NCBI RefSeq assembly: GCF_020616515.1
Contig: NZ_CP085135.1
Location: forward strand, 2,356,001-2,420,000
Direction: 5' to 3'
Length of the DNA stretch: 64,000 nucleotides
Source of the DNA: Mesorhizobium sp. PAMC28654
Lineage (GTDB): Bacteria; Pseudomonadota; Alphaproteobacteria; Rhizobiales; Rhizobiaceae
This document shows positions 1 through 64,000 of the stretch, in pieces (positions within the stretch are counted from its first letter, which is position 1; every line of letters starts with the position of its first letter). The notes under the pieces were generated by a model. That model saw only the letters and a list, made by a program, of their open reading frames with translations, was not told the DNA's origin and ran no database searches. Position numbers and translations under genes: made by a program.

Positions 1-1
1 G

Positions 2-1537
2 CCCGGCTTCGATCTGGCAAAGGCAGCCGCCGACATTTTTGACGCCGACCCCTCGGTCGAGGGCCTGATCCTCGACAAGCATGGCATCTTCACCTTCGGC
101 GATGATGCCAAACAGGCTTACGACCTGATGATCCACTATGTGAACGTCGCCGAAGAGTTCATTGCGCGGAGCGGCAAGTCGAAGGCGGCAAAGGCGGCGT
201 TGCCGGCAAAACTCGCGACACCAGCATCTATCGCGCCAATGCTGCGCGGCGCTGTCGCGGTGGCGCGCGGCGAAGGCCGCTTCGATCGCATGATCAGCGA
301 CTTCCGCACCTCGGACGCGATCGTCGACTTCATCAACTCGGCTGACATCGCCGACTATGCCGCGCGCGGCGTGTCGACGCCCGATCTGTCGATCCGCATC
401 AAGACCGGGCCGATGGCGGTGCCGGCGCCCGATGCGGACAAGCTCGACGACTACAAGGCCGTGATCAAGGCGCACATCGACACCTTCGCCGGGGAATATC
501 GCGCTTATTTCGAGACCAATGACGCCCTCGACGATGTCAAGCGCACCATGCTCGACCAGATGCCTCGCCTGACACTGGTGCCGGGTCTCGGCATGTTCGG
601 CCATGGCCGCACGCTGAAGGATGCCAGGATCGCCTCCGACGTTGGCGAGATGTGGATCGAAGCGGTGCGCGGCGCCGAAGCGGTCGGCCGTTTCCATCCG
701 CTCTCCAAGGCCGACCTGTTCCCGCTTGAATACTGGTCGCTGGAGCAGGCCAAGCTTGCATCGAACAAGCCGAAGCCGCTGACCGGCCAGGTGGTGCTGA
801 TCACTGGCGGTGCCGGCGCGATCGGTGCCGCGACAGCAAAACTGTTCGCCGACAATGGCGCCCATGCCGTCGTCGTCGATCTCGACGCCGAAAAGGCCGC
901 TGATGCCGCCAAGAAGGCCGGCAACAACTCCATCGGCGTCGGTGCCGATATCACCGACCCTGCACAGGTGCGCGCCGCGTTCGACAAGGCGGTTGCCGTG
1001 TTCGGCGGTGTCGACATTCTCGTCTCTAACGCTGGCGCTGCCTGGGAAGGCCGGATCGGCGAACTCGACGATGCGCTTTTGCGCAAAAGCTTCGAGCTCA
1101 ACTTCTTCGCCCACCAGTCCGTGGCGCAGAATGCCGTGCGCATCATGCTCGAACAAGGCACCGGCGGCGTGCTTTTGTTCAACACTTCCAAGCAGGCGGT
1201 CAATCCAGGTCCGAAATTCGGTGCCTATGGCGTGCCGAAGGCGGCGACGCTGTTTCTGTCCAGGCAATACGCGCTCGATTACGGCGCCCACGGCATCCGT
1301 TCGAACGCCGTCAACGCCGACCGCATCCGCTCGGGGCTCTTGACCGACGCCATGATCGCCAGCCGGTCCGGCGCGCGCGGCGTGTCTGAGAAGGACTACA
1401 TGTCCGGCAATCTGCTCGGCCAGGAAGTGACGGCGCAAGACGTGGCGCAGGCGTTCCTGCACCAGGCGCTGGCCGACCGGACCACCGCCGATGTGACGAC
1501 GGTCGACGGCGGCAATATCGCGGCGGCGCTGCGGTAG
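2..1537 (+). CDS. Bifunctional class II aldolase / short-chain dehydrogenase (5' end outside window)
   Basis: The frame is open from base 2, so 511 residues of the C-terminal part are visible and the true start lies outside the window. The first ~210 visible residues match the end of a class II (RhaD/fuculose-aldolase type) sugar-phosphate aldolase, including a PGLGMFGHGRT segment. A linker leads to a complete short-chain dehydrogenase with a TGGAGAIG nucleotide-binding motif near visible residue 267, SNAG, and the catalytic Tyr409-x-x-x-Lys. Rhizobial proteins of this fusion are usually called RhaD and cleave rhamnulose-1-phosphate to DHAP and lactaldehyde, which the dehydrogenase then converts. 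Here mtnK and mtnA lie about 5.5 kb away, beyond a ribose-type importer. I therefore infer cleavage of 5-methylthioribulose-1-P or 5-deoxyribulose-1-P to DHAP plus an aldehyde, with reduction or oxidation of that aldehyde. Fusion family is confident; substrate is inference. Confidence 0.88.
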   Translation, partial: PGFDLAKAAADIFDADPSVEGLILDKHGIFTFGDDAKQAYDLMIHYVNVAEEFIARSGKSKAAKAALPAKLATPASIAPMLRGAVAVARGEGRFDRMISDFRTSDAIVDFINSADIADYAARGVSTPDLSIRIKTGPMAVPAPDADKLDDYKAVIKAHIDTFAGEYRAYFETNDALDDVKRTMLDQMPRLTLVPGLGMFGHGRTLKDARIASDVGEMWIEAVRGAEAVGRFHPLSKADLFPLEYWSLEQAKLASNKPKPLTGQVVLITGGAGAIGAATAKLFADNGAHAVVVDLDAEKAADAAKKAGNNSIGVGADITDPAQVRAAFDKAVAVFGGVDILVSNAGAAWEGRIGELDDALLRKSFELNFFAHQSVAQNAVRIMLEQGTGGVLLFNTSKQAVNPGPKFGAYGVPKAATLFLSRQYALDYGAHGIRSNAVNADRIRSGLLTDAMIASRSGARGVSEKDYMSGNLLGQEVTAQDVAQAFLHQALADRTTADVTTVDGGNIAAALR

Positions 1538-1542
1538 TCGTG

Positions 1543-2031
1543 ATGAACGCGGGAGCTCCCGACGGGAAGGCGCCCGGCGGCCTTGAAATCAGGGCAGTTC
1601 AGGCGCCCGATCTGCCGGCGCTCGCCGCGCTCTACCGGCATCTCAATCCCGACGACGCGATCGTGTCGCCGGAAGAAGCAGAAGCCATTCTTGAACGGTT
1701 TGCGGCCTATCCGGGCAGTGTCGTGCTGGGAGGCTGGGATGACGGCGAACTCGCGTCGTCCTGCACGCTTGTCGTCATTCCCAACCTCACTCGAGGCGGG
1801 ATGCCCTATGCGCTGATCGAGAATGTGGTGACGGCTGCTTCCCATCGGAAACGCGGCTTCGGCCGCGCGCTACTTGAACGCGCGGTTTCGATTGCCTGGG
1901 AGCAGGACTGCTACAAGGCCATGCTGCTGACCGGCTCAACCGAGCCGGCCACGCTTGCCTTTTACAGAGGCGCCGGTTTCGAGCAGAACAAGACCGGCTT
2001 CCAGATCAGACGGCTGCCAGTTAGACCCTGA
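1543..2031 (+). CDS. GNAT family N-acetyltransferase
   Basis: This 162-residue protein has the GNAT fold, with the acetyl-CoA pyrophosphate loop visible as RKRGFGRAL (about residues 102-110) and a typical C-terminal FYRGAGF segment. It begins 5 bases after the aldolase stop codon (GTG at 1540 and ATG at 1543 are both possible) with no clear ribosome binding site of its own, which suggests translational coupling. The acceptor substrate cannot be told from sequence. The pairing with the aldolase may be operonic convenience only. It is followed by a strong terminator. Confidence 0.85.
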   Translation: MNAGAPDGKAPGGLEIRAVQAPDLPALAALYRHLNPDDAIVSPEEAEAILERFAAYPGSVVLGGWDDGELASSCTLVVIPNLTRGGMPYALIENVVTAASHRKRGFGRALLERAVSIAWEQDCYKAMLLTGSTEPATLAFYRGAGFEQNKTGFQIRRLPVRP

Positions 2032-2063
2032 TATCGGCAGACCTGACATTACACCATCTCGCA

Positions 2064-2094
2064 AAAAGGCCCCGCACGATTGGCGGGGCCTTTT
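2064..2094 (+). terminator. Rho-independent terminator, bidirectional
   Basis: Perfect 12-bp arms AAAAGGCCCCGC / GCGGGGCCTTTT surround a 7-base loop, with T-rich sequence after and A-rich sequence before. It sits between the converging acetyltransferase (plus) and binding-protein (minus) genes and can end transcription from both sides. Confidence 0.85.
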
Positions 2095-2115
2095 CGTTTT
2101 GAACAGCTCGCGCCC

Positions 2116-3168
2116 CTATTTCGCGTTCGGGTTCGGCATCCAGGCCGGCATGGCGACATCGGCATGGGCGAACTGCGGCAGCTTGGCCGAGAGGTCCTCC
2201 ATGTTCTTGATGTCCTTGTCGATCAGCTCTTTCTGGGTGATCAGCGTCGGCGGCACGACGACGTTGTGGCCGGGATCTTCTCCGGCCAGCAGCTGCGCCA
2301 GCGCGCGCACCGAGACCTGGCCGACGACAGCCGGGTTGGTTGCCGCGGTCGCGGCCCAGGCACTGTCGGGCTCGCGCATCGCGGCGATATCGGACGTCGA
2401 GATGTCGGCCGAATAGATCTTGATGCCCTTGTTCAGGCCGGCTTCGTCGACAGCGATCTTCACGCCCTTGGCGAACTCGTCATAGGGGGCGAACATCACC
2501 TTGATGTCGGGGTGAGCCGACAGCACCGAACGCGCCTGGTTGGCGACGGAGTTGGCGATCGGATTGTCGAGCGTGCCGAATTGCGCCACTTCCTTGATGC
2601 CCGCGTATTTCTTCTTCACATCGACCCAGGTCTCATTGCGGCGGTCGAGCGGCGCGATGCCGGCGACGTAGACATAGCCTGCGTTCCAGCTTTCGCCATT
2701 GTCCTTCACCGCCTGCTCGAGCGCGAGCCGCGCAAGGTCTTTGTCCGATTGTTCGATCTGCGGGATCTTGGGGTTTTCGACATTGACGTCGAAAGCGACG
2801 ACCTTGATTCCGGCATCGACGGCACGCTGGGCGGCATCCTTCATCGATTCCGTCAGGCCGTGCTGGATGATGATGCCCTGCACGCCGAGCGCGATGGCCT
2901 GATCAACCATGTCCGACTGAAGGGCGGCGTCCTGGCGGCTGTCGAGGACGCGCAGATCGATGCCGAGCGCCTTCGACTGCGCCTCGACGCCCGAGAGATA
3001 GGCCTGGAAGAAGTCGCCGGTCGAGAGATAGCGCACCAGCGCGATCTTGACGCCAGGTTTGTCGAATGGCGCCGGCTTGTCCGCGGCCAGCGCTGGGAAC
3101 TGCATCAGCATCGTTGCGCCGGCCAGCCCGAGCGCGACCTTCCCCAGAACTCTTCTTGTAATGTTCAT
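2116..3168 (-). CDS. Sugar ABC transporter substrate-binding protein (ribose type)
   Basis: Periplasmic sugar-binding protein of the RbsB/type 1 periplasmic-binding family, 350 residues. The start at 3168 is chosen because GGAGGAAACAAG precedes it and the protein then opens with a signal peptide (MNITRRVLGKVALGLAG...ALAA). The mature part has the RbsB-like layout: KIALVRYLSTGDFF at the N terminus, IIIQHG and VVAFDVN near the ligand site, and an ADISTSDIAAM hinge region. It is first in transcription order after the permease and ATPase genes on the same strand, so it is the 3' end of the importer operon. The neighbouring mtnK/mtnA suggest the ligand is methylthioribose or 5-deoxyribose rather than ribose. 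That is inference from context. Confidence 0.88.
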   Translation of the reverse strand: MNITRRVLGKVALGLAGATMLMQFPALAADKPAPFDKPGVKIALVRYLSTGDFFQAYLSGVEAQSKALGIDLRVLDSRQDAALQSDMVDQAIALGVQGIIIQHGLTESMKDAAQRAVDAGIKVVAFDVNVENPKIPQIEQSDKDLARLALEQAVKDNGESWNAGYVYVAGIAPLDRRNETWVDVKKKYAGIKEVAQFGTLDNPIANSVANQARSVLSAHPDIKVMFAPYDEFAKGVKIAVDEAGLNKGIKIYSADISTSDIAAMREPDSAWAATAATNPAVVGQVSVRALAQLLAGEDPGHNVVVPPTLITQKELIDKDIKNMEDLSAKLPQFAHADVAMPAWMPNPNAK

Positions 3169-3217
3169 CTTGTTTCCTCCACTCCTGTTGAACTCAAAAA
3201 TCAGATCGGCAGCAATT

Positions 3218-4213
3218 CTAGCTCTTGCTCCTGCCGGAAAGGGCGAAGGTGAAGACAAGGGCGACGACCAGAACCACGCCCTTGACGAAATCCTGCGTGT
3301 AGTAGGGCGCGTTCATCATGGTCAGGCCTTGCAGCAAGATGCCGACGAACAGCGCGCCGACGGCGGTGCCGAAGGCGTTCGGCTTTGCGGCGCCGAGCAC
3401 CGCGTAGCCAATGAGCGCCGCGGCGACAGCGTCGAGCAACAGATTATTACCCGAGGCGATGTCGCCGCGTCCAAGCCGGGCGGCGAGCAAAATGCCGCCG
3501 ATCGAGGCAAAAACACCTGAAATAATGTAGGCCCAGATCTTGTATGCCTTGACAGGCGCCCCAGCGAGTTCCGCCGCCCGCTCGTTGCTGCCGACGGCGT
3601 ACATCATGCGGCCGAAGCGGGTGTATTCGAGGAAGAACCAGATCAGCACGGCCAACACGAGCAGCACGACGACCGACACTGGAATGAGGTTCGGAATGAA
3701 GAAATCGAAGCGGTGGCGACCGAGAGCCAGGAAGGCGTCGGAGAATTTTCCGTTGGCGACCGAGCCGTCCGGCATGGTCATGCCGGTGGCGATCGAGCGG
3801 CCCTCGGTCGGGATGCGCTGCAGGCCGACAAGCAGGAACATCGTGCCGAGCGTCGCCAGGAGATCGGGCACGCGCATGTAGACGATCAGCCAGCCATTGA
3901 TCAGGCCGACAATGGCGCCGATCAGCAGGCAGACGACGACCGCGACGACCGCGTTCTGCCCGAGCACCACCATGACATAGGCCGCGGCCATCATCGCGGA
4001 GGTGGCGACCGAGCCGATCGAGAGGTCGAAGCCGCCGACAACCAGCGTGGCGGTGACGCCCAGCGCCAGCACGCCGGTGATGGCGACCGACTGGAAGATG
4101 AAGACGGCACTTTGCGGCGAGACGAAACCGTCGGCGGCGATCGCGAAATAGGCGACGAGCCCGAACAAGAGGACGATGAAGCCGTAGCGGATGGCGTGGT
4201 CGCGCAGCGTCAT
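3218..4213 (-). CDS. Sugar ABC transporter permease (RbsC type)
   Basis: Inner-membrane permease of the ribose/xylose ABC importer class, 331 residues with about 8-10 hydrophobic segments. It shows the family signature region GGFDLSIGSV (residues ~61-70), the cytoplasmic coupling stretch GSNERAAELAGAPVKAYKIWAY, and a closing glycine-rich LAARLGRGDIASGNN segment. It lies between the ATPase gene (82 bases upstream) and the binding protein (49 bases downstream) on the minus strand, as expected for one operon. The gene reads intact. Without the ATPase, which is disrupted by IS630, the permease would be inactive unless another ATPase substitutes. Confidence 0.9.
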   Translation of the reverse strand: MTLRDHAIRYGFIVLLFGLVAYFAIAADGFVSPQSAVFIFQSVAITGVLALGVTATLVVGGFDLSIGSVATSAMMAAAYVMVVLGQNAVVAVVVCLLIGAIVGLINGWLIVYMRVPDLLATLGTMFLLVGLQRIPTEGRSIATGMTMPDGSVANGKFSDAFLALGRHRFDFFIPNLIPVSVVVLLVLAVLIWFFLEYTRFGRMMYAVGSNERAAELAGAPVKAYKIWAYIISGVFASIGGILLAARLGRGDIASGNNLLLDAVAAALIGYAVLGAAKPNAFGTAVGALFVGILLQGLTMMNAPYYTQDFVKGVVLVVALVFTFALSGRSKS

Positions 4214-5401
4214 TCAGCGCTCCCGCGCGCCGCTGCCGTTGTTACCCAACTCGAACCCATGGTCTCTCCATTCCAATTCCTGTTCACCGCCACGCTCACG
4301 CGGCGCTGTGCAACGGTCCGCCGGCGACCTCGGCCAGCAGGCGATCGAGATCGACATCGGCATTGCGGTGCTCGCCGACGATGGTCTGTTCCGACAACAC
4401 CAGGATGCGGTCGGCTGTCTCCAGCGCCTCGTCGATTTCGGTAACGAACAAAAGCGTCGCGCGGCCCTTGGCGCTTGCCCGCAACTTGGCGGCGATATCG
4501 CGCCGGGCCGATATGTCGACGCCTTGAAACGGTTCGTCGAGGATGAACAGTCTTGCGTCCTGCGCCATCCAGCGAGCGACCATCACCTTCTGCTGGTTGC
4601 CGCCGGAAAGCGCCGACATCTCGTCCTTCTCGGAGCGGCAGACGATGCCGAGTTCCTCGATCTGCCGGCGTGCGGTGGCGCGTTCGAGGCGACGCCTGAG
4701 AACGCTCAAATTCGACATGCGCTTGAGGAACGGCAGGCTGACATTGCGCTCGATGTTGAAGCCGCCGACGATACCGCTGGTGGCGCGATCCTTGGCGACG
4801 AGGAAAACACCGGCAGCGATTGCATCGCCGGCCGATCGCGGCGCATAGGGCTTGCCGTTCATCGTCATGGTGCCGGCCAGCGGCCTGCGCACGCCAAACA
4901 GCGTCTCGGCGAGCGCCGTCTTGCCAACGCCGACGAGACCGGTGATGGCAACTACCTCGCCGTCACCGAGCGTCAAGGAAATCGGCCGGGCGCCCTGTGC
5001 GATACGCACGCCCTCGATCGTCAGGACCGCCTTGGCCGAATCCCTGACGACGATCTGGTCGAGGTGGATCTTGCGGCCAAGCATGGCGTTGACCGCGCCT
5101 TCATAGTCGAGCGGTTTGGAGTCGAAAACGCCCGAGATGACGCCGTCGCGCATTGAGACGATGCGATCGGCAAGCCGCCTGATGTCCGACATGCGATGCG
5201 AGATGTAGAGGATCGCCACGCTTTGCTCACGCAGCCGGTCGACCAGTGCGAACAGCCGATCGGCTTCGGCGCTGGAGAGCGAAGAGGTCGGCTCGTCGAG
5301 AATCAGCACTTTCGGCTGGTGCGCCAAAGCACGGGCGATCGCCACCATCTGGCGATCGGCCAGTGAAAGGTCGCTGACGCGAGCCTTCAGGTCGATGGCT
5401 A

Positions 5402-6455
5402 GAGCAGAATCTGATCATTCCGGCTCATATCCTGTTGCGGCGAAGTAGTTGGCGCACTCGGTTGGTGTGAAGCAAGGCAGTGCGGCGCTGATGGTATCCC
5501 ACAATTCCGCGACGGTTCGTGCGGCGGCTTTGCGTAGAATCGATTTCAGCTTGGAAAAGGCGTTCTCGATCGGGTTGAAGTCGGGGGAATAGGGCGGGAG
5601 GAACATCATCCTTGCGCCGGTTGCTTCGATCGCCACACGGGCGGCTGCGCTTTTGTGCGCCGGCAGGTTGTCGAGGATCACGACATCGTCGGGCCGCAGC
5701 GTCGGCACGAGAACCTGCTCGACATAGGCGACAAACCATTCGCCAGTCATCGGGCCGTCCAGGACCATTGGCGCGGTCATGCCAGTGAGGCGCAGGGCGC
5801 CGGTGAACGTCGTCGTCTTCCAATGGCCATGCGGGATTGGCGATCGGCACCGCATCCCGCGCTTCGTGCGCCCCCGCAGTCGAGCCATCTTTGTCGAGGC
5901 TCCGGTCTCGTCGATGAAGACCAGATGCTCGGGATCAAGATCGGGCTGGGCGTCGAACCAGGCGTTTCGTCGCGCCGCCACGTCTGGCCGCTCCTGCTCG
6001 CTGGCGTGCGCCGTTTTTTTTGAAGGTCATGGAGTGACGATCGAGAAACCGCCAGATCGTGCTCGTCGCAAACGACGCGCCATGCTCCTGTCGCAGCAAC
6101 TCGGCGAGTTCGACCAGCGTGATGTCCACCCGCCTCTCGATCGCCGCCAGGATGATGTCGCGATACGCTTCAACGCGGTGGGACCGCCTGTCGCCGCCCT
6201 GCGGCTTTGCGCAGGTGGCTCCGGTCTCGCGCCATTCCCGGACCCAACGCACCGAGCTTGCCGCCGCCACGCCAAATCGCGCCGCTGCCGCCCGTCGCGA
6301 CAGGCCGCCATCAACCGCTGCGACCACCCGAGCCCGCAAATCTTCCGATAAGGATTTCGCCATGCCATGCCGGCCTCCGAATCCAGCAGATATGCTGAAT
6401 CAGATTTCCAATCCCAACGAAACCCCTATCGATTCTATCCGCTCGGATTTTGCTC
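5402..6455 (-). mobile_element. IS630-family insertion sequence (1054 bp)
   Basis: The ends are imperfect inverted repeats beginning GAGCAGAATC and GAGCAAAATC, each flanked by TA (5400-5401 and 6456-6457), the target duplication typical of IS630/Tc1-type elements. It carries one transposase in two overlapping frames on the minus strand. The insertion is inside the ATPase gene and is perfectly reversible on paper. Confidence 0.93.
5415..6363 (-). CDS. IS630-family transposase, two frames joined at a poly-A run
   Basis: The first frame (6363 to 5935) encodes a helix-turn-helix domain (MAKSLSEDLRARVVAAVDGG...RFGVAAASSVRW). The second (ending 5415) encodes the DDE catalytic domain: Asp in VFIDETG, Asp in VILDNLPAHKS and Glu in FNPIENAFSKLK, so all three acidic residues are present. 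The frames meet at eight A residues on the minus strand (T run 6014-6021). A +1 shift or one missing A there gives the continuous reading MTFKKTAHASEQERPDV, which is typical IS630 sequence. The break may be programmed slippage rather than decay. Confidence 0.88.
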
Positions 6456-6882
6456 TAGTCCCATGCGGTCGGCAACCGCCTTTGCCTCGCGGCGCACGCG
6501 GGCCGGATTGAACAGGAACGGCGCGCCGCTGCCGCTCAGCCTGTCCAGCGTGAGATTGGTCGCCACGTCGAGGTCGGCGACGACACCGTCATTGATGTTC
6601 TGGTGCACGGTGACCACGCCGGCGCGGATCGCCTCGGCCGGCGTGTTCGGCGCGAAGTCCTGGCTGGCGAGGGTCATGGCGCCGCCGCCCCGTTCGTAGA
6701 CGCCAGAGATGATCTTGACGAGGGTGGATTTGCCGGCGCCGTTGGCGCCCATCAGCACGGTCACTTCGCCAGCATGGAGGTCCAGCGAGACGCCGCCAAG
6801 CACCTCGTTGCGGCCAAAGGATTTCCTCAGTCCCTCTACGCGGAACACGGCATTGCCGACCATGCGTTCCTCCCTGACGACG

Positions 6883-6945
6883 ACGCTATGGTCAATGTCG
6901 GCAATTGTCAACACGATTGACAATTGCCAGACAGCTTCCTAGCTT
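6883..6945. promoter_or_regulatory. Shared operator with two divergent promoters (importer / mtnK)
   Basis: A perfect inverted repeat GGCAATTGTCAA (6900-6911), CACGA, TTGACAATTGCC (6917-6928) lies between the divergent importer and mtnK genes. Each arm contains a consensus TTGACA. On the plus strand TTGACA (6917-6922) is followed after 17 bases by TAGCTT (6940-6945). On the minus strand TTGACA (6911-6906) is followed after 17 bases by TAGCGT (6888-6883). A protein bound to the repeat would cover both -35 elements, so repression of both units is the natural reading. The regulator is not in the visible part of the locus. Confidence 0.8.
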
Positions 6946-6999
6946 GGCCTCGCCGCTAAGGCTCCCTATGATCGGAGCGCATAGGCGGGAGGGAGAAGA

Positions 7000-8271
7000 A
7001 TGACTGGGAAATTGCCATTCGAAGCACTGTCGGTGGAGACGCTTTCAACGCGTCTCGGCACGAACGCGGCGCTGTGCGCGAAGATCGGCAAGGACACGAG
7101 CGCCTGGAAGGTTCGTGAGGTCGGCGACGGCAATCTGAACCTGGTGTTCATCGTCGAAGGCGCCAGCGGCGCCGCCGTGGTCAAGCAGGCCCTGCCCTAT
7201 GTGCGCCTCGTCGGCGACAGCTGGCCGCTGCCCCTGAAGCGCTCCTTCTTCGAATACCACGCGCTGAGCCGGCAAGAGGCGCGCGCGCCGGGCTCGGTGC
7301 CGGCCATCCATCATTTCGATGAAGGCCAGGCGCTGATCATCATGGAATATCTGTCGCCGCACATCATCTTGCGGCGTGCGCTGATTGAAGGCCGGCAGCT
7401 TCCGAACATCGCACGGGATATCGGTCTGTTCATGGCCCGTACGCTGTTTCGCGGTTCAGACCTGCATATGGCCGCCAAGGACCGCAAGGCCGACCTGGCC
7501 CTGTTCGCCGACAATGTCGAACTCTGCGACATCACCGAGAACCTTGTGTTCTCCGCCCCCTATTTCGATGCCAAGATGAACCGGCATACGTCGCCGCAAC
7601 TCGACGGCCTCGTCGCCGAACTGCGTGCTGATCGCGACCTCAAGGTGGAGGCGCAGCGGCTGAAGCATCTCTTCGCCGCCAATGCCGAGACGCTGCTGCA
7701 TGGCGACCTGCATTCTGGCTCGATCATGGTCACCGATAGCGAAACGCGGATGATCGATCCGGAATTCGCCTTCTACGGCCCGATGGCCTTCGACGTCGGC
7801 ATGCTGCTCGCCAATTTCTGGATGTCGTTCTTCTCGCAGCGCGGGCATGAGCAAAAGGCAACCCGCGATGCCATGCGCGCCCATCTGCTCGATGTCACCG
7901 TCGAGACTTGGGTCGTGTTCCGCGCCGAGTTCTCGCATCTGTGGCGCACCGAGCGCACCGGCATGCTCTACCAGAAGAGCCTGTTCGAGGATCAGGGCGA
8001 CATACTCGGCGCCGAGCAGGCACTCGACCATGTACTGCACCAGATCTGGACCGACCTGCTCGGCTTTGCCGGCATCGAGGTTCATCGGCGCATCCTCGGC
8101 CTCGCCCACAATGCCGATTTCGAGACCATTGCCGACGAGGATTTGCGCGCCTCGTGCGAGGCGAAGGCGCTGAGATTCGGCCGTCATATCGCTGTCAACC
8201 GGCGCCAGATACACAGTATTGACGAGGTCAACAATCTGGCCGTGTTGATCGAACAGGAGAGCAGAATTTGA
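7000..8271 (+). CDS. mtnK: S-methyl-5-thioribose kinase
   Basis: The enzyme phosphorylates 5-methylthioribose (some relatives also 5-deoxyribose) at C1 using ATP, the entry step of MTR salvage. The 423-residue length is usual for the family. Kinase motifs of the aminoglycoside-phosphotransferase-like fold are visible: [12 protein letters not shown] (nucleotide loop), HGDLHSGSI (His234, Asp236, catalytic loop) and [10 protein letters not shown] (metal-binding DPE). The start at 7000 follows the strong site GGGAGGGAGAAGA. It overlaps mtnA by 4 bases and is divergent from the importer, with the shared operator between. Confidence 0.94.
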
Positions 8272-9362
8272 ACGTCGGCGACCGCCACTATCGTACCATC
8301 TGGCTGAGCGACGACGGGCGTTCGATTGACATCATCGACCAGCGCTGGCTGCCGCATGATTTCCGCATCGAGACGATCAGCACGGTTGCCGGTATCGCCA
8401 CAGCCATCCGCGACATGTGGGTCCGCGGCGCGCCGCTGATCGGCGTCACCGCCGCCTACGGCGTCGCCATGCAGATGGCCGATGATCCGTCGGACGACGC
8501 GCTCGATGCTGTGTGGGAAACACTCCACGAGACGCGCCCGACCGCGATCAATTTGCGCTGGGCTCTCGACGAGATGCGGCGCTTCCTGCGGCCGCTGGCG
8601 CCAGAACAACGTGCCGAAGGCGCCTACCGGCGCGCGGCCGAGATCGCGGATGAAGACGTCGGCCTCAACCGCGCCATCGGCGAGAACGGTCTCGCCATCA
8701 TCAAGGCCATCGCCGCGCGAAAGCAACCGGGCGAGACTGTCAACATCCTCACCCACTGCAATGCAGGCTGGCTGGCAACGGTCGACTACGGCACCGCCAC
8801 TTCGCCGATCTATCTCGCTGTCGAAGCCGGCATTCCCGTTCACGTCTATGTCGACGAAACGCGCCCACGCAACCAGGGCGCCCAGCTGACCGCCTGGGAG
8901 ATGGCCGGCCACGGCGTGCCGCACACGCTGATCGTCGACAATGCCGGCGGCCATCTTATGCAGCGCGGCGAGATCGACATGGTCATCGTCGGCACCGACC
9001 GCACCACCGCAGATGGCGATGTCTGCAACAAGATCGGCACCTATCTCAAGGCACTGGCCGCGGCCGACAATGACGTGCCGTTCTATGTCGCCCTGCCGTC
9101 GCCGACCATCGACTGGACAGTGCATGACGGGCTGAGGGAGATTCCGATCGAGCAACGCTCGGCCGACGAGGTATCGCTGGTCTGGGGCAAGACGGCCAGC
9201 GGCGAAATCGCCCAGGTGCGCATCTCCCCGGAGACGACGCCGGCGGCAAACCCGGCCTTCGACGTGACGCCAGCGCGGCTGGTGACCGGGCTGATCACCG
9301 AACGCGGCGTCGCCAAGGCGTCGCGCGAGGGGTTGAAAGCGATGTTCCCAGAGCGCAGCTGA
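8268..9362 (+). CDS. mtnA: S-methyl-5-thioribose-1-phosphate isomerase
   Basis: This enzyme converts the aldose phosphate made by MtnK into 5-methylthioribulose-1-phosphate. It belongs to the eIF2B-like isomerase family, 364 residues. Family marks are [13 protein letters not shown] (about residues 54-66), the catalytic Cys164 in LTHCNAG and the catalytic Asp244 in [18 protein letters not shown]. The start is TTG at 8268, inside the mtnK stop (TTGA overlap), preceded by AGGAGAG. No mtnB, mtnC, mtnD or mtnW of the universal methionine salvage pathway is visible in the window. The ketose phosphate is more likely passed to the aldolase at the left edge. Confidence 0.95.
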
Positions 9363-9391
9363 TCTCCCCCTCGAGGGGGAGATCAGCTGCG
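9354..9391. repeat. 38-bp perfect palindrome with CCCCCTCGAGGGGG core
   Basis: The stretch reads identically on both strands, from CGCAGCTGATCTCC to its complement, and overlaps the last codons of mtnA. The core resembles the arms of the composite repeats at 40703 and 61970. It could act as the mtnA terminator, but there is no T run. Confidence 0.75.
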
Positions 9392-9398
9392 GCGGCAG

Positions 9399-9428
9399 TT
9401 GACAGCACCCGTCCTCCTCTTCCATACA
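9399..9428 (+). promoter_or_regulatory. Putative promoter of the riboswitch-ribH unit
   Basis: TTGACA at 9399-9404 is followed after 18 bases by CATACA (9423-9428), just upstream of the riboswitch. The -35 is perfect; the -10 matches only three positions. Confidence 0.45.
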
Positions 9429-9440
9429 AACCGCGTCAAT

Positions 9441-10133
<693 letters not shown>

Positions 10134-10141
10134 GCAATTGC

Positions 10142-10175
10142 CGCCGGGTGGAGAACCCACCCGGCGCTTCGTTTG
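10142..10175 (+). terminator. Terminator after ribH2
   Basis: Ten-base perfect arms CGCCGGGTGG / CCACCCGGCG (10142-10151 and 10157-10166) are followed by CTTCGTTT. It lies between converging ribH2 and the autotransporter gene and may serve both. Confidence 0.75.
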
Positions 10176-10177
10176 GC

Positions 10178-12106
10178 CTACAGCTTCAAGTCGAAGTTGA
10201 TCTTGAAGGCGTGTGCCTGGGTATCCCTGGCGATCTGGCCGGAATAGGCGGCGCCGAGCGTTGCATTGGACGACAGGGAAACATCGAAACCGGCTTCGAT
10301 GGCCAGCGCATCCCTGGCGATCGGCACGCCCGAGGTGGTGAACGACGACCCAGTGTTGAAGGCCAGGTCGGAAACCGGAGTGACGTCACCGTAGGTGTGC
10401 TGCCAGCCCAGCATACCGTGCAGGGCGGTTTTGGCCATGCCCGTATCCAGTTGGGTCGAGGCACGCACGCCGAATGTCGAGAAGGCATTCTCGGTCGTCA
10501 TCTTCTGGCCCGTCAGTGCCGACGTCGTGCCGCCGATCTCGGCAAAGCCATCGGTGTTCACATGAACATAGGCAAGGTTGGCAAAGGGTTCGATGGCATT
10601 GCGGCCGATGTCCAACCGGTAGGCCAGTTCACCGAAAGCCTGCGCCGTCGCGGCCTTGTAGTTCGCGGAGAGTGATTCAGCAAAAGCTGGAAAGACGACG
10701 TCGCGCTTCGTCTCGATGTCATGCCAGCCATAGAACGCGCCGGTGCGGAAGCCGAGTCCCCATTGCGTACCGGCATAGATGCCGAGATCATAATTTTCGC
10801 TGGAGCCGGACGAGGCGCGGTCGGTGACATCGAAGCGCGAATGGCTGTAGCCGCCGAGCACACCGAGCCGCCAGCTTCCGACAGGTGCGTCGGCGCCGCC
10901 AACGAAGCCAGCGGTGTTGCGGCCGAAGTCCGCAGCATAGCCGGAGCCCTTCACATCGCCAGTGGTCGCAAGCGCTTCGCTCCAGATGACGATCCCATCG
11001 GCGTCGGCAGGCGCGGCATGCAGGCCTTTGTCGTCCACGGCGGCGGTCATCGAAGGTGGCGTGGCCACCGCATCGAAGGCTGACCGAATTCGACGGTTTG
11101 CCGCATCGCGTATGAAACGGCTGTCCTCGACAAGCGCACCGTTGATGTCGGCGTGGATCTCGCCGGAAAGCGCGTTTCCAAAGGGGCGCAGATATTGGTA
11201 AAAGGCGACGGTCTTGTCCTCGTTGGGCCTGTCCAGATGTTCCCGGTTGAGGACGTGGAGCTTCCAGCCGTCCTTCGTCATCTTGAAGGCAAGGCCTTCG
11301 GTTTCCTGCCCGTCCGGAGACTGCCGATTGCCCAGTTTCTCGACTTCACCTGTCTTCAGATTTGCCCGGTATATTCCGTTGGTTTCGTCATTCGCGGAAA
11401 AATACATCCAGCCGTCGAGGAGCTTGCCGCCCTGCGCCGCGTCGATGGTCTGCGACAGGGGGATGTATTCCTTGAAGCTCCAATCCGCGAGATTGTAGAC
11501 CGCCAGTTCCGTGGCGTTGTTGTACGCCATGCCGTAGCCGAGGCCATTCTTGGCATCGACCGCCACCCAGCTGGCAATGTCAATGGTGCCGTTGGGCGGA
11601 TTGAGAGCAAAGGCCTTGCCGGTATAGCTCAGGTCACTCGCATTATAGATTGCAAAAACGGGATTGTTGTATCTGTATCCGGTGACAGGGTCCGCGACAC
11701 TTGAATCCAGCGAAATATACAGAAGCCCGTCGGCATAATCGATGTCACCGATGTGATTCAGGCCCGCGTCGGAGAATTGGGACGGAATCTCCAGGACATG
11801 TGGAATGCCGGGCGACGCAACCAGGTTGCGATTGTAGTTGCTGTCGGTGCGCTCGAGAATATTGGTGCCTGAGAAATACCAGTTCGTGCCGTCTGTCGTC
11901 ACGCCCTGCTTCTTGGATGTTGTGGCATCGCCGGTAAAGACCGTCTTTTCGACCATGATCCAGGGCTCGACGGCAAGCGCGGGCATCGATGTCATGGCGA
12001 GTGCGCCTGACACGAGTATGCAGGATGTTATGGTTTTCGGGAGGCAAGCCGTGGCCGCGCCCTTCAGGGCGGCCTTGCTCGCAGGGTAATTCATCATGGA
12101 GGGCAT
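10178..12106 (-). CDS. Autotransporter with repeat-rich passenger domain
   Basis: Type V secreted outer-membrane protein of 642 residues. It has a signal peptide ending near ALA-VEP (residue ~46). Residues ~47-310 form a passenger rich in short repeated beta motifs (GVTTDGTNWYFSGT, GDIDYADGLLYISL, GWMYFSANDETNGIYRANLKTGEVEKL) that look like propeller blades. The C-terminal barrel (~375-642) has alternating GxxxGY/aromatic strands and ends FKINFDLKL. No catalytic motif was recognised, so adhesion or ligand binding is as likely as an enzymatic role. Start 12106 has an AGGA-type site. IS3 copy 1 lies 73 bases upstream and probably separates the gene from its promoter. Confidence 0.85.
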   Translation of the reverse strand: MPSMMNYPASKAALKGAATACLPKTITSCILVSGALAMTSMPALAVEPWIMVEKTVFTGDATTSKKQGVTTDGTNWYFSGTNILERTDSNYNRNLVASPGIPHVLEIPSQFSDAGLNHIGDIDYADGLLYISLDSSVADPVTGYRYNNPVFAIYNASDLSYTGKAFALNPPNGTIDIASWVAVDAKNGLGYGMAYNNATELAVYNLADWSFKEYIPLSQTIDAAQGGKLLDGWMYFSANDETNGIYRANLKTGEVEKLGNRQSPDGQETEGLAFKMTKDGWKLHVLNREHLDRPNEDKTVAFYQYLRPFGNALSGEIHADINGALVEDSRFIRDAANRRIRSAFDAVATPPSMTAAVDDKGLHAAPADADGIVIWSEALATTGDVKGSGYAADFGRNTAGFVGGADAPVGSWRLGVLGGYSHSRFDVTDRASSGSSENYDLGIYAGTQWGLGFRTGAFYGWHDIETKRDVVFPAFAESLSANYKAATAQAFGELAYRLDIGRNAIEPFANLAYVHVNTDGFAEIGGTTSALTGQKMTTENAFSTFGVRASTQLDTGMAKTALHGMLGWQHTYGDVTPVSDLAFNTGSSFTTSGVPIARDALAIEAGFDVSLSSNATLGAAYSGQIARDTQAHAFKINFDLKL

Positions 12107-12213
12107 TCTTTACGTTCCTGTTGGCTATGATCAATTCCTCGGCGCGCACGACATCGACCAACGAGGGCGGCACGCCCTCTGGACTTGCTTCGGTAAAGTG
12201 GAGAGCGGGTTGC

Positions 12214-13074
12214 TCATTCGGCGGCGTTTCGCTCGAACTGCATCGGGCTGATGTAGTCGAGCGCGGAATGCCGCCGGATGGGATTGTAGAAGCCGTCGAT
12301 ATATCGGGCAATGGCGGCTTGGGCATCGGCGCGGGTAAGGAAAGAGGTGCGCCAGATCAGTTCAGTTTTCAGCGTCTTGAAGAATGTTTCGACCATGGCG
12401 TTATCAAAGCAATTGCCCTTGCCTGACATTGAGATGATGACGCCGGCGGCACGCAATTCGGCTTGGTAGTCGATAGAACAATATTGGCTGCCGCGGTCGG
12501 AGTGGTGAATGAGGCCGGGTTCCGGCTGCCGCATGACGAACGCCTTGTTGAGCGCTGCCAGAGCCAGGCTGCGGTGTAGCCGGTTGCCAGCAGCCCAGCC
12601 AACGACCTTGCGGGCAAACAGATCGATGACGACAGCAAGGTACAACCAGCCCTCCCGCGTCCAGATGTAGGAGATGTCGGCACCCCATTTCTGGTTGGGA
12701 CCAGTGGCGGCAAAATCCTGGTCGATGACATTGGGGGCAACCGGAAAGGCGTGTTCGCTGTCCGTCGTGCGCTTGAACCGCCGCTTCTGTCTTGCCTGGA
12801 GGCCATTCTCCCGCATCAGACGCGCCGTTCGTCGCCGGCCAATGGCAAAGCCATTGTCTTGCAGTTCCCGCGTCATGCGCGGGCTACCATAGGTTCCGTT
12901 CGACAGCGCGAACGACGATCGCACATGCGCCAGCATTATCATGTCGTCGCGCTGCCGGCGGCACGCCGGCCGGCGCCCCCAGGCAAAGTAGCCGCTCGGG
13001 CTGACACCCAGCGTCGCGCACAAACGGTCCACAGGGAAATCCTTCTTCGCCTGGTCGATGAGCGCGAACCTCAC
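12214..13074 (-). CDS. IS3-family transposase OrfB (copy 1)
   Basis: The 286-residue catalytic subunit has the DDE triad: Asp in WGADISYIW, Asp in HHSDRGSQY and Glu in NAMVETFFKTLK. It starts with GTG overlapping the orfA stop by 4 bases, so translation may be coupled or a frameshifted OrfAB may be made. It appears complete. Confidence 0.94.
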   Translation of the reverse strand: MRFALIDQAKKDFPVDRLCATLGVSPSGYFAWGRRPACRRQRDDMIMLAHVRSSFALSNGTYGSPRMTRELQDNGFAIGRRRTARLMRENGLQARQKRRFKRTTDSEHAFPVAPNVIDQDFAATGPNQKWGADISYIWTREGWLYLAVVIDLFARKVVGWAAGNRLHRSLALAALNKAFVMRQPEPGLIHHSDRGSQYCSIDYQAELRAAGVIISMSGKGNCFDNAMVETFFKTLKTELIWRTSFLTRADAQAAIARYIDGFYNPIRRHSALDYISPMQFERNAAE

Positions 13075-13364
13075 CGACTTCCCTCCTTGACGAAAAAAGC
13101 CGTCGCCCGTTTCAAGATATCCCGCTCCTGCCGAAGGATTTCATTCTCCCGCCGCAGCCGTTTCAATTCAGCGGCGACATCAGCATCAGGCGGACGCCCA
13201 GGATCGCCCATCTCACGATCCAGCTGCCGACCCATCCATCGCGTCAGCGTCGAGAAACCAACACCAAGATCCTCCGCGATCTGCCGCTTCGTCCGACCGC
13301 TCGTTCGCACAAGGCCAACCGCCTCCGCCTTGAACGCATCCGTAAACTGTCTCTGTTTCGTCAT
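13071..13364 (-). CDS. IS3-family transposase OrfA (copy 1)
   Basis: This 97-residue DNA-binding subunit has an N-terminal helix-turn-helix (RQIAEDLGVGFSTLTRW) and a leucine-zipper-like C-terminal helix (ELKRLRRENEILRQERDILKRA). Confidence 0.93.
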   Translation of the reverse strand: MTKQRQFTDAFKAEAVGLVRTSGRTKRQIAEDLGVGFSTLTRWMGRQLDREMGDPGRPPDADVAAELKRLRRENEILRQERDILKRATAFFVKEGSR

Positions 13365-13537
13365 CGAGGTCGCCTTTCATCAGAAGGAAACTCTCCACTT
13401 TTTCGGGGCAAGTCCACTCGGCGACGGCTAGGTCCGAGATTTTTCTGGTTCTTCGGGTAATATTTACGCGGTATTTGTCGGCCGCTCTGGCCGCTTGTTC
13501 AACGATGTGCTCACTAGGGGGAGCGCGTGACAATCAT

Positions 13538-14323
13538 ATGAATAATGGGAACAATATGAAAAATTCAGCTGCCCGTCCAAGGGCATCCCGGATGACCTCG
13601 CGCATGACGGGCTCGTCCTCCGGCCTTCACGCCAGACTGCTCAACGAAATCGGTCAGGGCATCGTGCGCGGAAAGTTCGTTCCCGGCGATCAGCTGCCGA
13701 ACGGCGACGACTGGAGCGCCTCGTTTGGCGCGAGCCGCACCGGCCTGCGCGAAGTCGTCAAGGTCCTGGCGGGCAAAGGCATGGTGGAGATGCGTCCCCG
13801 GACGGGAACGCGGGTGCGCCCGCGCAAGGACTGGAATTTCCTCGACCCTGATGTGCTGATGTGGCGTTTCGGCGCGAGGACGACGGCCGAGGAGGCGCGC
13901 TCCCTGTTCGAGTTACGCCGCGCGATCGAGCCCATGGCCGGTGCTCTGGCGGCGGAGCGCGCCACACCGGAACAGATCGCCGAATTGAGGGGCATTCTCG
14001 AGGAAATGGAACAGGCCGGCGACGATGGCGAACGCTTCGCCGTACCCGATCTCGCCTTTCACCAGGCAATCCTGCATATGTCGGGAAACGAGCTGATCGG
14101 CTCGCTCGCTGCCTTGATCGAGACCGCGCTGGTGATCAGCTTCCGGCTTTCGGATGACAGCCCGGCCGGGCAGCGCCATTCGCTCAAGCTGCATCAGCGG
14201 ATCGTCGAAAGCATCGAGAAGCGCAATCCCACGGCTACCAGCAAAGCACTGGTCGCCCTGCTTGACGGAGCGGAGGAGGATGTGCGGCTTTCCTTGGCGG
14301 CAAGGATTGGCAGGCAGAAATAG
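13538..14323 (+). CDS. FadR/GntR family transcriptional regulator
   Basis: The protein has an N-terminal winged helix (LHARLLNEIGQGIVRGKFVPGDQLP...ASRTGLREVVKVLAGKGMV) and a C-terminal FCD ligand-binding domain with the usual metal/ligand histidines (DLAFHQAILHMSGN, LHQRIVESIE). That is the standard two-domain layout of about 230-250 residues. The start is uncertain: ATG at 13538 or 13556; the frame is also open farther upstream. It is divergent from the autotransporter, now separated by IS3 copy 1. FCD regulators usually sense small carboxylates or sugar acids, and the effector is unknown here. Confidence 0.88.
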   Translation: MNNGNNMKNSAARPRASRMTSRMTGSSSGLHARLLNEIGQGIVRGKFVPGDQLPNGDDWSASFGASRTGLREVVKVLAGKGMVEMRPRTGTRVRPRKDWNFLDPDVLMWRFGARTTAEEARSLFELRRAIEPMAGALAAERATPEQIAELRGILEEMEQAGDDGERFAVPDLAFHQAILHMSGNELIGSLAALIETALVISFRLSDDSPAGQRHSLKLHQRIVESIEKRNPTATSKALVALLDGAEEDVRLSLAARIGRQK

Positions 14324-14480
14324 AGCTGGCCTCGCTGCTCGACGTGCCTGCGCCGGGTAATGCGCAGGATCGAATGGCATCGCCTAGCGCCCGCCAGCAC
14401 CAAGCCCAGGATATCGCGCGGCCATCTTCAGAATGAGGCGTACGATGATCCGTGACGATTCGACTGCCAGGGAGGAACAA

Positions 14481-14804
14481 ATGCCAATCGGAGTAGCGGT
14501 GGAGTACCTGCATAAGTTGCGCAGAGAGGCGATCAATGCGGAAGCGGGCAATGTAAAAGGTATCACGCGTTGTTTGCAGACGAACATTGGGAAGTCGCGC
14601 GACCTTTTGGAAACGACGGAGGCCACGGATGCAGCTCTGGCTCACCTGCTGGAGACGGGGAAAGCGCTTATTGGGGAGCTTGCGCCCATTTCAAAACAGA
14701 CCGCGGCGCTAAGGAAAGACAAGATTTCTGACTTAAGGCACGCCTTTGAAACGGCGTTAAACATGGCCATTGAGGAAGTTAGAAAGGCGAAGCCAAAAGC
14801 CTAG
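14481..14804 (+). CDS. Small helical protein of unknown function
   Basis: I do not recognise this 107-residue protein. The start at 14481 is supported by AGGGAGGAACAA directly upstream, which is stronger than the in-frame start at 14433. The sequence is predicted mostly helical, charged and cysteine-poor apart from one residue (ITRCLQTN), with no signal peptide or membrane segment. Its base composition is less GC-rich than its neighbours, a weak sign of foreign origin. Confidence 0.6.
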   Translation: MPIGVAVEYLHKLRREAINAEAGNVKGITRCLQTNIGKSRDLLETTEATDAALAHLLETGKALIGELAPISKQTAALRKDKISDLRHAFETALNMAIEEVRKAKPKA

Positions 14805-15251
14805 GCTGCGCTCTGCTTCCAAGCTCATACCGACCGAACTTCAAACCCGGTCGGCTAACCGGGGTCGGCACACAGCCATCGGCGGCTCGTCGCCAGGCCG
14901 CATCAAGCTTGGTGACGTCGACCCATACTACTACGTCTGGTTCTAAGTCCTCCCAGCCCTCGCCAAATGGCGGCTGCCTCCACTGAACAATTATCGCAGA
15001 TCCCCCTGAACGGGACCGTCGCGCAGCGGCGATCTGTTCGACCTATGAACGCGAGGGTGCCAAACGATTTTGCGCGCTACAGCGTTTCGTGTGTCACATT
15101 CCTATCAGCCGCTGTTGTGTAACAAGAATTGCTCCGGGCAGAGCGCCGGACTGTTGCGGTTCCACCGAAATCCGGCCAGAAGCATTGATGGACTGACTGG
15201 CAACGGCAGTTCCGCGACATTGCGCTGAAACCAGATACGGGAGACTATTGG
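14805..15251. other. 447-bp intergenic region, no clear gene
   Basis: No supported gene, RNA or strong hairpin was found. A short open stretch near 14880-14946 ends in a Tyr-Tyr-Tyr-Val-Trp-Phe tail and could be a gene remnant, but nothing recognisable precedes it. The right part presumably holds the fba promoter. Confidence 0.5.
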
Positions 15252-16316
15252 GTGGCTCGCATAACACTGAGACAATTGCTCGATCACGCCGCCGAATACG
15301 GCTACGGCGTACCCGCTTTCAACATGAACAATATGGAACAGGGCCTCGCCATCATGGAGGCAGCCGAGGAGACCAAGTCGCCGGTCATCCTGCAGGCGAG
15401 CCGTGGCGCCCGCGCCTACGCCAATGACGTGGTGCTGGCCAAGCTGATCGACGCATTGGTTGAAATCCACCCCGACATCCCGGTCTGCATGCATCTCGAC
15501 CACGGCAACAATGAAGCCACCTGCGTCACCGCGATCCAGTACGGCTTCACCTCCGTCATGATGGACGGATCGCTGAAGGAAGACGGCAAGACGCCGGCCG
15601 ACTACGCCTACAATTCCGGCATCACCCGGCGCGTCGTCGACATGGCGCATTGGGGCGGCGTGTCGGTGGAAGGTGAGATCGGCGTGCTCGGCTCACTGGA
15701 GAGCGGTGGCGGCGAGCAGGAAGACGGCCATGGCGTCGAAGGCGAGATCAGCCACGACCAGTTGCTGACCGATCCGGTGCAGGCGGTAGAGTTCGTCAAG
15801 GACACCCATGTCGACGCGCTGGCGGTTGCCATGGGCACCAGCCACGGCGCCTACAAGTTCTCTCGCAAGCCGGATGGCGCCGTGCTGGCGATGAACGTCA
15901 TCGAGGAAATCCATCGCCGGCTGCCGAACATGCATCTGGTCATGCACGGCTCATCCTCGGTGCCGGAAGATCTGCAGGAGATCATCAACAAATATGGCGG
16001 CCAGATGAAGCCGACATGGGGCGTGCCGGTCGAGGAGATCCAGCGCGGCATCAAGCATGGCGTGCGCAAGATCAACATCGACACCGACAACCGCATGGCG
16101 CTGACCGGCGCGATCCGCAAGGTGCTGACCGAAAACCCGAGCGAATTCGACCCGCGCAAATACCTGACGCCTGCGATGGCCGCCATGCGCAAGCTCTGCA
16201 AGGAGCGCTTCGAGCAGTTCGGCACCGCCGGCAACGCGCAGAAGATCAAGCCCCTGCCGGTCGCCGAAATGGCCAAGCGCTACAAGTCGGGCAGTCTCGA
16301 CCCGAAGTTCGGCTGA
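15252..16316 (+). CDS. fba: Class II fructose-bisphosphate aldolase
   Basis: Zinc-dependent aldolase of glycolysis, gluconeogenesis and the Calvin cycle that cleaves fructose-1,6-bisphosphate to DHAP and glyceraldehyde-3-P. Its 354 residues match the Calvin-cycle-type class II subgroup. Visible marks are [10 protein letters not shown] at the N terminus, HLDHGNNE (zinc/catalytic residues), [30 protein letters not shown] and [12 protein letters not shown]. The start is GTG at 15252 with GGGAG upstream. It is a single-gene unit followed by a hairpin. No cbb or pgk/gap genes adjoin it here. Confidence 0.95.
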
Positions 16317-16333
16317 TCGGGACTGACCGTTAA

Positions 16334-16361
16334 GGAGAAAGAGCCATCAGGTTCTTTCTCC
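16334..16361. terminator. Hairpin between fba and ftsZ2
   Basis: Perfect 9-bp arms GGAGAAAGA / TCTTTCTCC with a 10-base loop, in the space where the two genes converge. There is no T run, so termination is probable but not certain. Confidence 0.5.
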
Positions 16362-16441
16362 GCCCTGCTCCACGTTTAAGCCGAATCCATTAGGCTCACT
16401 GACCTGAGGCGTCGGACCACGAGGGCTGACTGCGGCAACGC

Positions 16442-17470
16442 TTACTGTAGAATCCGCTGCTGATGCTGGCCAGGATTTCCCTGCACGAAGTCGGCGTCAT
16501 CCTCAAACGGACGATCCAGCCCGGTCGCCACGACCGACACCCTGAATTTGCCTTCCAGATTCTTGTCGAAGATGGCGCCGACGATGATGTCGGCGTCTTC
16601 ATAGACTTCCTCGCGGATGCGGGTGGCGGCCTCGTCGACCTCGAACAGGGTCATGTCGCGGCCGCCCGATATCGAGACCAGGACACCCTTGGCGCCCTTC
16701 ATCGAGGCTTCATCCAGAAGCGGGTTGGCGATGGCCGCTTCCGCCGCCTTGATGGCGCGGCTTTCGCCGGACGCCTCGCCCGTGCCCATCATCGCGCGCC
16801 CCATGCCTCGCATGATCGATTTCACGTCGGCGAAATCGAGATTGATCAGGCCTTCCTTGACGATCAGGTCGGTGATGCAGCCGACACCGGAATAGAGCAC
16901 CCGGTCAGCGATGACGAACGCATCGGCGAAGGTGGTCTTGGCGTCGGCGATCCTGAACAGGTTCTGATTGGGTATGACGATGACCGTGTCGGCGGCCTCG
17001 CGCAGCCGCGCAATGCCTTCCTCGGCCATCTGCATGCGTCGCTTGCCTTCGAAGGCGAACGGCTTGGTGACAACTCCAACGGTCAGGATACCGGCCTTGC
17101 GCGCGGCATGCGCGATGATCGGAGCGGCTCCGGTGCCAGTACCGCCGCCCATGCCGGCAGTGACGAAGCACATATGCGTGCCCTGGAGGTGGTCCATGAT
17201 CTCGTCCAGCGATTCCTCGGCGGCGGCGCGGCCGATCTCGGGCAGCGATCCCGCGCCCAACCCCTCGGTGATATGGGCGCCAAGCTGGATCAGCCTTGTC
17301 GCCTTCGACATCGCCAGCGCCTGGGCGTCGGTGTTGGCGGCGATGAACTCGGTGCCCTGAAGCTGCTCCGTGATCATGTTGTTGACGGCATTGCCGCCGC
17401 CGCCACCCACGCCGATGACGGTGATCTTGGGTCTCATCTCGGAGATTTCGGGCTTCTTGAACTCGGCCAT
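16442..17470 (-). CDS. ftsZ2: FtsZ2, short tubulin-like cell-division paralogue
   Basis: GTPase of the FtsZ/tubulin family, 342 residues. The core is complete: [22 protein letters not shown], the tubulin signature GGGTGTG (residues 108-114), PNQNLFR, and the T7 loop [11 protein letters not shown] that completes catalysis in the neighbouring subunit. It stops soon after the globular domain with an abrupt QHQQRILQ end. It therefore lacks the long linker and the C-terminal peptide that bind FtsA and ZipA. Such short second FtsZ proteins occur in rhizobia beside a full-length FtsZ1. No other division gene is nearby. Confidence 0.93.
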
Positions 17471-17679
17471 TGCCTCTTCTCCTTCGCCGATCGCCTACGG
17501 CTCGTTCGCAAAATTCTGTCCGGAAACTGCAACCGAACGGAAAGCAGCGCGACCCGAATCAGGCCGCCCGGATGGGTGCCTCAAAAAGCCAGAGAGCGGC
17601 CGCCCGCGCAAGTACGGGCGATTCAACATTTGTAATCGGACACTGCATCAGACGCGCTTCGTCGACTTGCGCGATCGCC

Positions 17680-17702
17680 AAGCCGGGAAATCCGGCCTTT
17701 TT
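17680..17702. terminator. Weak GC hairpin with T6 run
   Basis: AAGCCGG-GAAAT-CCGGC followed by CTTTTTT on the plus strand. It touches the stop codon of the GntR gene, which is transcribed the other way. Assignment is therefore uncertain. Confidence 0.3.
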
Positions 17703-18635
17703 TCAGGCTGTACGTGCCGGTGATGCGAATTCCGACGCCTGCCGCAGATGCTGGCGAAGCAGGGCCTCGGCCCACTCGATCTCTCCCGCTTCGACGGCAT
17801 CGAGAATGGCAAGGTGTTCGCGGCAGGACCGTTCGAGCCGCTCCGTGGGCAATTGGTCGAACCCGGCCGATTCCTGCAGCCGGCGCAGATTGTTCTGCTG
17901 ACGCACGGCGTCCGCCAGGAAGCGATTGCCCGAGCACGCCGCGAGCCCTTCGTGGAAAGAGGCGTTGATCCGGAACCATTCGTCGCCGCCGGTCAATGGC
18001 CTTCCTTCCAGGACCGTGGACAGGATGCGCTCATGCGCGCGGCGAACCTGCGCCAGTTGCTGGAGGTCGGCACGAAACATCGGTGAGCGCAGTGCGGCGC
18101 ATTCGACGACGATGCGGAATTCGTAGCTTTCCCGCTGGGCGTCGTCGCCTACCAGCGACTCGGCGAAGCGCCAGCCATGGCCCGGCAGCCGCTGCGCCAG
18201 ACCCTCGGCGGCAAAGCGCAGCAACAGCTTTCTGATCACGCCGCGTGACACCTGATAGCGCGGCATCAGTTCGGCCTCGGACACGTCCTGGGGCAGTTCT
18301 CCCACAGCACGATCCTTCATCATCCGGCGGTAAAGGTCCTCGAGCGGCGAACTCGGCAGGATGACTTGCGGGTCGAGTTCGGCGACATCCAGCGCCAGCT
18401 GCAGTCCCCTCGTCCCGAACCCCGTCAGAATGCCCCGGGCGACCAACAGCTCAAGCGCGGCGCTGATCGGGGAACGCGACACACCAAATGCGCGGGCAAG
18501 GTCCGGTACGGAAATACGGGTACCGACAGCCCAGCCGGAATCGCGAATGCGTTCGAGAATCCGGCGCGCCAGATCGATTTGCAGCGGGCTCGCGGATCCC
18601 GCCGATATCGGCTGGTCGATCATATCCAGGCTCAT
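17703..18635 (-). CDS. GntR-type regulator with two winged-helix domains and FCD domain
   Basis: This 310-residue regulator is about 70 residues longer than a normal FCD-type GntR protein. It contains two successive winged-helix segments: residues ~18-80 (LARRILERIRDSGWAVGTRISVPDLARAFGVSRSPISAAL) and ~97-160 (DLYRRMMKDRAVGELPQDVSEAELMPRYQVSRGVIRKLLL). A C-terminal FCD domain follows (~165-300) with FHEGLAACSGN. It is divergent from the C45-hydrolase gene with a 135-base spacer holding an inverted repeat, so control of that gene is plausible. Confidence 0.85.
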   Translation of the reverse strand: MSLDMIDQPISAGSASPLQIDLARRILERIRDSGWAVGTRISVPDLARAFGVSRSPISAALELLVARGILTGFGTRGLQLALDVAELDPQVILPSSPLEDLYRRMMKDRAVGELPQDVSEAELMPRYQVSRGVIRKLLLRFAAEGLAQRLPGHGWRFAESLVGDDAQRESYEFRIVVECAALRSPMFRADLQQLAQVRRAHERILSTVLEGRPLTGGDEWFRINASFHEGLAACSGNRFLADAVRQQNNLRRLQESAGFDQLPTERLERSCREHLAILDAVEAGEIEWAEALLRQHLRQASEFASPARTA

Positions 18636-18667
18636 GCGCTCTGTCTGCGGTGCTTCGCATTATAGAG

Positions 18668-18688
18668 ACTTCAACGGCGACGTGAAGT
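18668..18688. promoter_or_regulatory. Inverted repeat, possible GntR operator
   Basis: ACTTCA / TGAAGT arms separated by 9 bases lie between the divergent GntR and C45-hydrolase genes. The arms are only 6 bp, so chance occurrence is possible. Confidence 0.35.
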
Positions 18689-18770
18689 AACGATCTCACG
18701 GAAGTTTTGCTTTTCATTGTTACAAAATTCAATACGATTGACCTCATCAGCAAAACTTGAGGCCCTTCCA

Positions 18771-19922
18771 ATGAGCACAATGCAGCCGTTTCCACTCGTC
18801 GATGTAGGCGGAACGCCCATTGAGCGCGGCAGGGCCTATGGTGAACAGGCGCGCAAGCGCATCGGTGCATCAGTCGCCTTGTATGCCGCGCAGCTAGACC
18901 GCTTCGGCTTCGGACAGAAGGACATCGAACGCTTTGGCGGCATATTCCTGCCCCGCCTCAAACAATGGGCACCCGACCTCGTCGAGGAGATGGAAGGGAT
19001 CGCCTCGGGCGCCAATGTCGGCCTTTTCTCGATCCTGCTGGTCAACGCCCGCACCGAAATCCTGCAACTGGCCAAGCGCGAGAAGGGCATTTCCGACGAC
19101 GAGCCCGACGGCTGCACGGGTGCAGTGATCCTGCCGGAGGCGACAAGGGCCGGCCGGTTGATCCATGGCCAGAACTGGGACTGGCGCGCCGAATGCGCGG
19201 AGACCTCGATTGTCCTGCGCGTTCGGCGCAGCGATGGCCCGGATCTCCTCACCTTCACCGAGGCCGGCGGACTGGCGCGCAGCGGCTTCAACGCGGCGGG
19301 CATCGGCATCACCGCCAACTATCTGGAATCGGATCGCGACTATCGCGACATCGGCATCCCCCTGCCCTTCATCCGTCGCCGGGCGCTGGAAGCCCGGCAT
19401 TTCGCCCATGCCATCAAGGTGGTGGCGACGACGCCGAAATCCTGCTCGAACAACATGATCCTGAGCACGGCCGAAGGCTTCGCTGTCGATTTCGAATGCG
19501 CGCCCGACGAAGCCTTCCCGATCTATCCAGACAAGGAGATGATCGTGCACGCCAACCACTGGCAGAGCCCGGTCGCCCTATCCAAGCTGCGCGAAACCGG
19601 CCTCGGCGACGTACCGGACAGCCTCTACCGCGACTATCGCGTGCGCAGGCATCTTGCTGCCCGTCACGGTGACATCACCGTCGATGACCTCAAGCAGGCA
19701 CTGTTCGACGACTTCGCCGCGCCGCTCAGCGTCTGCCGCCCGGCAAACCGCAAAGAGGGCGGCAATCTCTCGGCGACGGTGGCGATGATCATCTTCGAGC
19801 CGGCCAGCGGCATCATGAAAGTCGCGCCGCTGCCGGCCGAGAACCGCGACTTCACGCGCTATGAGCTGACGATGGACGAGACAGTGGTGGGGAACGCGGA
19901 AAAGGCCCTGCCCGCGCGATAG
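18771..19922 (+). CDS. C45-family N-terminal-nucleophile hydrolase / acyltransferase
   Basis: Member of the peptidase C45 family (acyl-CoA:6-aminopenicillanate acyltransferase-like Ntn hydrolases), 383 residues. In this family the chain is cleaved itself just before a Cys that becomes the nucleophile. Here that residue is Cys115 in DEPDGCTGAV, followed by HGQNWDW and FTEAGGLARSGFNAAGIGI, both typical. The start at 18771 has GAGG upstream. The gene is followed by a GntR regulator and a gamma-glutamyl-ligase homologue on the same strand, which suggests a catabolic unit acting on an amide or acylated amine. The actual substrate is unknown. Confidence 0.85.
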   Translation: MSTMQPFPLVDVGGTPIERGRAYGEQARKRIGASVALYAAQLDRFGFGQKDIERFGGIFLPRLKQWAPDLVEEMEGIASGANVGLFSILLVNARTEILQLAKREKGISDDEPDGCTGAVILPEATRAGRLIHGQNWDWRAECAETSIVLRVRRSDGPDLLTFTEAGGLARSGFNAAGIGITANYLESDRDYRDIGIPLPFIRRRALEARHFAHAIKVVATTPKSCSNNMILSTAEGFAVDFECAPDEAFPIYPDKEMIVHANHWQSPVALSKLRETGLGDVPDSLYRDYRVRRHLAARHGDITVDDLKQALFDDFAAPLSVCRPANRKEGGNLSATVAMIIFEPASGIMKVAPLPAENRDFTRYELTMDETVVGNAEKALPAR

Positions 19923-20124
19923 AAAACCTCGTCATTCGGACCCGGAAAACGGAAGGGGATTGCTTGCCGCGTGGCCGACGCGGGCTTGCGGGGCTGTGAT
20001 CGATGCGTCTATCATGCAGCCTGAGAAATGGCTGACAATGGCCGCCAACCGCGTTCAGCCAGCGAACAATTGCGGATGTCATCAGCTACGTAGATTTCAG
20101 AACGAATGAAGTAGCGCACTGCCA

Positions 20125-20823
20125 ATGGCTGACAGAACACAGTTCGGGTTGACCGCCGTCGACACCGTGCCCCTGCATGAGAAAGTCTATCTGGAGCTCG
20201 TCAGAGCCCTGATGTCCGGCCAGTTCGTGCCCGGCCAGAAGCTGACCTCGCGCAAGCTGGCCAAGGAACTTGGCACCAGCGACATGCCGGTGCGCAGCGC
20301 TTTCATGCGGCTGCAGGCACTGCGCGCGCTGAGCCCGATGCCGAACGGCAGCGTGGAGGTGCCGGTGATTTCGGCCGAACGTTTCTCGCAGTTGACCGCC
20401 GTGCGCACGATCCTCGAAGGCTCGGCGACTGAACTTGCGACCAAACGCGTCAACGGCAACAATCTGCGCACGATCCGGCGCCACTGCACCGACCTGACAT
20501 CGGCGGCCCGCAAGGGCGATATCGACGACTATCTGCGCAAGAACCACGACTTCAAATTCTCGATCTATCGCCATTGCGGCAACGAGCAGATGATCTTCCT
20601 GATCGAGACCGTATGGATGCAGGTTGGCCCGTTTCTGCGGAACCTGGCCATGGGGTTCGAGGACGACCTCGCCTCCATTCTCGATATCGACTACCATGAG
20701 GAAGTCGTCGCGGCGATCGAGGCCCAGGACGGAGAGCGCGCCCGGGCAGCCATCGTTCGCGACATTGATGAGGGCGCGGCGCATATTCTTCGGCAGGCCA
20801 GATTTCCAGAAACGAGAAACTAG
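20125..20823 (+). CDS. GntR family transcriptional regulator (FCD domain)
   Basis: A 232-residue regulator with an N-terminal winged helix (LHEKVYLELVRALMSGQFVPGQKLTSRKLAKELGTSDMPVRSAFMRL) and a helical FCD effector domain (KNHDFKFSIYRHCGNEQMIFLIETVWMQVGPFLR). It lies between the C45 hydrolase and the glutamine-synthetase-like gene on the same strand, with spacers of about 200 and 280 bases. It probably controls one or both. It is a close relative in layout of the GntR protein at 51769. Confidence 0.88.
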   Translation: MADRTQFGLTAVDTVPLHEKVYLELVRALMSGQFVPGQKLTSRKLAKELGTSDMPVRSAFMRLQALRALSPMPNGSVEVPVISAERFSQLTAVRTILEGSATELATKRVNGNNLRTIRRHCTDLTSAARKGDIDDYLRKNHDFKFSIYRHCGNEQMIFLIETVWMQVGPFLRNLAMGFEDDLASILDIDYHEEVVAAIEAQDGERARAAIVRDIDEGAAHILRQARFPETRN

Positions 20824-21103
20824 AATCGCACCGCGGCTGATGTTCAACTCAAAACCGCGGGCCATGTTGAGGCTGGCGGCAGTTCGAATGCTACTTGGCT
20901 TTATGCCCCCTTCCCTCTATATTGCGATCGCAGATCGCGAAATTGGTTTTGAAATGCCTCCCGACATCCCAGCTAGTGAATTGAAAAAATAAGAAAAACC
21001 GCTGGCGGCAGCCAGATCGGGCTTTCAAAAACTCACAAGCTACTTTTACCGGGCCAGTACAGCCTATCAGGCTGCGGCACCCTCCAAAACCAGAGGTTAG
21101 AAA

Positions 21104-22459
21104 TTGAGCGATGCAATTGCGGACGTCCTGAACTGGCTTGAAAGCAGAAACGATATCCAGAGCCTGAGGGCCGCTGTGTGCGACCTCAACGGCGTCATGC
21201 GCGGCAAGCGCATCCCGGTCGAGCAGGCACGCAAGGCGCTGGAGGGCAAGCTGCGCATGCCCTATTCCCTGATCGGGCTCGACATCTGGGGTGAGGACAT
21301 CGAAGGCAACACGCTGGTCTTCTCGACCGGCGACGCCGACGGACTCTGCCAATGGACCGGACGCGGTATTCTCCCGGTGGCCTGGACGGCGCATCCGACG
21401 GCGCTTGTGCCGCTCTGGCTCGCCGACGAAAACGGCGCGCCCTATCTCGGCGATCCACGGCGGGCGCTGGCTCGCATTCTCGATCGCTACAAGGCCTTGG
21501 GGTTGACCCCGGTCGCGGCAACGGAACTTGAATTCTATCTGGTCGATCCGCAGTCGCAGCGGCCGGTCGGACCGGTGTCGCCGGTAACCGGGCGCCGTCT
21601 CGATTCCGACGCGGCATTGTCGATCGACGAGATCGACGACTTCGAATCCTTCATCCACGACGTCTACGAGGCCTGCCGGACACAGGGCATTCCCGTCGAC
21701 ACGGCCATTGCCGAAAATGGCGTCGGCCAGTTCGAGATCAATCTGAACCATGTCGCCGACGCCCTGCGCGCGGCCGACGATGCCGTGCTGTTCAAGCGCA
21801 CGGTCAAGGGCATCGCGCGCAAGCACGGCTTTGCCGCCTGCTTCATGGCGAAGCCCTATGGCGACCGCGCCGGCAACGGCTTCCACGTCCATTTCAGCCT
21901 GATCGACGCCGAGGGACGCAACGTCTTCGACGACGGCACCGACCAGGGCTCGGACATCATGCGCCATGCGGTCGGCGGCCTGCTCGCGGCGATGGCCGAG
22001 AGCACGCTGGTGTTCGCACCGCACTTCAATTCCTACCGCAGGCTTCGCCCGAGGTCCTATGCACCGACCGCTGTCGCCTGGGGCTACGAGAACCGCATGG
22101 TCGCGATCCGCATTCCCGGCGGCCCGACCGGCGCGCGCCGCATCGAACATCGCGTGTCGGGAGCGGACGCCAATCCTTACCTGGTGCTTGCCGCCATATT
22201 GGGCGCCGCTCTGATCGGCATTGAAAAGCAGATGTCGCCTGGCGACCCGACCGGCAACGATGGGCAAGGCGTTGTGCCGGCAAAGCTGCCGCCGGACTGG
22301 GCGTCCGCGATCGCGGCCTTTGAAAGCGGGACGCATGTCGCGGAGATCTTTCCAGCGATCCTGCGCGACTCCTTCATCGCCTGCAAACGACAGGAGTTGA
22401 ACACGTTCGCGCTCAATGTCAGCGATTTCGAGATCGAGACCTATCTCGAAAGCGTTTAG
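21104..22459 (+). CDS. Glutamine-synthetase-family gamma-glutamyl ligase (PuuA-like)
   Basis: ATP-dependent ligase of the glutamine synthetase superfamily, 451 residues. It has an N-terminal beta-grasp part (LRAAVCDLNGVMRGKRIP) and the catalytic metal/ATP sites ATELEFYL, ENGVGQFEINL, GNGFHVHFSL and RIEHRVSGADANPYL. The subgroup with the VCDLNGVMRGKR opening includes gamma-glutamylpolyamine synthetase (PuuA) and related amine-glutamylating enzymes rather than assimilatory GlnA. Start is TTG at 21104 behind AGAGG. With the neighbouring C45 hydrolase it may start and finish a gamma-glutamylated amine pathway. The acceptor amine cannot be read from sequence. Confidence 0.87.
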   Translation: MSDAIADVLNWLESRNDIQSLRAAVCDLNGVMRGKRIPVEQARKALEGKLRMPYSLIGLDIWGEDIEGNTLVFSTGDADGLCQWTGRGILPVAWTAHPTALVPLWLADENGAPYLGDPRRALARILDRYKALGLTPVAATELEFYLVDPQSQRPVGPVSPVTGRRLDSDAALSIDEIDDFESFIHDVYEACRTQGIPVDTAIAENGVGQFEINLNHVADALRAADDAVLFKRTVKGIARKHGFAACFMAKPYGDRAGNGFHVHFSLIDAEGRNVFDDGTDQGSDIMRHAVGGLLAAMAESTLVFAPHFNSYRRLRPRSYAPTAVAWGYENRMVAIRIPGGPTGARRIEHRVSGADANPYLVLAAILGAALIGIEKQMSPGDPTGNDGQGVVPAKLPPDWASAIAAFESGTHVAEIFPAILRDSFIACKRQELNTFALNVSDFEIETYLESV

Positions 22460-22506
22460 GGTCTCCTGACCCACGGCATCGGTCCGGGCGACTTCCAGAA
22501 CTCCAG

Positions 22507-22593
22507 GAAAGCGTGAAACGGTTTTCCGTCCGGGATTGCGTCAAAACAAGGAGATAGAGCGGGTTCGGCGCTTCGTGAAGCGATGAACCGCTC
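22507..22593. repeat. Rhizobial-style intergenic palindromic repeat
   Basis: The segment AAAGCGTGAAACGGTTTTCC...GAGCGGGTTC followed by CGCTTC-GT-GAAGCG and GAACCGCTC resembles a repeat found many times between genes in Mesorhizobium and relatives. The nested stem (22557-22593) may also terminate the ligase gene. Recognition is from memory of such genomes. Confidence 0.6.
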
Positions 22594-22644
22594 GAACAAC
22601 CGCGAAGCAAGGGCTTGCGGTGCCGTCCCTGACCGGGCATAAAC

Positions 22645-23571
22645 ATGATTGTTTTTATCATGTATTATACCCAGGATGAACACGACGTGACCTTCGTTCC
22701 CCGGATGGAAAGTCGAATTGAAGGCTTTTCAGCCATCGGCAACCTGAAATGTCAGGTCTGGGACGGCGTGGTCGCCGATCTCTGGGATGTTTCGTGCGGA
22801 GAGAAAGCCGAAGGCTACTACGTTTCCCCCGACCCCAGGCTTTTCGTCACGTTGAAGGTGGACGGGGGCGGTGCGTTTTTCGTTGAGGGCGCAAAGGGCG
22901 AGTTGCGCCGTCACGATCGCGCGTTTTCGATGGCCTACATACCGGCGGGAGTGCCCATTCGTGGACGGGTAGAGGGTCTCAGCCACATCCGGCATCTCGA
23001 CCTGCATTTCGACGCGGCGACGCTGACCCGCCGCTTCGGCGGCAGCCTCGATCGCGACGCCTTGCGGGTATCTCGCTTCCAGTTTCGCGACGACAAGATC
23101 GCCGCGCTGGCCGGGCTGATCGCCGCCGAATGCGACAGTGGCCAACCGATGCACGATCTCTATGGCGAGGGTCTGCTGAACGCCTTGTTCGTCAGCCTCT
23201 TCGAGATCGACAGGCCGAACCCGGCGCGGCAGCGCGCGCCGCTGTCACGTCACAAGCTGCGGCTGGTCACCGAGTACATGGAGGCGCATTGCCTGGACAA
23301 GATCCGGCTTGCCGATCTCTCCGCGCTGACCGGCCTGTCGGAAACCGCCGTGAGCCACGCCTTCAAGGCGGCCACGGGAATGGCGCCACACCGCTGGCAG
23401 ATGCAGGCACGTGTCGCCAGAATCCAGGCGATGATGACGCATGAAGCCGCCTCGCTCGGCGACATCGCCGAGGCAGCCGGATTTTTCGACCAGGCGCACC
23501 TGACACGGGTCTTCAAATCGATTGTCGGCGTGACGCCCGGCGCTTGGAAGGCCGCCCACCACCGGCAGTGA
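22645..23571 (+). CDS. AraC family transcriptional regulator (siderophore locus)
   Basis: A 308-residue regulator with an N-terminal cupin-like sensing region and a C-terminal pair of helix-turn-helix motifs (residues ~205-305: IRLADLSALTGLSETAVSHAFKAATGMAPHRW and SLGDIAEAAGFFDQAHLTRVFKSIVGVTPGAW), the standard AraC/XylS architecture. It precedes the siderophore receptor on the same strand, as AraC-type siderophore sensors often do. The start is unsure: 22645, 22660 and 22705 are in frame, none with a good ribosome site. A CATGAT/ATCATG inverted repeat at 22643-22661 overlaps the first candidate and would suit autoregulation from a later start. Confidence 0.87.
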   Translation: MIVFIMYYTQDEHDVTFVPRMESRIEGFSAIGNLKCQVWDGVVADLWDVSCGEKAEGYYVSPDPRLFVTLKVDGGGAFFVEGAKGELRRHDRAFSMAYIPAGVPIRGRVEGLSHIRHLDLHFDAATLTRRFGGSLDRDALRVSRFQFRDDKIAALAGLIAAECDSGQPMHDLYGEGLLNALFVSLFEIDRPNPARQRAPLSRHKLRLVTEYMEAHCLDKIRLADLSALTGLSETAVSHAFKAATGMAPHRWQMQARVARIQAMMTHEAASLGDIAEAAGFFDQAHLTRVFKSIVGVTPGAWKAAHHRQ

Positions 23572-23654
23572 CATTTGAGCAACATGGCGCCGGGATATCG
23601 GCCATTTGGACAAGAACGGACAAAGCACCCAAATCCGTCCAATGACCCGCACAT

Positions 23655-23686
23655 AAGTTGAGATAAATGGTCAAGTATCTCAACTT
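23655..23686. promoter_or_regulatory. Inverted repeat with IRO-like box upstream of siderophore receptor
   Basis: Perfect 11-bp arms AAGTTGAGATA / TATCTCAACTT are separated by 10 bases, 21 bases before the receptor start. Inside lies TGA-N9-TCA (23659-23673), the published IRO pattern of the rhizobial iron regulator RirA. Either AraC or iron control could use this site. Confidence 0.6.
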
Positions 23687-23707
23687 CGATAGGCGGGGAC
23701 TTTCCTT

Positions 23708-25923
23708 ATGAGCAGAATTTACCGGATGAAGGCGGTCCTTGCGGGCAGCGTCGCCGTGGTTGCGATGATCCCGTCCGTGGCCGCGTTTGCCCAGACCGCG
23801 CAGAACAGCACCCAGCTTGAGCCGGTGGTGGTCGAGGGTGAGACCGGCGACAGTGCGACCGGACCGGTCAAAGGCGTGGTTGCCAAGAAGACCAAGACCG
23901 GCTCCAAGACCGCGACTGAGATCAAGGATATCCCGCAATCCGTCTCGGTGGTCGGCCGCCAGGAGATTGACGATCAAGGTGCGCAGAAGGCTGACGAGGC
24001 GCTGCGCTACACCGCCGGCGTGTTCGCGCAGCCCTTCGGGCCGGACAGCGATACAAACTGGCTGTTCATCCGTGGTTTCCAGGCGACGGCTACAGGCACC
24101 TACATGGATGGCCTGCAGCTGTTCAGCTATGGCTTCGGCGGCTTCTATGTCGACAGCTTCGGGCTCGAGCGCATCGAGGTTCTGAAAGGCCCGGCCTCGG
24201 TGCTTTATGGCGGCAGCAATCCCGGCGGCCTGGTCAACTATGTCAGCAAGCGCCCCGACGGCCGGCAGCGCTATGTTGAGACCGGCATCAACGACGCCGG
24301 CAATGCCTATCTCGGCTTCGACATCGGCGACGTGGCCAGCAACGGTGCGGTGAGCTACCGGATGACTGGCAAGGTCGCCGGCGGCGACACTTACAGCGAC
24401 CTGCAGAATGGCTGGCGCGGTTTCATCTCGCCCAGCATCACCTGGAAGCCCGACGAAGCAACCACACTGACCATTCTGGCCAACTACTCCCACATCGACG
24501 AGAACCACAATGGCGGCAGCTTCCTGCCCTATGATGGCACTGTGACGGACCGGATCGTGAAAATCGGGGGCGTTGACGTGAACTACGGCCGCATTGATCC
24601 CGATGCCAATTTTACGGAACCGAGCGTCGACCTCTACAAGCGCGAACAGGGTTCGATCGGCTACGAATTCTCGCACACTTTCGACAATGACTGGGCGGTT
24701 CGCTCCAACGCCCGGTTCACCGCAGCCGACATCACGAGGTCAGCGTCTATCCGAACGGCTGGTCACTCATCGGAGGGCCTACCGATCTTGCACGCATAAA
24801 TTTCGATCATGACACCACGGCTAAGACCGTCCTCATCGACAACCAGATCGAGGGCAAGGTAACGACGGGGCCGGTCGAACACACGATCCTCGCCGGTCTG
24901 GATTTCAAATATTACAACATCGACCAGGTCCAGTCGTCCGGTCTCTACGATGAAAACTATGACAACCCCATCGACGCGTTCCATCCGGTTTACGGCTCGC
25001 CGCTGACACCGCGCGTCAGCTACCTCAATCAGAACCTGACGCAGTTGCAACTCGGCCTCTATGCGCAGGACCAGTTGCGCTTCGGCGATGGCTGGCTGGT
25101 GACGCTGAATGGCCGCTATGATCGCGGCTGGCTCGACGCCGACAACCGTCCTACCTACTACACGGAAAAATGGAACCTTCCGGTCATCGATCTGAGCCAA
25201 ACCGTCGGCGACTTCTCCGGCCGGGCGGGGCTGGCCTACGAGTTTGCGAATGGTGTGACGCCCTATGCCAGCGTCGCCACCTTCTTCAACCCGATCATCG
25301 GCACCGACGCCAGCGGCAATCTGTTCCAGCCGGAGACCGGCCAGCAATACGAGCATGGCGTCAAATATGTGCCGACCTTTGTCGATGGCCTGTTCACCCT
25401 GTCGCTCTTCGACCTCACCCGCCAGAATGTGGCTACCGCGACCGCCGGCAATCCCAATGCCCAGATTCAGACCGGCGAAGTGCGTTCACGCGGCGTGGAA
25501 CTGGAAGGCAAGGTGGATGTCACAGAGGATTTCCGCATCACCGGTGCTTTCACCGCCCATGATCTCGACATCACCAAGGATGCGGACCTCACACTGATCG
25601 GCAAGAAGCCCTTCGTCGTGCCGGAAGTGATGGCCTCGGCGTCTGTCGACTACACGTTCCGAGGTGACTGGTATGACGGCATCTCGATCGGTGGCGGCGT
25701 CCGCTATATCGGTTCCTCATGGGCAGACAGCGCCAATGAGCACAAGGTGCCCGCGGTTACGCTTGCCGACCTCAAGCTCGGCTACGAGAAGGAGGGCTGG
25801 GGTGTCGATCTCAACGTCACCAACCTCTTCGACAAGACCTATGTGTCCAGTTGCCAGGGTCTCAACGTGTGCAGCTACGGCGAGGGTCGCTCGTTCAAGC
25901 TGAAGGCGCATACGACTTGGTAG
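23708..25923 (+). pseudogene. TonB-dependent siderophore receptor, frameshifted
   Basis: Outer-membrane receptor for a ferric siderophore (FhuA/FpvA-like), about 738 residues when repaired. It has a signal peptide (to AFAQ, residue ~29), a plug domain (IKDIPQSVSVVGRQEIDDQG, FIRGFQATATGTYMDGLQLF, KGPASVLYGGSNPGGLVNYVSKRP) and a 22-strand-type barrel ending in GRSFKLKAHTTW. The frame runs normally to about 24730. The homologous reading (EVSVYPNGWSLIGG...) then continues in the frame one base back, as if one base between 24721 and 24736 were lost. The original frame stops at 24799. The product as written lacks most of the barrel. A sequencing error cannot be excluded. Confidence 0.88.
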
Positions 25924-25945
25924 CCATGTGCCCAGGGCGCCGGCG

Positions 25946-26821
25946 ATGATGCATCTGCCCAACAGAAGGCAGGTGCTTGCGCTGGCGGCCGCGGCCATGC
26001 TGCCTCCGATCGCCGCGAGTGCGGCGGCCGCACGCGTTGCCGCAATCGATTGGGGCATGCTGGAAACGCTTCTGGCGCTCGGCGTCCAACCTGTGGCGGC
26101 GACAGAACTGATGCAGTTCCGCAAGATCGCGGTCGAGCCGGCCGTCCCCGAATCCGTTGCTGATCTCGGGCTGCGCGGCGCGCCCAATTACGAGCTGCTG
26201 CGCATCATCGCGCCGGATCTCATCGTCATCTCCAATTTCTACGAATACCAGCGCCCCATGCTCGAGCGCATCGCGCCAGTATTTGCGCAAGCCGTCTATG
26301 AGGCCGGTGTGCCACCCTACCCGCTCGCCGAGGCCGCGACGCTGGCGCTGGGCGAAAGGCTTGGACGACAGGCCGAGGCCAAGCTTTACCTCGATGAGAC
26401 CGCTCGCGAGATCGCACGGCTTCGCGCCGCCTTGCCGGCAGCTTCCACGCGGCCGGCCTTCGTCATCAGCCTTGGCGATTCCCGCCATTTCCGCGCCTTT
26501 GGCCGGGACGCCATGTTTGGCGATGTGCTGACACGGCTCGGCATCGAAAATGCCTGGAGCAACGAGACAAGCTACAGCGCCGCCGCGCCCGTCGGGCTGG
26601 AGGCGCTGGCACGCGTCCCGGAGGCGTCGATACTGATCGTATCGCCGCTTCCGGCGGATGTCGGCCGCTCGCTTCCGACCAATGCGCTGTGGAACGCCTT
26701 GCCGGCTGTCCGCCAGAAACGCGTCACCGTGCTGGAGCCGGTCAATCATTTCGGCTGCCTGCCTTCGGCGCGCCGCTTTGCGCGGCTGGCAGCAGCCGCG
26801 CTTGCCGGGCACGCGTCATGA
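25946..26821 (+). CDS. Iron-siderophore ABC transporter substrate-binding protein (FhuD-like)
   Basis: Periplasmic ferric-siderophore binding protein of the FhuD/type 3 binding-protein class, 291 residues from the chosen start. The N terminus carries a twin-arginine-like signal (LPNRRQVLALAAAA), fitting FhuD proteins. Typical segments are VAAIDWGMLETLLALGVQPVAAT, LIVISNFYEYQRPMLERIAPVF and FGRDAMFGDVLTRLGIENAW. Starts at GTG 25928, ATG 25946 and ATG 25949 are all possible. The 3' end overlaps fhuB by 4 bases (ATGA). Confidence 0.9.
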   Translation: MMHLPNRRQVLALAAAAMLPPIAASAAAARVAAIDWGMLETLLALGVQPVAATELMQFRKIAVEPAVPESVADLGLRGAPNYELLRIIAPDLIVISNFYEYQRPMLERIAPVFAQAVYEAGVPPYPLAEAATLALGERLGRQAEAKLYLDETAREIARLRAALPAASTRPAFVISLGDSRHFRAFGRDAMFGDVLTRLGIENAWSNETSYSAAAPVGLEALARVPEASILIVSPLPADVGRSLPTNALWNALPAVRQKRVTVLEPVNHFGCLPSARRFARLAAAALAGHAS

Positions 26822-28839
26822 CGGATAGTACCGCGACCCGCCCTGCCCTGCCTCACCGCGCCATCGCCGGCAGCGCCCTATCGCCCGTTGCCCTGTGGGG
26901 CATCCTGGCGGTGGCAGCCGTGCTCCTGTTCGCATGGCGCGTTGGCGTGCAATGGCCGGCAGCACTGCCTGGTAACGGCGTCGACCTCGATCGCGTCATC
27001 CTGCTCTACAGCACGCTGCCACGTGCGGCGGTGGCGGTGCTGGCAGGCGCTGTCCTTGGCCTGTCCGGGCTCTTGCTGCAGCATGTGCTGCGCAATGCGC
27101 TGGCGGAACCGTCGACGCTCGGCATTTCGGCTGGCGCACAACTGGCCATGACGATCGCCTCGCTTCACGCCCCCTTGCTGATGGAGCGATCGCAGGGATT
27201 GGTCGCCTTTGCCGGCGGTATCGGAGCGGTGCTGCTGGTGCTGTCGCTGACCTGGCGGCGCGGGCTGGAACCGGTGTCGGTCGTGCTTGCCGGAATGATG
27301 GTGGCGCTGACCGCCAGTTCCATCAGCGCTGCCATGATCCTTGCCAATGGCGAATATCTGTTCTCCCTGTTCATCTGGGGTGGCGGCTCGCTGGTCCAGC
27401 AGGATTGGGGGCCGGCCATGGCCCTGGCAGTCAGGCTCGCCGCCGGCGCCTTTGCGGCGCTGATGCTGTTGCGGCCATTGACGATCCTTGGCCTCGACGA
27501 CGCCTCGGCGCGCGGCCTGGGCGTTGCCCGTCACGCCAGCCGTTTTCTCGTCATCGCGCTTGCCGTGTGGATGGCGACCACCGTCGCGGCCGAGGTCGGC
27601 GTCATCGGTTTCGTCGGCCTTGCCGCGCCGGCGCTGGCCACGCTTTCGGGCGCACGCACCTTGCGACAGAAGTTGCTTGCCGCGCCGTTGATCGGCGCCA
27701 TCCTGCTGTGGTTGACGGATGGGCTGGAGCAACTGGCCGCCGGCTCCGGTGGCGAACGCATTCCGACTGGCGCGGGCACGGCACTTCTCGGTGGTCCCCT
27801 GCTGCTCTGGCTGTTGCCACGGTTGCGCATGTTCGAATGGCCGCATCTCGGCGCCACCGGCACCAAATCGCACAAGGCCAGCCGTCCCTGGCTCCTCATC
27901 CTGCTCCTGCTTGCGCTGACGCTTGTCGCTGTAGCCATGGCACTGGTGGTTGGGCGCGGCCCCATGGGCTGGTCGATCGCCAGCGGCGAAATGCTGGCCG
28001 ACCTCGCCGCCTGGCGCGCGCCACGGATCGGCGTGGCTGCGGCCGCTGGCGCCATGCTGGCGGTGGCCGGCGTGGTGATCCAGCGTGTCACCGGAAACCC
28101 TCTGGCAAGCCCCGAAGTGCTGGGTGTCGGCACGGGCGCCGGTGCGGGCCTCACCGCGGTGCTGATGGTCAGCGCAACGGCAGGCCTCGGCTGGCAACTC
28201 GCGGGCTCCGGTCTTGGCGCGCTGGCGGCATTGCTCGTGATGCTGGCCATCGCTGCACGGGCGAAATTCGGCACGGACCGGCTGCTGCTCGCAGGCATCG
28301 CCATGAGCGCGCTGTGCAGCGCCGTCATCACCGCGACGATCGCGATGGGCAACGCGCAAGCCTACATCCTGTTACGCTGGCTCAGCGGCTCGACCAGCCA
28401 GGCGACGGCTGTGGATGCCTGGGTGGCGATCGCCTGCATCGCTCCGTTGACGCTGCCGCTGTTCCTCGCTGCCCGCTGGCTGGATATCCTGCCGCTTGGG
28501 GCGGACAGCGCGCGCGGACTGGGCGTGCCGGTCTCCGGCGGGCGGCTGATGCTGATCATTGTCGCCGCGATGCTGACCGCGCTGGCCGCCATGGTCGTCG
28601 GCCCGCTGAGCTTCGTCGGCCTGATCGCGCCGCATCTTGCCCGTCTCATCGGCTTTTCACGCGCACGCGCCCATCTCGCCGGGGCGATGCTGTTGGGCGC
28701 CTTGCTGATGATCGTGTCGGATTGGCTTTCGCGCATGGCGGCCTTTCCCTACGAACTGCCCGCCGGCCTTTTCGCCTCGCTGCTTGGCGGGCCGTATCTC
28801 GTCTACCTGCTTGCAAAAGGAGTGCCGCGCCATGGCTGA
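26818..28839 (+). CDS. fhuB: Fused double-length iron-siderophore ABC permease (FhuB-like)
   Basis: Inner-membrane permease with two homologous halves in one chain, 673 residues, as in E. coli FhuB. Each half has about ten hydrophobic helices and repeats the BtuC/FhuB motifs. Half 1 shows LPRAAVAVLAGAVLGLSGLLLQHVLRNALAEPSTLGISAGAQ. Half 2 shows APRIGVAAAAGAMLAVAGVVIQRVTGNPLASPEVLGVGTGAG. The coupling loops GFVGLAAPALA and SFVGLIAPHLARLIG are present. The start at 26818 overlaps the fhuD stop. No FhuC ATPase gene follows: the next gene is a reductase. The complex must use an ATPase encoded elsewhere. Confidence 0.93.
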   Translation: MTDSTATRPALPHRAIAGSALSPVALWGILAVAAVLLFAWRVGVQWPAALPGNGVDLDRVILLYSTLPRAAVAVLAGAVLGLSGLLLQHVLRNALAEPSTLGISAGAQLAMTIASLHAPLLMERSQGLVAFAGGIGAVLLVLSLTWRRGLEPVSVVLAGMMVALTASSISAAMILANGEYLFSLFIWGGGSLVQQDWGPAMALAVRLAAGAFAALMLLRPLTILGLDDASARGLGVARHASRFLVIALAVWMATTVAAEVGVIGFVGLAAPALATLSGARTLRQKLLAAPLIGAILLWLTDGLEQLAAGSGGERIPTGAGTALLGGPLLLWLLPRLRMFEWPHLGATGTKSHKASRPWLLILLLLALTLVAVAMALVVGRGPMGWSIASGEMLADLAAWRAPRIGVAAAAGAMLAVAGVVIQRVTGNPLASPEVLGVGTGAGAGLTAVLMVSATAGLGWQLAGSGLGALAALLVMLAIAARAKFGTDRLLLAGIAMSALCSAVITATIAMGNAQAYILLRWLSGSTSQATAVDAWVAIACIAPLTLPLFLAARWLDILPLGADSARGLGVPVSGGRLMLIIVAAMLTALAAMVVGPLSFVGLIAPHLARLIGFSRARAHLAGAMLLGALLMIVSDWLSRMAAFPYELPAGLFASLLGGPYLVYLLAKGVPRHG

Positions 28840-29929
28840 CATGCCAAGAAATTTCGAAGCATCCGCCGAGATCATGCTCTCCTGCCCACAAGACATCATG
28901 CAGCGGCTTTGCGCGCATTTTGTCGAGTTCGGCGCCGTTGCCATCGACGGCGCCCGCAGCCGTATCGACACCGCTTTCGGCACGGCCAGCATGGAAGCCT
29001 GCCTGGGCTGCCTGAAGGTGCGTGCCGAGGGCCGGGACGAAAGCTCGCTGGCCTATGTGAAGCTTTCCATTGCCGAGCATCTGCTGACCTTCGCTTCGGC
29101 GGAGAACCCCAGCATCGTCTGGCAGGGTGACGGCGCGGCAGGCCAACCCTTGCCCTACTTTCGGGAGATGCGTGTTGTCCGCACCGAGAACCTGACACCG
29201 CATATGAAGCGGCTAACACTGGCCGGCGAGGACCTCGGGCGCTTCGCGACGGGCGGCCTGCATGTGCGCCTGCTGCTGCCAAGGGATGGCGTGGCGCCCG
29301 CGTGGCCGGTCACCGGCGCGGATGGTCGTCCGGCATGGCCCGAGGCCGGACAGCGTCCGGATGTGCGCATCTATACGCTGCGGCGCGTCGACGTCGAAAA
29401 GGGCGAGGTCGACATCGATTTCGTCCTGCATGAAGGTGAGGGCATGCCCGGTGCGCGTTTCGGCTGCAATGCGCGTGCAGGCGATATCGTCGGCATTACC
29501 GGACCGGGTGGCGGCAGCGTCGCTCCGGCCGACTGGTACCTGCTGGCGGGCGACGAGACGGCCCTGCCGGCGATCGGTCGTATCCTGGAGAAGCTGCCGG
29601 AAGGCGCAGAGGCAGTGGTGCGCATCGAGGTCGCCGATGATGGCGAGGAACAACGGCTCACTTCACGGGCCGGGCTTGATATCCAGTGGCTGCACCGTAA
29701 CGGCGTGGCGCCAGGCAAGTCCACTTTGCTCGAGGACGCGGTTCGGAATGTGCGCTGGCCCGAGGACGATCGCAGTGTCTTTGCCTGGGTGGGATGCGAG
29801 CACAAGAGCTTTCGCGCGATCCGCTCCTACCTTCGGCAGGACAGGAAGCTTACGCGTCAGCAGCATCTTGTGGTCGCCTACTGGCGGTGCGGTTTCGAAG
29901 GCGACACGGCGCGCCGGGAGGACAGCTGA
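28832..29929 (+). CDS. Siderophore-interacting protein with N-terminal DUF2218 domain
   Basis: Cytoplasmic FAD-containing ferric-siderophore reductase that frees iron from the imported siderophore (ViuB/SIP family), 365 residues. Residues ~8-95 resemble DUF2218 (ASAEIMLSCPQDIMQRLCAHF...SLAYVKLSIAEHLLTF). This is followed by the FAD-binding domain (REMRVVRTENLTPHMKRLTLAG, DVRIYTLRRVD with the RxYT motif) and the NAD(P)H-side SIP domain (LLAGDETALPAIGRILEKLP, FAWVGCEHKSFRAIRSYLRQD). AGGAG precedes the start, and it overlaps fhuB by 8 bases, so it is translationally coupled. Confidence 0.92.
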   Translation: MADMPRNFEASAEIMLSCPQDIMQRLCAHFVEFGAVAIDGARSRIDTAFGTASMEACLGCLKVRAEGRDESSLAYVKLSIAEHLLTFASAENPSIVWQGDGAAGQPLPYFREMRVVRTENLTPHMKRLTLAGEDLGRFATGGLHVRLLLPRDGVAPAWPVTGADGRPAWPEAGQRPDVRIYTLRRVDVEKGEVDIDFVLHEGEGMPGARFGCNARAGDIVGITGPGGGSVAPADWYLLAGDETALPAIGRILEKLPEGAEAVVRIEVADDGEEQRLTSRAGLDIQWLHRNGVAPGKSTLLEDAVRNVRWPEDDRSVFAWVGCEHKSFRAIRSYLRQDRKLTRQQHLVVAYWRCGFEGDTARREDS

Positions 29930-29936
29930 ACGGAAG

Positions 29937-30797
29937 CTATGAGGACCGATCCGCCTTCAGCACGGAAACGGCCAGCTCGCTGTTGTGCACGAACTCGTTG
30001 GCGTCGGGCTGCCTTTGAACCAGCAGGATGAACAGTAGGTCGGTCAGCGTCAGCTGCGCGTCGCGCGCCGTGATGGATGACGAGCGCGCGCGCTCTTCAT
30101 CGGCGACCGTGTAGAGGCGGATGTCGGCAACGCGGCTCAGCGGATTGTCATGCAGTCCGGTGACTGCGATGACGGTCGCGCCGCGCTTGCGGGCAAGCTC
30201 GGCGATGCGCAAGGTTTCGATGCTGGCGCCGGAATAGGAGAGCGCGAACAGCACATCGCCAGGCCGGAGCGTCGAGACATTGGCCATCTGGATGTGACTG
30301 TCGCTGTCATGCAGGACATTGCGGCCGAGCTTCATCAGCTTGTAGGAGAAATCGCGCGCCACCAGTGAGGATGCGCCGACGCCGACCAGATGGATGCGGC
30401 GTGCGCCATCCAGCATTTCCAACACCTTGGAGATGATCCGCTCGCTGTTGCTGGCGACGGTCTGCTGCATCGACAGAAGCTTGCTGCCGATCAGCTTCTT
30501 CAGGATGACCTGGTGATTGTCGCCGACTTCGATCGAGCCGTGGATCATGCCGGCCGGCACCTGCCAGTCCTGCGCCTTGGCCTCGCTGACGGCAAGCTTG
30601 AGCTCCTGGTAGCTGGCGTAGCCAAGCTTCTGACTGAACTTGACGACGCTCGACTGGCTGCGGCCGATCTCGGCCGCCAGCGCCGCCGTCGACAGGCGCA
30701 GCATCTGGTCGGGATTGTCGACGATGTACTGGCCGATCTCGCGATCGCCGGGCGCCATGGCGTCGAGCTTCACTTCGATCTTCTTCAGGACGGACAT
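29937..30797 (-). CDS. RpiR/MurR family regulator with SIS domain
   Basis: A 286-residue regulator: N-terminal RpiR helix-turn-helix (residues ~1-77, AALAAEIGRSQSSVVKFSQKLGY) and C-terminal SIS sugar-phosphate isomerase-like domain (~125-260, IHLVGVGASSLVARDFSYKLMKLG, FALSYSGASIETLRIAELARKRGATVIAVTG). Start 30797 follows GGGGAAAC. It is divergent from the murA paralogue and next to murQ, like MurR of E. coli, whose ligand is MurNAc-6-phosphate. Two matching palindromes upstream of its targets (30849 and 33153) are its likely operators. Confidence 0.92.
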   Translation of the reverse strand: MSVLKKIEVKLDAMAPGDREIGQYIVDNPDQMLRLSTAALAAEIGRSQSSVVKFSQKLGYASYQELKLAVSEAKAQDWQVPAGMIHGSIEVGDNHQVILKKLIGSKLLSMQQTVASNSERIISKVLEMLDGARRIHLVGVGASSLVARDFSYKLMKLGRNVLHDSDSHIQMANVSTLRPGDVLFALSYSGASIETLRIAELARKRGATVIAVTGLHDNPLSRVADIRLYTVADEERARSSSITARDAQLTLTDLLFILLVQRQPDANEFVHNSELAVSVLKADRSS

Positions 30798-30848
30798 GCG
30801 TTTCCCCGAGCGTTTCAGGATGCCGGCGTACCAGGTATACCTACAGAA

Positions 30849-30863
30849 GGAATAATTTATTCC
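30849..30863. promoter_or_regulatory. Palindromic MurR/RpiR-type operator, site 1
   Basis: GGAATAATTTATTCC, perfect 7-bp arms with one central base, between the divergent rpiR-type gene and the murA paralogue. TTGACA follows at 30872-30877. It matches site 2 at 33153 in 14 of 15 bases. Confidence 0.75.
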
Positions 30864-30995
30864 AATCGAGATTGACAGTGAAGAATGACCGATCGACTTT
30901 CGAGGCATGCCGCGTCGATCCTCGATTCGAGCGTGAAAGACCGATTGCGAGCCTGTAGGCTCGCATCTCAGCTACGTCAGATCGGGTTCACAGCC

Positions 30996-32252
30996 ATGGA
31001 CAAATTGCGGATCATCGGTGGACAAAGGCTGCAAGGCGCGGTGACCATCTCCGGTGCCAAGAACGCTGCCCTGCCGCAGATCGCTGCGGCGCTGCTCAGT
31101 CCCTATCCGCTGGAGCTGACGAACCTGCCCGCCGTAACCGATGTGGAAAACATGCTGGGCGTGGTGGCGCTTCATGGCGCTGAAGTCACGCGATCGGCCC
31201 ATGCCGCGACGATCGACACCAGTGCCGCCGTTTCCAAGGAGACGTCTTACGACACGGTGAGAAAGATGCGGGCGACGGTGCTGGTTCTCGGCCCTTTGCT
31301 GGCCCGGTTCGGGCATACGCGGGTTTCGCTGCCGGGCGGCTGCGCGATCGGCGCGCGGCCGGTCGACATGCATGTCGCGGCGCTCGCCGCCCTTGGCGCC
31401 AACATTGCCATCGAGAACGGATCGATCGTCGCCTCGGCGCCAAACGGCCTGACCGGCACCCGAATCGTGCTGAGTTCACCATCGGTCGGCGCGACGGAGA
31501 CGGCTGTCATGGCCGCGACGGCCGCCAGGGGCGAAACCGAAATCCTCAACGCGGCGCGTGAGCCGGAGGTGGCGGATCTCGCCGCCTGCCTCAACGCCAT
31601 GGGCGCCCGGATCGAGGGCGCCGGCACGCATCGCATCCTGATCGCGGGCAGCACCGATTGGCGGCCCGCCACCCACCATATCATCCCCGACAGGATCGAG
31701 GCCGGCACCTATGCGGTTGCCGCCGCGATCACCGGCGGCCAGCTTGAACTGACCCATGCAAGGCTCGAGCACATGGCCTCGGTGGTGCAGCTTCTGGAGG
31801 CCACCGGCGTCAAGGTCTGGCCCGGCGACCGTGGGCTGATCGTGTCGCGGGACGGTCCGCTCAAGGCGGTCGACGTCACGACGGAACCCTATCCGGGTTT
31901 TCCGACCGATCTCCAGGCGCAGTTCATGGCGTTGATGTGCTGCGCCGACGGCGCTTCGCTGTTGCGCGAGACGATCTTTGAAAACCGCTTCATGCATGTG
32001 CCCGAATTGATGCGGCTCGGCGCCAACATCAAGCTGCAGGGAACCATGGCGCTGGTTCGCGGCGGCGAAAAACTGAGGGGCGCGCAGGTGATGGCCACCG
32101 ATCTGCGCGCCTCGGTGTCGCTGGTGCTGGCGGCACTGGTGTCCGAGGGCGAAACCATCATCAACCGGGTCTATCACCTCGACCGCGGCTACGAGCAACT
32201 GGACCGCAAGCTGCGTCTTTGCGGCGCCCGGATCGAGCGGATCAGCGGATGA
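30996..32252 (+). CDS. murA: UDP-N-acetylglucosamine 1-carboxyvinyltransferase (MurA paralogue)
   Basis: Transfers enolpyruvate from PEP to UDP-GlcNAc, the first committed step of peptidoglycan precursor synthesis. The 418-residue chain has all main EPSP-synthase-family marks: MDKLRIIGGQRLQGAVTISGAKNAALP, the catalytic Cys in LPGGCAIGARPVDMH, TEPYPGFPTDLQAQ, ENRFMHVPEL and TDLRASVSLVLAAL. Start 30996 is chosen where homology begins. An in-frame extension upstream to 30885 is probably untranslated. Its place beside MurR, amino-sugar kinase and MurQ, with an operator upstream, suggests an inducible second MurA dedicated to recycling. A housekeeping murA is expected elsewhere. Confidence 0.92.
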   Translation: MDKLRIIGGQRLQGAVTISGAKNAALPQIAAALLSPYPLELTNLPAVTDVENMLGVVALHGAEVTRSAHAATIDTSAAVSKETSYDTVRKMRATVLVLGPLLARFGHTRVSLPGGCAIGARPVDMHVAALAALGANIAIENGSIVASAPNGLTGTRIVLSSPSVGATETAVMAATAARGETEILNAAREPEVADLAACLNAMGARIEGAGTHRILIAGSTDWRPATHHIIPDRIEAGTYAVAAAITGGQLELTHARLEHMASVVQLLEATGVKVWPGDRGLIVSRDGPLKAVDVTTEPYPGFPTDLQAQFMALMCCADGASLLRETIFENRFMHVPELMRLGANIKLQGTMALVRGGEKLRGAQVMATDLRASVSLVLAALVSEGETIINRVYHLDRGYEQLDRKLRLCGARIERISG

Positions 32253-33136
32253 GTGCAACGGCGTCAGGCTCGTATTTCCTGGGCGTCGATGGTGGCGGAA
32301 CCGGCTGCCGGGCCCGTATCGAGGACGAGGTCGGAACCGTGCTAGGCCAAGGCCTTTCGGGGCCGGCGACGACGCGGCTCGGTATCGATGAGGCATGGGC
32401 ATCGATTTCCAGAGCTTACAATGCCGCGATCGAGGAAGCGGGTTTCGGCTCAGCAGAGATTGCGCGGATTCGGGCAGGAATTGGCCTTGCCGGTATCGGT
32501 CGCAAGGGCGCGCTGGAAGCGCTTCGGGCGATCGCCCATCCCTTTGCCAGCATCGACTTCGTCAGCGATGGTGTCGGAGCCTGCCTTGGTGCCCATTCCG
32601 GCCTGGACGGCGCCATCGTCATTGCCGGCACTGGGTCGATCGGCCTCGGTTTCGTCGAGGGGCGAGACCTGCGCGTCGGCGGCTATGGCTTTCCGATTTC
32701 CGATGAGGGCAGCGGCGCCGATCTCGGACTGAAGGTCGTGCAACTCGCCTTGCGCGCCCATGACGGACGGCATGAGCGGACAGCGCTGCTGGCCGAGGTG
32801 ATGCAACGGTTCCAGAACGATCCGATGGAGGCGGTGGCGTGGATGGATCGCGCCACCGCGACCGATTATGCCGCCCTGGCGCCGATGGTGATGCGCCACG
32901 CCGACCAGGGCGATCCGGTCGGACGGCGCATCGTGCAGAGCGCGGCCGAGCAGATCGACACATTCGTGCGCGTGCTTTTTGAACAGGGCGCACCCCGGGT
33001 GACCTTGCTCGGAGGCTTGTCCAGCCCGCTCGAGCCGTGGCTTTCCCCGGATGTTCGGCGGCGTTTGAAACCCGCTGATGGCGATGCCGTTTCCGGCGCG
33101 ATCATTCTGGCAAGAAAATCATTTGTTTGTCGGTAA
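32249..33136 (+). CDS. Amino-sugar kinase of the BadF/BcrA ATPase family (NagK-like)
   Basis: A 295-residue ASKHA-fold kinase of the eukaryotic-type N-acetylglucosamine kinase / BadF family. It shows the phosphate 1 loop FLGVDGGGTGCRARI, the adenosine-binding stretches VIAGTGSIGLGFVEG and GGYGFPISDEGSGADLGL, and a C-terminal VTLLGGLSSPLEPWL. It starts inside the murA stop (ATGA overlap), so the two are co-translated. In this locus it most likely phosphorylates GlcNAc (or MurNAc) released from muropeptides. Confidence 0.87.
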   Translation: MSATASGSYFLGVDGGGTGCRARIEDEVGTVLGQGLSGPATTRLGIDEAWASISRAYNAAIEEAGFGSAEIARIRAGIGLAGIGRKGALEALRAIAHPFASIDFVSDGVGACLGAHSGLDGAIVIAGTGSIGLGFVEGRDLRVGGYGFPISDEGSGADLGLKVVQLALRAHDGRHERTALLAEVMQRFQNDPMEAVAWMDRATATDYAALAPMVMRHADQGDPVGRRIVQSAAEQIDTFVRVLFEQGAPRVTLLGGLSSPLEPWLSPDVRRRLKPADGDAVSGAIILARKSFVCR

Positions 33137-33152
33137 CGCCTTATCTAGGTGA

Positions 33153-33205
33153 GGAATATTTTATTCCAATCTCTCGTTGACAGTGGGAATACTGAATTCT
33201 AAAAG
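33153..33205 (+). promoter_or_regulatory. MurR-type operator site 2 with murQ promoter
   Basis: GGAATATTTTATTCC (33153-33167) matches site 1. Ten bases later TTGACA (33177-33182) is followed after 17 bases by TAAAAG (33200-33205), a good promoter for murQ and the importer. The flank TTTATTCCAATC and TTGACAGTG is also shared with site 1. Confidence 0.75.
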
Positions 33206-33300
33206 TTAACAGAATGGGAACTGATGGCTTAGCCCTACGTCGGCATTGACGACACCCATCCTTTCCTATGACGGCATGGCAATTTTTTGAGAGCAGCCCG

Positions 33301-34224
33301 ATGACCGAACAAGGGTTGATGTCTGAGTTGGAACAGCTGGTTTCCGAGGATCGGAACCCGAAGACGATGGACATCGACCTGTTGCCGACCCTCGACATCC
33401 TGCGCAAGATCAATGACGAGGACCGGGCCGTTCCATTGGCCGTGGAGAAGGTCGTCCCGGAGATCGCTGATGCCGTCGACCGCATCGTCTCCGCCTTTCA
33501 GAAAGGCGCGCGGCTGATCTATCTCGGTGCCGGCACAAGCGGTCGGCTGGGCGTACTCGATGCCTCGGAATGCCCCCCAACATTTGGTGTGCCCGAAAGC
33601 ATGGTGGTCGGCCTGATCGCTGGTGGCGCCGAGGCGCTGGTGCGGGCAGCCGAAGGCGTCGAAGACGATCCCAAGCAGGGTGCGAGGGCATTGCGCGACA
33701 TCAAGCTGACCGCCGACGATGTCGTCGTCGGCATCGCGGTCAGCGGACGAACGCCCTATGTTATCGGCGGCCTCAATTACGCGAAACAGGTGGGCGCGAC
33801 GACGGTGGCACTGTCCTGCAATCCGTCATCGACCATCGCCGGCATCGCCGATATCGCCATCTCGCCGGTCGTAGGCCCCGAAGTCCTCACCGGTTCGACC
33901 CGACTGAAGTCGGGAACCGCGCAGAAGCTCGTGCTCAACATGCTGACCACCGCCAGCATGATCCGCATCGGCAAAAGCTACCAGAACCTGATGGTCGACC
34001 TTAACCCGTCCAACAAGAAGCTCGTCGCTCGGGCCATCCGGATCGTCATGCAGACGACCGGCTGCTCGGCGCCAAAAGCCCGGCAGGCGCTCGACAAGAC
34101 CGGCAATGACGTGAAGCTCGCGATATTGGTGGTGATCACGGGCATGGGCGTCGAAGACGCGCGCGAGGCTCTTCTCAAGGCAGGAGGTTTCCTGCGCAAG
34201 GCAATCAGCGACAAGACGGTGTGA
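33301..34224 (+). CDS. murQ: N-acetylmuramic acid 6-phosphate etherase
   Basis: Cleaves the lactyl ether of MurNAc-6-P to give GlcNAc-6-P and D-lactate, the key step that turns wall muramic acid back into amino sugar. It belongs to the SIS-domain family; 307 residues from the chosen start (33268 is an in-frame alternative). Family motifs are [66 protein letters not shown] and [11 protein letters not shown]. It heads the transcription unit of the importer genes and has its own operator-promoter region. Confidence 0.95.
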
Positions 34225-35185
34225 AGCCACATCAACTGGGCCGATACTCAAGGGTGCGTGTGCCTTTGAAGCGGCCCGGGGAAACTGCAAGGCATTCAAT
34301 CATAATGGGAGACGATAATGGGACAGCATCTTAGCAAGAGACTACTTTCCGGCATCACGCTCGCCGCCATGCTCGGCATGGCGACGATTTCGACGCAGGC
34401 GACTGCCGCGACGCTGCACATGGCGTGGGCGCAGGACGCCACCGGGCTTGATCCGCACAAGCAGACGGCCTTCTCGTCGCTGCGGCTGCTGGAACTGATC
34501 TATGAGCCGCTGGTGCGGGTCGACGCCAGCCTTCAGATCGTGCCGGCGATTGCCACGTCCTGGGAATTTTCGAAGGACGGCAAGGAACTGACGTTCAAGC
34601 TCGACCCGAAAGCAAAATTCCAGGGCGGCGCGGCGGTGACCTCGGCCGACGTGAAGGCGTCGTTCGAGCGCATCCTCGACGAGAAGACGGGTGCTGCCGC
34701 CCGCGCCAACTTCCTGTCGATCGCCAGCATCGAGACGCCCGATCCAACCACCGTCGTCTTCCATTTGTCGCAGCCGGATGTTCCGATCCTGACGGCGATG
34801 AGCGACGTGAACGCGGCGATCGTTCCGGCAAGCGAGATCAAGGCCGGCTCGATAGGCACGACGGCGATCGGCTCCGGTCCGTTCAAGCTCGACAAGTGGG
34901 ATCCCAATGCCAAGGAAGTGCTCAGCGCCAACAAGGATTGGGCAGGCGGCCCGACAGGCGTTGACGGTATTGAGATCAGCGTGCTTCCCGACGAAACGGC
35001 GATCCTGGCGGCGCTGCGCACCAAGCAGATCGACTTCGCGCTGCTGAATGATCCGCTTGTCGCCACGCTGGTTCCCAAGGAAGCCAGCCTGCAGCTCAAC
35101 CGCGTGCCGGTTCTTTCCTATCATGTGCTGCAGCTCAATCCGTCGCGCAAGTGGACTTGCTTCGGTAAAGTGGAGAGCGGGTTGC

Positions 35186-36046
35186 TCATTCGGCGGCGTT
35201 TCGCTCGAACTGCATCGGGCTGATGTAGTCGAGCGCGGAATGCCGCCGGATGGGATTGTAGAAGCCGTCGATATATCGGGCAATGGCGGCTTGGGCATCG
35301 GCGCGGGTAAGGAAAGAGGTGCGCCAGATCAGTTCAGTTTTCAGCGTCTTGAAGAATGTTTCGACCATGGCGTTATCAAAGCAATTGCCCTTGCCTGACA
35401 TTGAGATGATGACGCCGGCGGCACGCAATTCGGCTTGGTAGTCGATAGAACAATATTGGCTGCCGCGGTCGGAGTGGTGAATGAGGCCGGGTTCCGGCTG
35501 CCGCATGACGAACGCCTTGTTGAGCGCTGCCAGAGCCAGGCTGCGGTGTAGCCGGTTGCCAGCAGCCCAGCCAACGACCTTGCGGGCAAACAGATCGATG
35601 ACGACAGCAAGGTACAACCAGCCCTCCCGCGTCCAGATGTAGGAGATGTCGGCACCCCATTTCTGGTTGGGACCAGTGGCGGCAAAATCCTGGTCGATGA
35701 CATTGGGGGCAACCGGAAAGGCGTGTTCGCTGTCCGTCGTGCGCTTGAACCGCCGCTTCTGTCTTGCCTGGAGGCCATTCTCCCGCATCAGACGCGCCGT
35801 TCGTCGCCGGCCAATGGCAAAGCCATTGTCTTGCAGTTCCCGCGTCATGCGCGGGCTACCATAGGTTCCGTTCGACAGCGCGAACGACGATCGCACATGC
35901 GCCAGCATTATCATGTCGTCGCGCTGCCGGCGGCACGCCGGCCGGCGCCCCCAGGCAAAGTAGCCGCTCGGGCTGACACCCAGCGTCGCGCACAAACGGT
36001 CCACAGGGAAATCCTTCTTCGCCTGGTCGATGAGCGCGAACCTCAC
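35186..36046 (-). CDS. IS3-family transposase OrfB (copy 2)
   Basis: Identical in sequence to the copy 1 protein, 286 residues with the DDE residues intact. GTG start overlaps orfA by 4 bases. Confidence 0.94.
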   Translation of the reverse strand: MRFALIDQAKKDFPVDRLCATLGVSPSGYFAWGRRPACRRQRDDMIMLAHVRSSFALSNGTYGSPRMTRELQDNGFAIGRRRTARLMRENGLQARQKRRFKRTTDSEHAFPVAPNVIDQDFAATGPNQKWGADISYIWTREGWLYLAVVIDLFARKVVGWAAGNRLHRSLALAALNKAFVMRQPEPGLIHHSDRGSQYCSIDYQAELRAAGVIISMSGKGNCFDNAMVETFFKTLKTELIWRTSFLTRADAQAAIARYIDGFYNPIRRHSALDYISPMQFERNAAE

Positions 36047-36336
36047 CGACTTCCCTCCTTGACGAAAAAAGCCGTCGCCCGTTTCAAGATATCCCGCTCC
36101 TGCCGAAGGATTTCATTCTCCCGCCGCAGCCGTTTCAATTCAGCGGCGACATCAGCATCAGGCGGACGCCCAGGATCGCCCATCTCACGATCCAGCTGCC
36201 GACCCATCCATCGCGTCAGCGTCGAGAAACCAACACCAAGATCCTCCGCGATCTGCCGCTTCGTCCGACCGCTCGTTCGCACAAGGCCAACCGCCTCCGC
36301 CTTGAACGCATCCGTAAACTGTCTCTGTTTCGTCAT
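36043..36336 (-). CDS. IS3-family transposase OrfA (copy 2)
   Basis: Identical to the copy 1 protein, 97 residues, helix-turn-helix plus leucine zipper. Confidence 0.93.
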   Translation of the reverse strand: MTKQRQFTDAFKAEAVGLVRTSGRTKRQIAEDLGVGFSTLTRWMGRQLDREMGDPGRPPDADVAAELKRLRRENEILRQERDILKRATAFFVKEGSR

Positions 36337-37121
36337 CGAGGTCGCCTTTCATCAGAAGGAAACTCTCCACTTTTTCGGGGCAAGTCCAAAGCCGATGACC
36401 GAGCTCAAGGTGCGGCAGGCGATCTCCTGCGCCATCGACCGGCAGGAAGTGCTGGACACCGCTTCGCTCGGCGAGGGCAAGGTGACCGGTCCGCTGACCA
36501 TTCCGGCCATGGCGACCGATCCAACCCAGCTGTTCTGCTACAAGCGCGACGTCGAGAAGGCCAAGGCGCTGATGAAAGAGGCCGGGTATCCCGATGGCTT
36601 TTCAGCGACCGTGATCGGCGCCACCGGCGAGCCGCCGACGGCGGCGGCGGAAGCACAGGTGATCCAGTCCCAACTGGCCGAAATCGGCGTCAAGCTCGAT
36701 ATCAAGATGATGGAGCTCAACGTCTATGTCGACGCCTGGCTGAAGGGTGATTTCGACATGGCTATCGCGCTCAACGGCGGCAGGGCCGACCCCTACACGA
36801 TGTACAATCGCTACTGGACCAAGGCCGGTAACCTGCAGAAGGTCGCGAACTACATCGACGACACGCTCGACAGCCAGATGCAGAAGGGCCGCGCCGAGAC
36901 CGATCCGGCGAAGCGCAAGGTGATCTTCGCCGAGTTCGAGAAGCACCTCGCCGAGGTGTCGCCATGGATCTGGCTCTACACCTCGTACAGCTACACGGCT
37001 CAGCAGAAGAACGTCGCGGGATTCGTCCCGACGCCGACCGGCACCCTGTTCAGCCTGGGCAAGGTCACGATCCAGCAATAGCAGCCACCGACATAGAAGC
37101 AGGGCGAGAGGTATTCTTCGC

Positions 37122-38081
37122 GTGAATTATCTGATGCGACGGCTGTCGACCTTCCCTCTCGTCCTGCTTGGTGTCTCCATTGTCGTGTTCGTGGCGATCC
37201 GCATGGTGCCGGGCGACTCGATCACGGCAATGCTGGGCACCGAGGCCGGGCTGCTGACGCCGGCGCAGCGCGATTCCCTTGCCATTTATTTCGGCATCGA
37301 CCAACCCTGGTTCATCCAGTACGGACGTTGGCTGCTCGGCATCTTGCACGGCAATCTCGGCATATCCGTCACCTATGGCCGGCCGGTGCTCGACGTCATC
37401 CTGGAACGCTTCCCGCTCACGCTAGAGCTTGCACTGTTGTCCATGATCATCGCGCTTGCGGTCGGTGTGCCCGCCGGGATCTTCGCCGCCACGCACAATG
37501 AGAAGCCTTCCGATCTGGTGGTGCGTGTCGTCGCCATGATCGGCCAGTCGACGCCGAACTTCGTGCTTGCCCTGCTGATCATCTACGCGCTGTCCGCCGG
37601 CTTCGGCGTGTTGCCGGCCATGGGGCAGTTCGCGCCGCTCTGGCAGGATCCGCTGCGTAATCTCAGCCAGCTGATCCTGCCTGCCATCACACTCGGATTT
37701 GCCTTCGCCGCCTCGGTCACCCGCATATCGCGCTCGGCCATGCTCGATGTGCTCAGCGACGACTATGTCAGGACCGCCCGCAGCAAGGGGGCCTCCGCGC
37801 GCAGCGTCATCTGGCGGCACGCGCTGCCCAATGCGCTGATCCCCGTGGTCACGCTGAGCGGCATCGAATTCGGCTACCTGCTGGGCGGCGCCGTCATCGT
37901 CGAGCAGATCTATGCGCTGCCCGGTCTCGGACGCATGGTGCTCGATGCGATCCTGCAGCGCGATTACGCGCTGGTTCAGGGAAGCGTTCTGTTCATCGCC
38001 TTCAACTTCATGATCGTCAATCTCCTGGTCGACCTCGCCTATGTCGCGCTCGATCCGCGCATTCGCCTGGGGGAGCGTTGA
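37122..38081 (+). CDS. Peptide-type ABC permease, DppB class
   Basis: Inner-membrane permease of 319 residues with six predicted helices. It opens with the DppB-type first helix (MNYLMRRLSTFPLVLLGVSIVVFVAIRMVPGDS). It carries the inner-membrane coupling motif near residues ~215-240 (YVRTARSKGASARSVIWRHALPNALIPVVT). Start is GTG at 37122 with GAGAGG upstream. It overlaps the next permease by one base (TGATG). Context with MurQ and AnmK suggests muropeptide or anhydro-muramyl-peptide import. Confidence 0.92.
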   Translation: MNYLMRRLSTFPLVLLGVSIVVFVAIRMVPGDSITAMLGTEAGLLTPAQRDSLAIYFGIDQPWFIQYGRWLLGILHGNLGISVTYGRPVLDVILERFPLTLELALLSMIIALAVGVPAGIFAATHNEKPSDLVVRVVAMIGQSTPNFVLALLIIYALSAGFGVLPAMGQFAPLWQDPLRNLSQLILPAITLGFAFAASVTRISRSAMLDVLSDDYVRTARSKGASARSVIWRHALPNALIPVVTLSGIEFGYLLGGAVIVEQIYALPGLGRMVLDAILQRDYALVQGSVLFIAFNFMIVNLLVDLAYVALDPRIRLGER

Positions 38082-38920
38082 TGCGAATTTTTCGGGCCAT
38101 CTTCGCGCATCCCAGCGGCCGCATCGGCGGCGTCATCGTCGGGCTCTACCTCATCATCGCCGCGCTCGGCATGCTCGGGCTGACGCCGCACAACCCGCTG
38201 ACGCAGTACCGTGTGGACCGGCTGCATGCCCCCAACGGCGCCTACTGGATGGGCACGGACCTGTTCGGCCGCGATGTGGCAAGCCGGCTGATGGCGGGCG
38301 TTGGCCAGTCCTTCACCGTCGCCTTCTTCTCGGTGGCCTTTGCATCGCTCGCCGGCACTGCATTGGGGCTGGCAGCGGCCTGGTTCGGGCGCAGTTGGGA
38401 CGGCGTGGTGATGCGCGTCATGGACGTGCTGCTGGCCTTCCCGGCCATCCTTCTGGCACTGCTGATCGTCGCCGTCGCCGGACCGGGCACATGGACCAGC
38501 GTCGTTGCCATTGCCATCGTCTACACGCCGATCTTCACGCGCGTCGTGCGTGGTCCCGCCCTGTCGCTCAAGACGCGTGAATTTGTGGACGCCGCGCGCA
38601 CTTTTGGTAGCAGCTCGACCTACATCGTCACCCGCCATCTGCTGCTCAATCTGGTGGCGCCGCTGACCGTCCAGGTCACGCTTGCACTCGCCTGGGCGCT
38701 GTTGACCGAAGCGGGACTGAGCTTTCTCGGCCTCGGCATCCAGCCGCCGGCCGCATCGCTCGGCCTGATGTTGAGCGACAGCCGCAACCTGATGGAGACG
38801 GCGCCCTGGCTGATGATCTTCCCGGGTCTGGCGATCATGATCAGCATCCTCGGTTTCAACCTGCTTGGGGATGCCTTGCGCGACATCCTCGACCCGAAGA
38901 TGCGGAGGGCGGCGGCATGA
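38081..38920 (+). CDS. Peptide-type ABC permease, DppC class
   Basis: Second permease subunit, 279 residues. It has the DppC-type N-terminal helix and soluble loop ending GTDLFGRDVASRLMAG, followed by the transport domain with REFVDAARTFGSSSTYIVTRHLLLNLVAPL as coupling motif and the C-terminal LGDALRDILDPKMRR. ATG at 38081 shares a base with the previous stop, and its own stop overlaps the ATPase start (ATGA). Confidence 0.92.
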   Translation: MRIFRAIFAHPSGRIGGVIVGLYLIIAALGMLGLTPHNPLTQYRVDRLHAPNGAYWMGTDLFGRDVASRLMAGVGQSFTVAFFSVAFASLAGTALGLAAAWFGRSWDGVVMRVMDVLLAFPAILLALLIVAVAGPGTWTSVVAIAIVYTPIFTRVVRGPALSLKTREFVDAARTFGSSSTYIVTRHLLLNLVAPLTVQVTLALAWALLTEAGLSFLGLGIQPPAASLGLMLSDSRNLMETAPWLMIFPGLAIMISILGFNLLGDALRDILDPKMRRAAA

Positions 38921-40665
38921 GCCCGCTTCTTTCCGTATGCGACCTGCGCGTCGGTTTCGGCCGCAAGCCGCAAGCCAATGAAGTGGTGCGTGGCATCAGC
39001 TTCGACCTCGCCGACGGCGAGACGCTGGCCATCGTCGGTGAAAGCGGCTCGGGCAAATCCGTCACCGCGCTGTCGATCAATCGCCTCGTCGATTTTGGCG
39101 GCGGCCGCATCACCGGCGGCGCCATGAAATTGAAGCGGGCCGACGGCGGCATCTTCGACCTGCTGACCGCGACCGAACAGCAACTGACAAGGATCCGCGG
39201 CGCTGAGATCGGCATGATCTTCCAGGAGCCGATGACCTCGCTCAATCCGGTCCTGAGCATCGGCAGGCAGATCGAGGAATCGTTTCGCCTGCATCGCGGT
39301 CTGACCGGGCGGCAGGCAACAGCGGCGGCCAAGGATGCGCTTGACCGCGTGCGCATCCCCGATGCGGCGCGGCGGCTGAAATACACGCCCAACCAGCTGT
39401 CAGGCGGCATGCTGCAGCGGGTGATGATCGCCATCGCGCTGGCCTGCAACCCGCGCCTGCTGATCGCCGACGAGCCGACAACCGCGCTCGACGTAACCGT
39501 GCAGGCGCAGATCATGGCGCTGCTTGCCGAGTTGAAGCGGGAAACCGGCATGTCGATGATCTTCATCACCCACGACATCGGCCTGGTTGCCGGCATCGCC
39601 GACAAGGTTATGGTGATGCAGAATGGCGAGGCCGTCGAACAGGGCGAGCTGAACCAGATCCTCGACCATCCCCAGCATCCCTACACGCAGCATCTGCTGC
39701 ACGCCGTGCCGCATTTCGCCAACGGTCGCGCTACGCGCTCCGACGGACAACGTGACAAGGACGGAAGCACGGAACCGGCATTGAAGGTCGATGGTCTCGT
39801 GGTCCGCTTTCCCCTCAAGAGCGGCTTCTTCAGCCATGCCACAGGCGCGGTGCATGCCGTGGATGGCGTCGATTTCGACCTCATGCAAGGCGAGACACTG
39901 GCCGTAGTCGGGGAGAGCGGTTCGGGTAAATCGACCACCGCGCGCGCGGTCCTGGGCCTGGTGCGGTCGACGCGCGGCACCTTCTCCACGGGGACGCGAA
40001 CAGCTTCAGCCGAGCAGAGTGCCTTGCCTGTGCAGATGGTGTTCCAGAACCCCTACGCCTCGCTCAATCCGAGGCTGACCATCGAGAGCATTCTGGCGGA
40101 ACCGGTGATCGCCACCGGTGGCCGCGTGAATGCCGGGACGCGGACGAAAATGGCCGCGCTGCTGGAACGCGTTGGCCTGCCCAGGAACAGTCTTGAACGC
40201 TACCCGCACGAGTTCTCCGGCGGCCAGCGGCAGAGGCTATGCATCGCACGCGCGCTGATGCTCAACCCGTCCGTCGTCGTGCTGGACGAAGCAGTGTCGG
40301 CGCTCGATGTGTCGGTGCAGGCCAAGGTGCTGGAGCTGCTGGTCGACCTGCAGCGTGAGTTCGGTCTCGCCTATCTGTTCATCTCGCATGACATGGCGGT
40401 TGTCGAGCGGATCGCCCACCGGATCGCTGTCATCTATGCCGGGCAGATCGTCGAGATTGGCGATGCCACGTCGGTCCTGTCGGAGCCCAGACATTCCTAT
40501 ACCAGGAAGCTCATTGCAGCCGTTCCCACCATCGAGCGACGGCACGAACATTTCGAACTGGACACACGGCAGGTACCGTCGCTTGTTCGGCCGCCGGGGT
40601 TTGAACCGGCGCAGGCCAGATGGGAACAGTTCGGGCCCGATCACATGGCGAGGGCGGAAGCGTGA
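38917..40665 (+). CDS. Dual ABC ATPase (DppD-DppF fusion type)
   Basis: A 582-residue protein with two complete ATPase domains in tandem. Domain 1 (~1-270) has Walker A VGESGSGKS, signature LSGGMLQRV and Walker B LLIADEPTTALDV. Domain 2 (~285-575) has VGESGSGKS, FSGGQRQRL and VVVLDEAVSALDV. In the second Walker B the usual Glu-Pro reads Glu-Ala. Each domain ends with the peptide-transporter HPYTQ/HSYTRKL segment. One gene thus supplies both nucleotide-binding halves for the two permeases upstream. Confidence 0.93.
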   Translation: MSPLLSVCDLRVGFGRKPQANEVVRGISFDLADGETLAIVGESGSGKSVTALSINRLVDFGGGRITGGAMKLKRADGGIFDLLTATEQQLTRIRGAEIGMIFQEPMTSLNPVLSIGRQIEESFRLHRGLTGRQATAAAKDALDRVRIPDAARRLKYTPNQLSGGMLQRVMIAIALACNPRLLIADEPTTALDVTVQAQIMALLAELKRETGMSMIFITHDIGLVAGIADKVMVMQNGEAVEQGELNQILDHPQHPYTQHLLHAVPHFANGRATRSDGQRDKDGSTEPALKVDGLVVRFPLKSGFFSHATGAVHAVDGVDFDLMQGETLAVVGESGSGKSTTARAVLGLVRSTRGTFSTGTRTASAEQSALPVQMVFQNPYASLNPRLTIESILAEPVIATGGRVNAGTRTKMAALLERVGLPRNSLERYPHEFSGGQRQRLCIARALMLNPSVVVLDEAVSALDVSVQAKVLELLVDLQREFGLAYLFISHDMAVVERIAHRIAVIYAGQIVEIGDATSVLSEPRHSYTRKLIAAVPTIERRHEHFELDTRQVPSLVRPPGFEPAQARWEQFGPDHMARAEA

Positions 40666-40702
40666 TGGCTGGTACCCTGAAGTATGCGAGGTCGGCGGGA
40701 CA

Positions 40703-40861
40703 GCGCCCCCCTCTGCCCTGCCGGGCATCTCCCCCTCAAGGGGGGAGATTGGCAGTTTCGGCGTCCCGCGCGCCTTCAAACATCGGAAATTGGCGAAAGC
40801 CCAGGCGACATCAAATCTCCCCCCTTGAGGGGGAGATGTCCGGCAGGACAGAGGGGGGCGC
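40703..40861. repeat. Composite inverted repeat, 48-bp arms
   Basis: Left arm 40703-40750 and right arm 40814-40861 are inverted copies differing at about two bases, each holding its own smaller palindrome (CTCCCCCTCAAGGGGGGAG). A 63-base spacer separates them. The same architecture recurs at 61970, and the core resembles 9354. It fills the whole gap between the ATPase and serine hydrolase genes and would form a strong cruciform or RNA hairpin. Confidence 0.85.
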
Positions 40862-40894
40862 GAAGGATAGCTGCCTCTCCGATGGAGGCCGACA

Positions 40895-41899
40895 GTGAGC
40901 GACCTTGCCCAGATTTTCGATCGCGCGTTCCAACCGCTCGCAACGGCGGTTGCCTCGGCGCGCATTCCCGGCGGCGTTCTCGGCGTTGTCGACAGAAATG
41001 GCCACCGCATCACAAGGGCGATCGGCTCGGCGCAACTCATTCCGAGCATGCGGCCCATGCATGCCGAGACCTGGTTCGACCTGGCGTCATTGACCAAGGT
41101 CATCTTCACGACACCGCGCATCCTGGCACTGGCGGAAGACGGCGTCATCGACCTCGACGCACCGCTGATCTCGGTTCTGCCGGACCTGCGCCAGTATGAT
41201 GAAAAAGCCTGGGAGCGGAAGGTGACGTTTCGCCAGTGCCTCGGGCACCAGACGCCCTTTCCCGCCGTCGAGCCTATCTACACCTACGGGCGGGACCCGG
41301 AGCTGCTGCGCGCCTTCATCCTGCAGCGCGAATGGCTGAAACGGGACCCCGTCTATTCCGACATCAACTTCATCCTGCTCGGCTTTGCGCTTGAGCGCCT
41401 TTGCGGCAAGACCATCCGTGACATGGACCCCGGCCCAGGCTTTGCCTGGTCCGCGGAGCCTGAAGCAGCGGCCGCGACCGAGGATTGTACCTGGCGCCAT
41501 CGCGTGCTTTCAGGCGAAGTCCACGACGACAATTGCTCAGCCCTGCAAGGCGCTGGTCATGCCGGGCTGTTCGGCTCGGCGGCATCGATCCTCGATTTCG
41601 CCAGGGGATTGCTCGATGGAAGCGACGCGTCGCAACGTTCGATCGCGCTGATGCGCACGCCCCTGTCCGCCACCCGTACCCATGGCTGGGAGCGCCCTTA
41701 TGCGGGCTGGTCCGGCGGCGCATCGTGCGGCCCCGGTACCATCGGCCATACCGGCTTCACCGGCACCGGGCTGTGGATCGACTTCGACAAGGGCAAGGCG
41801 TGGACCTTGCTTACCAACCGCATCCATCCGACACGTCATTTCGACAGCGGGATTGCCTCGCTTCGGCAGGCGGTCGGCGATCTCATCAATAGAGACTGA
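40895..41899 (+). CDS. Serine hydrolase of the class C beta-lactamase family (possible muropeptide amidase)
   Basis: A 334-residue penicillin-binding-protein-like serine hydrolase with the catalytic SxxK motif at Ser65-Leu-Thr-Lys68 (DLASLTK) and a C-terminal [13 protein letters not shown] segment corresponding to the KTG box region. No signal peptide is visible, so it should act in the cytoplasm on imported material. GTG start 40895 follows GGAGG. In Bacillus subtilis the murQ-murR operon includes a relative (AmiE/YbbE) that removes the peptide from MurNAc. By analogy this may be the amidase of the locus. That role is inference; an esterase or peptidase is possible. Confidence 0.82.
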
Positions 41900-41910
41900 G
41901 GGAATTGATC

Positions 41911-43026
41911 ATGGAACCAATCTGGGCCGTTGGCCTGATGACCGGAACCGTCCTCGACGGCAATATCGACGTCGCCCTGATCAAGACCGACGGCGAGCGC
42001 ATCGCGGATTTCGGCACCTACACACTGGCGCCCTACCCCGCATCGATCCGGACCCTGCTGGAGGAGACGCTGAGGCAGGCGCGAACCTGGAATTTCGTCG
42101 GTCCAGAGCCGACGATCTTCCGCGAAGCCGAAGAAGCTCTGACACGCGCGCAATCCACAGCGGTCAAGGATCTGGTTGAAAGTTACGGCCTGACAATGGC
42201 TGATATCGGCGTCGTCGGCTTCCATGGCCAGACCGTGCTGCATCGCGCCCCTCAGGTCGGCCGGCTCGGCCAGACCCGCCAGCTCGGTGACGGCGCGTTG
42301 ATGCATTCCATATTGGGCACAAAGGTCGCCTATGATTTCCGTTCGGCCGACATGCGCGCCGGCGGCCAGGGCGCGCCGCTGTCCGCCGCCTACCATGCCG
42401 CGTTGTTGCGCGAAGCCGACGCCAGCGGCGATACCGCCGTGCTCAATCTCGGCGGCGTCGCCAACATCACCTGGTGGGACGGCAAGGACAATGTCGTGGC
42501 GTTCGACACAGGACCTGCCAATGCGCCGCTCAACGATTTCATCAAGTCGAAAGGGCTTGGCGAGATGGACCGCGACGGTGCGCTGGCACGTGCGGGAACG
42601 GTTGACGAAGCCCGATTGGCCAAGCTGCTACAGCACCCCTATCTGACCAAGCCCTACCCCAAATCACTCGACCGTTTCGATTTTGGCGCCGCGATGGCCG
42701 ACGGCATGAACGCCGAGGACGGCGCGGCACTGCTGGCGGCGTTCACGGCATCCGCCGTCGGCAAGGCGCTCAACCTGCTGCCGCACAGGCCGAAAAAGCT
42801 GGTGGTCAGCGGCGGTGGCCGCCACAATCCGGTGATGATGGAGATGATTGCCAGCCGCGCCGGCGTTGAAGCCGTACAGGCGGAAACGCTGGGCTGGAAG
42901 GGTGACGCGGTGGAAGCGGAATGCTTCGCCTTCCTCGCGGTTCGGGTGCTGAGGGGCCTGCCGATCAGTTTTCCGTCAACGACAGGCGTGCCGCAACCGA
43001 TGCGAGGCGGGCGGCTGGCTGGCTAG
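41911..43026 (+). CDS. anmK: Anhydro-N-acetylmuramic acid kinase
   Basis: Opens the 1,6-anhydro bond of anhydro-MurNAc and phosphorylates it to MurNAc-6-P, the substrate of MurQ. It is an ASKHA-fold kinase of 371 residues. It shows the N-terminal ATP motif as [13 protein letters not shown] (GLMSGTSLDG in many bacteria), the substrate region [58 protein letters not shown] and [21 protein letters not shown] precedes ATG 41911. The stop overlaps by 4 bases the end of the convergent acetyltransferase gene. It completes the AnmK-MurQ pair in this locus. Confidence 0.95.
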
Positions 43027-43451
43027 ATCGCGATCAGCTTCTTCCGCAGGAAGATGCGGCTGCGGCCGACGGGGAAATCACCAAGCGTTCCGAAGGGCTG
43101 ATAGCCCTGGCGCTCATAGACCTTGGCAGCTTTGGGATTGAACGTATCGATCCATGCGCCTTGACAGCCGCGCGCCACGGCCTCCTGCTCGGCCGCGTCG
43201 AGCATCCTGCCGGCCATATGCTGGCCGCGCAGCTTCTCATCGACCCATAGCCATTGCACGTAGAGCCAGCCCCAGGCAGTGTATCCCGAAATACCGGCAA
43301 CCACCGCGCCATCCTCGTCTCGAACGAACACGGCCAGCGGCTTCCTTTCGGAGGCGCCGACATCGCTGTCGTTGAATGCCGTCAGGCGTTCGCCAAGAAA
43401 AGCCAGTTCTTCCGGCCGTGGATCGCCAGTCGTTTCGAGGGTCGTATTCAT
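43023..43451 (-). CDS. GNAT family N-acetyltransferase
   Basis: A 142-residue acetyltransferase with [27 protein letters not shown] (acetyl-CoA loop R-G-Q-H-M-A-G) and a C-terminal [24 protein letters not shown]. It starts at ATG 43451. The frame is open much farther upstream, but that part is a shadow of the MFS gene. It is convergent with anmK; no functional link is evident. Confidence 0.87.
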
Positions 43452-43537
43452 GGCCTTGTCCCGCCGGATTCGGGGATGGATTTCCCCCGGAGCATGTAGC
43501 GAGGGACAGGGCGAGGACGCAAGGTTCGACGGGTTGC

Positions 43538-44728
43538 CTAAGCCCGCATGGGCCGAACGGAAGGCCACGCCGCGGCGGCGGCGGCGATCAGCATGAGCAG
43601 CGCGGCGACCATTGCCGATGCGGCGAAACCAAAGCTGGCGTAGATTGGTCCGAAGCCGGTGGTGCCGACAAACACGGCGAGGTAGGTCACCGCGCTGTTC
43701 AGGCCCATGACGGTGCCGCGCCGTGCGGGATCGAGGGCTGTCAGGCACGTCACCAGCACATTCAGCCCAAAATGATTGGCAAGGCCCCAGGCGGCGACAA
43801 CAGCCATGGTCCAGCCGAAACTGTCGCTTGCAGCGGCAATCGCGAGATAGACGACCGCGACGAGCAGATAGGCGAACGGCATGACGCGGCGCGCGCCAAG
43901 GCGATCGATGACGCCATCGAGAAGTGCCGCCGTTCCAAAGCCGATACCATAGGCAAGTGCCGCGAGCCCGTTGGCGCTGACCGGCCGTCCCAGCCCGGTG
44001 TGAAGATGATCGCCCAGATAGGCGTAGACGCCATAGAACGCGGTCATGAATGCGCCACAGGCGACCAGAAGCGGCACAATTCCCGGGACGCGCAACGCAT
44101 CGAGCGGCGTCGGCGCCGGACCGCTTTTCCTGACATCGCTGAGCGATGTCATGGCCAGCCCGCACAGCGCCAGAACCGCGAGAATGGCAACCGCCGCGAA
44201 CACCGCGCGCCAATGCACCAGATCGGCAAGTACGGCCGACAGCGAAACGCCGGCCACCATGCTCAACGTCCATCCAGTCAGCACGACGCCGATCGTCCCG
44301 CTTTCCCGGCCAGGCGGCGCGATCGCGGCAGCGCTGGCGTAGATTGCCGGCATGGCGATGCCAGCAGCTACTCCGGCGACAAGCTGTGACGCGACCAGCG
44401 CCATCACCGTCGGCGCTGCCGCACTGGCGACAAGCGCCAGCGCCAGAAGCAGCAATGCGCCCTGAAGCATCCGGCGGGCGCCGACCCGATCGATATAGCG
44501 GGCAAGAAACAGGGCGCTGGCGGATGTACCGAGACCGAAGGCGGCGGAAGCGATCATCACCAGCGGCACGCTGGTCTGAAAAGATGAGGCCACAGCCGGC
44601 GCTATCGGACCGAGCACCAGCGAATTGGAGCCGATCACGGCGATGCATCCCGTGAGCAGATAGGCGAGTGCCGGAATGGGCGGGACGGCGGCCGACGCCA
44701 ATGTTGCTGATTGATCAGTGTTCGACAT
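43538..44728 (-). CDS. MFS transporter
   Basis: Major facilitator superfamily protein of 396 residues with about twelve hydrophobic helices. The loop between helices 2 and 3 shows ARYIDRVGARRML, and the matching loop in the second half shows DGVIDRLGARRVM, a pseudo-duplicated pattern seen in drug/metabolite exporters. It is divergent from an Lrp-type regulator with a palindrome in the 48-base spacer. Amino-acid or metabolite efflux under Lrp control is a reasonable guess; the substrate is unknown. Confidence 0.9.
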   Translation of the reverse strand: MSNTDQSATLASAAVPPIPALAYLLTGCIAVIGSNSLVLGPIAPAVASSFQTSVPLVMIASAAFGLGTSASALFLARYIDRVGARRMLQGALLLLALALVASAAAPTVMALVASQLVAGVAAGIAMPAIYASAAAIAPPGRESGTIGVVLTGWTLSMVAGVSLSAVLADLVHWRAVFAAVAILAVLALCGLAMTSLSDVRKSGPAPTPLDALRVPGIVPLLVACGAFMTAFYGVYAYLGDHLHTGLGRPVSANGLAALAYGIGFGTAALLDGVIDRLGARRVMPFAYLLVAVVYLAIAAASDSFGWTMAVVAAWGLANHFGLNVLVTCLTALDPARRGTVMGLNSAVTYLAVFVGTTGFGPIYASFGFAASAMVAALLMLIAAAAAAWPSVRPMRA

Positions 44729-44740
44729 ATCGCCATAGTG

Positions 44741-44757
44741 GCCGAATTAAATTCGGC
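44741..44757. promoter_or_regulatory. 17-bp palindrome, probable Lrp-type operator
   Basis: GCCGAATT-A-AATTCGGC, perfect 8-bp arms, lies in the 48-base gap between the divergent MFS and Lrp genes. Confidence 0.65.
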
Positions 44758-44776
44758 ATCAATCGGAAACAGTCAG

Positions 44777-45316
44777 ATGGATGAAGAAACAGATGGCATT
44801 CCGCAGAACAGGCCTGCAGCCCGCGATCTCGACGCGATAGACCGAAAGATATTAGGCGTCCTGGTCGACGACGCCACGATCAGCTACGCTGAACTCGGCG
44901 ATCGCGTCGGCCTTTCGCCGCCGGCAGCCCATGAAAGGGTCAAGCGGCTTCGGCGCAGCGGCGCCATCCGTGGCACCGTCGCACTCGTCGATCCAAAGGC
45001 CGTGCGCAAACCACTGCTTGCCTTCGTGCATGTCGACACCAGGGGCTGGGGAAAGACCCCCGAACTGATGGCGATTTCCGAGCATCCGGAAGTCGAGGAG
45101 ATCCATTCGGTGGCCGGCGATTCCTGCATGCTGCTGAAAGTCCGCACCGAGGACACCAGGGCACTCGAAGGCCTGCTGGCACGGCTCTACGAGACGCCTG
45201 GCGTCGTCTCGACCAGAAGCTATGTGGTTCTGTCGACCTATCTCGAGCGACCGGTGCAGCCCGAAAACACAAAGGAATGGCCGACGCCTCGGCACATGAC
45301 GAAGCCGCTGTATTAG
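44777..45316 (+). CDS. Lrp/AsnC family transcriptional regulator
   Basis: A 179-residue regulator with an N-terminal helix-turn-helix (LDAIDRKILGVLVDDATISYAELGDRVGLSPPAAHERVKRLRRSGAI) and the C-terminal RAM effector domain (VEEIHSVAGDSCMLLKVRTEDTRALEGLLARLYETPGVVSTRSYVVLSTYLE). The start at 44777 is the nearest in-frame ATG to the homology. It is divergent from the MFS gene and most likely controls it and itself through the palindrome between them. Confidence 0.92.
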   Translation: MDEETDGIPQNRPAARDLDAIDRKILGVLVDDATISYAELGDRVGLSPPAAHERVKRLRRSGAIRGTVALVDPKAVRKPLLAFVHVDTRGWGKTPELMAISEHPEVEEIHSVAGDSCMLLKVRTEDTRALEGLLARLYETPGVVSTRSYVVLSTYLERPVQPENTKEWPTPRHMTKPLY

Positions 45317-45453
45317 CTCCGTGCGTATCCAAGATGGGGAACATCGAGCGCCGAAGTCGCTGAAATCGATCTGATGGCACGTATCCTTTTCCTGACGCCA
45401 TCCGTCTTGAATGCAGCCAGCGACATATGCCGGCGGCGATCGAGGAGAAGGCA

Positions 45454-45873
45454 ATGCTGAAAACCCACGCAGGAAGCTGCCACTGCGGCAAAGTTCGGTT
45501 CGAGGCGGATATCGACATCAGCCAGGGCACCGTCAAATGCAATTGTTCGACGTGCACCAAGACGCGCTCATGGATAGGGTTCGTCGCGCCACGGCACTTC
45601 CGTCTCGTATCGGGAGCGCAATCGCAGACTGAATATCAATGGACGCCGCCTGGCAGAGAAGGTCCCAGCATCCAGTATCATTTCTGCGCCACCTGCGGGA
45701 CCCGCATGCCGGCACGAGGCGATATCCCGGCCCTTGGTGGCATCGTCTATGCCATTCCGATGGCGGCGCTTGACGATATCGACCCGGACGAGTTGGCGGC
45801 CGCCCCGGTGTTGTATGTTGACGGCAGGCACGATCGGTTCGATCGGACTCCCGACGACATCAGGCTGATGTAA
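45454..45873 (+). CDS. GFA family zinc-binding protein
   Basis: A 139-residue member of the GFA (glutathione-dependent formaldehyde-activating enzyme-like) family. The structural cysteines are visible as SCHCGKV, KCNCSTCTK and FCATCGTR, which bind two zinc ions in the founder enzyme. Start 45454 has the strong GAGGAGAAGGC site; an upstream in-frame ATG is unlikely. Most GFA proteins of this size have no proven activity, and the founding role in formaldehyde detoxification need not apply. Confidence 0.88.
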   Translation: MLKTHAGSCHCGKVRFEADIDISQGTVKCNCSTCTKTRSWIGFVAPRHFRLVSGAQSQTEYQWTPPGREGPSIQYHFCATCGTRMPARGDIPALGGIVYAIPMAALDDIDPDELAAAPVLYVDGRHDRFDRTPDDIRLM

Positions 45874-45926
45874 GATGGCGGGACCGCGCCGGGCGTGCGT
45901 ACTCTCTGCGGGAGTGTCCTGATGCC

Positions 45927-46862
45927 ATGACGATGCAGCCACGATACGAACCCACCGGGCTTTTCGACGTCCGTTACGCCGCCTTCCTGGAGACGGTCGC
46001 GCATTTGCGTGTGCGACTGCATCGCTATTGTGCACGCATGACTGGTTCCACGCTCGACGCTGAAGATGTCATGCAGGAAGCGCTGTTCGAGGCTTACAGG
46101 AAGATCGAGAAGTTGGACGATCCGAGCGCCCTTCGCCCCTGGCTGTTTCGCATTGCGCACAATCGCTGCATCGATTTCCTGCGCAGCCGGCGGGCGCGCG
46201 AGCGGGCGGAAGCCAGTTTTGCCGAGGATGAGATCATCTTGCCGGTCGAGCCGGCTGGCCAGGGTGCCGACCGCGCGATCGAACGGCTGGTGATCCACCT
46301 GCCGCCGAAGGAGCGCGCCTGCGTTCTGCTCAAGGATGTCTTCGACTATTCGCTGGAAGAGATTGCCGACCTCGTTGGCTCGACGGTGGGCGGCGTCAAG
46401 GCGGCGTTGAGCCGTGGCCGCTCGAAGCTGGCCGCCTTGCCAAGCGAGCCGCTTGCGGGTTCGGCGCCCGAGCGCGACCCTGAACTTTCGAAATTGCTAA
46501 GCCGCTATGTCGAACTCTTCAATCGCCGCGACTGGGACGGCGTGCGGGCATTGACCAGCGCCGATGCACAGTTGCGGGTCTCGGATTGTTTCCGAGGCCG
46601 GCTGTCGGAATCGCCGTATTTTGCCGAATATGAAAAGCGCCAGGCGACCTGGAAGATGGTGGTTGGCGAGATCGATGGCGAGGCGCTTTTGCTGATTCTC
46701 CATCGAAACGATGACGCGTGGAAGCCGGCCTATCCGGTTCGAATCCAAGCAGCCGATGGGATCATCAATCGTATCGCCGATTATTATGCTTGTCCCTGGC
46801 TGTTGCCGGAGGCTCTCATTGTCGGCGTCGATCCCGATGGAACCGGGATCGACGCCGGGTAG
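45927..46862 (+). CDS. ECF-type sigma factor with C-terminal NTF2-like domain
   Basis: A 311-residue sigma-70 family protein: region 2 (~25-90, DAEDVMQEALFEAYRKIEKL and LFRIAHNRCIDFLR), region 4 (~118-170, LPPKERACVLLKDVFDYSLEEIADLVGSTVGGVKAALSRGRSKL), then ~100 residues of SnoaL/NTF2-like fold (LLSRYVELFNRRDWDGVRALTSADAQLRVSD). Sigma factors with this added domain (ECF41/SigJ-like) are usually tuned by that domain in cis rather than by a membrane anti-sigma factor, and none is found here. The last codons form a hairpin, and the IS630-family element lies 4 bases after the stop. Confidence 0.9.
   Translation: MTMQPRYEPTGLFDVRYAAFLETVAHLRVRLHRYCARMTGSTLDAEDVMQEALFEAYRKIEKLDDPSALRPWLFRIAHNRCIDFLRSRRARERAEASFAEDEIILPVEPAGQGADRAIERLVIHLPPKERACVLLKDVFDYSLEEIADLVGSTVGGVKAALSRGRSKLAALPSEPLAGSAPERDPELSKLLSRYVELFNRRDWDGVRALTSADAQLRVSDCFRGRLSESPYFAEYEKRQATWKMVVGEIDGEALLLILHRNDDAWKPAYPVRIQAADGIINRIADYYACPWLLPEALIVGVDPDGTGIDAG
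46824..46856 (+). terminator. Hairpin inside the 3' end of the sigma factor gene
   Basis: Perfect 13-bp arms GGCGTCGATCCCG / CGGGATCGACGCC with a 7-base loop cover the last codons. There is no T run. The loop region ATCCCGATGGAA-CGGGAT is repeated in the intergenic element at 48026. Confidence 0.5.
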
Positions 46863-46866
46863 TCTA

Positions 46867-48012
46867 GTGGATTGATCGAGACAAAGGAGTCCGCCGGGGA
46901 TTCCATCCTGGAGCGTGGCATGCGAGGCTGCCGGGATGCGCACAGGTATCGGCATCGACGTTACGGCATCTGACAGGACGCGGCTTGAGGCGATCGTTTT
47001 GGCGCGAAGTTCGCCCCAGAAGCATGTCTGGCGCGCGCGGATCATCCTGCTGACTGCCGATGGTCTGGGCACCGTGGCGATCATGGCGGCGACGGCCAAA
47101 TCCAAGACCTGTGTATGGCGCTGGCAGGAGCGTTTCATGGCCGAAGGTGTCGATGGCCTGGTGCGCGACAAGACCCGGCCGCCTGGCATTGCGCCTCTGA
47201 AGCCGGGGGTGGTCGACAAGGTCGTGGCGCTGACGCTGGAGCCGCCCGATCACGAAGCGACGCACTGGACGGTCCGTGCAATGGCGAAAGCGGTCGGCAT
47301 CGCGGCGTCTTCGGTAGTGAAGATCTGGCACGACCACGGTCTTGCGCCACATCGCTGGCGCACCTTCAAGCTGTCCAATGACAAGGCCTTCGCCGAAAAG
47401 CTGCACGACGTGGTTGGGCTCTACGTCTCCCCACCCGCCCATGCCATCGTTCTTTCGGTCGACGAGAAAAGCCAGATCCAGGCGCTTGACCGCACCCAGC
47501 CGGGGCTGCCACTGAAGCCTGGCCGTGGCGGCACGATGACGCACGACTACAAGCGCAACGGCACCACCACGTTGTTTGCCGCGCTCAACGTGCTTGATGG
47601 CTCGGTCATCGGGCGCAACATGCAGCGCCACCGGCACCAGGAGTTCATCCGCTTCCTCAACGCAGTCGAGGCCGAACTCCCGGCCGACAAAGCCGTCCAC
47701 GTCATTCTCGACAACTACGCCACCCACAAGCAGCCGAAAGTCAGGGCCTGGCTGGCCCGGCATCCGCGATGGACCTTCCACTTCGTGCCGACATCCTGCT
47801 CGTGGCTGAACGCCGTCGAGGGCTTCTTCGCCAAGCTCACCCGCCGGCGGCTCAAGCACGGCGTCTTCCACTCCGTCGTCGACCTCCAGGCCGCCATCAA
47901 CCGCTTCATCAGCGAGCATAATCAGCAGCCCAGGCCCTTCGCATGGAAGGCCGATCCCGCAAACATCATCGCCGCCGTCAGGCGTGGGCACCAAACGTTG
48001 GAATCAATCCAC
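46867..48012 (+). mobile_element. IS630-family insertion sequence, second type (1146 bp)
   Basis: Terminal inverted repeats GTGGATTGAT at both ends are flanked by TA (46865-46866 and 48013-48014). The element is unrelated in sequence to the one at 5402. It has entered the left edge of an intergenic palindromic repeat, 4 bases after the sigma factor stop. Confidence 0.92.
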
Positions 48013-48015
48013 TAG
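46936..48015 (+). CDS. IS630-family transposase (second type)
   Basis: A single-frame transposase of 359 residues. It has an N-terminal helix-turn-helix region (TVAIMAATAKSKTCVWRWQERF), a second DNA-binding part (VRAMAKAVGIAASSVVKIWHDHGL) and the catalytic triad Asp in VLSVDEKSQIQ, Asp in VILDNYATHKQ and Glu in LNAVEGFFAKL. ATG 46936 follows GAGG. The stop TAG is made from the duplicated TA plus the first flanking G, so it lies partly outside the element. Confidence 0.92.
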   Translation: MRTGIGIDVTASDRTRLEAIVLARSSPQKHVWRARIILLTADGLGTVAIMAATAKSKTCVWRWQERFMAEGVDGLVRDKTRPPGIAPLKPGVVDKVVALTLEPPDHEATHWTVRAMAKAVGIAASSVVKIWHDHGLAPHRWRTFKLSNDKAFAEKLHDVVGLYVSPPAHAIVLSVDEKSQIQALDRTQPGLPLKPGRGGTMTHDYKRNGTTTLFAALNVLDGSVIGRNMQRHRHQEFIRFLNAVEAELPADKAVHVILDNYATHKQPKVRAWLARHPRWTFHFVPTSCSWLNAVEGFFAKLTRRRLKHGVFHSVVDLQAAINRFISEHNQQPRPFAWKADPANIIAAVRRGHQTLESIH

Positions 48016-48116
48016 AGCCTGTTCCATCCCGATGGAATCGGGATGGGGCTCTATCTGTTTGTTTGAGCATGATCTTTTCCGAAAACCGGATTCCACTTTT
48101 CGGGATCATGCTCTAA
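48015..48116. repeat. Composite rhizobial intergenic repeat with two hairpins
   Basis: The first hairpin is GAGCC...ATCCCGAT-GGA-ATCGGGAT...GGCTC (48015-48053). The second is GAGCATGATC...GATCATGCTC (48065-48113), enclosing TTTTCCGAAAACCGGATTCC. The second unit resembles a repeat very common between genes in Mesorhizobium and Brucella relatives. It may end transcription of the converging genes. Confidence 0.75.
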
Positions 48117-48121
48117 GGCGC

Positions 48122-49381
48122 CTACTGAAGCTTCGCCTGCAGGGCGTTGACGTCATCCGTCGTCATTTCGCCGTCGGTGGTCACCTTGCCGTCGGTGATC
48201 TTCCAGAGGCGGAACGGGCCGGTGATGTCGCCATATTTGTCGAAGGCAACCGGACCGATGACGCCTTCGTAGCGGATCGGCTTGCCGTCCTTGATCAGGC
48301 CGAGCGCCTTGGCGAACTCCTCCTTGCCGGCAAAGATCGGCGTGCCCGCCGGATCGACGGCCTTGTACATCGCGTCCTTGATCTTGGCCGGATCCTCGGA
48401 GCCGGCAATGGCGATGGCAAGTCCGACGATGGCGCCGGCATCATAGGAACGATCGGCCGCCGGGTTCGACGGTTCGATGCCGGAGAATGCCTTGTAGTTC
48501 TTCATGAAGTAGTCGGTCGATACGGTCGGGCTGGTGCCGGAAGAGGTGCCATAGGCATCCTTCAGATAGTCGGCGCCGACGGATTCGATGAAGTCCGGGC
48601 TGTTCATGCCGTCATTGAGCAGAAATTTCTGGACGCCGCCCTGCGATATCCATGTGCGGGCGATGGTCGCCCCGTCGACGGGCGTGCTGACGAGATAGAG
48701 GCCATCCGGTTCACCTGACATCGCTGCCGTGACTTCAGACGCGTAGCTTGACTGCTTTTCATTGTAGGGCGTGTCGGAGACGATGGTGCCGCCGAGCGCC
48801 TTGTAGGCGCGCGAGAATTCCGCCGCCATGTTGACGCCGAAGTCGTTGTTGACGTGGATGATCGCAAGCTTCTTGAAGCCCTTGTCGACAGCGTATTTGG
48901 CGGCAGCAACACCCTGCAGCGCATCCGAGGTGATGGTGCGGAAGAAGATGCCGTTGGTCTTACCGTCGCGTCCCAGCGTCGTCAGCGTCGGCGATGAGGA
49001 GGCCGGCGACACCTGGACGATCTTGGCCGGAGCGGTGACCGAGGTCAGGATCGGGATCGACACGGAGGAGATGATGCCGCCGATGATGACGGGCACTTTC
49101 TTCACCTGAACCAGCTGGGTCGCGGCGTCGACCGCGATGTTGCCCTGGCTCTGGCTGTCACGCGTGTCGGTGGCGAGATCGCAACCGCGCACGCCGCCGG
49201 CATCGTTGATGTCGCGGAACGCCATTTCGACAGACTTGGCGCCTGCCTGGCCATATTCGCCGGCCGGACCGGTCAGTTCCATGACGAGGCCGACGGTGAT
49301 CTTGCAATCGGCGGCGTGGGCCGCGCCGGCTGCGGTCAGCAGCGCGAGCGCGGTGGTGATTTTCAGTATCGTCTTGGTCAT
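48122..49381 (-). CDS. Branched-chain-amino-acid-type ABC substrate-binding protein
   Basis: Periplasmic binding protein of the LivJ/type 1 class, 419 residues. The start at 49381 follows AGGGGAACAAC and gives a signal peptide (MTKTILKITTALALLTAAGAAHAA). The mature part begins CKITVGLVMELTGPAGEYGQAGAKSVEMAFRDINDAGGV, with VIIGGIISSVSIPI and FKKLAIIHVNNDFGVNMAAEF downstream. It is the last gene of a minus-strand group with NTF2-like, aldo-keto reductase, TIGR04076, DUF3830 and GntR genes. The matching permeases and ATPases are in the divergent plus-strand unit beginning at 52609. Confidence 0.92.
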   Translation of the reverse strand: MTKTILKITTALALLTAAGAAHAADCKITVGLVMELTGPAGEYGQAGAKSVEMAFRDINDAGGVRGCDLATDTRDSQSQGNIAVDAATQLVQVKKVPVIIGGIISSVSIPILTSVTAPAKIVQVSPASSSPTLTTLGRDGKTNGIFFRTITSDALQGVAAAKYAVDKGFKKLAIIHVNNDFGVNMAAEFSRAYKALGGTIVSDTPYNEKQSSYASEVTAAMSGEPDGLYLVSTPVDGATIARTWISQGGVQKFLLNDGMNSPDFIESVGADYLKDAYGTSSGTSPTVSTDYFMKNYKAFSGIEPSNPAADRSYDAGAIVGLAIAIAGSEDPAKIKDAMYKAVDPAGTPIFAGKEEFAKALGLIKDGKPIRYEGVIGPVAFDKYGDITGPFRLWKITDGKVTTDGEMTTDDVNALQAKLQ

Positions 49382-49439
49382 TGTTGTTCCCCTTTCGGTA
49401 CACGACTCTCGTTGATGCGTTGTTGATGTCTGGAGCCTG

Positions 49440-49868
49440 TCAGCCTTCCGGCATCTGCAGCCAGGTTTCATGCAGATGCCGCCATTCGACGCCGTTGGGC
49501 GCCGAAGAACGGGTGGTGAAAACAGCGCTTGCCTGACGGCGGCTATGCTTGCCGCCACGGTGCTGTATCTCGATGTAGGAGACGATGATCGTATCGTCGC
49601 TTTCCCAGCCGGCCCTTATATCGTCGGTGGAGATCAGAAAATCGTTGCCACATGTGGCACGGTTTGCCCTGACGTAGTCGAGCACGGCATCGCGATCGAG
49701 GATCTTGCCGCTCGGCGGGATCATGCGAAAGCCTTCGCCGACGACGCTTTCGAAGCGGCCGAAATGCGTCTTGTCCGCACTCACCGTTCGATACCATTCG
49801 AAGAAGAAATGGTGGAGGTCGACGATCTCGGCGCGGGCGCGTGCAAACAAAGTGGGTTCGCTGGTCAT
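49440..49868 (-). CDS. NTF2/SnoaL-like protein of unknown function
   Basis: A 142-residue protein with the compact alpha-plus-beta pattern of the SnoaL/DUF4440 fold: helical start (ARAEIVDLHHFFFEWYRTVSADKTHFGRFESVVGEGFRMIPPSG), then beta strands (DDTIIVSYIEIQHRGG, WRHLHETWLQMPE). It overlaps the aldo-keto reductase gene by 4 bases, so it belongs to that operon. Its role is unknown; small enzymes and ligand-binding proteins share this fold. Confidence 0.75.
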   Translation of the reverse strand: MTSEPTLFARARAEIVDLHHFFFEWYRTVSADKTHFGRFESVVGEGFRMIPPSGKILDRDAVLDYVRANRATCGNDFLISTDDIRAGWESDDTIIVSYIEIQHRGGKHSRRQASAVFTTRSSAPNGVEWRHLHETWLQMPEG

Positions 49869-50920
49869 TTCTTCCCCGCGTTCAGGTTGTAATGCATGAT
49901 CGAGCCGTGGCGGCCGTGACGGTCGCGCTCCAGCGTGTAGACATCTCCCTCAAGACCATTGCCTTGCGCGATCACGGCGGCAATCCGGGACCGATCATCG
50001 GCATCGAGCGCAATGTCCATGATCCGCGCATTGGCGAGCGCGTGCGCCTGGTTGCGGGCGCCGACGATCACGGCCGCCACTTGCGGCTGCTCGAGCACCC
50101 AGGCACTGGCCATGGTGGCGATGTCGACACCATGGCGATCGCCAACGGATTTGAGTGTGCGCAGCAATTGCTGGAAGAGCTCCCAGCCGCCAAAGTCATC
50201 GATGATCAGCTTGTATTTGACCAGCGAGCGGTTTTCGAGCGGCATGTCGGGCTCGACTGCGCCAAGCCATCTGTCGCTGAGGAACCCGCCGGCGACGGAA
50301 CCATAGCAGAGGAAATTGACCCCGTTCTGTTTCGCCAGTGCCGCAAGGCTCTTGGCCGGCCGCTGGTCGAGCACGGAATACTGCAGCTGCTGGCTGACCA
50401 GCGGAATACCCGCATCGAGGATCTCGGTCAGGCGCTGCGTGTCGAAGTTGGTTGTGCCGAGATTGCGCACCTTGCCTTCAAGACGAAGCTCGTTGAGCCA
50501 GCCCATGGCATCGACATAGCGAGGTTGCGCATAGTCCCACCAGTGGAACTGCACGAGGTCGAGCCGCTCGGTCTTTAGCCGGCGCAGCGATTGCTCGACG
50601 ATGCCGCGGATATAGTCGCGGCTGATGTTCGACAGCCTTTCGAGATCGGGCACCATCTTGGTGTGCACCCTCATCCTGGCGGCGACGTCGTGACCGCGCT
50701 CGCTGGCCAGCCGCAGTCGCGCGGCACCAATCAACTCCTCCACGCCGGTATAGATATCGGCGCAATCATAGGTCCAGATGCCCGCGTCAAATGTGGCGAT
50801 CAGGTCGCTGACCGCTTGCTCGCGATCGATCGCTCCATGCCCGCCGGCAAGCTGCCAGCCGCCGCGAATGACGCGCGAGATCGCATAGCCGGGGCTGAGT
50901 TCGAAGGTCCTGGCGGTCAT
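49865..50920 (-). CDS. Aldo/keto reductase
   Basis: NAD(P)H-dependent oxidoreductase of the aldo/keto reductase family, 351 residues, TIM barrel. The catalytic tetrad is visible: Asp and Tyr in YDCADIYTG, Lys in VHTKMV and His in VQFHWWDYA. The C-terminal cofactor part is VAAVIVGARNQAHALANA. It overlaps both neighbours by 4 bases (ATGA type). In this locus it may reduce or oxidise a carbonyl formed by the FAD oxidoreductase of the divergent unit. The substrate is not known. Confidence 0.9.
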   Translation of the reverse strand: MTARTFELSPGYAISRVIRGGWQLAGGHGAIDREQAVSDLIATFDAGIWTYDCADIYTGVEELIGAARLRLASERGHDVAARMRVHTKMVPDLERLSNISRDYIRGIVEQSLRRLKTERLDLVQFHWWDYAQPRYVDAMGWLNELRLEGKVRNLGTTNFDTQRLTEILDAGIPLVSQQLQYSVLDQRPAKSLAALAKQNGVNFLCYGSVAGGFLSDRWLGAVEPDMPLENRSLVKYKLIIDDFGGWELFQQLLRTLKSVGDRHGVDIATMASAWVLEQPQVAAVIVGARNQAHALANARIMDIALDADDRSRIAAVIAQGNGLEGDVYTLERDRHGRHGSIMHYNLNAGKK

Positions 50921-51270
50921 CTGGCTTCATTCTCCTTCGGCAGCGGCACGGCCGTCGTTTCGGCGTGGCTGAACCGCCGCTTTCCGGTTCTGACGATCCG
51001 CAACCGGCTGGCGCAATTCGGGTCCGGACAGGCGATCTCGGCGTCCGACGTCATCCAGTCGTTCCTGTCGGTCGGGCGCTGCTTGGCCGCGAGCAACGGC
51101 AACACGGCGGCAAGCGAGTAGATCGAAAAACCCTGCCCCGCCGGCATCGACAGCATCTCGCCCTTGAGTTCGAAATAGTCGCCTGCCTTGGCGCCGCAAT
51201 AGATCGGCTTTCCCTCGGGGATGACCGCCTCGACGCGAAGATCGAAGAGTTCGAAACTATCGTCGGCCAT
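50917..51270 (-). CDS. TIGR04076-family small protein
   Basis: A 117-residue protein resembling the TIGR04076 family: N-terminal beta strands FDLRVEAVIPEGKPIYCGAKAGDYFELKGEMLSMPAGQGFSIYSLAAVLPLLAAKQR, then a CPDPNC segment and a short hydrophobic strand. Function of the family is not established. Spaced by overlaps on both sides, it is part of the same operon as the aldo-keto reductase and DUF3830 genes. Confidence 0.72.
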   Translation of the reverse strand: MADDSFELFDLRVEAVIPEGKPIYCGAKAGDYFELKGEMLSMPAGQGFSIYSLAAVLPLLAAKQRPTDRNDWMTSDAEIACPDPNCASRLRIVRTGKRRFSHAETTAVPLPKENEAR

Positions 51271-51759
51271 TCAAATCTCCACGCGCGTGAAGGTGACGTC
51301 GCAGGCGCCGTTGCGGCGGATGATGCCACAGGCGGCCGTGAACCGGTCACGCTCTTCGGGGCGCACCTGCGCGACGACGCTGCCGGCGAGCCAGCCGATC
51401 GGGAACAGCAGGCGCGCGCCCTGCCCGTAGAACAGGCCGATATCGAAAATCGCGTTGGGACTGCCGCCCCACATGCGCGGCGGCACATAGGAGAGCACGA
51501 TATCGCCAGGCTGCGGCGTCAGCGTTGCATTCTCCGCCGGCAGGGGCGTTGCGTAGGACTGCCCCTCCAGATGCATGGAGGGGACCGGGCAGGAGATTTC
51601 CGGGCCTGTCCACATCGCATGGATGCCCGGCACGACGCGCGGCTGCTCGAGATAGGCCCAGAGAAAGGCGGCATTCTCAGGCGCCTTTTGCGGCAACAGC
51701 AGCGACGTGACCGAGAGCTCGGAACGGGGTTCGGTGATGATGATGGCGCGGCTGGTCAT
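51271..51759 (-). CDS. DUF3830-family (cyclophilin-like fold) protein
   Basis: A 162-residue protein matching the DUF3830 pattern: PENAAFLWAYLEQPRVVPGIHAMWTGPEISCPVP, PQPGDIVLSYVPPRMWGGSPNAIFDIGLFYG and GWLAGSVVAQV. The family adopts a cyclophilin-like barrel and is often found beside amidohydrolases and transporters; its reaction is unknown to me. It directly abuts the TIGR04076 gene and follows the GntR regulator by 9 bases. Confidence 0.8.
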   Translation of the reverse strand: MTSRAIIITEPRSELSVTSLLLPQKAPENAAFLWAYLEQPRVVPGIHAMWTGPEISCPVPSMHLEGQSYATPLPAENATLTPQPGDIVLSYVPPRMWGGSPNAIFDIGLFYGQGARLLFPIGWLAGSVVAQVRPEERDRFTAACGIIRRNGACDVTFTRVEI

Positions 51760-51768
51760 ATCGGATAT

Positions 51769-52491
51769 TCAGTCCTTCGCGGATTGGAGTTTGTCGCGCA
51801 GGAAGGCGAAGGGGCGACTGATGTCAGCCACCAGCGCCTCGCGCGCGGCCTGCGCATCCTGCTTGGCGAGCGCCGCGACGATGCCACGGTGATAGTGGGC
51901 GGTATCGACCTCGCCGGCCTCGGAAAAGGCATAGATCGCAACGCGGATGCAGGGCCCGGACTGGAGCCAGAGGCTTTCGATCATCGGGATCAGCACGGCA
52001 GAACCGCAACAGCGGTAGATTTCGAAATGGAAGCTCTGGTTGAGCGTGGCTTCGCGATCGATGTCTTTCTTTTGCTTCAGCGCGCGCATCTCGTCCCACT
52101 CGCCGAGCAGGGCTTCGATGGACGCGATCTGGCGCGGGCTCATGCGCGTGGCGGCAAGCGCGATCGCTTCGCCCTCGATGAGGGAGCGGGCGCGCAAGAG
52201 GTCGTCCATACGCTCCAATGTGATCGGAGGCACCCTCACGGACCGGTTGGGAAGCGCCTCCAGCGCCTTTTCCGTGATCAGCCGCCCCAGCGCCTCGCGC
52301 ACCGGCATCGTCGAGGTGACCAGCGCCTCGGCGAGACCACGGATGGTCAGGACCTGGCTTGGCTCGAAGAGGCCGCCGATCAATGCCCGGCGCAGTTCGG
52401 AATAGACACGGTCCTGCACTGTCTCGCGGCCGACCGGCGTGAGCTGGGCCGCGATCGACCCATTGTTCTTTTCGATGGCAGCCTTTTGCAT
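51769..52491 (-). CDS. GntR family transcriptional regulator (FCD domain)
   Basis: A 240-residue regulator with a winged helix (VQDRVYSELRRALIGGLFEPSQVLTIRGLAEALVTSTMPVREALGRL) and an FCD domain (NQSFHFEIYRCCGSAVLIPMIESLWLQSGPCIRVAIY). Start 52491 is preferred because homology begins soon after; the frame stays open to 52560. It heads the minus-strand operon and is divergent from livG, so it is in the right place to control both through the repeat at 52538. Confidence 0.9.
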   Translation of the reverse strand: MQKAAIEKNNGSIAAQLTPVGRETVQDRVYSELRRALIGGLFEPSQVLTIRGLAEALVTSTMPVREALGRLITEKALEALPNRSVRVPPITLERMDDLLRARSLIEGEAIALAATRMSPRQIASIEALLGEWDEMRALKQKKDIDREATLNQSFHFEIYRCCGSAVLIPMIESLWLQSGPCIRVAIYAFSEAGEVDTAHYHRGIVAALAKQDAQAAREALVADISRPFAFLRDKLQSAKD

Positions 52492-52537
52492 TCCCGGCCC
52501 CGTTTTCGGCTTGCGGATGAAATTAAAGCCGATTAGC

Positions 52538-52561
52538 GTGATCAAAGCAAGTGTGATCACA
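52538..52561. promoter_or_regulatory. GTGATCA direct repeat / TGTGATCACA palindrome, probable GntR operator
   Basis: GTGATCA occurs at 52538-52544 and again within the 10-bp palindrome TGTGATCACA (52552-52561), the two centres about 16 bases apart. The site lies between the divergent GntR and livG genes. Confidence 0.55.
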
Positions 52562-52608
52562 GATCAAAAACACGAAGGCGGCAAAGACCGCTTCATCCAA
52601 AGGGATGC

Positions 52609-53406
52609 ATGAGCGAGACGATCGAAGGAGGACTCCACGCGCCGGTTCTGACGGCGAAAAACGTCGTCCGGCGCTTTGGCGGGCTGGTCGCGGTCAACGA
52701 TGTCTCATTCGAGGTCCGCCAGGGGGAGATACTCGGCCTCATCGGCCCGAACGGCGCCGGCAAGACCACGATGTTCGACCTGCTGGCCGGCAGTATTCTG
52801 CCGACCAGCGGCGAAATCCTCCTCAACGGCGTCAACGTGTCGGGCGAAGCCGCGCATCGCCGCATCGGCCGTGGCCTTGGCCGCACGTTCCAGATCCCCC
52901 GCCCCCTACCCAATCTGACGCTGATCGAGAACGTCGTGCTTGCCGCGCAGGGGCAATCCGGAGAGCGGCTGCTCGCCAACTTCGTCACACCTTGGCGGGT
53001 TGCCGCCGAGGAGAAAGCCGCCGAGACAAAGGCTTGCGAATTGCTCGAACTCGTCGCCCTTGCCCGTCTCGCCCACGAGCCGGCGCGCGTGTTGTCCGGC
53101 GGCCAGCGCAAGCTGCTTGAACTCGCCCGGGTGATGATGGCTGATCCGGCGATCATCCTGCTCGATGAGCCGGCGGCCGGCGTCAACGCAACACTGCTCG
53201 AAGTCATCATCGACCGTATCCGTGACATCAATGCCCGAGGCATCACCTTCCTGCTGATCGAGCACAACATCGACATGGTGACGCGGCTCTGCCACCGCGT
53301 CCTCGTCATGGCCGGCGGCCAGTTGCTCTGCGAAGGCACGGCCGATGAGGTGGCGCGCGATCCGCGCGTCATCGAGGCCTATCTCGGAGGGGCGGCAGCG
53401 GCATGA
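52609..53406 (+). CDS. Branched-chain-type ABC ATPase, LivG class
   Basis: ATPase of 265 residues with Walker A GPNGAGKTT (46-54), the LivG-type insertion RTFQIPRPLPNLTLIENV, signature LSGGQRK, Walker B IILLDEPAAGVN and H-loop EHNIDMV. It starts an operon of overlapping genes (4-base overlaps) with LivF, LivH and LivM subunits and an FAD oxidoreductase. Combined with the binding protein at 48122, it makes a full importer for an unknown substrate. Confidence 0.92.
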   Translation: MSETIEGGLHAPVLTAKNVVRRFGGLVAVNDVSFEVRQGEILGLIGPNGAGKTTMFDLLAGSILPTSGEILLNGVNVSGEAAHRRIGRGLGRTFQIPRPLPNLTLIENVVLAAQGQSGERLLANFVTPWRVAAEEKAAETKACELLELVALARLAHEPARVLSGGQRKLLELARVMMADPAIILLDEPAAGVNATLLEVIIDRIRDINARGITFLLIEHNIDMVTRLCHRVLVMAGGQLLCEGTADEVARDPRVIEAYLGGAAAA

Positions 53407-54185
53407 GCGAAACCGTCCTCGACGTCCGCGATCTCGTTGCTGGCTATGAGCCTGGCGTGCCGATCGTGCGCGGCGCGTCGATCACTGTCAGAAAGGGCGA
53501 GATCGTCGTCGTCCTCGGCCCCAACGGCGCCGGCAAGTCGAGCCTGATCAAGGCGATCGCCGGCCTTGTCCCGATCACCGGCGGCACCGTCCTTCTGGAT
53601 GGCAAGGATATCACGGCGGCTCCCGCCCACATGATGGTCCGCCTCGGGCTTGCCTTCGTGCCGCAGACCGAAAACATCTTTCCGTTGATGTCGGTCGAGG
53701 ACAATCTGAAGGTCGCCTGCGGCATCCTGAAGCCGCGCGATATCCCTGCCCGCATCGACGAAATGTACGAGGCTTTTCCCGATCTCGTGCGCCAGCGCAG
53801 GACCGCCGCCGGCAATTTGTCGGGCGGACAGCGGCAGATGCTCGCCGTGGCGCGGGCGTTGGTCGTGCACCCGAAGGTGCTCGTGCTTGACGAGCCTTCG
53901 GCCGGCCTGTCGCCGAAATTCGTGTCGATGGTCTTCGAAATGCTGGCTGGTATCCGCAAATCCGGCGTCACCATCCTCCTGGTCGAGCAGAACGCCAAGG
54001 CAGCACTTGCCATCGGCGATCGCGCTTACGTGCTGGTCGAGGGCAAGGACCGGCACGAAGGCGTTGCTTCCGAACTCTGGAACGATCCGGTGGTCGCCGA
54101 ACTCTATCTTGGCCAACGCCGCCTCAACCCCGAAGCCCCGGAGTCTGAAAAAGCCCAGCACTTTGACAAAGGCGGCGAGGCATGA
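53403..54185 (+). CDS. Branched-chain-type ABC ATPase, LivF class
   Basis: Second ATPase, 260 residues: Walker A GPNGAGKSS (39-47), LivF-type loop FVPQTENIFPLMSVEDNLKVACG, signature LSGGQRQM, Walker B VLVLDEPSAGLSP and VEQNAKAAL. Overlaps livG and livH genes by 4 bases each. It has a longer charged C-terminal tail (LNPEAPESEKAQHFDKG) than most LivF proteins. Confidence 0.92.
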   Translation: MSETVLDVRDLVAGYEPGVPIVRGASITVRKGEIVVVLGPNGAGKSSLIKAIAGLVPITGGTVLLDGKDITAAPAHMMVRLGLAFVPQTENIFPLMSVEDNLKVACGILKPRDIPARIDEMYEAFPDLVRQRRTAAGNLSGGQRQMLAVARALVVHPKVLVLDEPSAGLSPKFVSMVFEMLAGIRKSGVTILLVEQNAKAALAIGDRAYVLVEGKDRHEGVASELWNDPVVAELYLGQRRLNPEAPESEKAQHFDKGGEA

Positions 54186-55090
54186 ACCTGCAATTTGTCG
54201 TCGACGGACTGCTGACGGGGTCGATGATCGGCCTTGGCGCCATCGGCGTGACGCTCACCTATTCCATCCTGCGCTTCTCGAACTTCGCCCATGGCGACTT
54301 CATGGCCTGGGGCACCTATGCGACGCTCGCCGTCGTCAGCGCCATCGGCGCGGTGTTCGGCAAGGTTGCGCCCATCGCGCCGCTCTCCTTCGGCTGGCCG
54401 CTGATCGCGGCCGTCATCATCGGCATGGCGTTCACGGCGCTGCTGGCGCTGCTGCTCGACAAGGTCTTGTTCTCGCGGCTGCGGACGCAGGGGCAGGCGA
54501 TCATCGTGGTGATGGCAAGCTTTGGCGCCTCGATGGCGCTCCGAAGCCTGCTCGAATTCATCTTCACCTCGCGTCCGACCTATTTCAGCCGTGCCATCCA
54601 GATCGCCATGCCGGTCGGCTGGGGTATCCGCATCACGCCAGACCAGATCGCCCTTCTGCTGCTCACCGCCGTCCTTGTGTTCGGCGTGCATATGCTGATG
54701 ACGCGCACGCAGGCCGGCCGCTCCATGCAGGCGTTCAGCCAGAACGCGGCGCTGGCGCGTATCGTCGGCATCGACGTCGCACGCGTCGTTCGCATGACCT
54801 GGATCATCGGTGGGGCGCTGGCCTGCGTCGCCGGCGTCATGATCGGCATTCTCGTGCAGATCCGCCCGTTCATGGGTTTCGACATGCTGCTGCCAATGTT
54901 CGCGGCCGCCATCCTCGGCGGCATCGGCAGCATTCCAGGCGCCGTTCTCGGTGGCTTGATCATCGGCCTCGCGGAGGCTGGCGCGGTGCAGCTGATCGGC
55001 GCTGAATGGCGCGCCGCCGTCGCCTTCATCATCCTGATGGCGGTGCTGTTCGTGCGGCCTTTCGGCATCTTCGGCGTGAGGGAACGATAA
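54182..55090 (+). CDS. Branched-chain-type ABC permease, LivH class
   Basis: Inner-membrane permease of 302 residues with about eight helices. Family marks are the N-terminal VVDGLLTGSMIGLGAIGVTLTYSILRFSNFAHGDFMAWG, the coupling segment TQAGRSMQAFSQNAALARIVGIDVARV and GGLIIGLAEAGAVQL. It overlaps livF by 4 bases and the livM start by one base. Confidence 0.93.
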   Translation: MNLQFVVDGLLTGSMIGLGAIGVTLTYSILRFSNFAHGDFMAWGTYATLAVVSAIGAVFGKVAPIAPLSFGWPLIAAVIIGMAFTALLALLLDKVLFSRLRTQGQAIIVVMASFGASMALRSLLEFIFTSRPTYFSRAIQIAMPVGWGIRITPDQIALLLLTAVLVFGVHMLMTRTQAGRSMQAFSQNAALARIVGIDVARVVRMTWIIGGALACVAGVMIGILVQIRPFMGFDMLLPMFAAAILGGIGSIPGAVLGGLIIGLAEAGAVQLIGAEWRAAVAFIILMAVLFVRPFGIFGVRER

Positions 55091-56067
55091 TGGATCTTCT
55101 CGGCTACGGAGCGTTCTTCCTGACGACCGCGCTGATGTTTTCGCTGATCACGCTCGGGCTCAATCTGCAGTGGGGGCTGACCGGCCTTTTCAATGTCGGC
55201 CTCGCCGGCTTCGTCGCGATCGGCGCCTACACTTCCGCTTTGTTGACCACGCCGGAAGACGTCGCCCGGCTGGGAGGCTTCGGCCTGCCGATCATCATCG
55301 GCTGGCTTGGCGCGATGATCGTTGGCGGCATCGCGGCCGCCATCACCGGCATGGCCACCCTGCGCCTGAGATCGGACTATCTGGCGATCACCACATTCGG
55401 CGTCGCCGTCGTCGTGCAACTCGTCGCGCTGAATGCCCAGAGGCTGACCGGCGGCCCCTTCGGCATCGGCTTCATCCCGCGCCCCTTCGGCGAGCTTGCC
55501 GAAACGCCCCTGCTGTTCAACCTGTCAAACCTTGCCGTGGTTTCGGCGGTGACGCTTATCGTCTATCTGGCGCTGGAACATCTGTCGCGCAGCCCTTGGG
55601 GGCGCGTGCTGAAGGCACTGCGCGAGGATGAACGGGCGGCGATATCGTTGGGCAAGAGCGCACGGTTCTACCGTGTCCAGGCCTTCGCCGTCGGCGGCGC
55701 GATCATGGCGCTGGCCGGTGCCTTGCAGGCGCATTTCATCGGCTTCATCGCACCCGACAATTACCTGCCGATCCTGACCTTCCAGGTCTGGGTGATGCTG
55801 ATCGTCGGCGGCTCGGGCAGCAACAAGGGCGCCATCATCGGCAGCATCCTAGTCTGGGCGATATGGGCCGGATCCGGAGCCGTGACGAGCGTTCTGGTCC
55901 CTCCCGAGCAGCAAGCGCGCGCGGCGGCCCTGCAGATCGCCGCTATTGGTGTGATGCTGTGCGTCATTCTTCTGGTCAGGCCGGGCGGCCTTTTCGGCGA
56001 CATGCCGCGACGCGCACGGTTCGGCAAAGCCGCGAAAGCGGTCGCGGGCGAAGGCACCGTCAAGTGA
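55090..56067 (+). CDS. Branched-chain-type ABC permease, LivM class
   Basis: Permease of 325 residues beginning MDLLGYGAFFLTTALMFSLITLGLNLQWGLTGLFNVGLAGFVAIGAY. It has the LivM core LRLRSDYLAITTFGVAVVVQL, the coupling loop SPWGRVLKALREDERAAISLGKSARFYRVQAFAVGG and a conserved VWVMLIVGGSGSNKGAIIGS. ATG at 55090 shares its first base with the livH stop; a longer upstream frame is not needed. The GTGA at 56064 starts the oxidoreductase. Confidence 0.92.
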   Translation: MDLLGYGAFFLTTALMFSLITLGLNLQWGLTGLFNVGLAGFVAIGAYTSALLTTPEDVARLGGFGLPIIIGWLGAMIVGGIAAAITGMATLRLRSDYLAITTFGVAVVVQLVALNAQRLTGGPFGIGFIPRPFGELAETPLLFNLSNLAVVSAVTLIVYLALEHLSRSPWGRVLKALREDERAAISLGKSARFYRVQAFAVGGAIMALAGALQAHFIGFIAPDNYLPILTFQVWVMLIVGGSGSNKGAIIGSILVWAIWAGSGAVTSVLVPPEQQARAAALQIAAIGVMLCVILLVRPGGLFGDMPRRARFGKAAKAVAGEGTVK

Positions 56068-57371
56068 CGCAAGACATGGCCGGTTCCAGAACGGATAGCC
56101 TATCGCTCTGGCATGCCGTCAGCCGTGAGCGCCGCAAGCGGCCTGCTCTCGCGGGTGCTCTCGATGTCGACCTGGCAATTGTCGGCGGTGGCTTTTCCGG
56201 CCTTTCGACGGCTTTGCATGCCGCCGAAAAAGGCCGCTCCGTCGCCGTTCTCGAAGCGGAGATCATCGCTTGGGGCGCAACCGGCAGAAATGCCGGCTTC
56301 GTCGTGCCGAACTTCGCCAGGATGGACCCCGTCAATATCATCGCTCAACTCGGTCCAGAACGCGGCGAGCGCCTGATCGATTTCGCCGCGGGCAGCGCCG
56401 ACCTCGTCTTCGATCTGATCAAGCGGCACGGCATTGCGTGCGACGCGCTCCAGAACGGATGGATACAGCCGGCGCATTCCCCTTCTGCCCTGGAGAAGGT
56501 CAAGTCACGCGCCGACCAGTGGGCGCGGCGCGGCAGGCCGGCCGTCGCGCTGAACGAAGGGGAGACCGAGGCGCTGACGGGCGCGCGCGGGTACATCGGT
56601 GGTTGGATGGACCGCTCAGGCGGCGTCCTCAACCCGGTCGAATATGCTGGTGGTCTCGCCGACGCGGCGGAAAAGGCCGGCGCGCGGATATTCGAGCATT
56701 CGCGGGTCATGTCGATCGACAGGATAGCGGACGGCTGGATGCTGAAAACAGCGGCGGGATCGGTGCGCGCCGGAAAGGTGCTGATCGCCACCAACGCCTA
56801 TGGCGGGCCGCTCAACCCGACGCTCGCGCGTACCTACTTTCCGCTGAAGGTTTTCCAGATCGCGACCGCGCCGCTGCCCAGCGCGATACGCAGCCGGCTG
56901 CTTCCCGGCGGGCAAGGCGTCGGCGACACCAGGCGCAACCTTTTCACCTTCCGCTTCGATAGCGCGAACCGGCTGATATCAGGCGGCATGCATGTCTTCG
57001 GCGCCGGCGCTGATGCGCGGGTGCCGCAGACGATCTGGCGGCGGCTTGGCAGGCATCTCGATTTGCCCGAACTGCCGCCACTCGAATATAGCTGGTCGGG
57101 AATGGCCGCCGTCGAACCCGACTTCCTGCCCCACCTCGTCGATCTCGGGCCAGGATTGATCGCGGGCTTTGCCTGCAATGGACGCGGCATCGCGATGACC
57201 ACGGCCACGGGCAAGGTGCTGGCGGACTGGGCCGATGGCGCGAATGCCAGGGATTTGCCGCTTCCGTTCGCGCCGCCGTCGCCGATCCCGTTCCACGGCC
57301 TGCTACGGCACGCGCCAAACATGCTGCTGCCCTGGAGCATGCTGCGCGACCGGCTGGACGCGGCGGCATAG
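56064..57371 (+). CDS. FAD-dependent oxidoreductase (DAO family)
   Basis: Amine/amino-acid oxidoreductase-like flavoprotein of 435 residues. The FAD dinucleotide motif is VDLAIVGGGFSGLSTALHAAEKG (GGGFSG at 41-46), followed by WGATGRNAGFVVPNF, VLIATNAYGGPLNP and a C-terminal GPGLIAGFACNGRGIAMTTATGKVLADWADG. This layout resembles PuuB/OrdL-type enzymes that oxidise gamma-glutamyl or N-substituted amines. Start is GTG 56064 overlapping livM (ATG 56076 possible). Being last in the importer operon, it probably acts first on the imported compound. Confidence 0.88.
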   Translation: MTQDMAGSRTDSLSLWHAVSRERRKRPALAGALDVDLAIVGGGFSGLSTALHAAEKGRSVAVLEAEIIAWGATGRNAGFVVPNFARMDPVNIIAQLGPERGERLIDFAAGSADLVFDLIKRHGIACDALQNGWIQPAHSPSALEKVKSRADQWARRGRPAVALNEGETEALTGARGYIGGWMDRSGGVLNPVEYAGGLADAAEKAGARIFEHSRVMSIDRIADGWMLKTAAGSVRAGKVLIATNAYGGPLNPTLARTYFPLKVFQIATAPLPSAIRSRLLPGGQGVGDTRRNLFTFRFDSANRLISGGMHVFGAGADARVPQTIWRRLGRHLDLPELPPLEYSWSGMAAVEPDFLPHLVDLGPGLIAGFACNGRGIAMTTATGKVLADWADGANARDLPLPFAPPSPIPFHGLLRHAPNMLLPWSMLRDRLDAAA

Positions 57372-57425
57372 CTACCGAGGCATCCGCACAGCCAGGATGC
57401 GTCGATCGGTGCGAGCGGGGTCGCC

Positions 57426-58118
57426 CTATCCGCCGAGATAAAGCCGGTGCAGTTCGTCCGGCGACTTGAGCAGTTGCATGCAATCGCCGTCATGGACGAC
57501 GCGGCCACGCCGCATCACATAGGCGCGGTTGCCGATCGAAAGGGCCAGTGCGGCGAACTGCTCGACCAGCAGCACCGCCAGGCCATTGTCGGCGAGCTTG
57601 CGCACGGCGCTCATCAGCCGCGTGACGATGACCGGCGCCAGCCCTGCCGACATCTCGTCGATGAGCAGCACCTTGGGCCGTGTCAGAAGCGCGCGTGCGA
57701 TGACCAGCATCTGCTGCTCGCCGCCCGACAGAAGGCTGGCCTTGACCGTGCGGCGCTGCACCAGCTCCGGAAACAGCGCATAGGCCTCAGTGAGGTCGGA
57801 CCCAGCGTGCAGACTGACCCTGAGGTTCTCCTCGGTGGTGAGTTGGCGGAACACAGTGCGCCCTTGCTCGACATGGGCCAGCCCTTCGCGCGAGCGCACG
57901 CCCGGCCGCGCTTTCTGGATCTCGCGGCCATCGATGGCAATCGAGCCGCCGGCAATCGGGATGATGCCCGACAGGCCTTCGAGCAGCGTCGTCTTGCCGG
58001 CACCGTTGGCGCCGAGCACCACACTGATGGCGCCACTTTCGACCGATATGTCGAGCGACGACACGACAGGCAGCTCGGCGCGGTTGATCGAGAGGTTGGA
58101 AACGATGAGCTTGCTCAT
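57426..58118 (-). CDS. Branched-chain-type ABC ATPase, LivF class (second system)
   Basis: ATPase of 230 residues with Walker A GANGAGKTT (36-44), HVEQGRTVFRQLTTEENLRVSL, signature LLSGGEQQML and Walker B VLLIDEMSAGLAP (Glu-Met where Glu-Pro is usual). Its start at 58118 overlaps the upstream fused gene by 4 bases. It is convergent with the first system's oxidoreductase gene. Minus-strand order is binding protein, LivH, LivM-LivG fusion, LivF. Confidence 0.9.
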   Translation of the reverse strand: MSKLIVSNLSINRAELPVVSSLDISVESGAISVVLGANGAGKTTLLEGLSGIIPIAGGSIAIDGREIQKARPGVRSREGLAHVEQGRTVFRQLTTEENLRVSLHAGSDLTEAYALFPELVQRRTVKASLLSGGEQQMLVIARALLTRPKVLLIDEMSAGLAPVIVTRLMSAVRKLADNGLAVLLVEQFAALALSIGNRAYVMRRGRVVHDGDCMQLLKSPDELHRLYLGG

Positions 58119-58644
58119 GCCGCGACGCTCTCTTCCTCGATACCGAGATAGGCTTTTTTCACCGAACCCTGGTCGAGCACCTTGGCCGGTGGGCCGGACG
58201 CGATGACGCGGCCGAAGTCCAGCACGGTGACCTCCGAGCAAACCGTCCGCACCAGATCCATGTCGTGCTCGACCAGCAGCACCGCCGACCCGAACAGCTT
58301 TGGGATCTCGGCGATGCGTTGCCCGAGCCGGAATGTCTCCTCATGCGACTGGCCGGCCGCCGGCTCGTCGAGCAGCACCACGGCTGGACGCGCGGCGACC
58401 ACGCCGGCGACATCGAGCAGGCGCCTGGTGCCGGCATCAACCGAGACCACCAGCGTGTCTGGATCGGGACAATCGAGCCAGCCGAGGATCGCCTTGGTCT
58501 CGCTCGCCGACAGGCCCTTGGCCGCCAGCGCCAGATAGCCGCCGACGGTGAGCTCCGGCGCGATGCGGTTGGTCTGCCAGGTCCGGCGCACACCCTCGCG
58601 GGCACGCAGATGGACTTGCTTCGGTAAAGTGGAGAGCGGGTTGC

Positions 58645-59505
58645 TCATTCGGCGGCGTTTCGCTCGAACTGCATCGGGCTGATGTAGTCGAGCGCGGAAT
58701 GCCGCCGGATGGGATTGTAGAAGCCGTCGATATATCGGGCAATGGCGGCTTGGGCATCGGCGCGGGTAAGGAAAGAGGTGCGCCAGATCAGTTCAGTTTT
58801 CAGCGTCTTGAAGAATGTTTCGACCATGGCGTTATCAAAGCAATTGCCCTTGCCTGACATTGAGATGATGACGCCGGCGGCACGCAATTCGGCTTGGTAG
58901 TCGATAGAACAATATTGGCTGCCGCGGTCGGAGTGGTGAATGAGGCCGGGTTCCGGCTGCCGCATGACGAACGCCTTGTTGAGCGCTGCCAGAGCCAGGC
59001 TGCGGTGTAGCCGGTTGCCAGCAGCCCAGCCAACGACCTTGCGGGCAAACAGATCGATGACGACAGCAAGGTACAACCAGCCCTCCCGCGTCCAGATGTA
59101 GGAGATGTCGGCACCCCATTTCTGGTTGGGACCAGTGGCGGCAAAATCCTGGTCGATGACATTGGGGGCAACCGGAAAGGCGTGTTCGCTGTCCGTCGTG
59201 CGCTTGAACCGCCGCTTCTGTCTTGCCTGGAGGCCATTCTCCCGCATCAGACGCGCCGTTCGTCGCCGGCCAATGGCAAAGCCATTGTCTTGCAGTTCCC
59301 GCGTCATGCGCGGGCTACCATAGGTTCCGTTCGACAGCGCGAACGACGATCGCACATGCGCCAGCATTATCATGTCGTCGCGCTGCCGGCGGCACGCCGG
59401 CCGGCGCCCCCAGGCAAAGTAGCCGCTCGGGCTGACACCCAGCGTCGCGCACAAACGGTCCACAGGGAAATCCTTCTTCGCCTGGTCGATGAGCGCGAAC
59501 CTCAC
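58645..59505 (-). CDS. IS3-family transposase OrfB (copy 3)
   Basis: Identical to the copy 1 and 2 proteins, 286 residues, DDE residues intact. Confidence 0.94.
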   Translation of the reverse strand: MRFALIDQAKKDFPVDRLCATLGVSPSGYFAWGRRPACRRQRDDMIMLAHVRSSFALSNGTYGSPRMTRELQDNGFAIGRRRTARLMRENGLQARQKRRFKRTTDSEHAFPVAPNVIDQDFAATGPNQKWGADISYIWTREGWLYLAVVIDLFARKVVGWAAGNRLHRSLALAALNKAFVMRQPEPGLIHHSDRGSQYCSIDYQAELRAAGVIISMSGKGNCFDNAMVETFFKTLKTELIWRTSFLTRADAQAAIARYIDGFYNPIRRHSALDYISPMQFERNAAE

Positions 59506-59795
59506 CGACTTCCCTCCTTGACGAAAAAAGCCGTCGCCCGTTTCAAGATATCCCGCTCCTGCCGAAGGATTTCATTCTCCCGCCGCAGCCGTTTCAATTC
59601 AGCGGCGACATCAGCATCAGGCGGACGCCCAGGATCGCCCATCTCACGATCCAGCTGCCGACCCATCCATCGCGTCAGCGTCGAGAAACCAACACCAAGA
59701 TCCTCCGCGATCTGCCGCTTCGTCCGACCGCTCGTTCGCACAAGGCCAACCGCCTCCGCCTTGAACGCATCCGTAAACTGTCTCTGTTTCGTCAT
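59502..59795 (-). CDS. IS3-family transposase OrfA (copy 3)
   Basis: Identical to the copy 1 and 2 proteins, 97 residues, overlapping orfB by 4 bases. Confidence 0.93.
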   Translation of the reverse strand: MTKQRQFTDAFKAEAVGLVRTSGRTKRQIAEDLGVGFSTLTRWMGRQLDREMGDPGRPPDADVAAELKRLRRENEILRQERDILKRATAFFVKEGSR

Positions 59796-61056
59796 CGAGG
59801 TCGCCTTTCATCAGAAGGAAACTCTCCACTTTTTCGGGGCAAGTCCAAGATGCGCGGGCATGCCTTCGAGCGGCTTGCCGCCCAGTTTGATGCTGCCCTC
59901 ATAGCTCGACAAGAAGCCGGCGACGGCATCGATGAAGGTCGACTTGCCGGCGCCATTGGGGCCGATCAAGCCGGCGACGGTGCCGGCGGCAACCGTCAGG
60001 CTGACGCCGTCGAGCGCCACCACGCTGCCGTAGCGCACAGTCAGCTTGTCAATGCTGAGCGCCGGGCCGGCCGCGCGGCTTACCAGGGCGGGCAGATCGC
60101 CTGCCGGCGCCGATGCAGCCGCCTTCACGCGTGCCGGCAAAAGCTTGCGCAACTGCCGGCGAAAGGCCTCGCTCATCGTCTCGCCGGTCGACAGCGCCTG
60201 CGTGGCGCCGATGGCGAACAGTACATTGCCGATGTCCTGCGGCAGGTCGAGCCGGCGCAGGATTTCGGGGAACATGACGACCAGCAGCCCGCCGATGATG
60301 GCGCCTTCGGCGAAATGCGCGCCGGTCATCACCGCCACGGCGTAAAGTGACAGCGACTGCATCATGCTGAAATTCTCGGAGACCAGCGTGCCGAGATAGC
60401 CGGCGAGCAGGCCGCCGGAAATGCCGGCGATAAAGGCTGAGATGGCGAAGGCCGACAGCTTGGCGGTGGCGATGCTGACGCCGTGGGCTGCTGCCGCGCG
60501 CTCGGAATGGCGCACCGCCAGCCAGGAAGCGCCAAGCCGCGAGCGGCTGAGGATTTCGAGCGCGACTGCAATGGTGACGTAAAACAGCAGCACGAAGATG
60601 AAATAGCCCTCGTCGCTGTCGAACAGTTCCGGTCGCAGCACCTGCAGGAAATCGGTCTGGCCGGGATAAGTCATGGTCGCCAGGATGGTGTCGAAGGCGG
60701 TGGCGAAGGACAGCGTGACGATGGCGAGGTTGATGCCGCGTAGTCGCAGCGCCGGCAGGCCGATGGCGACGCCGAGCGGCACCGCCGCCAGCCCGCCGAT
60801 GAGGATCCAGACAGGCAAGCCGCCCGGCGCTTCGGCAAGGTTAAGATAGCCGACTGTCCAGGCGCCCACGCCGGCAAACGACATCTGGCAGAGCGCGATC
60901 ATGCCGGTGCGGCCGGCGACGAGGCCCAGGCTCTGCAACGCGACGCCGGTGATCAGCACCGAGGTGGCCAGGAACACCCAGTAGGACGGCAGCAGGCCGG
61001 CGATCACGCCGCCAAGGACGATCGCTGCGATGATGACTATCAGCGAGGCCTTCAGA

Positions 61057-61926
61057 CTAGCGTGCTTCATCCCAACGGGCCTCCCGTTGCGACCAGAGCA
61101 GAACGGCGAGCACGACCAGGAACGGAATGGCGCTGCGGTACTGGCTGATGCTGTCGACCGAGCTTGCCATGCCTTCGACCAGCCCAAGCACGATGCCGCC
61201 GGCCAGCGTGCGCCAGAAGCTGCGGAACAGGCCGACAAGGGCCGCCGCCAGCGCCGGCACGACGAGCAGGCTGAGCGTCATGAAATTCGGCGAGCGCTGC
61301 GGCGCGATGATCATCAGCGCGAAGGTGGTGAAGGCGCCGGTCATGCCCCAGACCAGCAGCGACAGCAGCTGCACCCTGATGCCGAGCAGTTCGGCCGCCA
61401 TCGGCCGGTCGGCCAGCGCGCGCAGATTGAGCCCGACCTTGGTGTTGTTGAGGAACAGGTCGGCAAGGATGGTGAACAGCGCCGCCAGCCCGATCGTCAG
61501 CACCGAGGCGATCGTCACCTCGACGCCGGCCATGCGGAAGGCGGAGCCTGGAAACAGTTCCGGCATGTTATGCGGATGCTGGCCCCCGGTCAGCCGAAGC
61601 CCGATGGCGATGATGCCGACCAGCAGCGCCACGGTGACCGCCGCCTTGGTCGAGGCGCTGGCCTCTCCGAACCACCGTGTCATGATGTAGCCAATAAGAA
61701 CGCCGACCACCGTGCCGGCGGCGATGCCGGCCAGCACCAACGGCCAGATCGGAAAGCCGGCTTCATAGAGCACGATCAGCACGAAGGTTCCCGCCGTGCC
61801 GATCGCGGCGCCGGTGAAATTGACCACGGCGACCAGCCGGTAGGTGAAGACGGCGCAGACGCCGAGCAAGGCATAGGTACCTCCGGCTGCCAGTCCCGCC
61901 ACGGCGGATGTGAGCAATGCGTTCAT
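61057..61926 (-). CDS. Branched-chain-type ABC permease, LivH class (second system)
   Basis: Inner-membrane permease of 289 residues starting MNALLTSAVAGLAAGGTYALLGVCAVFTYRLVAVVNFTGAAIGTAG, which is LivH-like. The coupling segment is TKVGLNLRALADRPMAAELLGIRVQLLSL, and the C terminus is cytoplasmic and charged. It overlaps the fused LivM-LivG gene by 14 bases. The next upstream gene is the binding protein, separated by a composite repeat. Confidence 0.9.
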   Translation of the reverse strand: MNALLTSAVAGLAAGGTYALLGVCAVFTYRLVAVVNFTGAAIGTAGTFVLIVLYEAGFPIWPLVLAGIAAGTVVGVLIGYIMTRWFGEASASTKAAVTVALLVGIIAIGLRLTGGQHPHNMPELFPGSAFRMAGVEVTIASVLTIGLAALFTILADLFLNNTKVGLNLRALADRPMAAELLGIRVQLLSLLVWGMTGAFTTFALMIIAPQRSPNFMTLSLLVVPALAAALVGLFRSFWRTLAGGIVLGLVEGMASSVDSISQYRSAIPFLVVLAVLLWSQREARWDEAR

Positions 61927-61969
61927 CAGATGTCCTGGTTGAAAAATGGTCCGCCACACTTTCGAAGTC

Positions 61970-62152
61970 GGCGCCGCCCCTCATTGCCCTGCCGGGCATT
62001 TCTCCCCGTGTAGAGACGGGGAGAAAGAGGCTGTCCGCAACGCCAGCACTCTTCCTGCGGCGTTGGTGGTTGGCGAAACCGTCGACGACAGCGCCCTTCT
62101 CCCCGTCACTATACGGGGAGAGGATGCCGGCAGGCAGGTGAGGGGCAGCGCC
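61970..62152. repeat. Composite inverted repeat, second copy of the 40703 family
   Basis: Left arm 61970-62029 and right arm 62093-62152 are imperfect inverted copies, each with an inner palindrome (TCTCCCCGT...ACGGGGAGA) and a GCCCTGCCGGGCAT-like segment also seen at 40703. It fills most of the 242-base gap between the binding-protein and livH genes and could attenuate the downstream importer genes. Confidence 0.8.
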
Positions 62153-62168
62153 AACGCCGGAAAGACAT

Positions 62169-63353
62169 TCACTTTACCTGCGGCAGCACGACCCAGTCCG
62201 GCGTCTCGACCGTCCAGGCGCCCTTTTCCAGCTTCATCACCTTGGTCGCCTGCATCGGCGAGTGGACCTTGGCCTTGCCGAAGACGTAAGCGCTGCCGGA
62301 AAGCGGATTGGTGATCGGCTGCATATCGTGCAGCGCCTTGGTCACGCTTTCGCGCGTCACCTCGCCGTCAATGGAAGCCACCACCTTGAGGAACAGCTGG
62401 GCGGCGAGATAGCCGCCTTGCGAGAAGGCGGTCAGCGGCCGGCCGGCCTTCTGCATGTCGGCCACCCATTGCGCGTTGGCGGCCGAGCTCTTCTCGGTAA
62501 AGGGCTCCCATTCGGTGCCGACATAGATCGGCTGTTTGGTGTCGGCGAGCGCCGAGGCGACCTGCTCGGTGTAGCCCGGCGCCAGGAACAGCCAGTTGAT
62601 GCCGGTGATCTTCTGCGCATCGACCGTCTTGATCAGTTGCACAACCTGCGGTTCGACCTGGTTGGTCAGCACCGCGTCGCAGCCGGCGTCGCGCGCCTTG
62701 ATGACATAGGGCGTCAGATCGCCCTGGAAGGGCAGTGTCAGGTCGATGAGATGGATCTTCTTGCCCGAGATCTTCTCCCAGTTCTCGATCGCCTTCTTGT
62801 AGGCCTCCTGGGTGCCGCCGATGATGATGAAGAAGGCGCACAGCTTCTGGCTCTTCAGCTGATTGGCGGCGTAGTAGGCCATGGCGGTGGAGAGCGTGTA
62901 GGGTCCGACATTGACCGGCGCCACATTGGGCGAGGAGAAGCAGGCGGCGTCGACGCCGAGGCCCTGCACCGAGAGGATCTTCTTGCGGCTGTAGGTGGCG
63001 GAATTGACCGCGCAGTCGAGCAGGCTGCCCGAACCAACCAGCGCCACCGCTTCCTTGTTGTCGATCAGGTCGCGCGCCGCCTGCGCGGCCACCGCCGGAT
63101 CGGCCTTGTCGTCGGCGATGGTGTAATCGATCTTGCAGCCATTGATGCCGCCGGCGGCGTTGACGGCATCGAAGGCGGCCTTGGTCGCCTTCGGCACTTC
63201 ACTGAAATCGGCGGGACCGGTGATGGTCGACACCGCGCCGACCTTGATCGTCCCGTCCTTGCAGGTCGGGCCGGCGGCAGAAGCCGTCCCGATCATCGCG
63301 CCAAGGCTTATGCCGGCAAGTGCTGTTGCGAATAGGCTGGATTTCCACTGCAT
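62169..63353 (-). CDS. Branched-chain-amino-acid-type ABC substrate-binding protein (second system)
   Basis: Periplasmic binding protein of 394 residues with a signal peptide (MQWKSSLFATALAGISLGAMIGTASAA). The mature part starts PTCKDGTIKVGAVSTITGPADFSEVPKATKAAFDAVNAAGGINGCKIDYTIADDKADP, the LivJ-type opening. Several Cys residues are present (SGSLLDCAVNS, DAACFSS, KLCAFF), more than in most relatives. It is upstream of the second system's permease genes on the same strand. The ligand is unknown. Confidence 0.9.
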   Translation of the reverse strand: MQWKSSLFATALAGISLGAMIGTASAAGPTCKDGTIKVGAVSTITGPADFSEVPKATKAAFDAVNAAGGINGCKIDYTIADDKADPAVAAQAARDLIDNKEAVALVGSGSLLDCAVNSATYSRKKILSVQGLGVDAACFSSPNVAPVNVGPYTLSTAMAYYAANQLKSQKLCAFFIIIGGTQEAYKKAIENWEKISGKKIHLIDLTLPFQGDLTPYVIKARDAGCDAVLTNQVEPQVVQLIKTVDAQKITGINWLFLAPGYTEQVASALADTKQPIYVGTEWEPFTEKSSAANAQWVADMQKAGRPLTAFSQGGYLAAQLFLKVVASIDGEVTRESVTKALHDMQPITNPLSGSAYVFGKAKVHSPMQATKVMKLEKGAWTVETPDWVVLPQVK

Positions 63354-63391
63354 GTCCTACACTCCCATTTTTTCTTCATGCATTTTCAAGT

Positions 63392-64000
63392 TCACGCGGC
63401 GTTGCGCACCGGCCGCTGGATGCTGGCGGCGTCGATGGCGGCGAACTTCGTCAATGTCCGCGCGATGGTCTCTCGCGCGATGTCGCGCACGATGAAGACC
63501 AGTCGCGTGCGCCGGTCGTCGGATGGCCACGCATCGAGCCGCACCGGCGGATGGAAGACATGCTGCACACCGTGCAGGACGAGCGGCCGCTCCGGCTCGT
63601 CGGTGACATTCACAAGGCCTTTCAACCGCAGCAGGTCCTCGCCCTTCAGCGCCGCGACATAATCGAGCCAACGGGCGAAGGCCGCCCACTCGATGGGTTC
63701 GTCGATGACGAAACTGTATGACTGGATGCCGTGATGGGCGTGGCCATGGTGATGGTGATGTTCGTGAGCGCAATCCGCGCCGCATTCATGGTCCGCGGCC
63801 GGTACGTCCAGCCAGGCAGCGACCCGGTCCGGATCGACCGCCGCGCCAAGGTGCTGGTTGTCCATGATGTCGAAATCCGGCTCGCCATTGTGCGCCAGGC
63901 TTTGCCTTGCTGCCGGCGCAAGATGAGCCAGCCGGTGTTGCAATTCGCCCAGAGCCTCCCCCGAAACCAGATCGGTCTTGGTGACCAGCAACCGGTCGGC
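63392..64000 (-). CDS. CobW/G3E-family GTPase (5' end outside window)
   Basis: The C-terminal 203 residues of a COG0523-type metallochaperone GTPase are visible; the P-loop part is beyond the window edge. The frame begins ADRLLVTKTD, containing the guanine-specificity motif (TKTD). Next comes a His-rich, metal-binding stretch (ECGADCAHEHHHHHGHAHHG), then the CobW C-terminal domain (IQSYSFVIDEPIEWAAFARWLDYVAALKGEDLLRLKGLVNV, VQHVFHPPVRLDAWP). Such proteins deliver zinc, cobalt or other metals to client enzymes. The client is not visible here. It is 38 bases upstream of the binding protein and may share its transcript. Confidence 0.9.
   Translation of the reverse strand, partial: ADRLLVTKTDLVSGEALGELQHRLAHLAPAARQSLAHNGEPDFDIMDNQHLGAAVDPDRVAAWLDVPAADHECGADCAHEHHHHHGHAHHGIQSYSFVIDEPIEWAAFARWLDYVAALKGEDLLRLKGLVNVTDEPERPLVLHGVQHVFHPPVRLDAWPSDDRRTRLVFIVRDIARETIARTLTKFAAIDAASIQRPVRNAA

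Follow-up and report, generated by a model that had tools for sequence, protein, structure and literature searches.

An mtnK- and mtnA-linked aldolase-dehydrogenase fusion as a probable DHAP-shunt enzyme in Mesorhizobium sp. PAMC28654 and many other Alphaproteobacteria

Introduction

What does a fused class II aldolase/short-chain dehydrogenase (SDR) do when its gene lies beside mtnK and mtnA? The question is raised by the first genes of a 64,000-nucleotide stretch of the Mesorhizobium sp. PAMC28654 genome (the window), for which an earlier note had proposed an importer-fed aldolase-dehydrogenase salvage route and had suspected that the name RhaD is wrong for this fusion. We conclude with good confidence that the cluster encodes a DHAP shunt with the aldolase step and the next one, on the aldehyde, combined in one polypeptide. 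The observed basis of this reading is gene content, conservation, linkage, clade separation, retained catalytic-type residues, and shared candidate operators. Its core, that the fusion tracks mtnK and mtnA and not rhamnose genes, is supported by comparative evidence. In the portions of the literature accessible to our search, no aldolase-SDR fusion was found tied to mtn genes; an earlier mention may exist.

Results and Discussion

Gene content and family assignment

The whole fusion gene (L006:15444-17537) is intact and encodes 697 amino acids, the first 186 of which lie left of the window (Table 1). The protein, which carries PF00596 (class II aldolase) and PF00106 (SDR) domains, is a full member of NF006192 (1138 bits against a cut-off of 639, over profile positions 1 to 685 of 685). 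It scores 488.9 bits against TIGR02632 (RhaD), under the curated cut-off of 567.75. The NF006192 model (PRK08324.1-6) is named “bifunctional aldolase/short-chain dehydrogenase,” which states neither substrate nor pathway, and the link to mtn genes is newly added here. Among solved structures, the one closest to the aldolase domain (3m4r) is of an uncharacterised protein and thus gave the domain no function. Mesorhizobium ciceri WSM1271 has an ortholog that is 94% identical to the fusion.

The earlier note's reading of the fusion, mtnK, and mtnA as lying in one region is confirmed, and all three genes are intact; mtnK and mtnA share 4 bases where the first ends and the second starts. A GNAT gene at 1540-2031 was ruled out as a member of the system, with relatives in just two other compared loci (L123 and L137).

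Table 1. Features of the fusion-mtnK-mtnA region, in window coordinates
Feature	Position	Strand	Evidence or remark
Aldolase-SDR fusion, C-terminal 511/697 residues	2..1537	+	NF006192, PF00596 + PF00106
Periplasmic sugar-binding protein, CUT2 (ribose-type) ABC importer	2116..3258	-	Weak RbsB/RhaS model matches, far under cut-offs
Importer permease	3218..4213	-	RbsC-like model 157 bits, under cut-off 398
Importer ATPase, C-terminal part	4296..5399 (frame 4296-5348)	-	Severed from N-terminal part by IS element
IS630-type insertion, 1054 bp, two overlapping transposase frames	5402..6455	-	Read from sequence
Importer ATPase, N-terminal part (longest frame)	6458..6923 (frame 6435-6923)	-	PF00005
Palindrome TTGTCAACACGATTGACAA, candidate operator of SorC-type regulator	6905..6923	.	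Between ATPase and mtnK
mtnK, S-methyl-5-thioribose kinase family	7000..8271	+	TIGR01767 502 bits, cut-off 275; intact
mtnA, S-methyl-5-thioribose-1-phosphate isomerase family	8268..9362	+	PRK05720 484 bits, cut-off 271; TIGR00512 425 bits, cut-off 279; intact

Elsewhere in the genome, an MTA/SAH nucleosidase is encoded (TIGR01705, 389 bits against a cut-off of 152), and no match to MTAP was found at the threshold used. The genome encodes five PF00596 proteins, namely, two fusions and three stand-alone proteins. The latter score 44 to 62 bits against TIGR03328, the cut-off of which is 137, which rules out an mtnB hidden among the class II aldolases. One of the three is FucA-like, falls below the FucA cut-offs, and adjoins a gene of the 3-oxotetronate kinase family. 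Across 151 genomes of the family, this one included, mtnK is present in 55, and mtnD (PF03079) was not detected in any. The earlier note saw none of the classic salvage genes mtnB, mtnC, mtnD, and mtnW in the window; for mtnB and mtnD, the search extended to the whole genome, and neither was found.

An importer interrupted by an insertion

The ribose-type importer of the earlier note is present on the minus strand, but an IS630-type element that had been missed divides its ATPase gene in two. The element is flanked by TA on both sides (5400-5401 and 6456-6457), and its ends resemble inverted repeats starting GAGCA. Frame 5415-5981 matches DDE_3 (116 bits), and frame 5935-6363 scores slightly above the cut-offs for HTH_Tnp_IS630 and HTH_32. 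The C-terminal ATPase frame (350 amino acids) aligns to CUT2 ATPase models from about position 150 on, and the start of the ATPase is more likely to lie near 6863 than at the start of the longest frame. Among the relatives fetched, 109 of 110 ATPase open reading frames are at least 480 amino acids long, and the remaining one ends at a contig end. Of 36 family loci, 31 have the binding protein conserved close to the fusion. With the ATPase gene broken, the idea that the route is fed by an importer finds no support in this strain, where it is probably supplied from inside the cell.

Separation from rhamnose-linked fusions

An ordinary second RhaD (rhamnulose-1-phosphate aldolase/lactaldehyde dehydrogenase) that lies near mtnK by chance would have the same domain architecture, and 96 positions are indeed conserved across both fusion groups. 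We nevertheless rule out this reading, to which we give very little probability, on the basis of the missed TIGR02632 cut-off, the rhamnose operon found elsewhere, the tree, the linkage, and fixed differences around the active site.

That operon lies some 400 kb away and has RhaI and its own RhaD fusion (TIGR02632, 1061 bits), which, together with the model score, bears out the doubt about the RhaD name. To the left of the fusion are, in order, genes for a SorC-type regulator (PF04198), a TetR-like regulator, an HlyD-type protein, and an AcrB-type efflux pump. The earlier note had pointed to this flank as the place to look for rhamnose or mtn genes; regulator and efflux genes lie there, and no rha genes were found in it or beside the fusion within the window. 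RhaEW orthologs are described as always lying in rha loci, according to the accessible part of one report (PMC3870299).

The tree that the earlier note had suggested places 90 fusions of the NF006192 type, many of them mtn-linked, apart from 11 RhaD-type, rhamnose-linked fusions (support of 100). It leaves out two partial fusions (L051 and L212), 62 of the 73 RhaD-type genes, and, with the copy studied here set aside, 9 of the 49 fusions from the class, all 9 on contigs that lack mtn genes. The position of one long branch, L219, is unsure (program warning), and the copy studied here is labeled “none” in the tree, as its mtnK sits in the window and not in L006.

Residues H152, H154, H213, S/T582, Y595, and K599 are retained in both groups, but differences around the active site are fixed. 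Residue 139 is Glu in 90/90 fusions versus Asp in 11/11 RhaD-type proteins, and residue 553 is an SDR catalytic-type Asn in 90/90 versus Leu in 11/11.

Linkage to mtn genes

Of at least 52 NF006192-type fusions in the 151 family genomes, 37 lie within 10 kb of mtnK, compared with 0 of the 73 RhaD-type fusions. At least 42 of these genomes have both fusion and mtnK and at least 7 have the fusion only, with 13 counted as having mtnK only and 89 as having neither (P = 1e-18, kinship ignored), whereas RhaD-type fusions show no association with mtnK (P = 0.74, kinship ignored). All fusion counts are lower bounds, with up to seven candidates per genome scored in the family and up to three in the class and phylum samples; the linkage counts cover all 50 class fusions, 52 family fusions, and 73 RhaD-type fusions, and one set of fusion matches comprises the best 80. 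The family search yielded 12 more partial or split matches (9 aldolase halves or fragments and 3 SDR only), which are in neither fusion count.

The fusion also occurs in at least 50 of 289 sampled alphaproteobacterial genomes. Of these 50 or more fusions, 33 (32 of 49 minus the copy studied here) lie within 8 kb of mtnA, mtnP, or mtnK, and mtnA is present in 46 of the at least 50 fusion genomes versus 82 of the 239 others. Among 40 class loci fetched, an apt-like phosphoribosyltransferase gene is present in 10, and mtnP, mtnA, and the fusion occur together in 16, from seven families. In the phylum sample, at least 59 genomes have lower-scoring relatives (506 to 590 bits, under the cut-off).

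In its family, the fusion-mtnK locus includes the ribose-type importer in 31 of 36 cases and a sugar-binding regulator in 33 of 36, as would be expected if the cluster degraded some other imported 5-deoxy- or branched sugar through enzymes that resemble MtnK and MtnA but have an altered specificity, with salvage of MTA or 5'-deoxyadenosine secondary. We regard this as unlikely. Both MtnK and MtnA exceed their curated cut-offs by a wide margin, and the family-type importer and regulator had no match among the 40 class loci, in 21 of which mtnP accompanies the fusion, which points to nucleosides.

The linkage is not universal. At least 15 of the 52 fusions in the family lack an mtnK within 10 kb, and at least 17 of the 50 at class level have no mtn gene within 8 kb, 15 of them with none on the contig. 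A subgroup of nine tree rows includes eight without mtn genes in the loci fetched. Because of these unlinked copies and this subgroup, the NF006192-type fusions may not all have the same function. In a Sinorhizobium meliloti plasmid record (L099) and one family genome (L095), regulator, importer genes, mtnK, and mtnA are all there, but the stretch from the regulator to the binding protein contains no fusion; thus, the rest of the cluster does not strictly require it. Of the 13 genomes that carry mtnK but not the fusion, 7 have no detected stand-alone PF00596 gene within 20 kb of mtnK. In the clusters of three relatives (L087, L089, and L090), the importer, mtnK, mtnA, and SorC genes are retained and a stand-alone class II aldolase replaces the fusion, from which we infer that the fusion fills the aldolase slot. 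If so, these clusters offer a quickly testable case of one pathway slot with two distantly related aldolases in an otherwise unchanged cluster.

Proposed pathway

The substrates, reaction direction, channelling, and regulation of the DHAP shunt are those that we infer from this evidence. The nucleosidase would release 5-methylthioribose from MTA, 5-deoxyribose from 5'-deoxyadenosine, or both, MtnK would phosphorylate the freed sugar at C1, and MtnA would isomerise the product to the ribulose-1-phosphate. The metal-dependent class II aldolase domain of the fusion would then cleave this to DHAP and 2-(methylthio)acetaldehyde or acetaldehyde, which the fused NAD-type SDR domain would convert on the spot. 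By homology to RhaEW, we favour oxidation to the acid, which would pull the unfavourable equilibrium of aldol cleavage and keep the aldehyde from escaping.

It is also conceivable, if somewhat doubtful, that the pathway is the same but the SDR domain is an NADH-dependent aldehyde reductase that forms ethanol or 2-(methylthio)ethanol and would do the work of the “putative alcohol dehydrogenase” postulated for the DHAP shunts of Rhodospirillum rubrum and Rhodopseudomonas palustris. The Asn553/Leu difference suggests that the SDR site is not of the lactaldehyde-oxidising type, and the R. palustris product is 2-(methylthio)ethanol, for which the dehydrogenase is unassigned in the accessible part of the report (PMC5893883). 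However, the accessible part of the work on Chloroflexus aurantiacus describes an oxidising RhaEW that needs NAD+ and is inactive with NADH (PMC3870299), and R. palustris is reported, in the text available to us, to have a stand-alone Ald2.

The oxidising DHAP shunt that we prefer resembles those of Escherichia coli ATCC 25922, R. rubrum, and R. palustris (MtnN or MtnP, MtnK, MtnA, and Ald2) and the drdK-drdI-drdA cluster of Bacillus thuringiensis in its kinase and isomerase families, its predicted class II aldolase chemistry, the nucleosidase in the genome, and the lack of a detected mtnB or mtnD; some published clusters also contain transporter genes. Unlike the FucA-like Ald2 and DrdA (about 215 amino acids), the aldolase here is a longer RhaE-type domain fused to an SDR, and unlike in the published DHAP-shunt clusters, the importer is a CUT2 ABC system. 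With the RhaEW/RhaD fusion (TIGR02632; L-rhamnulose-1-phosphate aldolase/L-lactaldehyde dehydrogenase), it shares the architecture, the conserved histidines, and the SDR Ser-Tyr-Lys, but it differs in model score, clade, residues 139 and 553, and a location outside the rhamnose locus and next to mtn genes.

More broadly, we think it probable that a RhaEW-like fusion was recruited, independently of Ald2/DrdA, as a DHAP-shunt enzyme in many Alphaproteobacteria, where it would serve both mtnK and mtnP branches, with the “missing” dehydrogenase of the shunt built into the aldolase and cleavage joined to in-line aldehyde redox. If so, a fusion family that is named without a substrate and found in at least 50 of 289 genomes of the class gains a pathway, and disposal of MTA and 5'-deoxyadenosine is explained in a family with mtnK in about a third of the genomes and no detected mtnD. 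The fusion is one candidate for the aldehyde-handling step left open for R. palustris in the accessible part of PMC5893883. In this proposed role, it would close a gap in recycling of the sugar left from S-adenosylmethionine chemistry in this strain and many relatives.

A shared candidate operator

No riboswitch was detected on the salvage genes at the gathering threshold; the only one found is an FMN riboswitch before a lumazine-synthase-like gene. A palindrome search of the window allowing up to 2 mismatches returned 1 match versus 0.02 expected, and this site, between the ATPase gene and mtnK (Table 1), is the sole exact match in the genome. Of 42 loci other than the window (35 with fusion and mtnK and 7 in which mtnK has no fusion close by), 27 have the same pattern upstream of mtnK. 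A related site precedes the regulator-fusion genes, and the two sites together suggest that mtnK and the regulator-fusion genes are one regulon. Both promoters are probably under the control of the SorC-type regulator, the gene of which immediately precedes the fusion.

The fusion gene and its neighbors

The window (C1:2356001-2420000 of our own genome, G000) lies on a single 6.70 Mb contig and begins inside the fusion gene, which encodes 697 aa once the left flank (L006) is added. A Pfam search places the class II aldolase domain (PF00596) before the short-chain dehydrogenase (SDR) domain (PF00106). The protein matches NCBIfam NF006192 over its full length (1138 bits; cutoff, 639), and it scores 489 bits against the RhaD model TIGR02632, under the cutoff of 567.75. 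A separate rhamnose operon, located ~400 kb away in the same genome, encodes RhaI (898 bits; cutoff, 647), RhaS (513 bits; cutoff, 342), and a genuine RhaD fusion that scores 1061 bits, along with importer-like and kinase-like genes. The doubt that an earlier note on this DNA had cast on the name RhaD was thus justified; it is the wrong name for this fusion. Among the matches listed from the public genome collection, the nearest relatives are from Mesorhizobium, at no more than 94% identity, which makes Mesorhizobium a very likely host.

Profile searches of the window and L006 also bore out the presence of the fusion next to mtnK and mtnA, which overlap by 4 bases and both score above their cutoffs. 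Extension to the left, proposed as a means of telling rhamnose genes from others, uncovered a gene for a SorC-kind sugar-binding transcriptional regulator directly upstream of the fusion (PF04198, 174 bits; matches to the NCBIfam DeoR and LsrR models are under cutoff). Genes for a second regulator, of the TetR-like kind, and for HlyD-type and AcrB-type efflux proteins lie farther to the left; no rhamnose genes were found in L006. The GNAT-like gene has relatives in just two other compared loci (L123 and L137).

Coordinates of features in and around the cluster and in one related plasmid
Feature	Location	Strand	Remarks
SorC-type regulator gene	L006:14400-15398		
TTGAC-N3-TGTCA copy	L006:14393-14405		one mismatch
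GNAT-like acetyltransferase gene	window 1540-2031	+	starts 2 bases past fusion stop codon
Perfect palindrome TTGTCAACACGATTGACAA	window 6905-6923		1 match in window, 0.02 expected
FMN riboswitch RF00050 with lumazine-synthase-like gene (PF00885)	window 9437-10133	+	riboswitch 119.5 bits, directly 5' of the gene; just past mtnA
Second transposase (integrase core, IS3-like)	window 12214-13074	-	shortly right of cluster
RuBisCO-like protein gene (PF00016) and two genes annotated as transketolase	L100:12254-15311		Shinella plasmid; directly after mtnA

Linkage of the fusion to salvage genes

The assignment of the fusion to mtnK/mtnA salvage is well supported. Within the family sample, NF006192-type fusions occur above cutoff in at least 49/151 genomes and mtnK in 55/151, and 37 of 52 such fusion genes, among the matches listed, lie <10 kb from mtnK. 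None of the 73 RhaD-type genes does so, though 28 reside in mtnK-bearing genomes. With relatedness ignored, fusion and mtnK are both present in 42 of the 151 genomes, with the fusion only in 7, mtnK only in 13, and neither in 89 (Fisher P = 1e-18); the corresponding counts for RhaD (28, 45, 27, and 51) show no association (P = 0.74). The 36 linked family loci other than our own contain mtnA (36/36), the SorC-type gene (33/36), and the importer (31/36). For the best 80 fusion matches in the public collection, mtnK and mtnA are present in 73 of the named loci, and 62 are arranged exactly as regulator and fusion, then divergent binding protein-permease-ATPase genes, then mtnK and mtnA. Five of the remaining seven (L116, L127, L142, L152, and L163) run into the end of a contig close to the fusion; L153 and L172 do not.

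The association extends to the class Alphaproteobacteria, where the fusion is found in at least 50/289 genomes, with mtnA in 128, mtnP in 141, and mtnK in 10 (our own genome counted where matching). mtnA is present in 46 of the 50 fusion genomes versus 82 of the 239 others (P = 1e-14). Thirty-three of the 50 class fusions are <8 kb from mtnA, mtnP, or mtnK, 27 of them <500 bases; among the other 17, 15 have no mtn gene on the contig and two lie at 22 and 48 kb. Forty class loci were fetched: mtnP, mtnA, and the fusion occur together in 16, spanning seven families, and the remainder have mtnA only (10), mtnP only (5), mtnA and mtnK (1), or none (8). A phosphoribosyltransferase gene (PF00156), read as apt, is present in 10 of the 40. 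In the phylum sample, at least 13/299 genomes exceed the NF006192 cutoff: our own, 8 further members of its genus, 3 other members of the class, and a single genome from beyond it. At least 59 genomes of that sample, mostly outside the class, encode aldolase-SDR fusions at 506 to 590 bits, below cutoff, a range between the scores of the RhaD and NF006192 types.

Phylogeny and conserved residues

The check proposed for whether fusions beside mtnK/mtnA form their own clade was run as a quick tree (maximum likelihood, 101 rows). It separates 90 NF006192-type fusions, many of them mtn-linked, from 11 RhaD-type fusions with support of 100 and clusters our fusion with its genus. Both groups share H152, H154, and H213, which we take to be metal-ligand-type histidines as in class II aldolases generally, as well as the SDR Tyr and Lys and D479, presumably the Asp usual in NAD-binding SDRs. 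The SDR Ser is shared too, in 88/90 NF006192-type fusions (Thr in 2). Invariant or almost invariant differences between the groups lie at E139 (90/90 versus Asp in 11/11 RhaD-type), N553 (90/90 versus Leu in 11/11), W88 (86/90 versus Gly), and H59 (89/90 versus Tyr).

Nine fusions form a subgroup inside the NF006192-type clade. Eight of them (L056, L058 to L062, L064, and L065) have no mtn genes in the fetched loci and perhaps act on another substrate. Because these sit within the clade, one family name may cover two functions, a point against the salvage reading. In six of the eight, the gene immediately 5' of the fusion encodes another kind of ABC ATPase-like protein.

Importer and candidate operators

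The expectation that the route is fed by an importer is not supported in our strain, in which the ATPase gene is split by an IS630-type element (1054 bp, with TA at both borders and transposase domains present). Relatives retain ATPase open reading frames of ≥480 aa in 109 of 110 cases checked, the remaining one being truncated by a contig end. Expression of the permease and binding-protein genes may also be affected, because the ATPase gene is first in the likely transcription unit. The shunt could still be supplied from inside the cell, since an MTA/SAH nucleosidase is encoded elsewhere in the genome.

The palindrome pattern has no second exact match in our genome and one other site at one mismatch. 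TGTCAA-N5-TTGACA occurs 5' of mtnK in 27/42 loci versus 23/2100 random windows, and TTGAC-N3-TGTCA occurs 5' of the SorC-type gene in 24/39 loci versus 20/2100, the windows being drawn from the same loci such that some may overlap true sites. The latter motif has no exact match in our genome. These paired candidate sites suggest that one regulator may act on both promoters. E. coli MtnR may belong to the same family as the SorC-type regulator. A passage of PMC12632272 describes repression of the E. coli DHAP shunt by MtnR and induction by 5-deoxyribose.

Proposed pathway

The cluster appears to be a new variant, via a fused enzyme, of the already known DHAP shunt. Cited work has established the shunt for stand-alone aldolases: B. 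thuringiensis uses DrdK-DrdI-DrdA (PMC6079011), E. coli has MtnK-MtnA-Ald2 (PMC10986504), and R. palustris has MtnP-MtnA-Ald2 (PMC5893883). In our cluster the proposed aldolase is joined to an SDR in a RhaEW-like fusion. Aldol cleavage in the shunt is described as thermodynamically uphill, with equilibrium constants of ~1e-4 (PMC6079011), and the characterized fusion RhaEW is described as forming DHAP and lactate only with NAD+, NADH being inactive (PMC3870299). By analogy, the fusion would most likely couple aldol cleavage and the aldehyde step as RhaEW does, but on C5 sugars. Reduction rather than oxidation of the aldehyde by the SDR domain is a serious alternative, because the SDR site has Asn (N553) where RhaD-type fusions have Leu.

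Loci with other aldolases

Three loci (L087, L089, and L090) retain the importer, mtnK, mtnA, and a SorC-type gene and have, in place of the absent fusion, a stand-alone class II aldolase after mtnA, which may be a natural replacement. These aldolases are FucA-like but under the FucA cutoffs; the nearest solved relatives of that in L089 are FucA (209 bits), with DrdA 6btd more distant (142 bits). Among the 13 mtnK-bearing genomes without the fusion, a stand-alone PF00596 gene lies ~1.2 kb from mtnK in four, at 5 kb in one, and at 12 kb in one, and none was found <20 kb from mtnK on the same contig in seven. In G048, where the fusion is unlinked, such a gene lies 2.2 kb from mtnK. Counting against the fusion reading are Sinorhizobium meliloti plasmid pMl9 (L099; plasmid record only, with an incomplete gene table that lists no ATPase) and G028 (L095), both of which encode mtnK, mtnA, the regulator, and importer components but lack a fusion in the interval from the regulator gene to that of the binding protein.

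A transketolase-like gene is common to six family loci (L016, L017, L018, L020, L023, and L043; Pfam confirmed in L016 and L020). Together with the RuBisCO-like gene of the Shinella plasmid, such genes are a possible second branch for ribulose-1-phosphate. Relatives of the aldolase half only (residues ~1 to 430) occur in G061, G092, G094, G054, G141, and G085 (four of them fetched as L070 to L073), with genes for a sugar ABC importer adjoining at least two of these unfused proteins. Relatives of the SDR half only occur in G038, G067, and G074.
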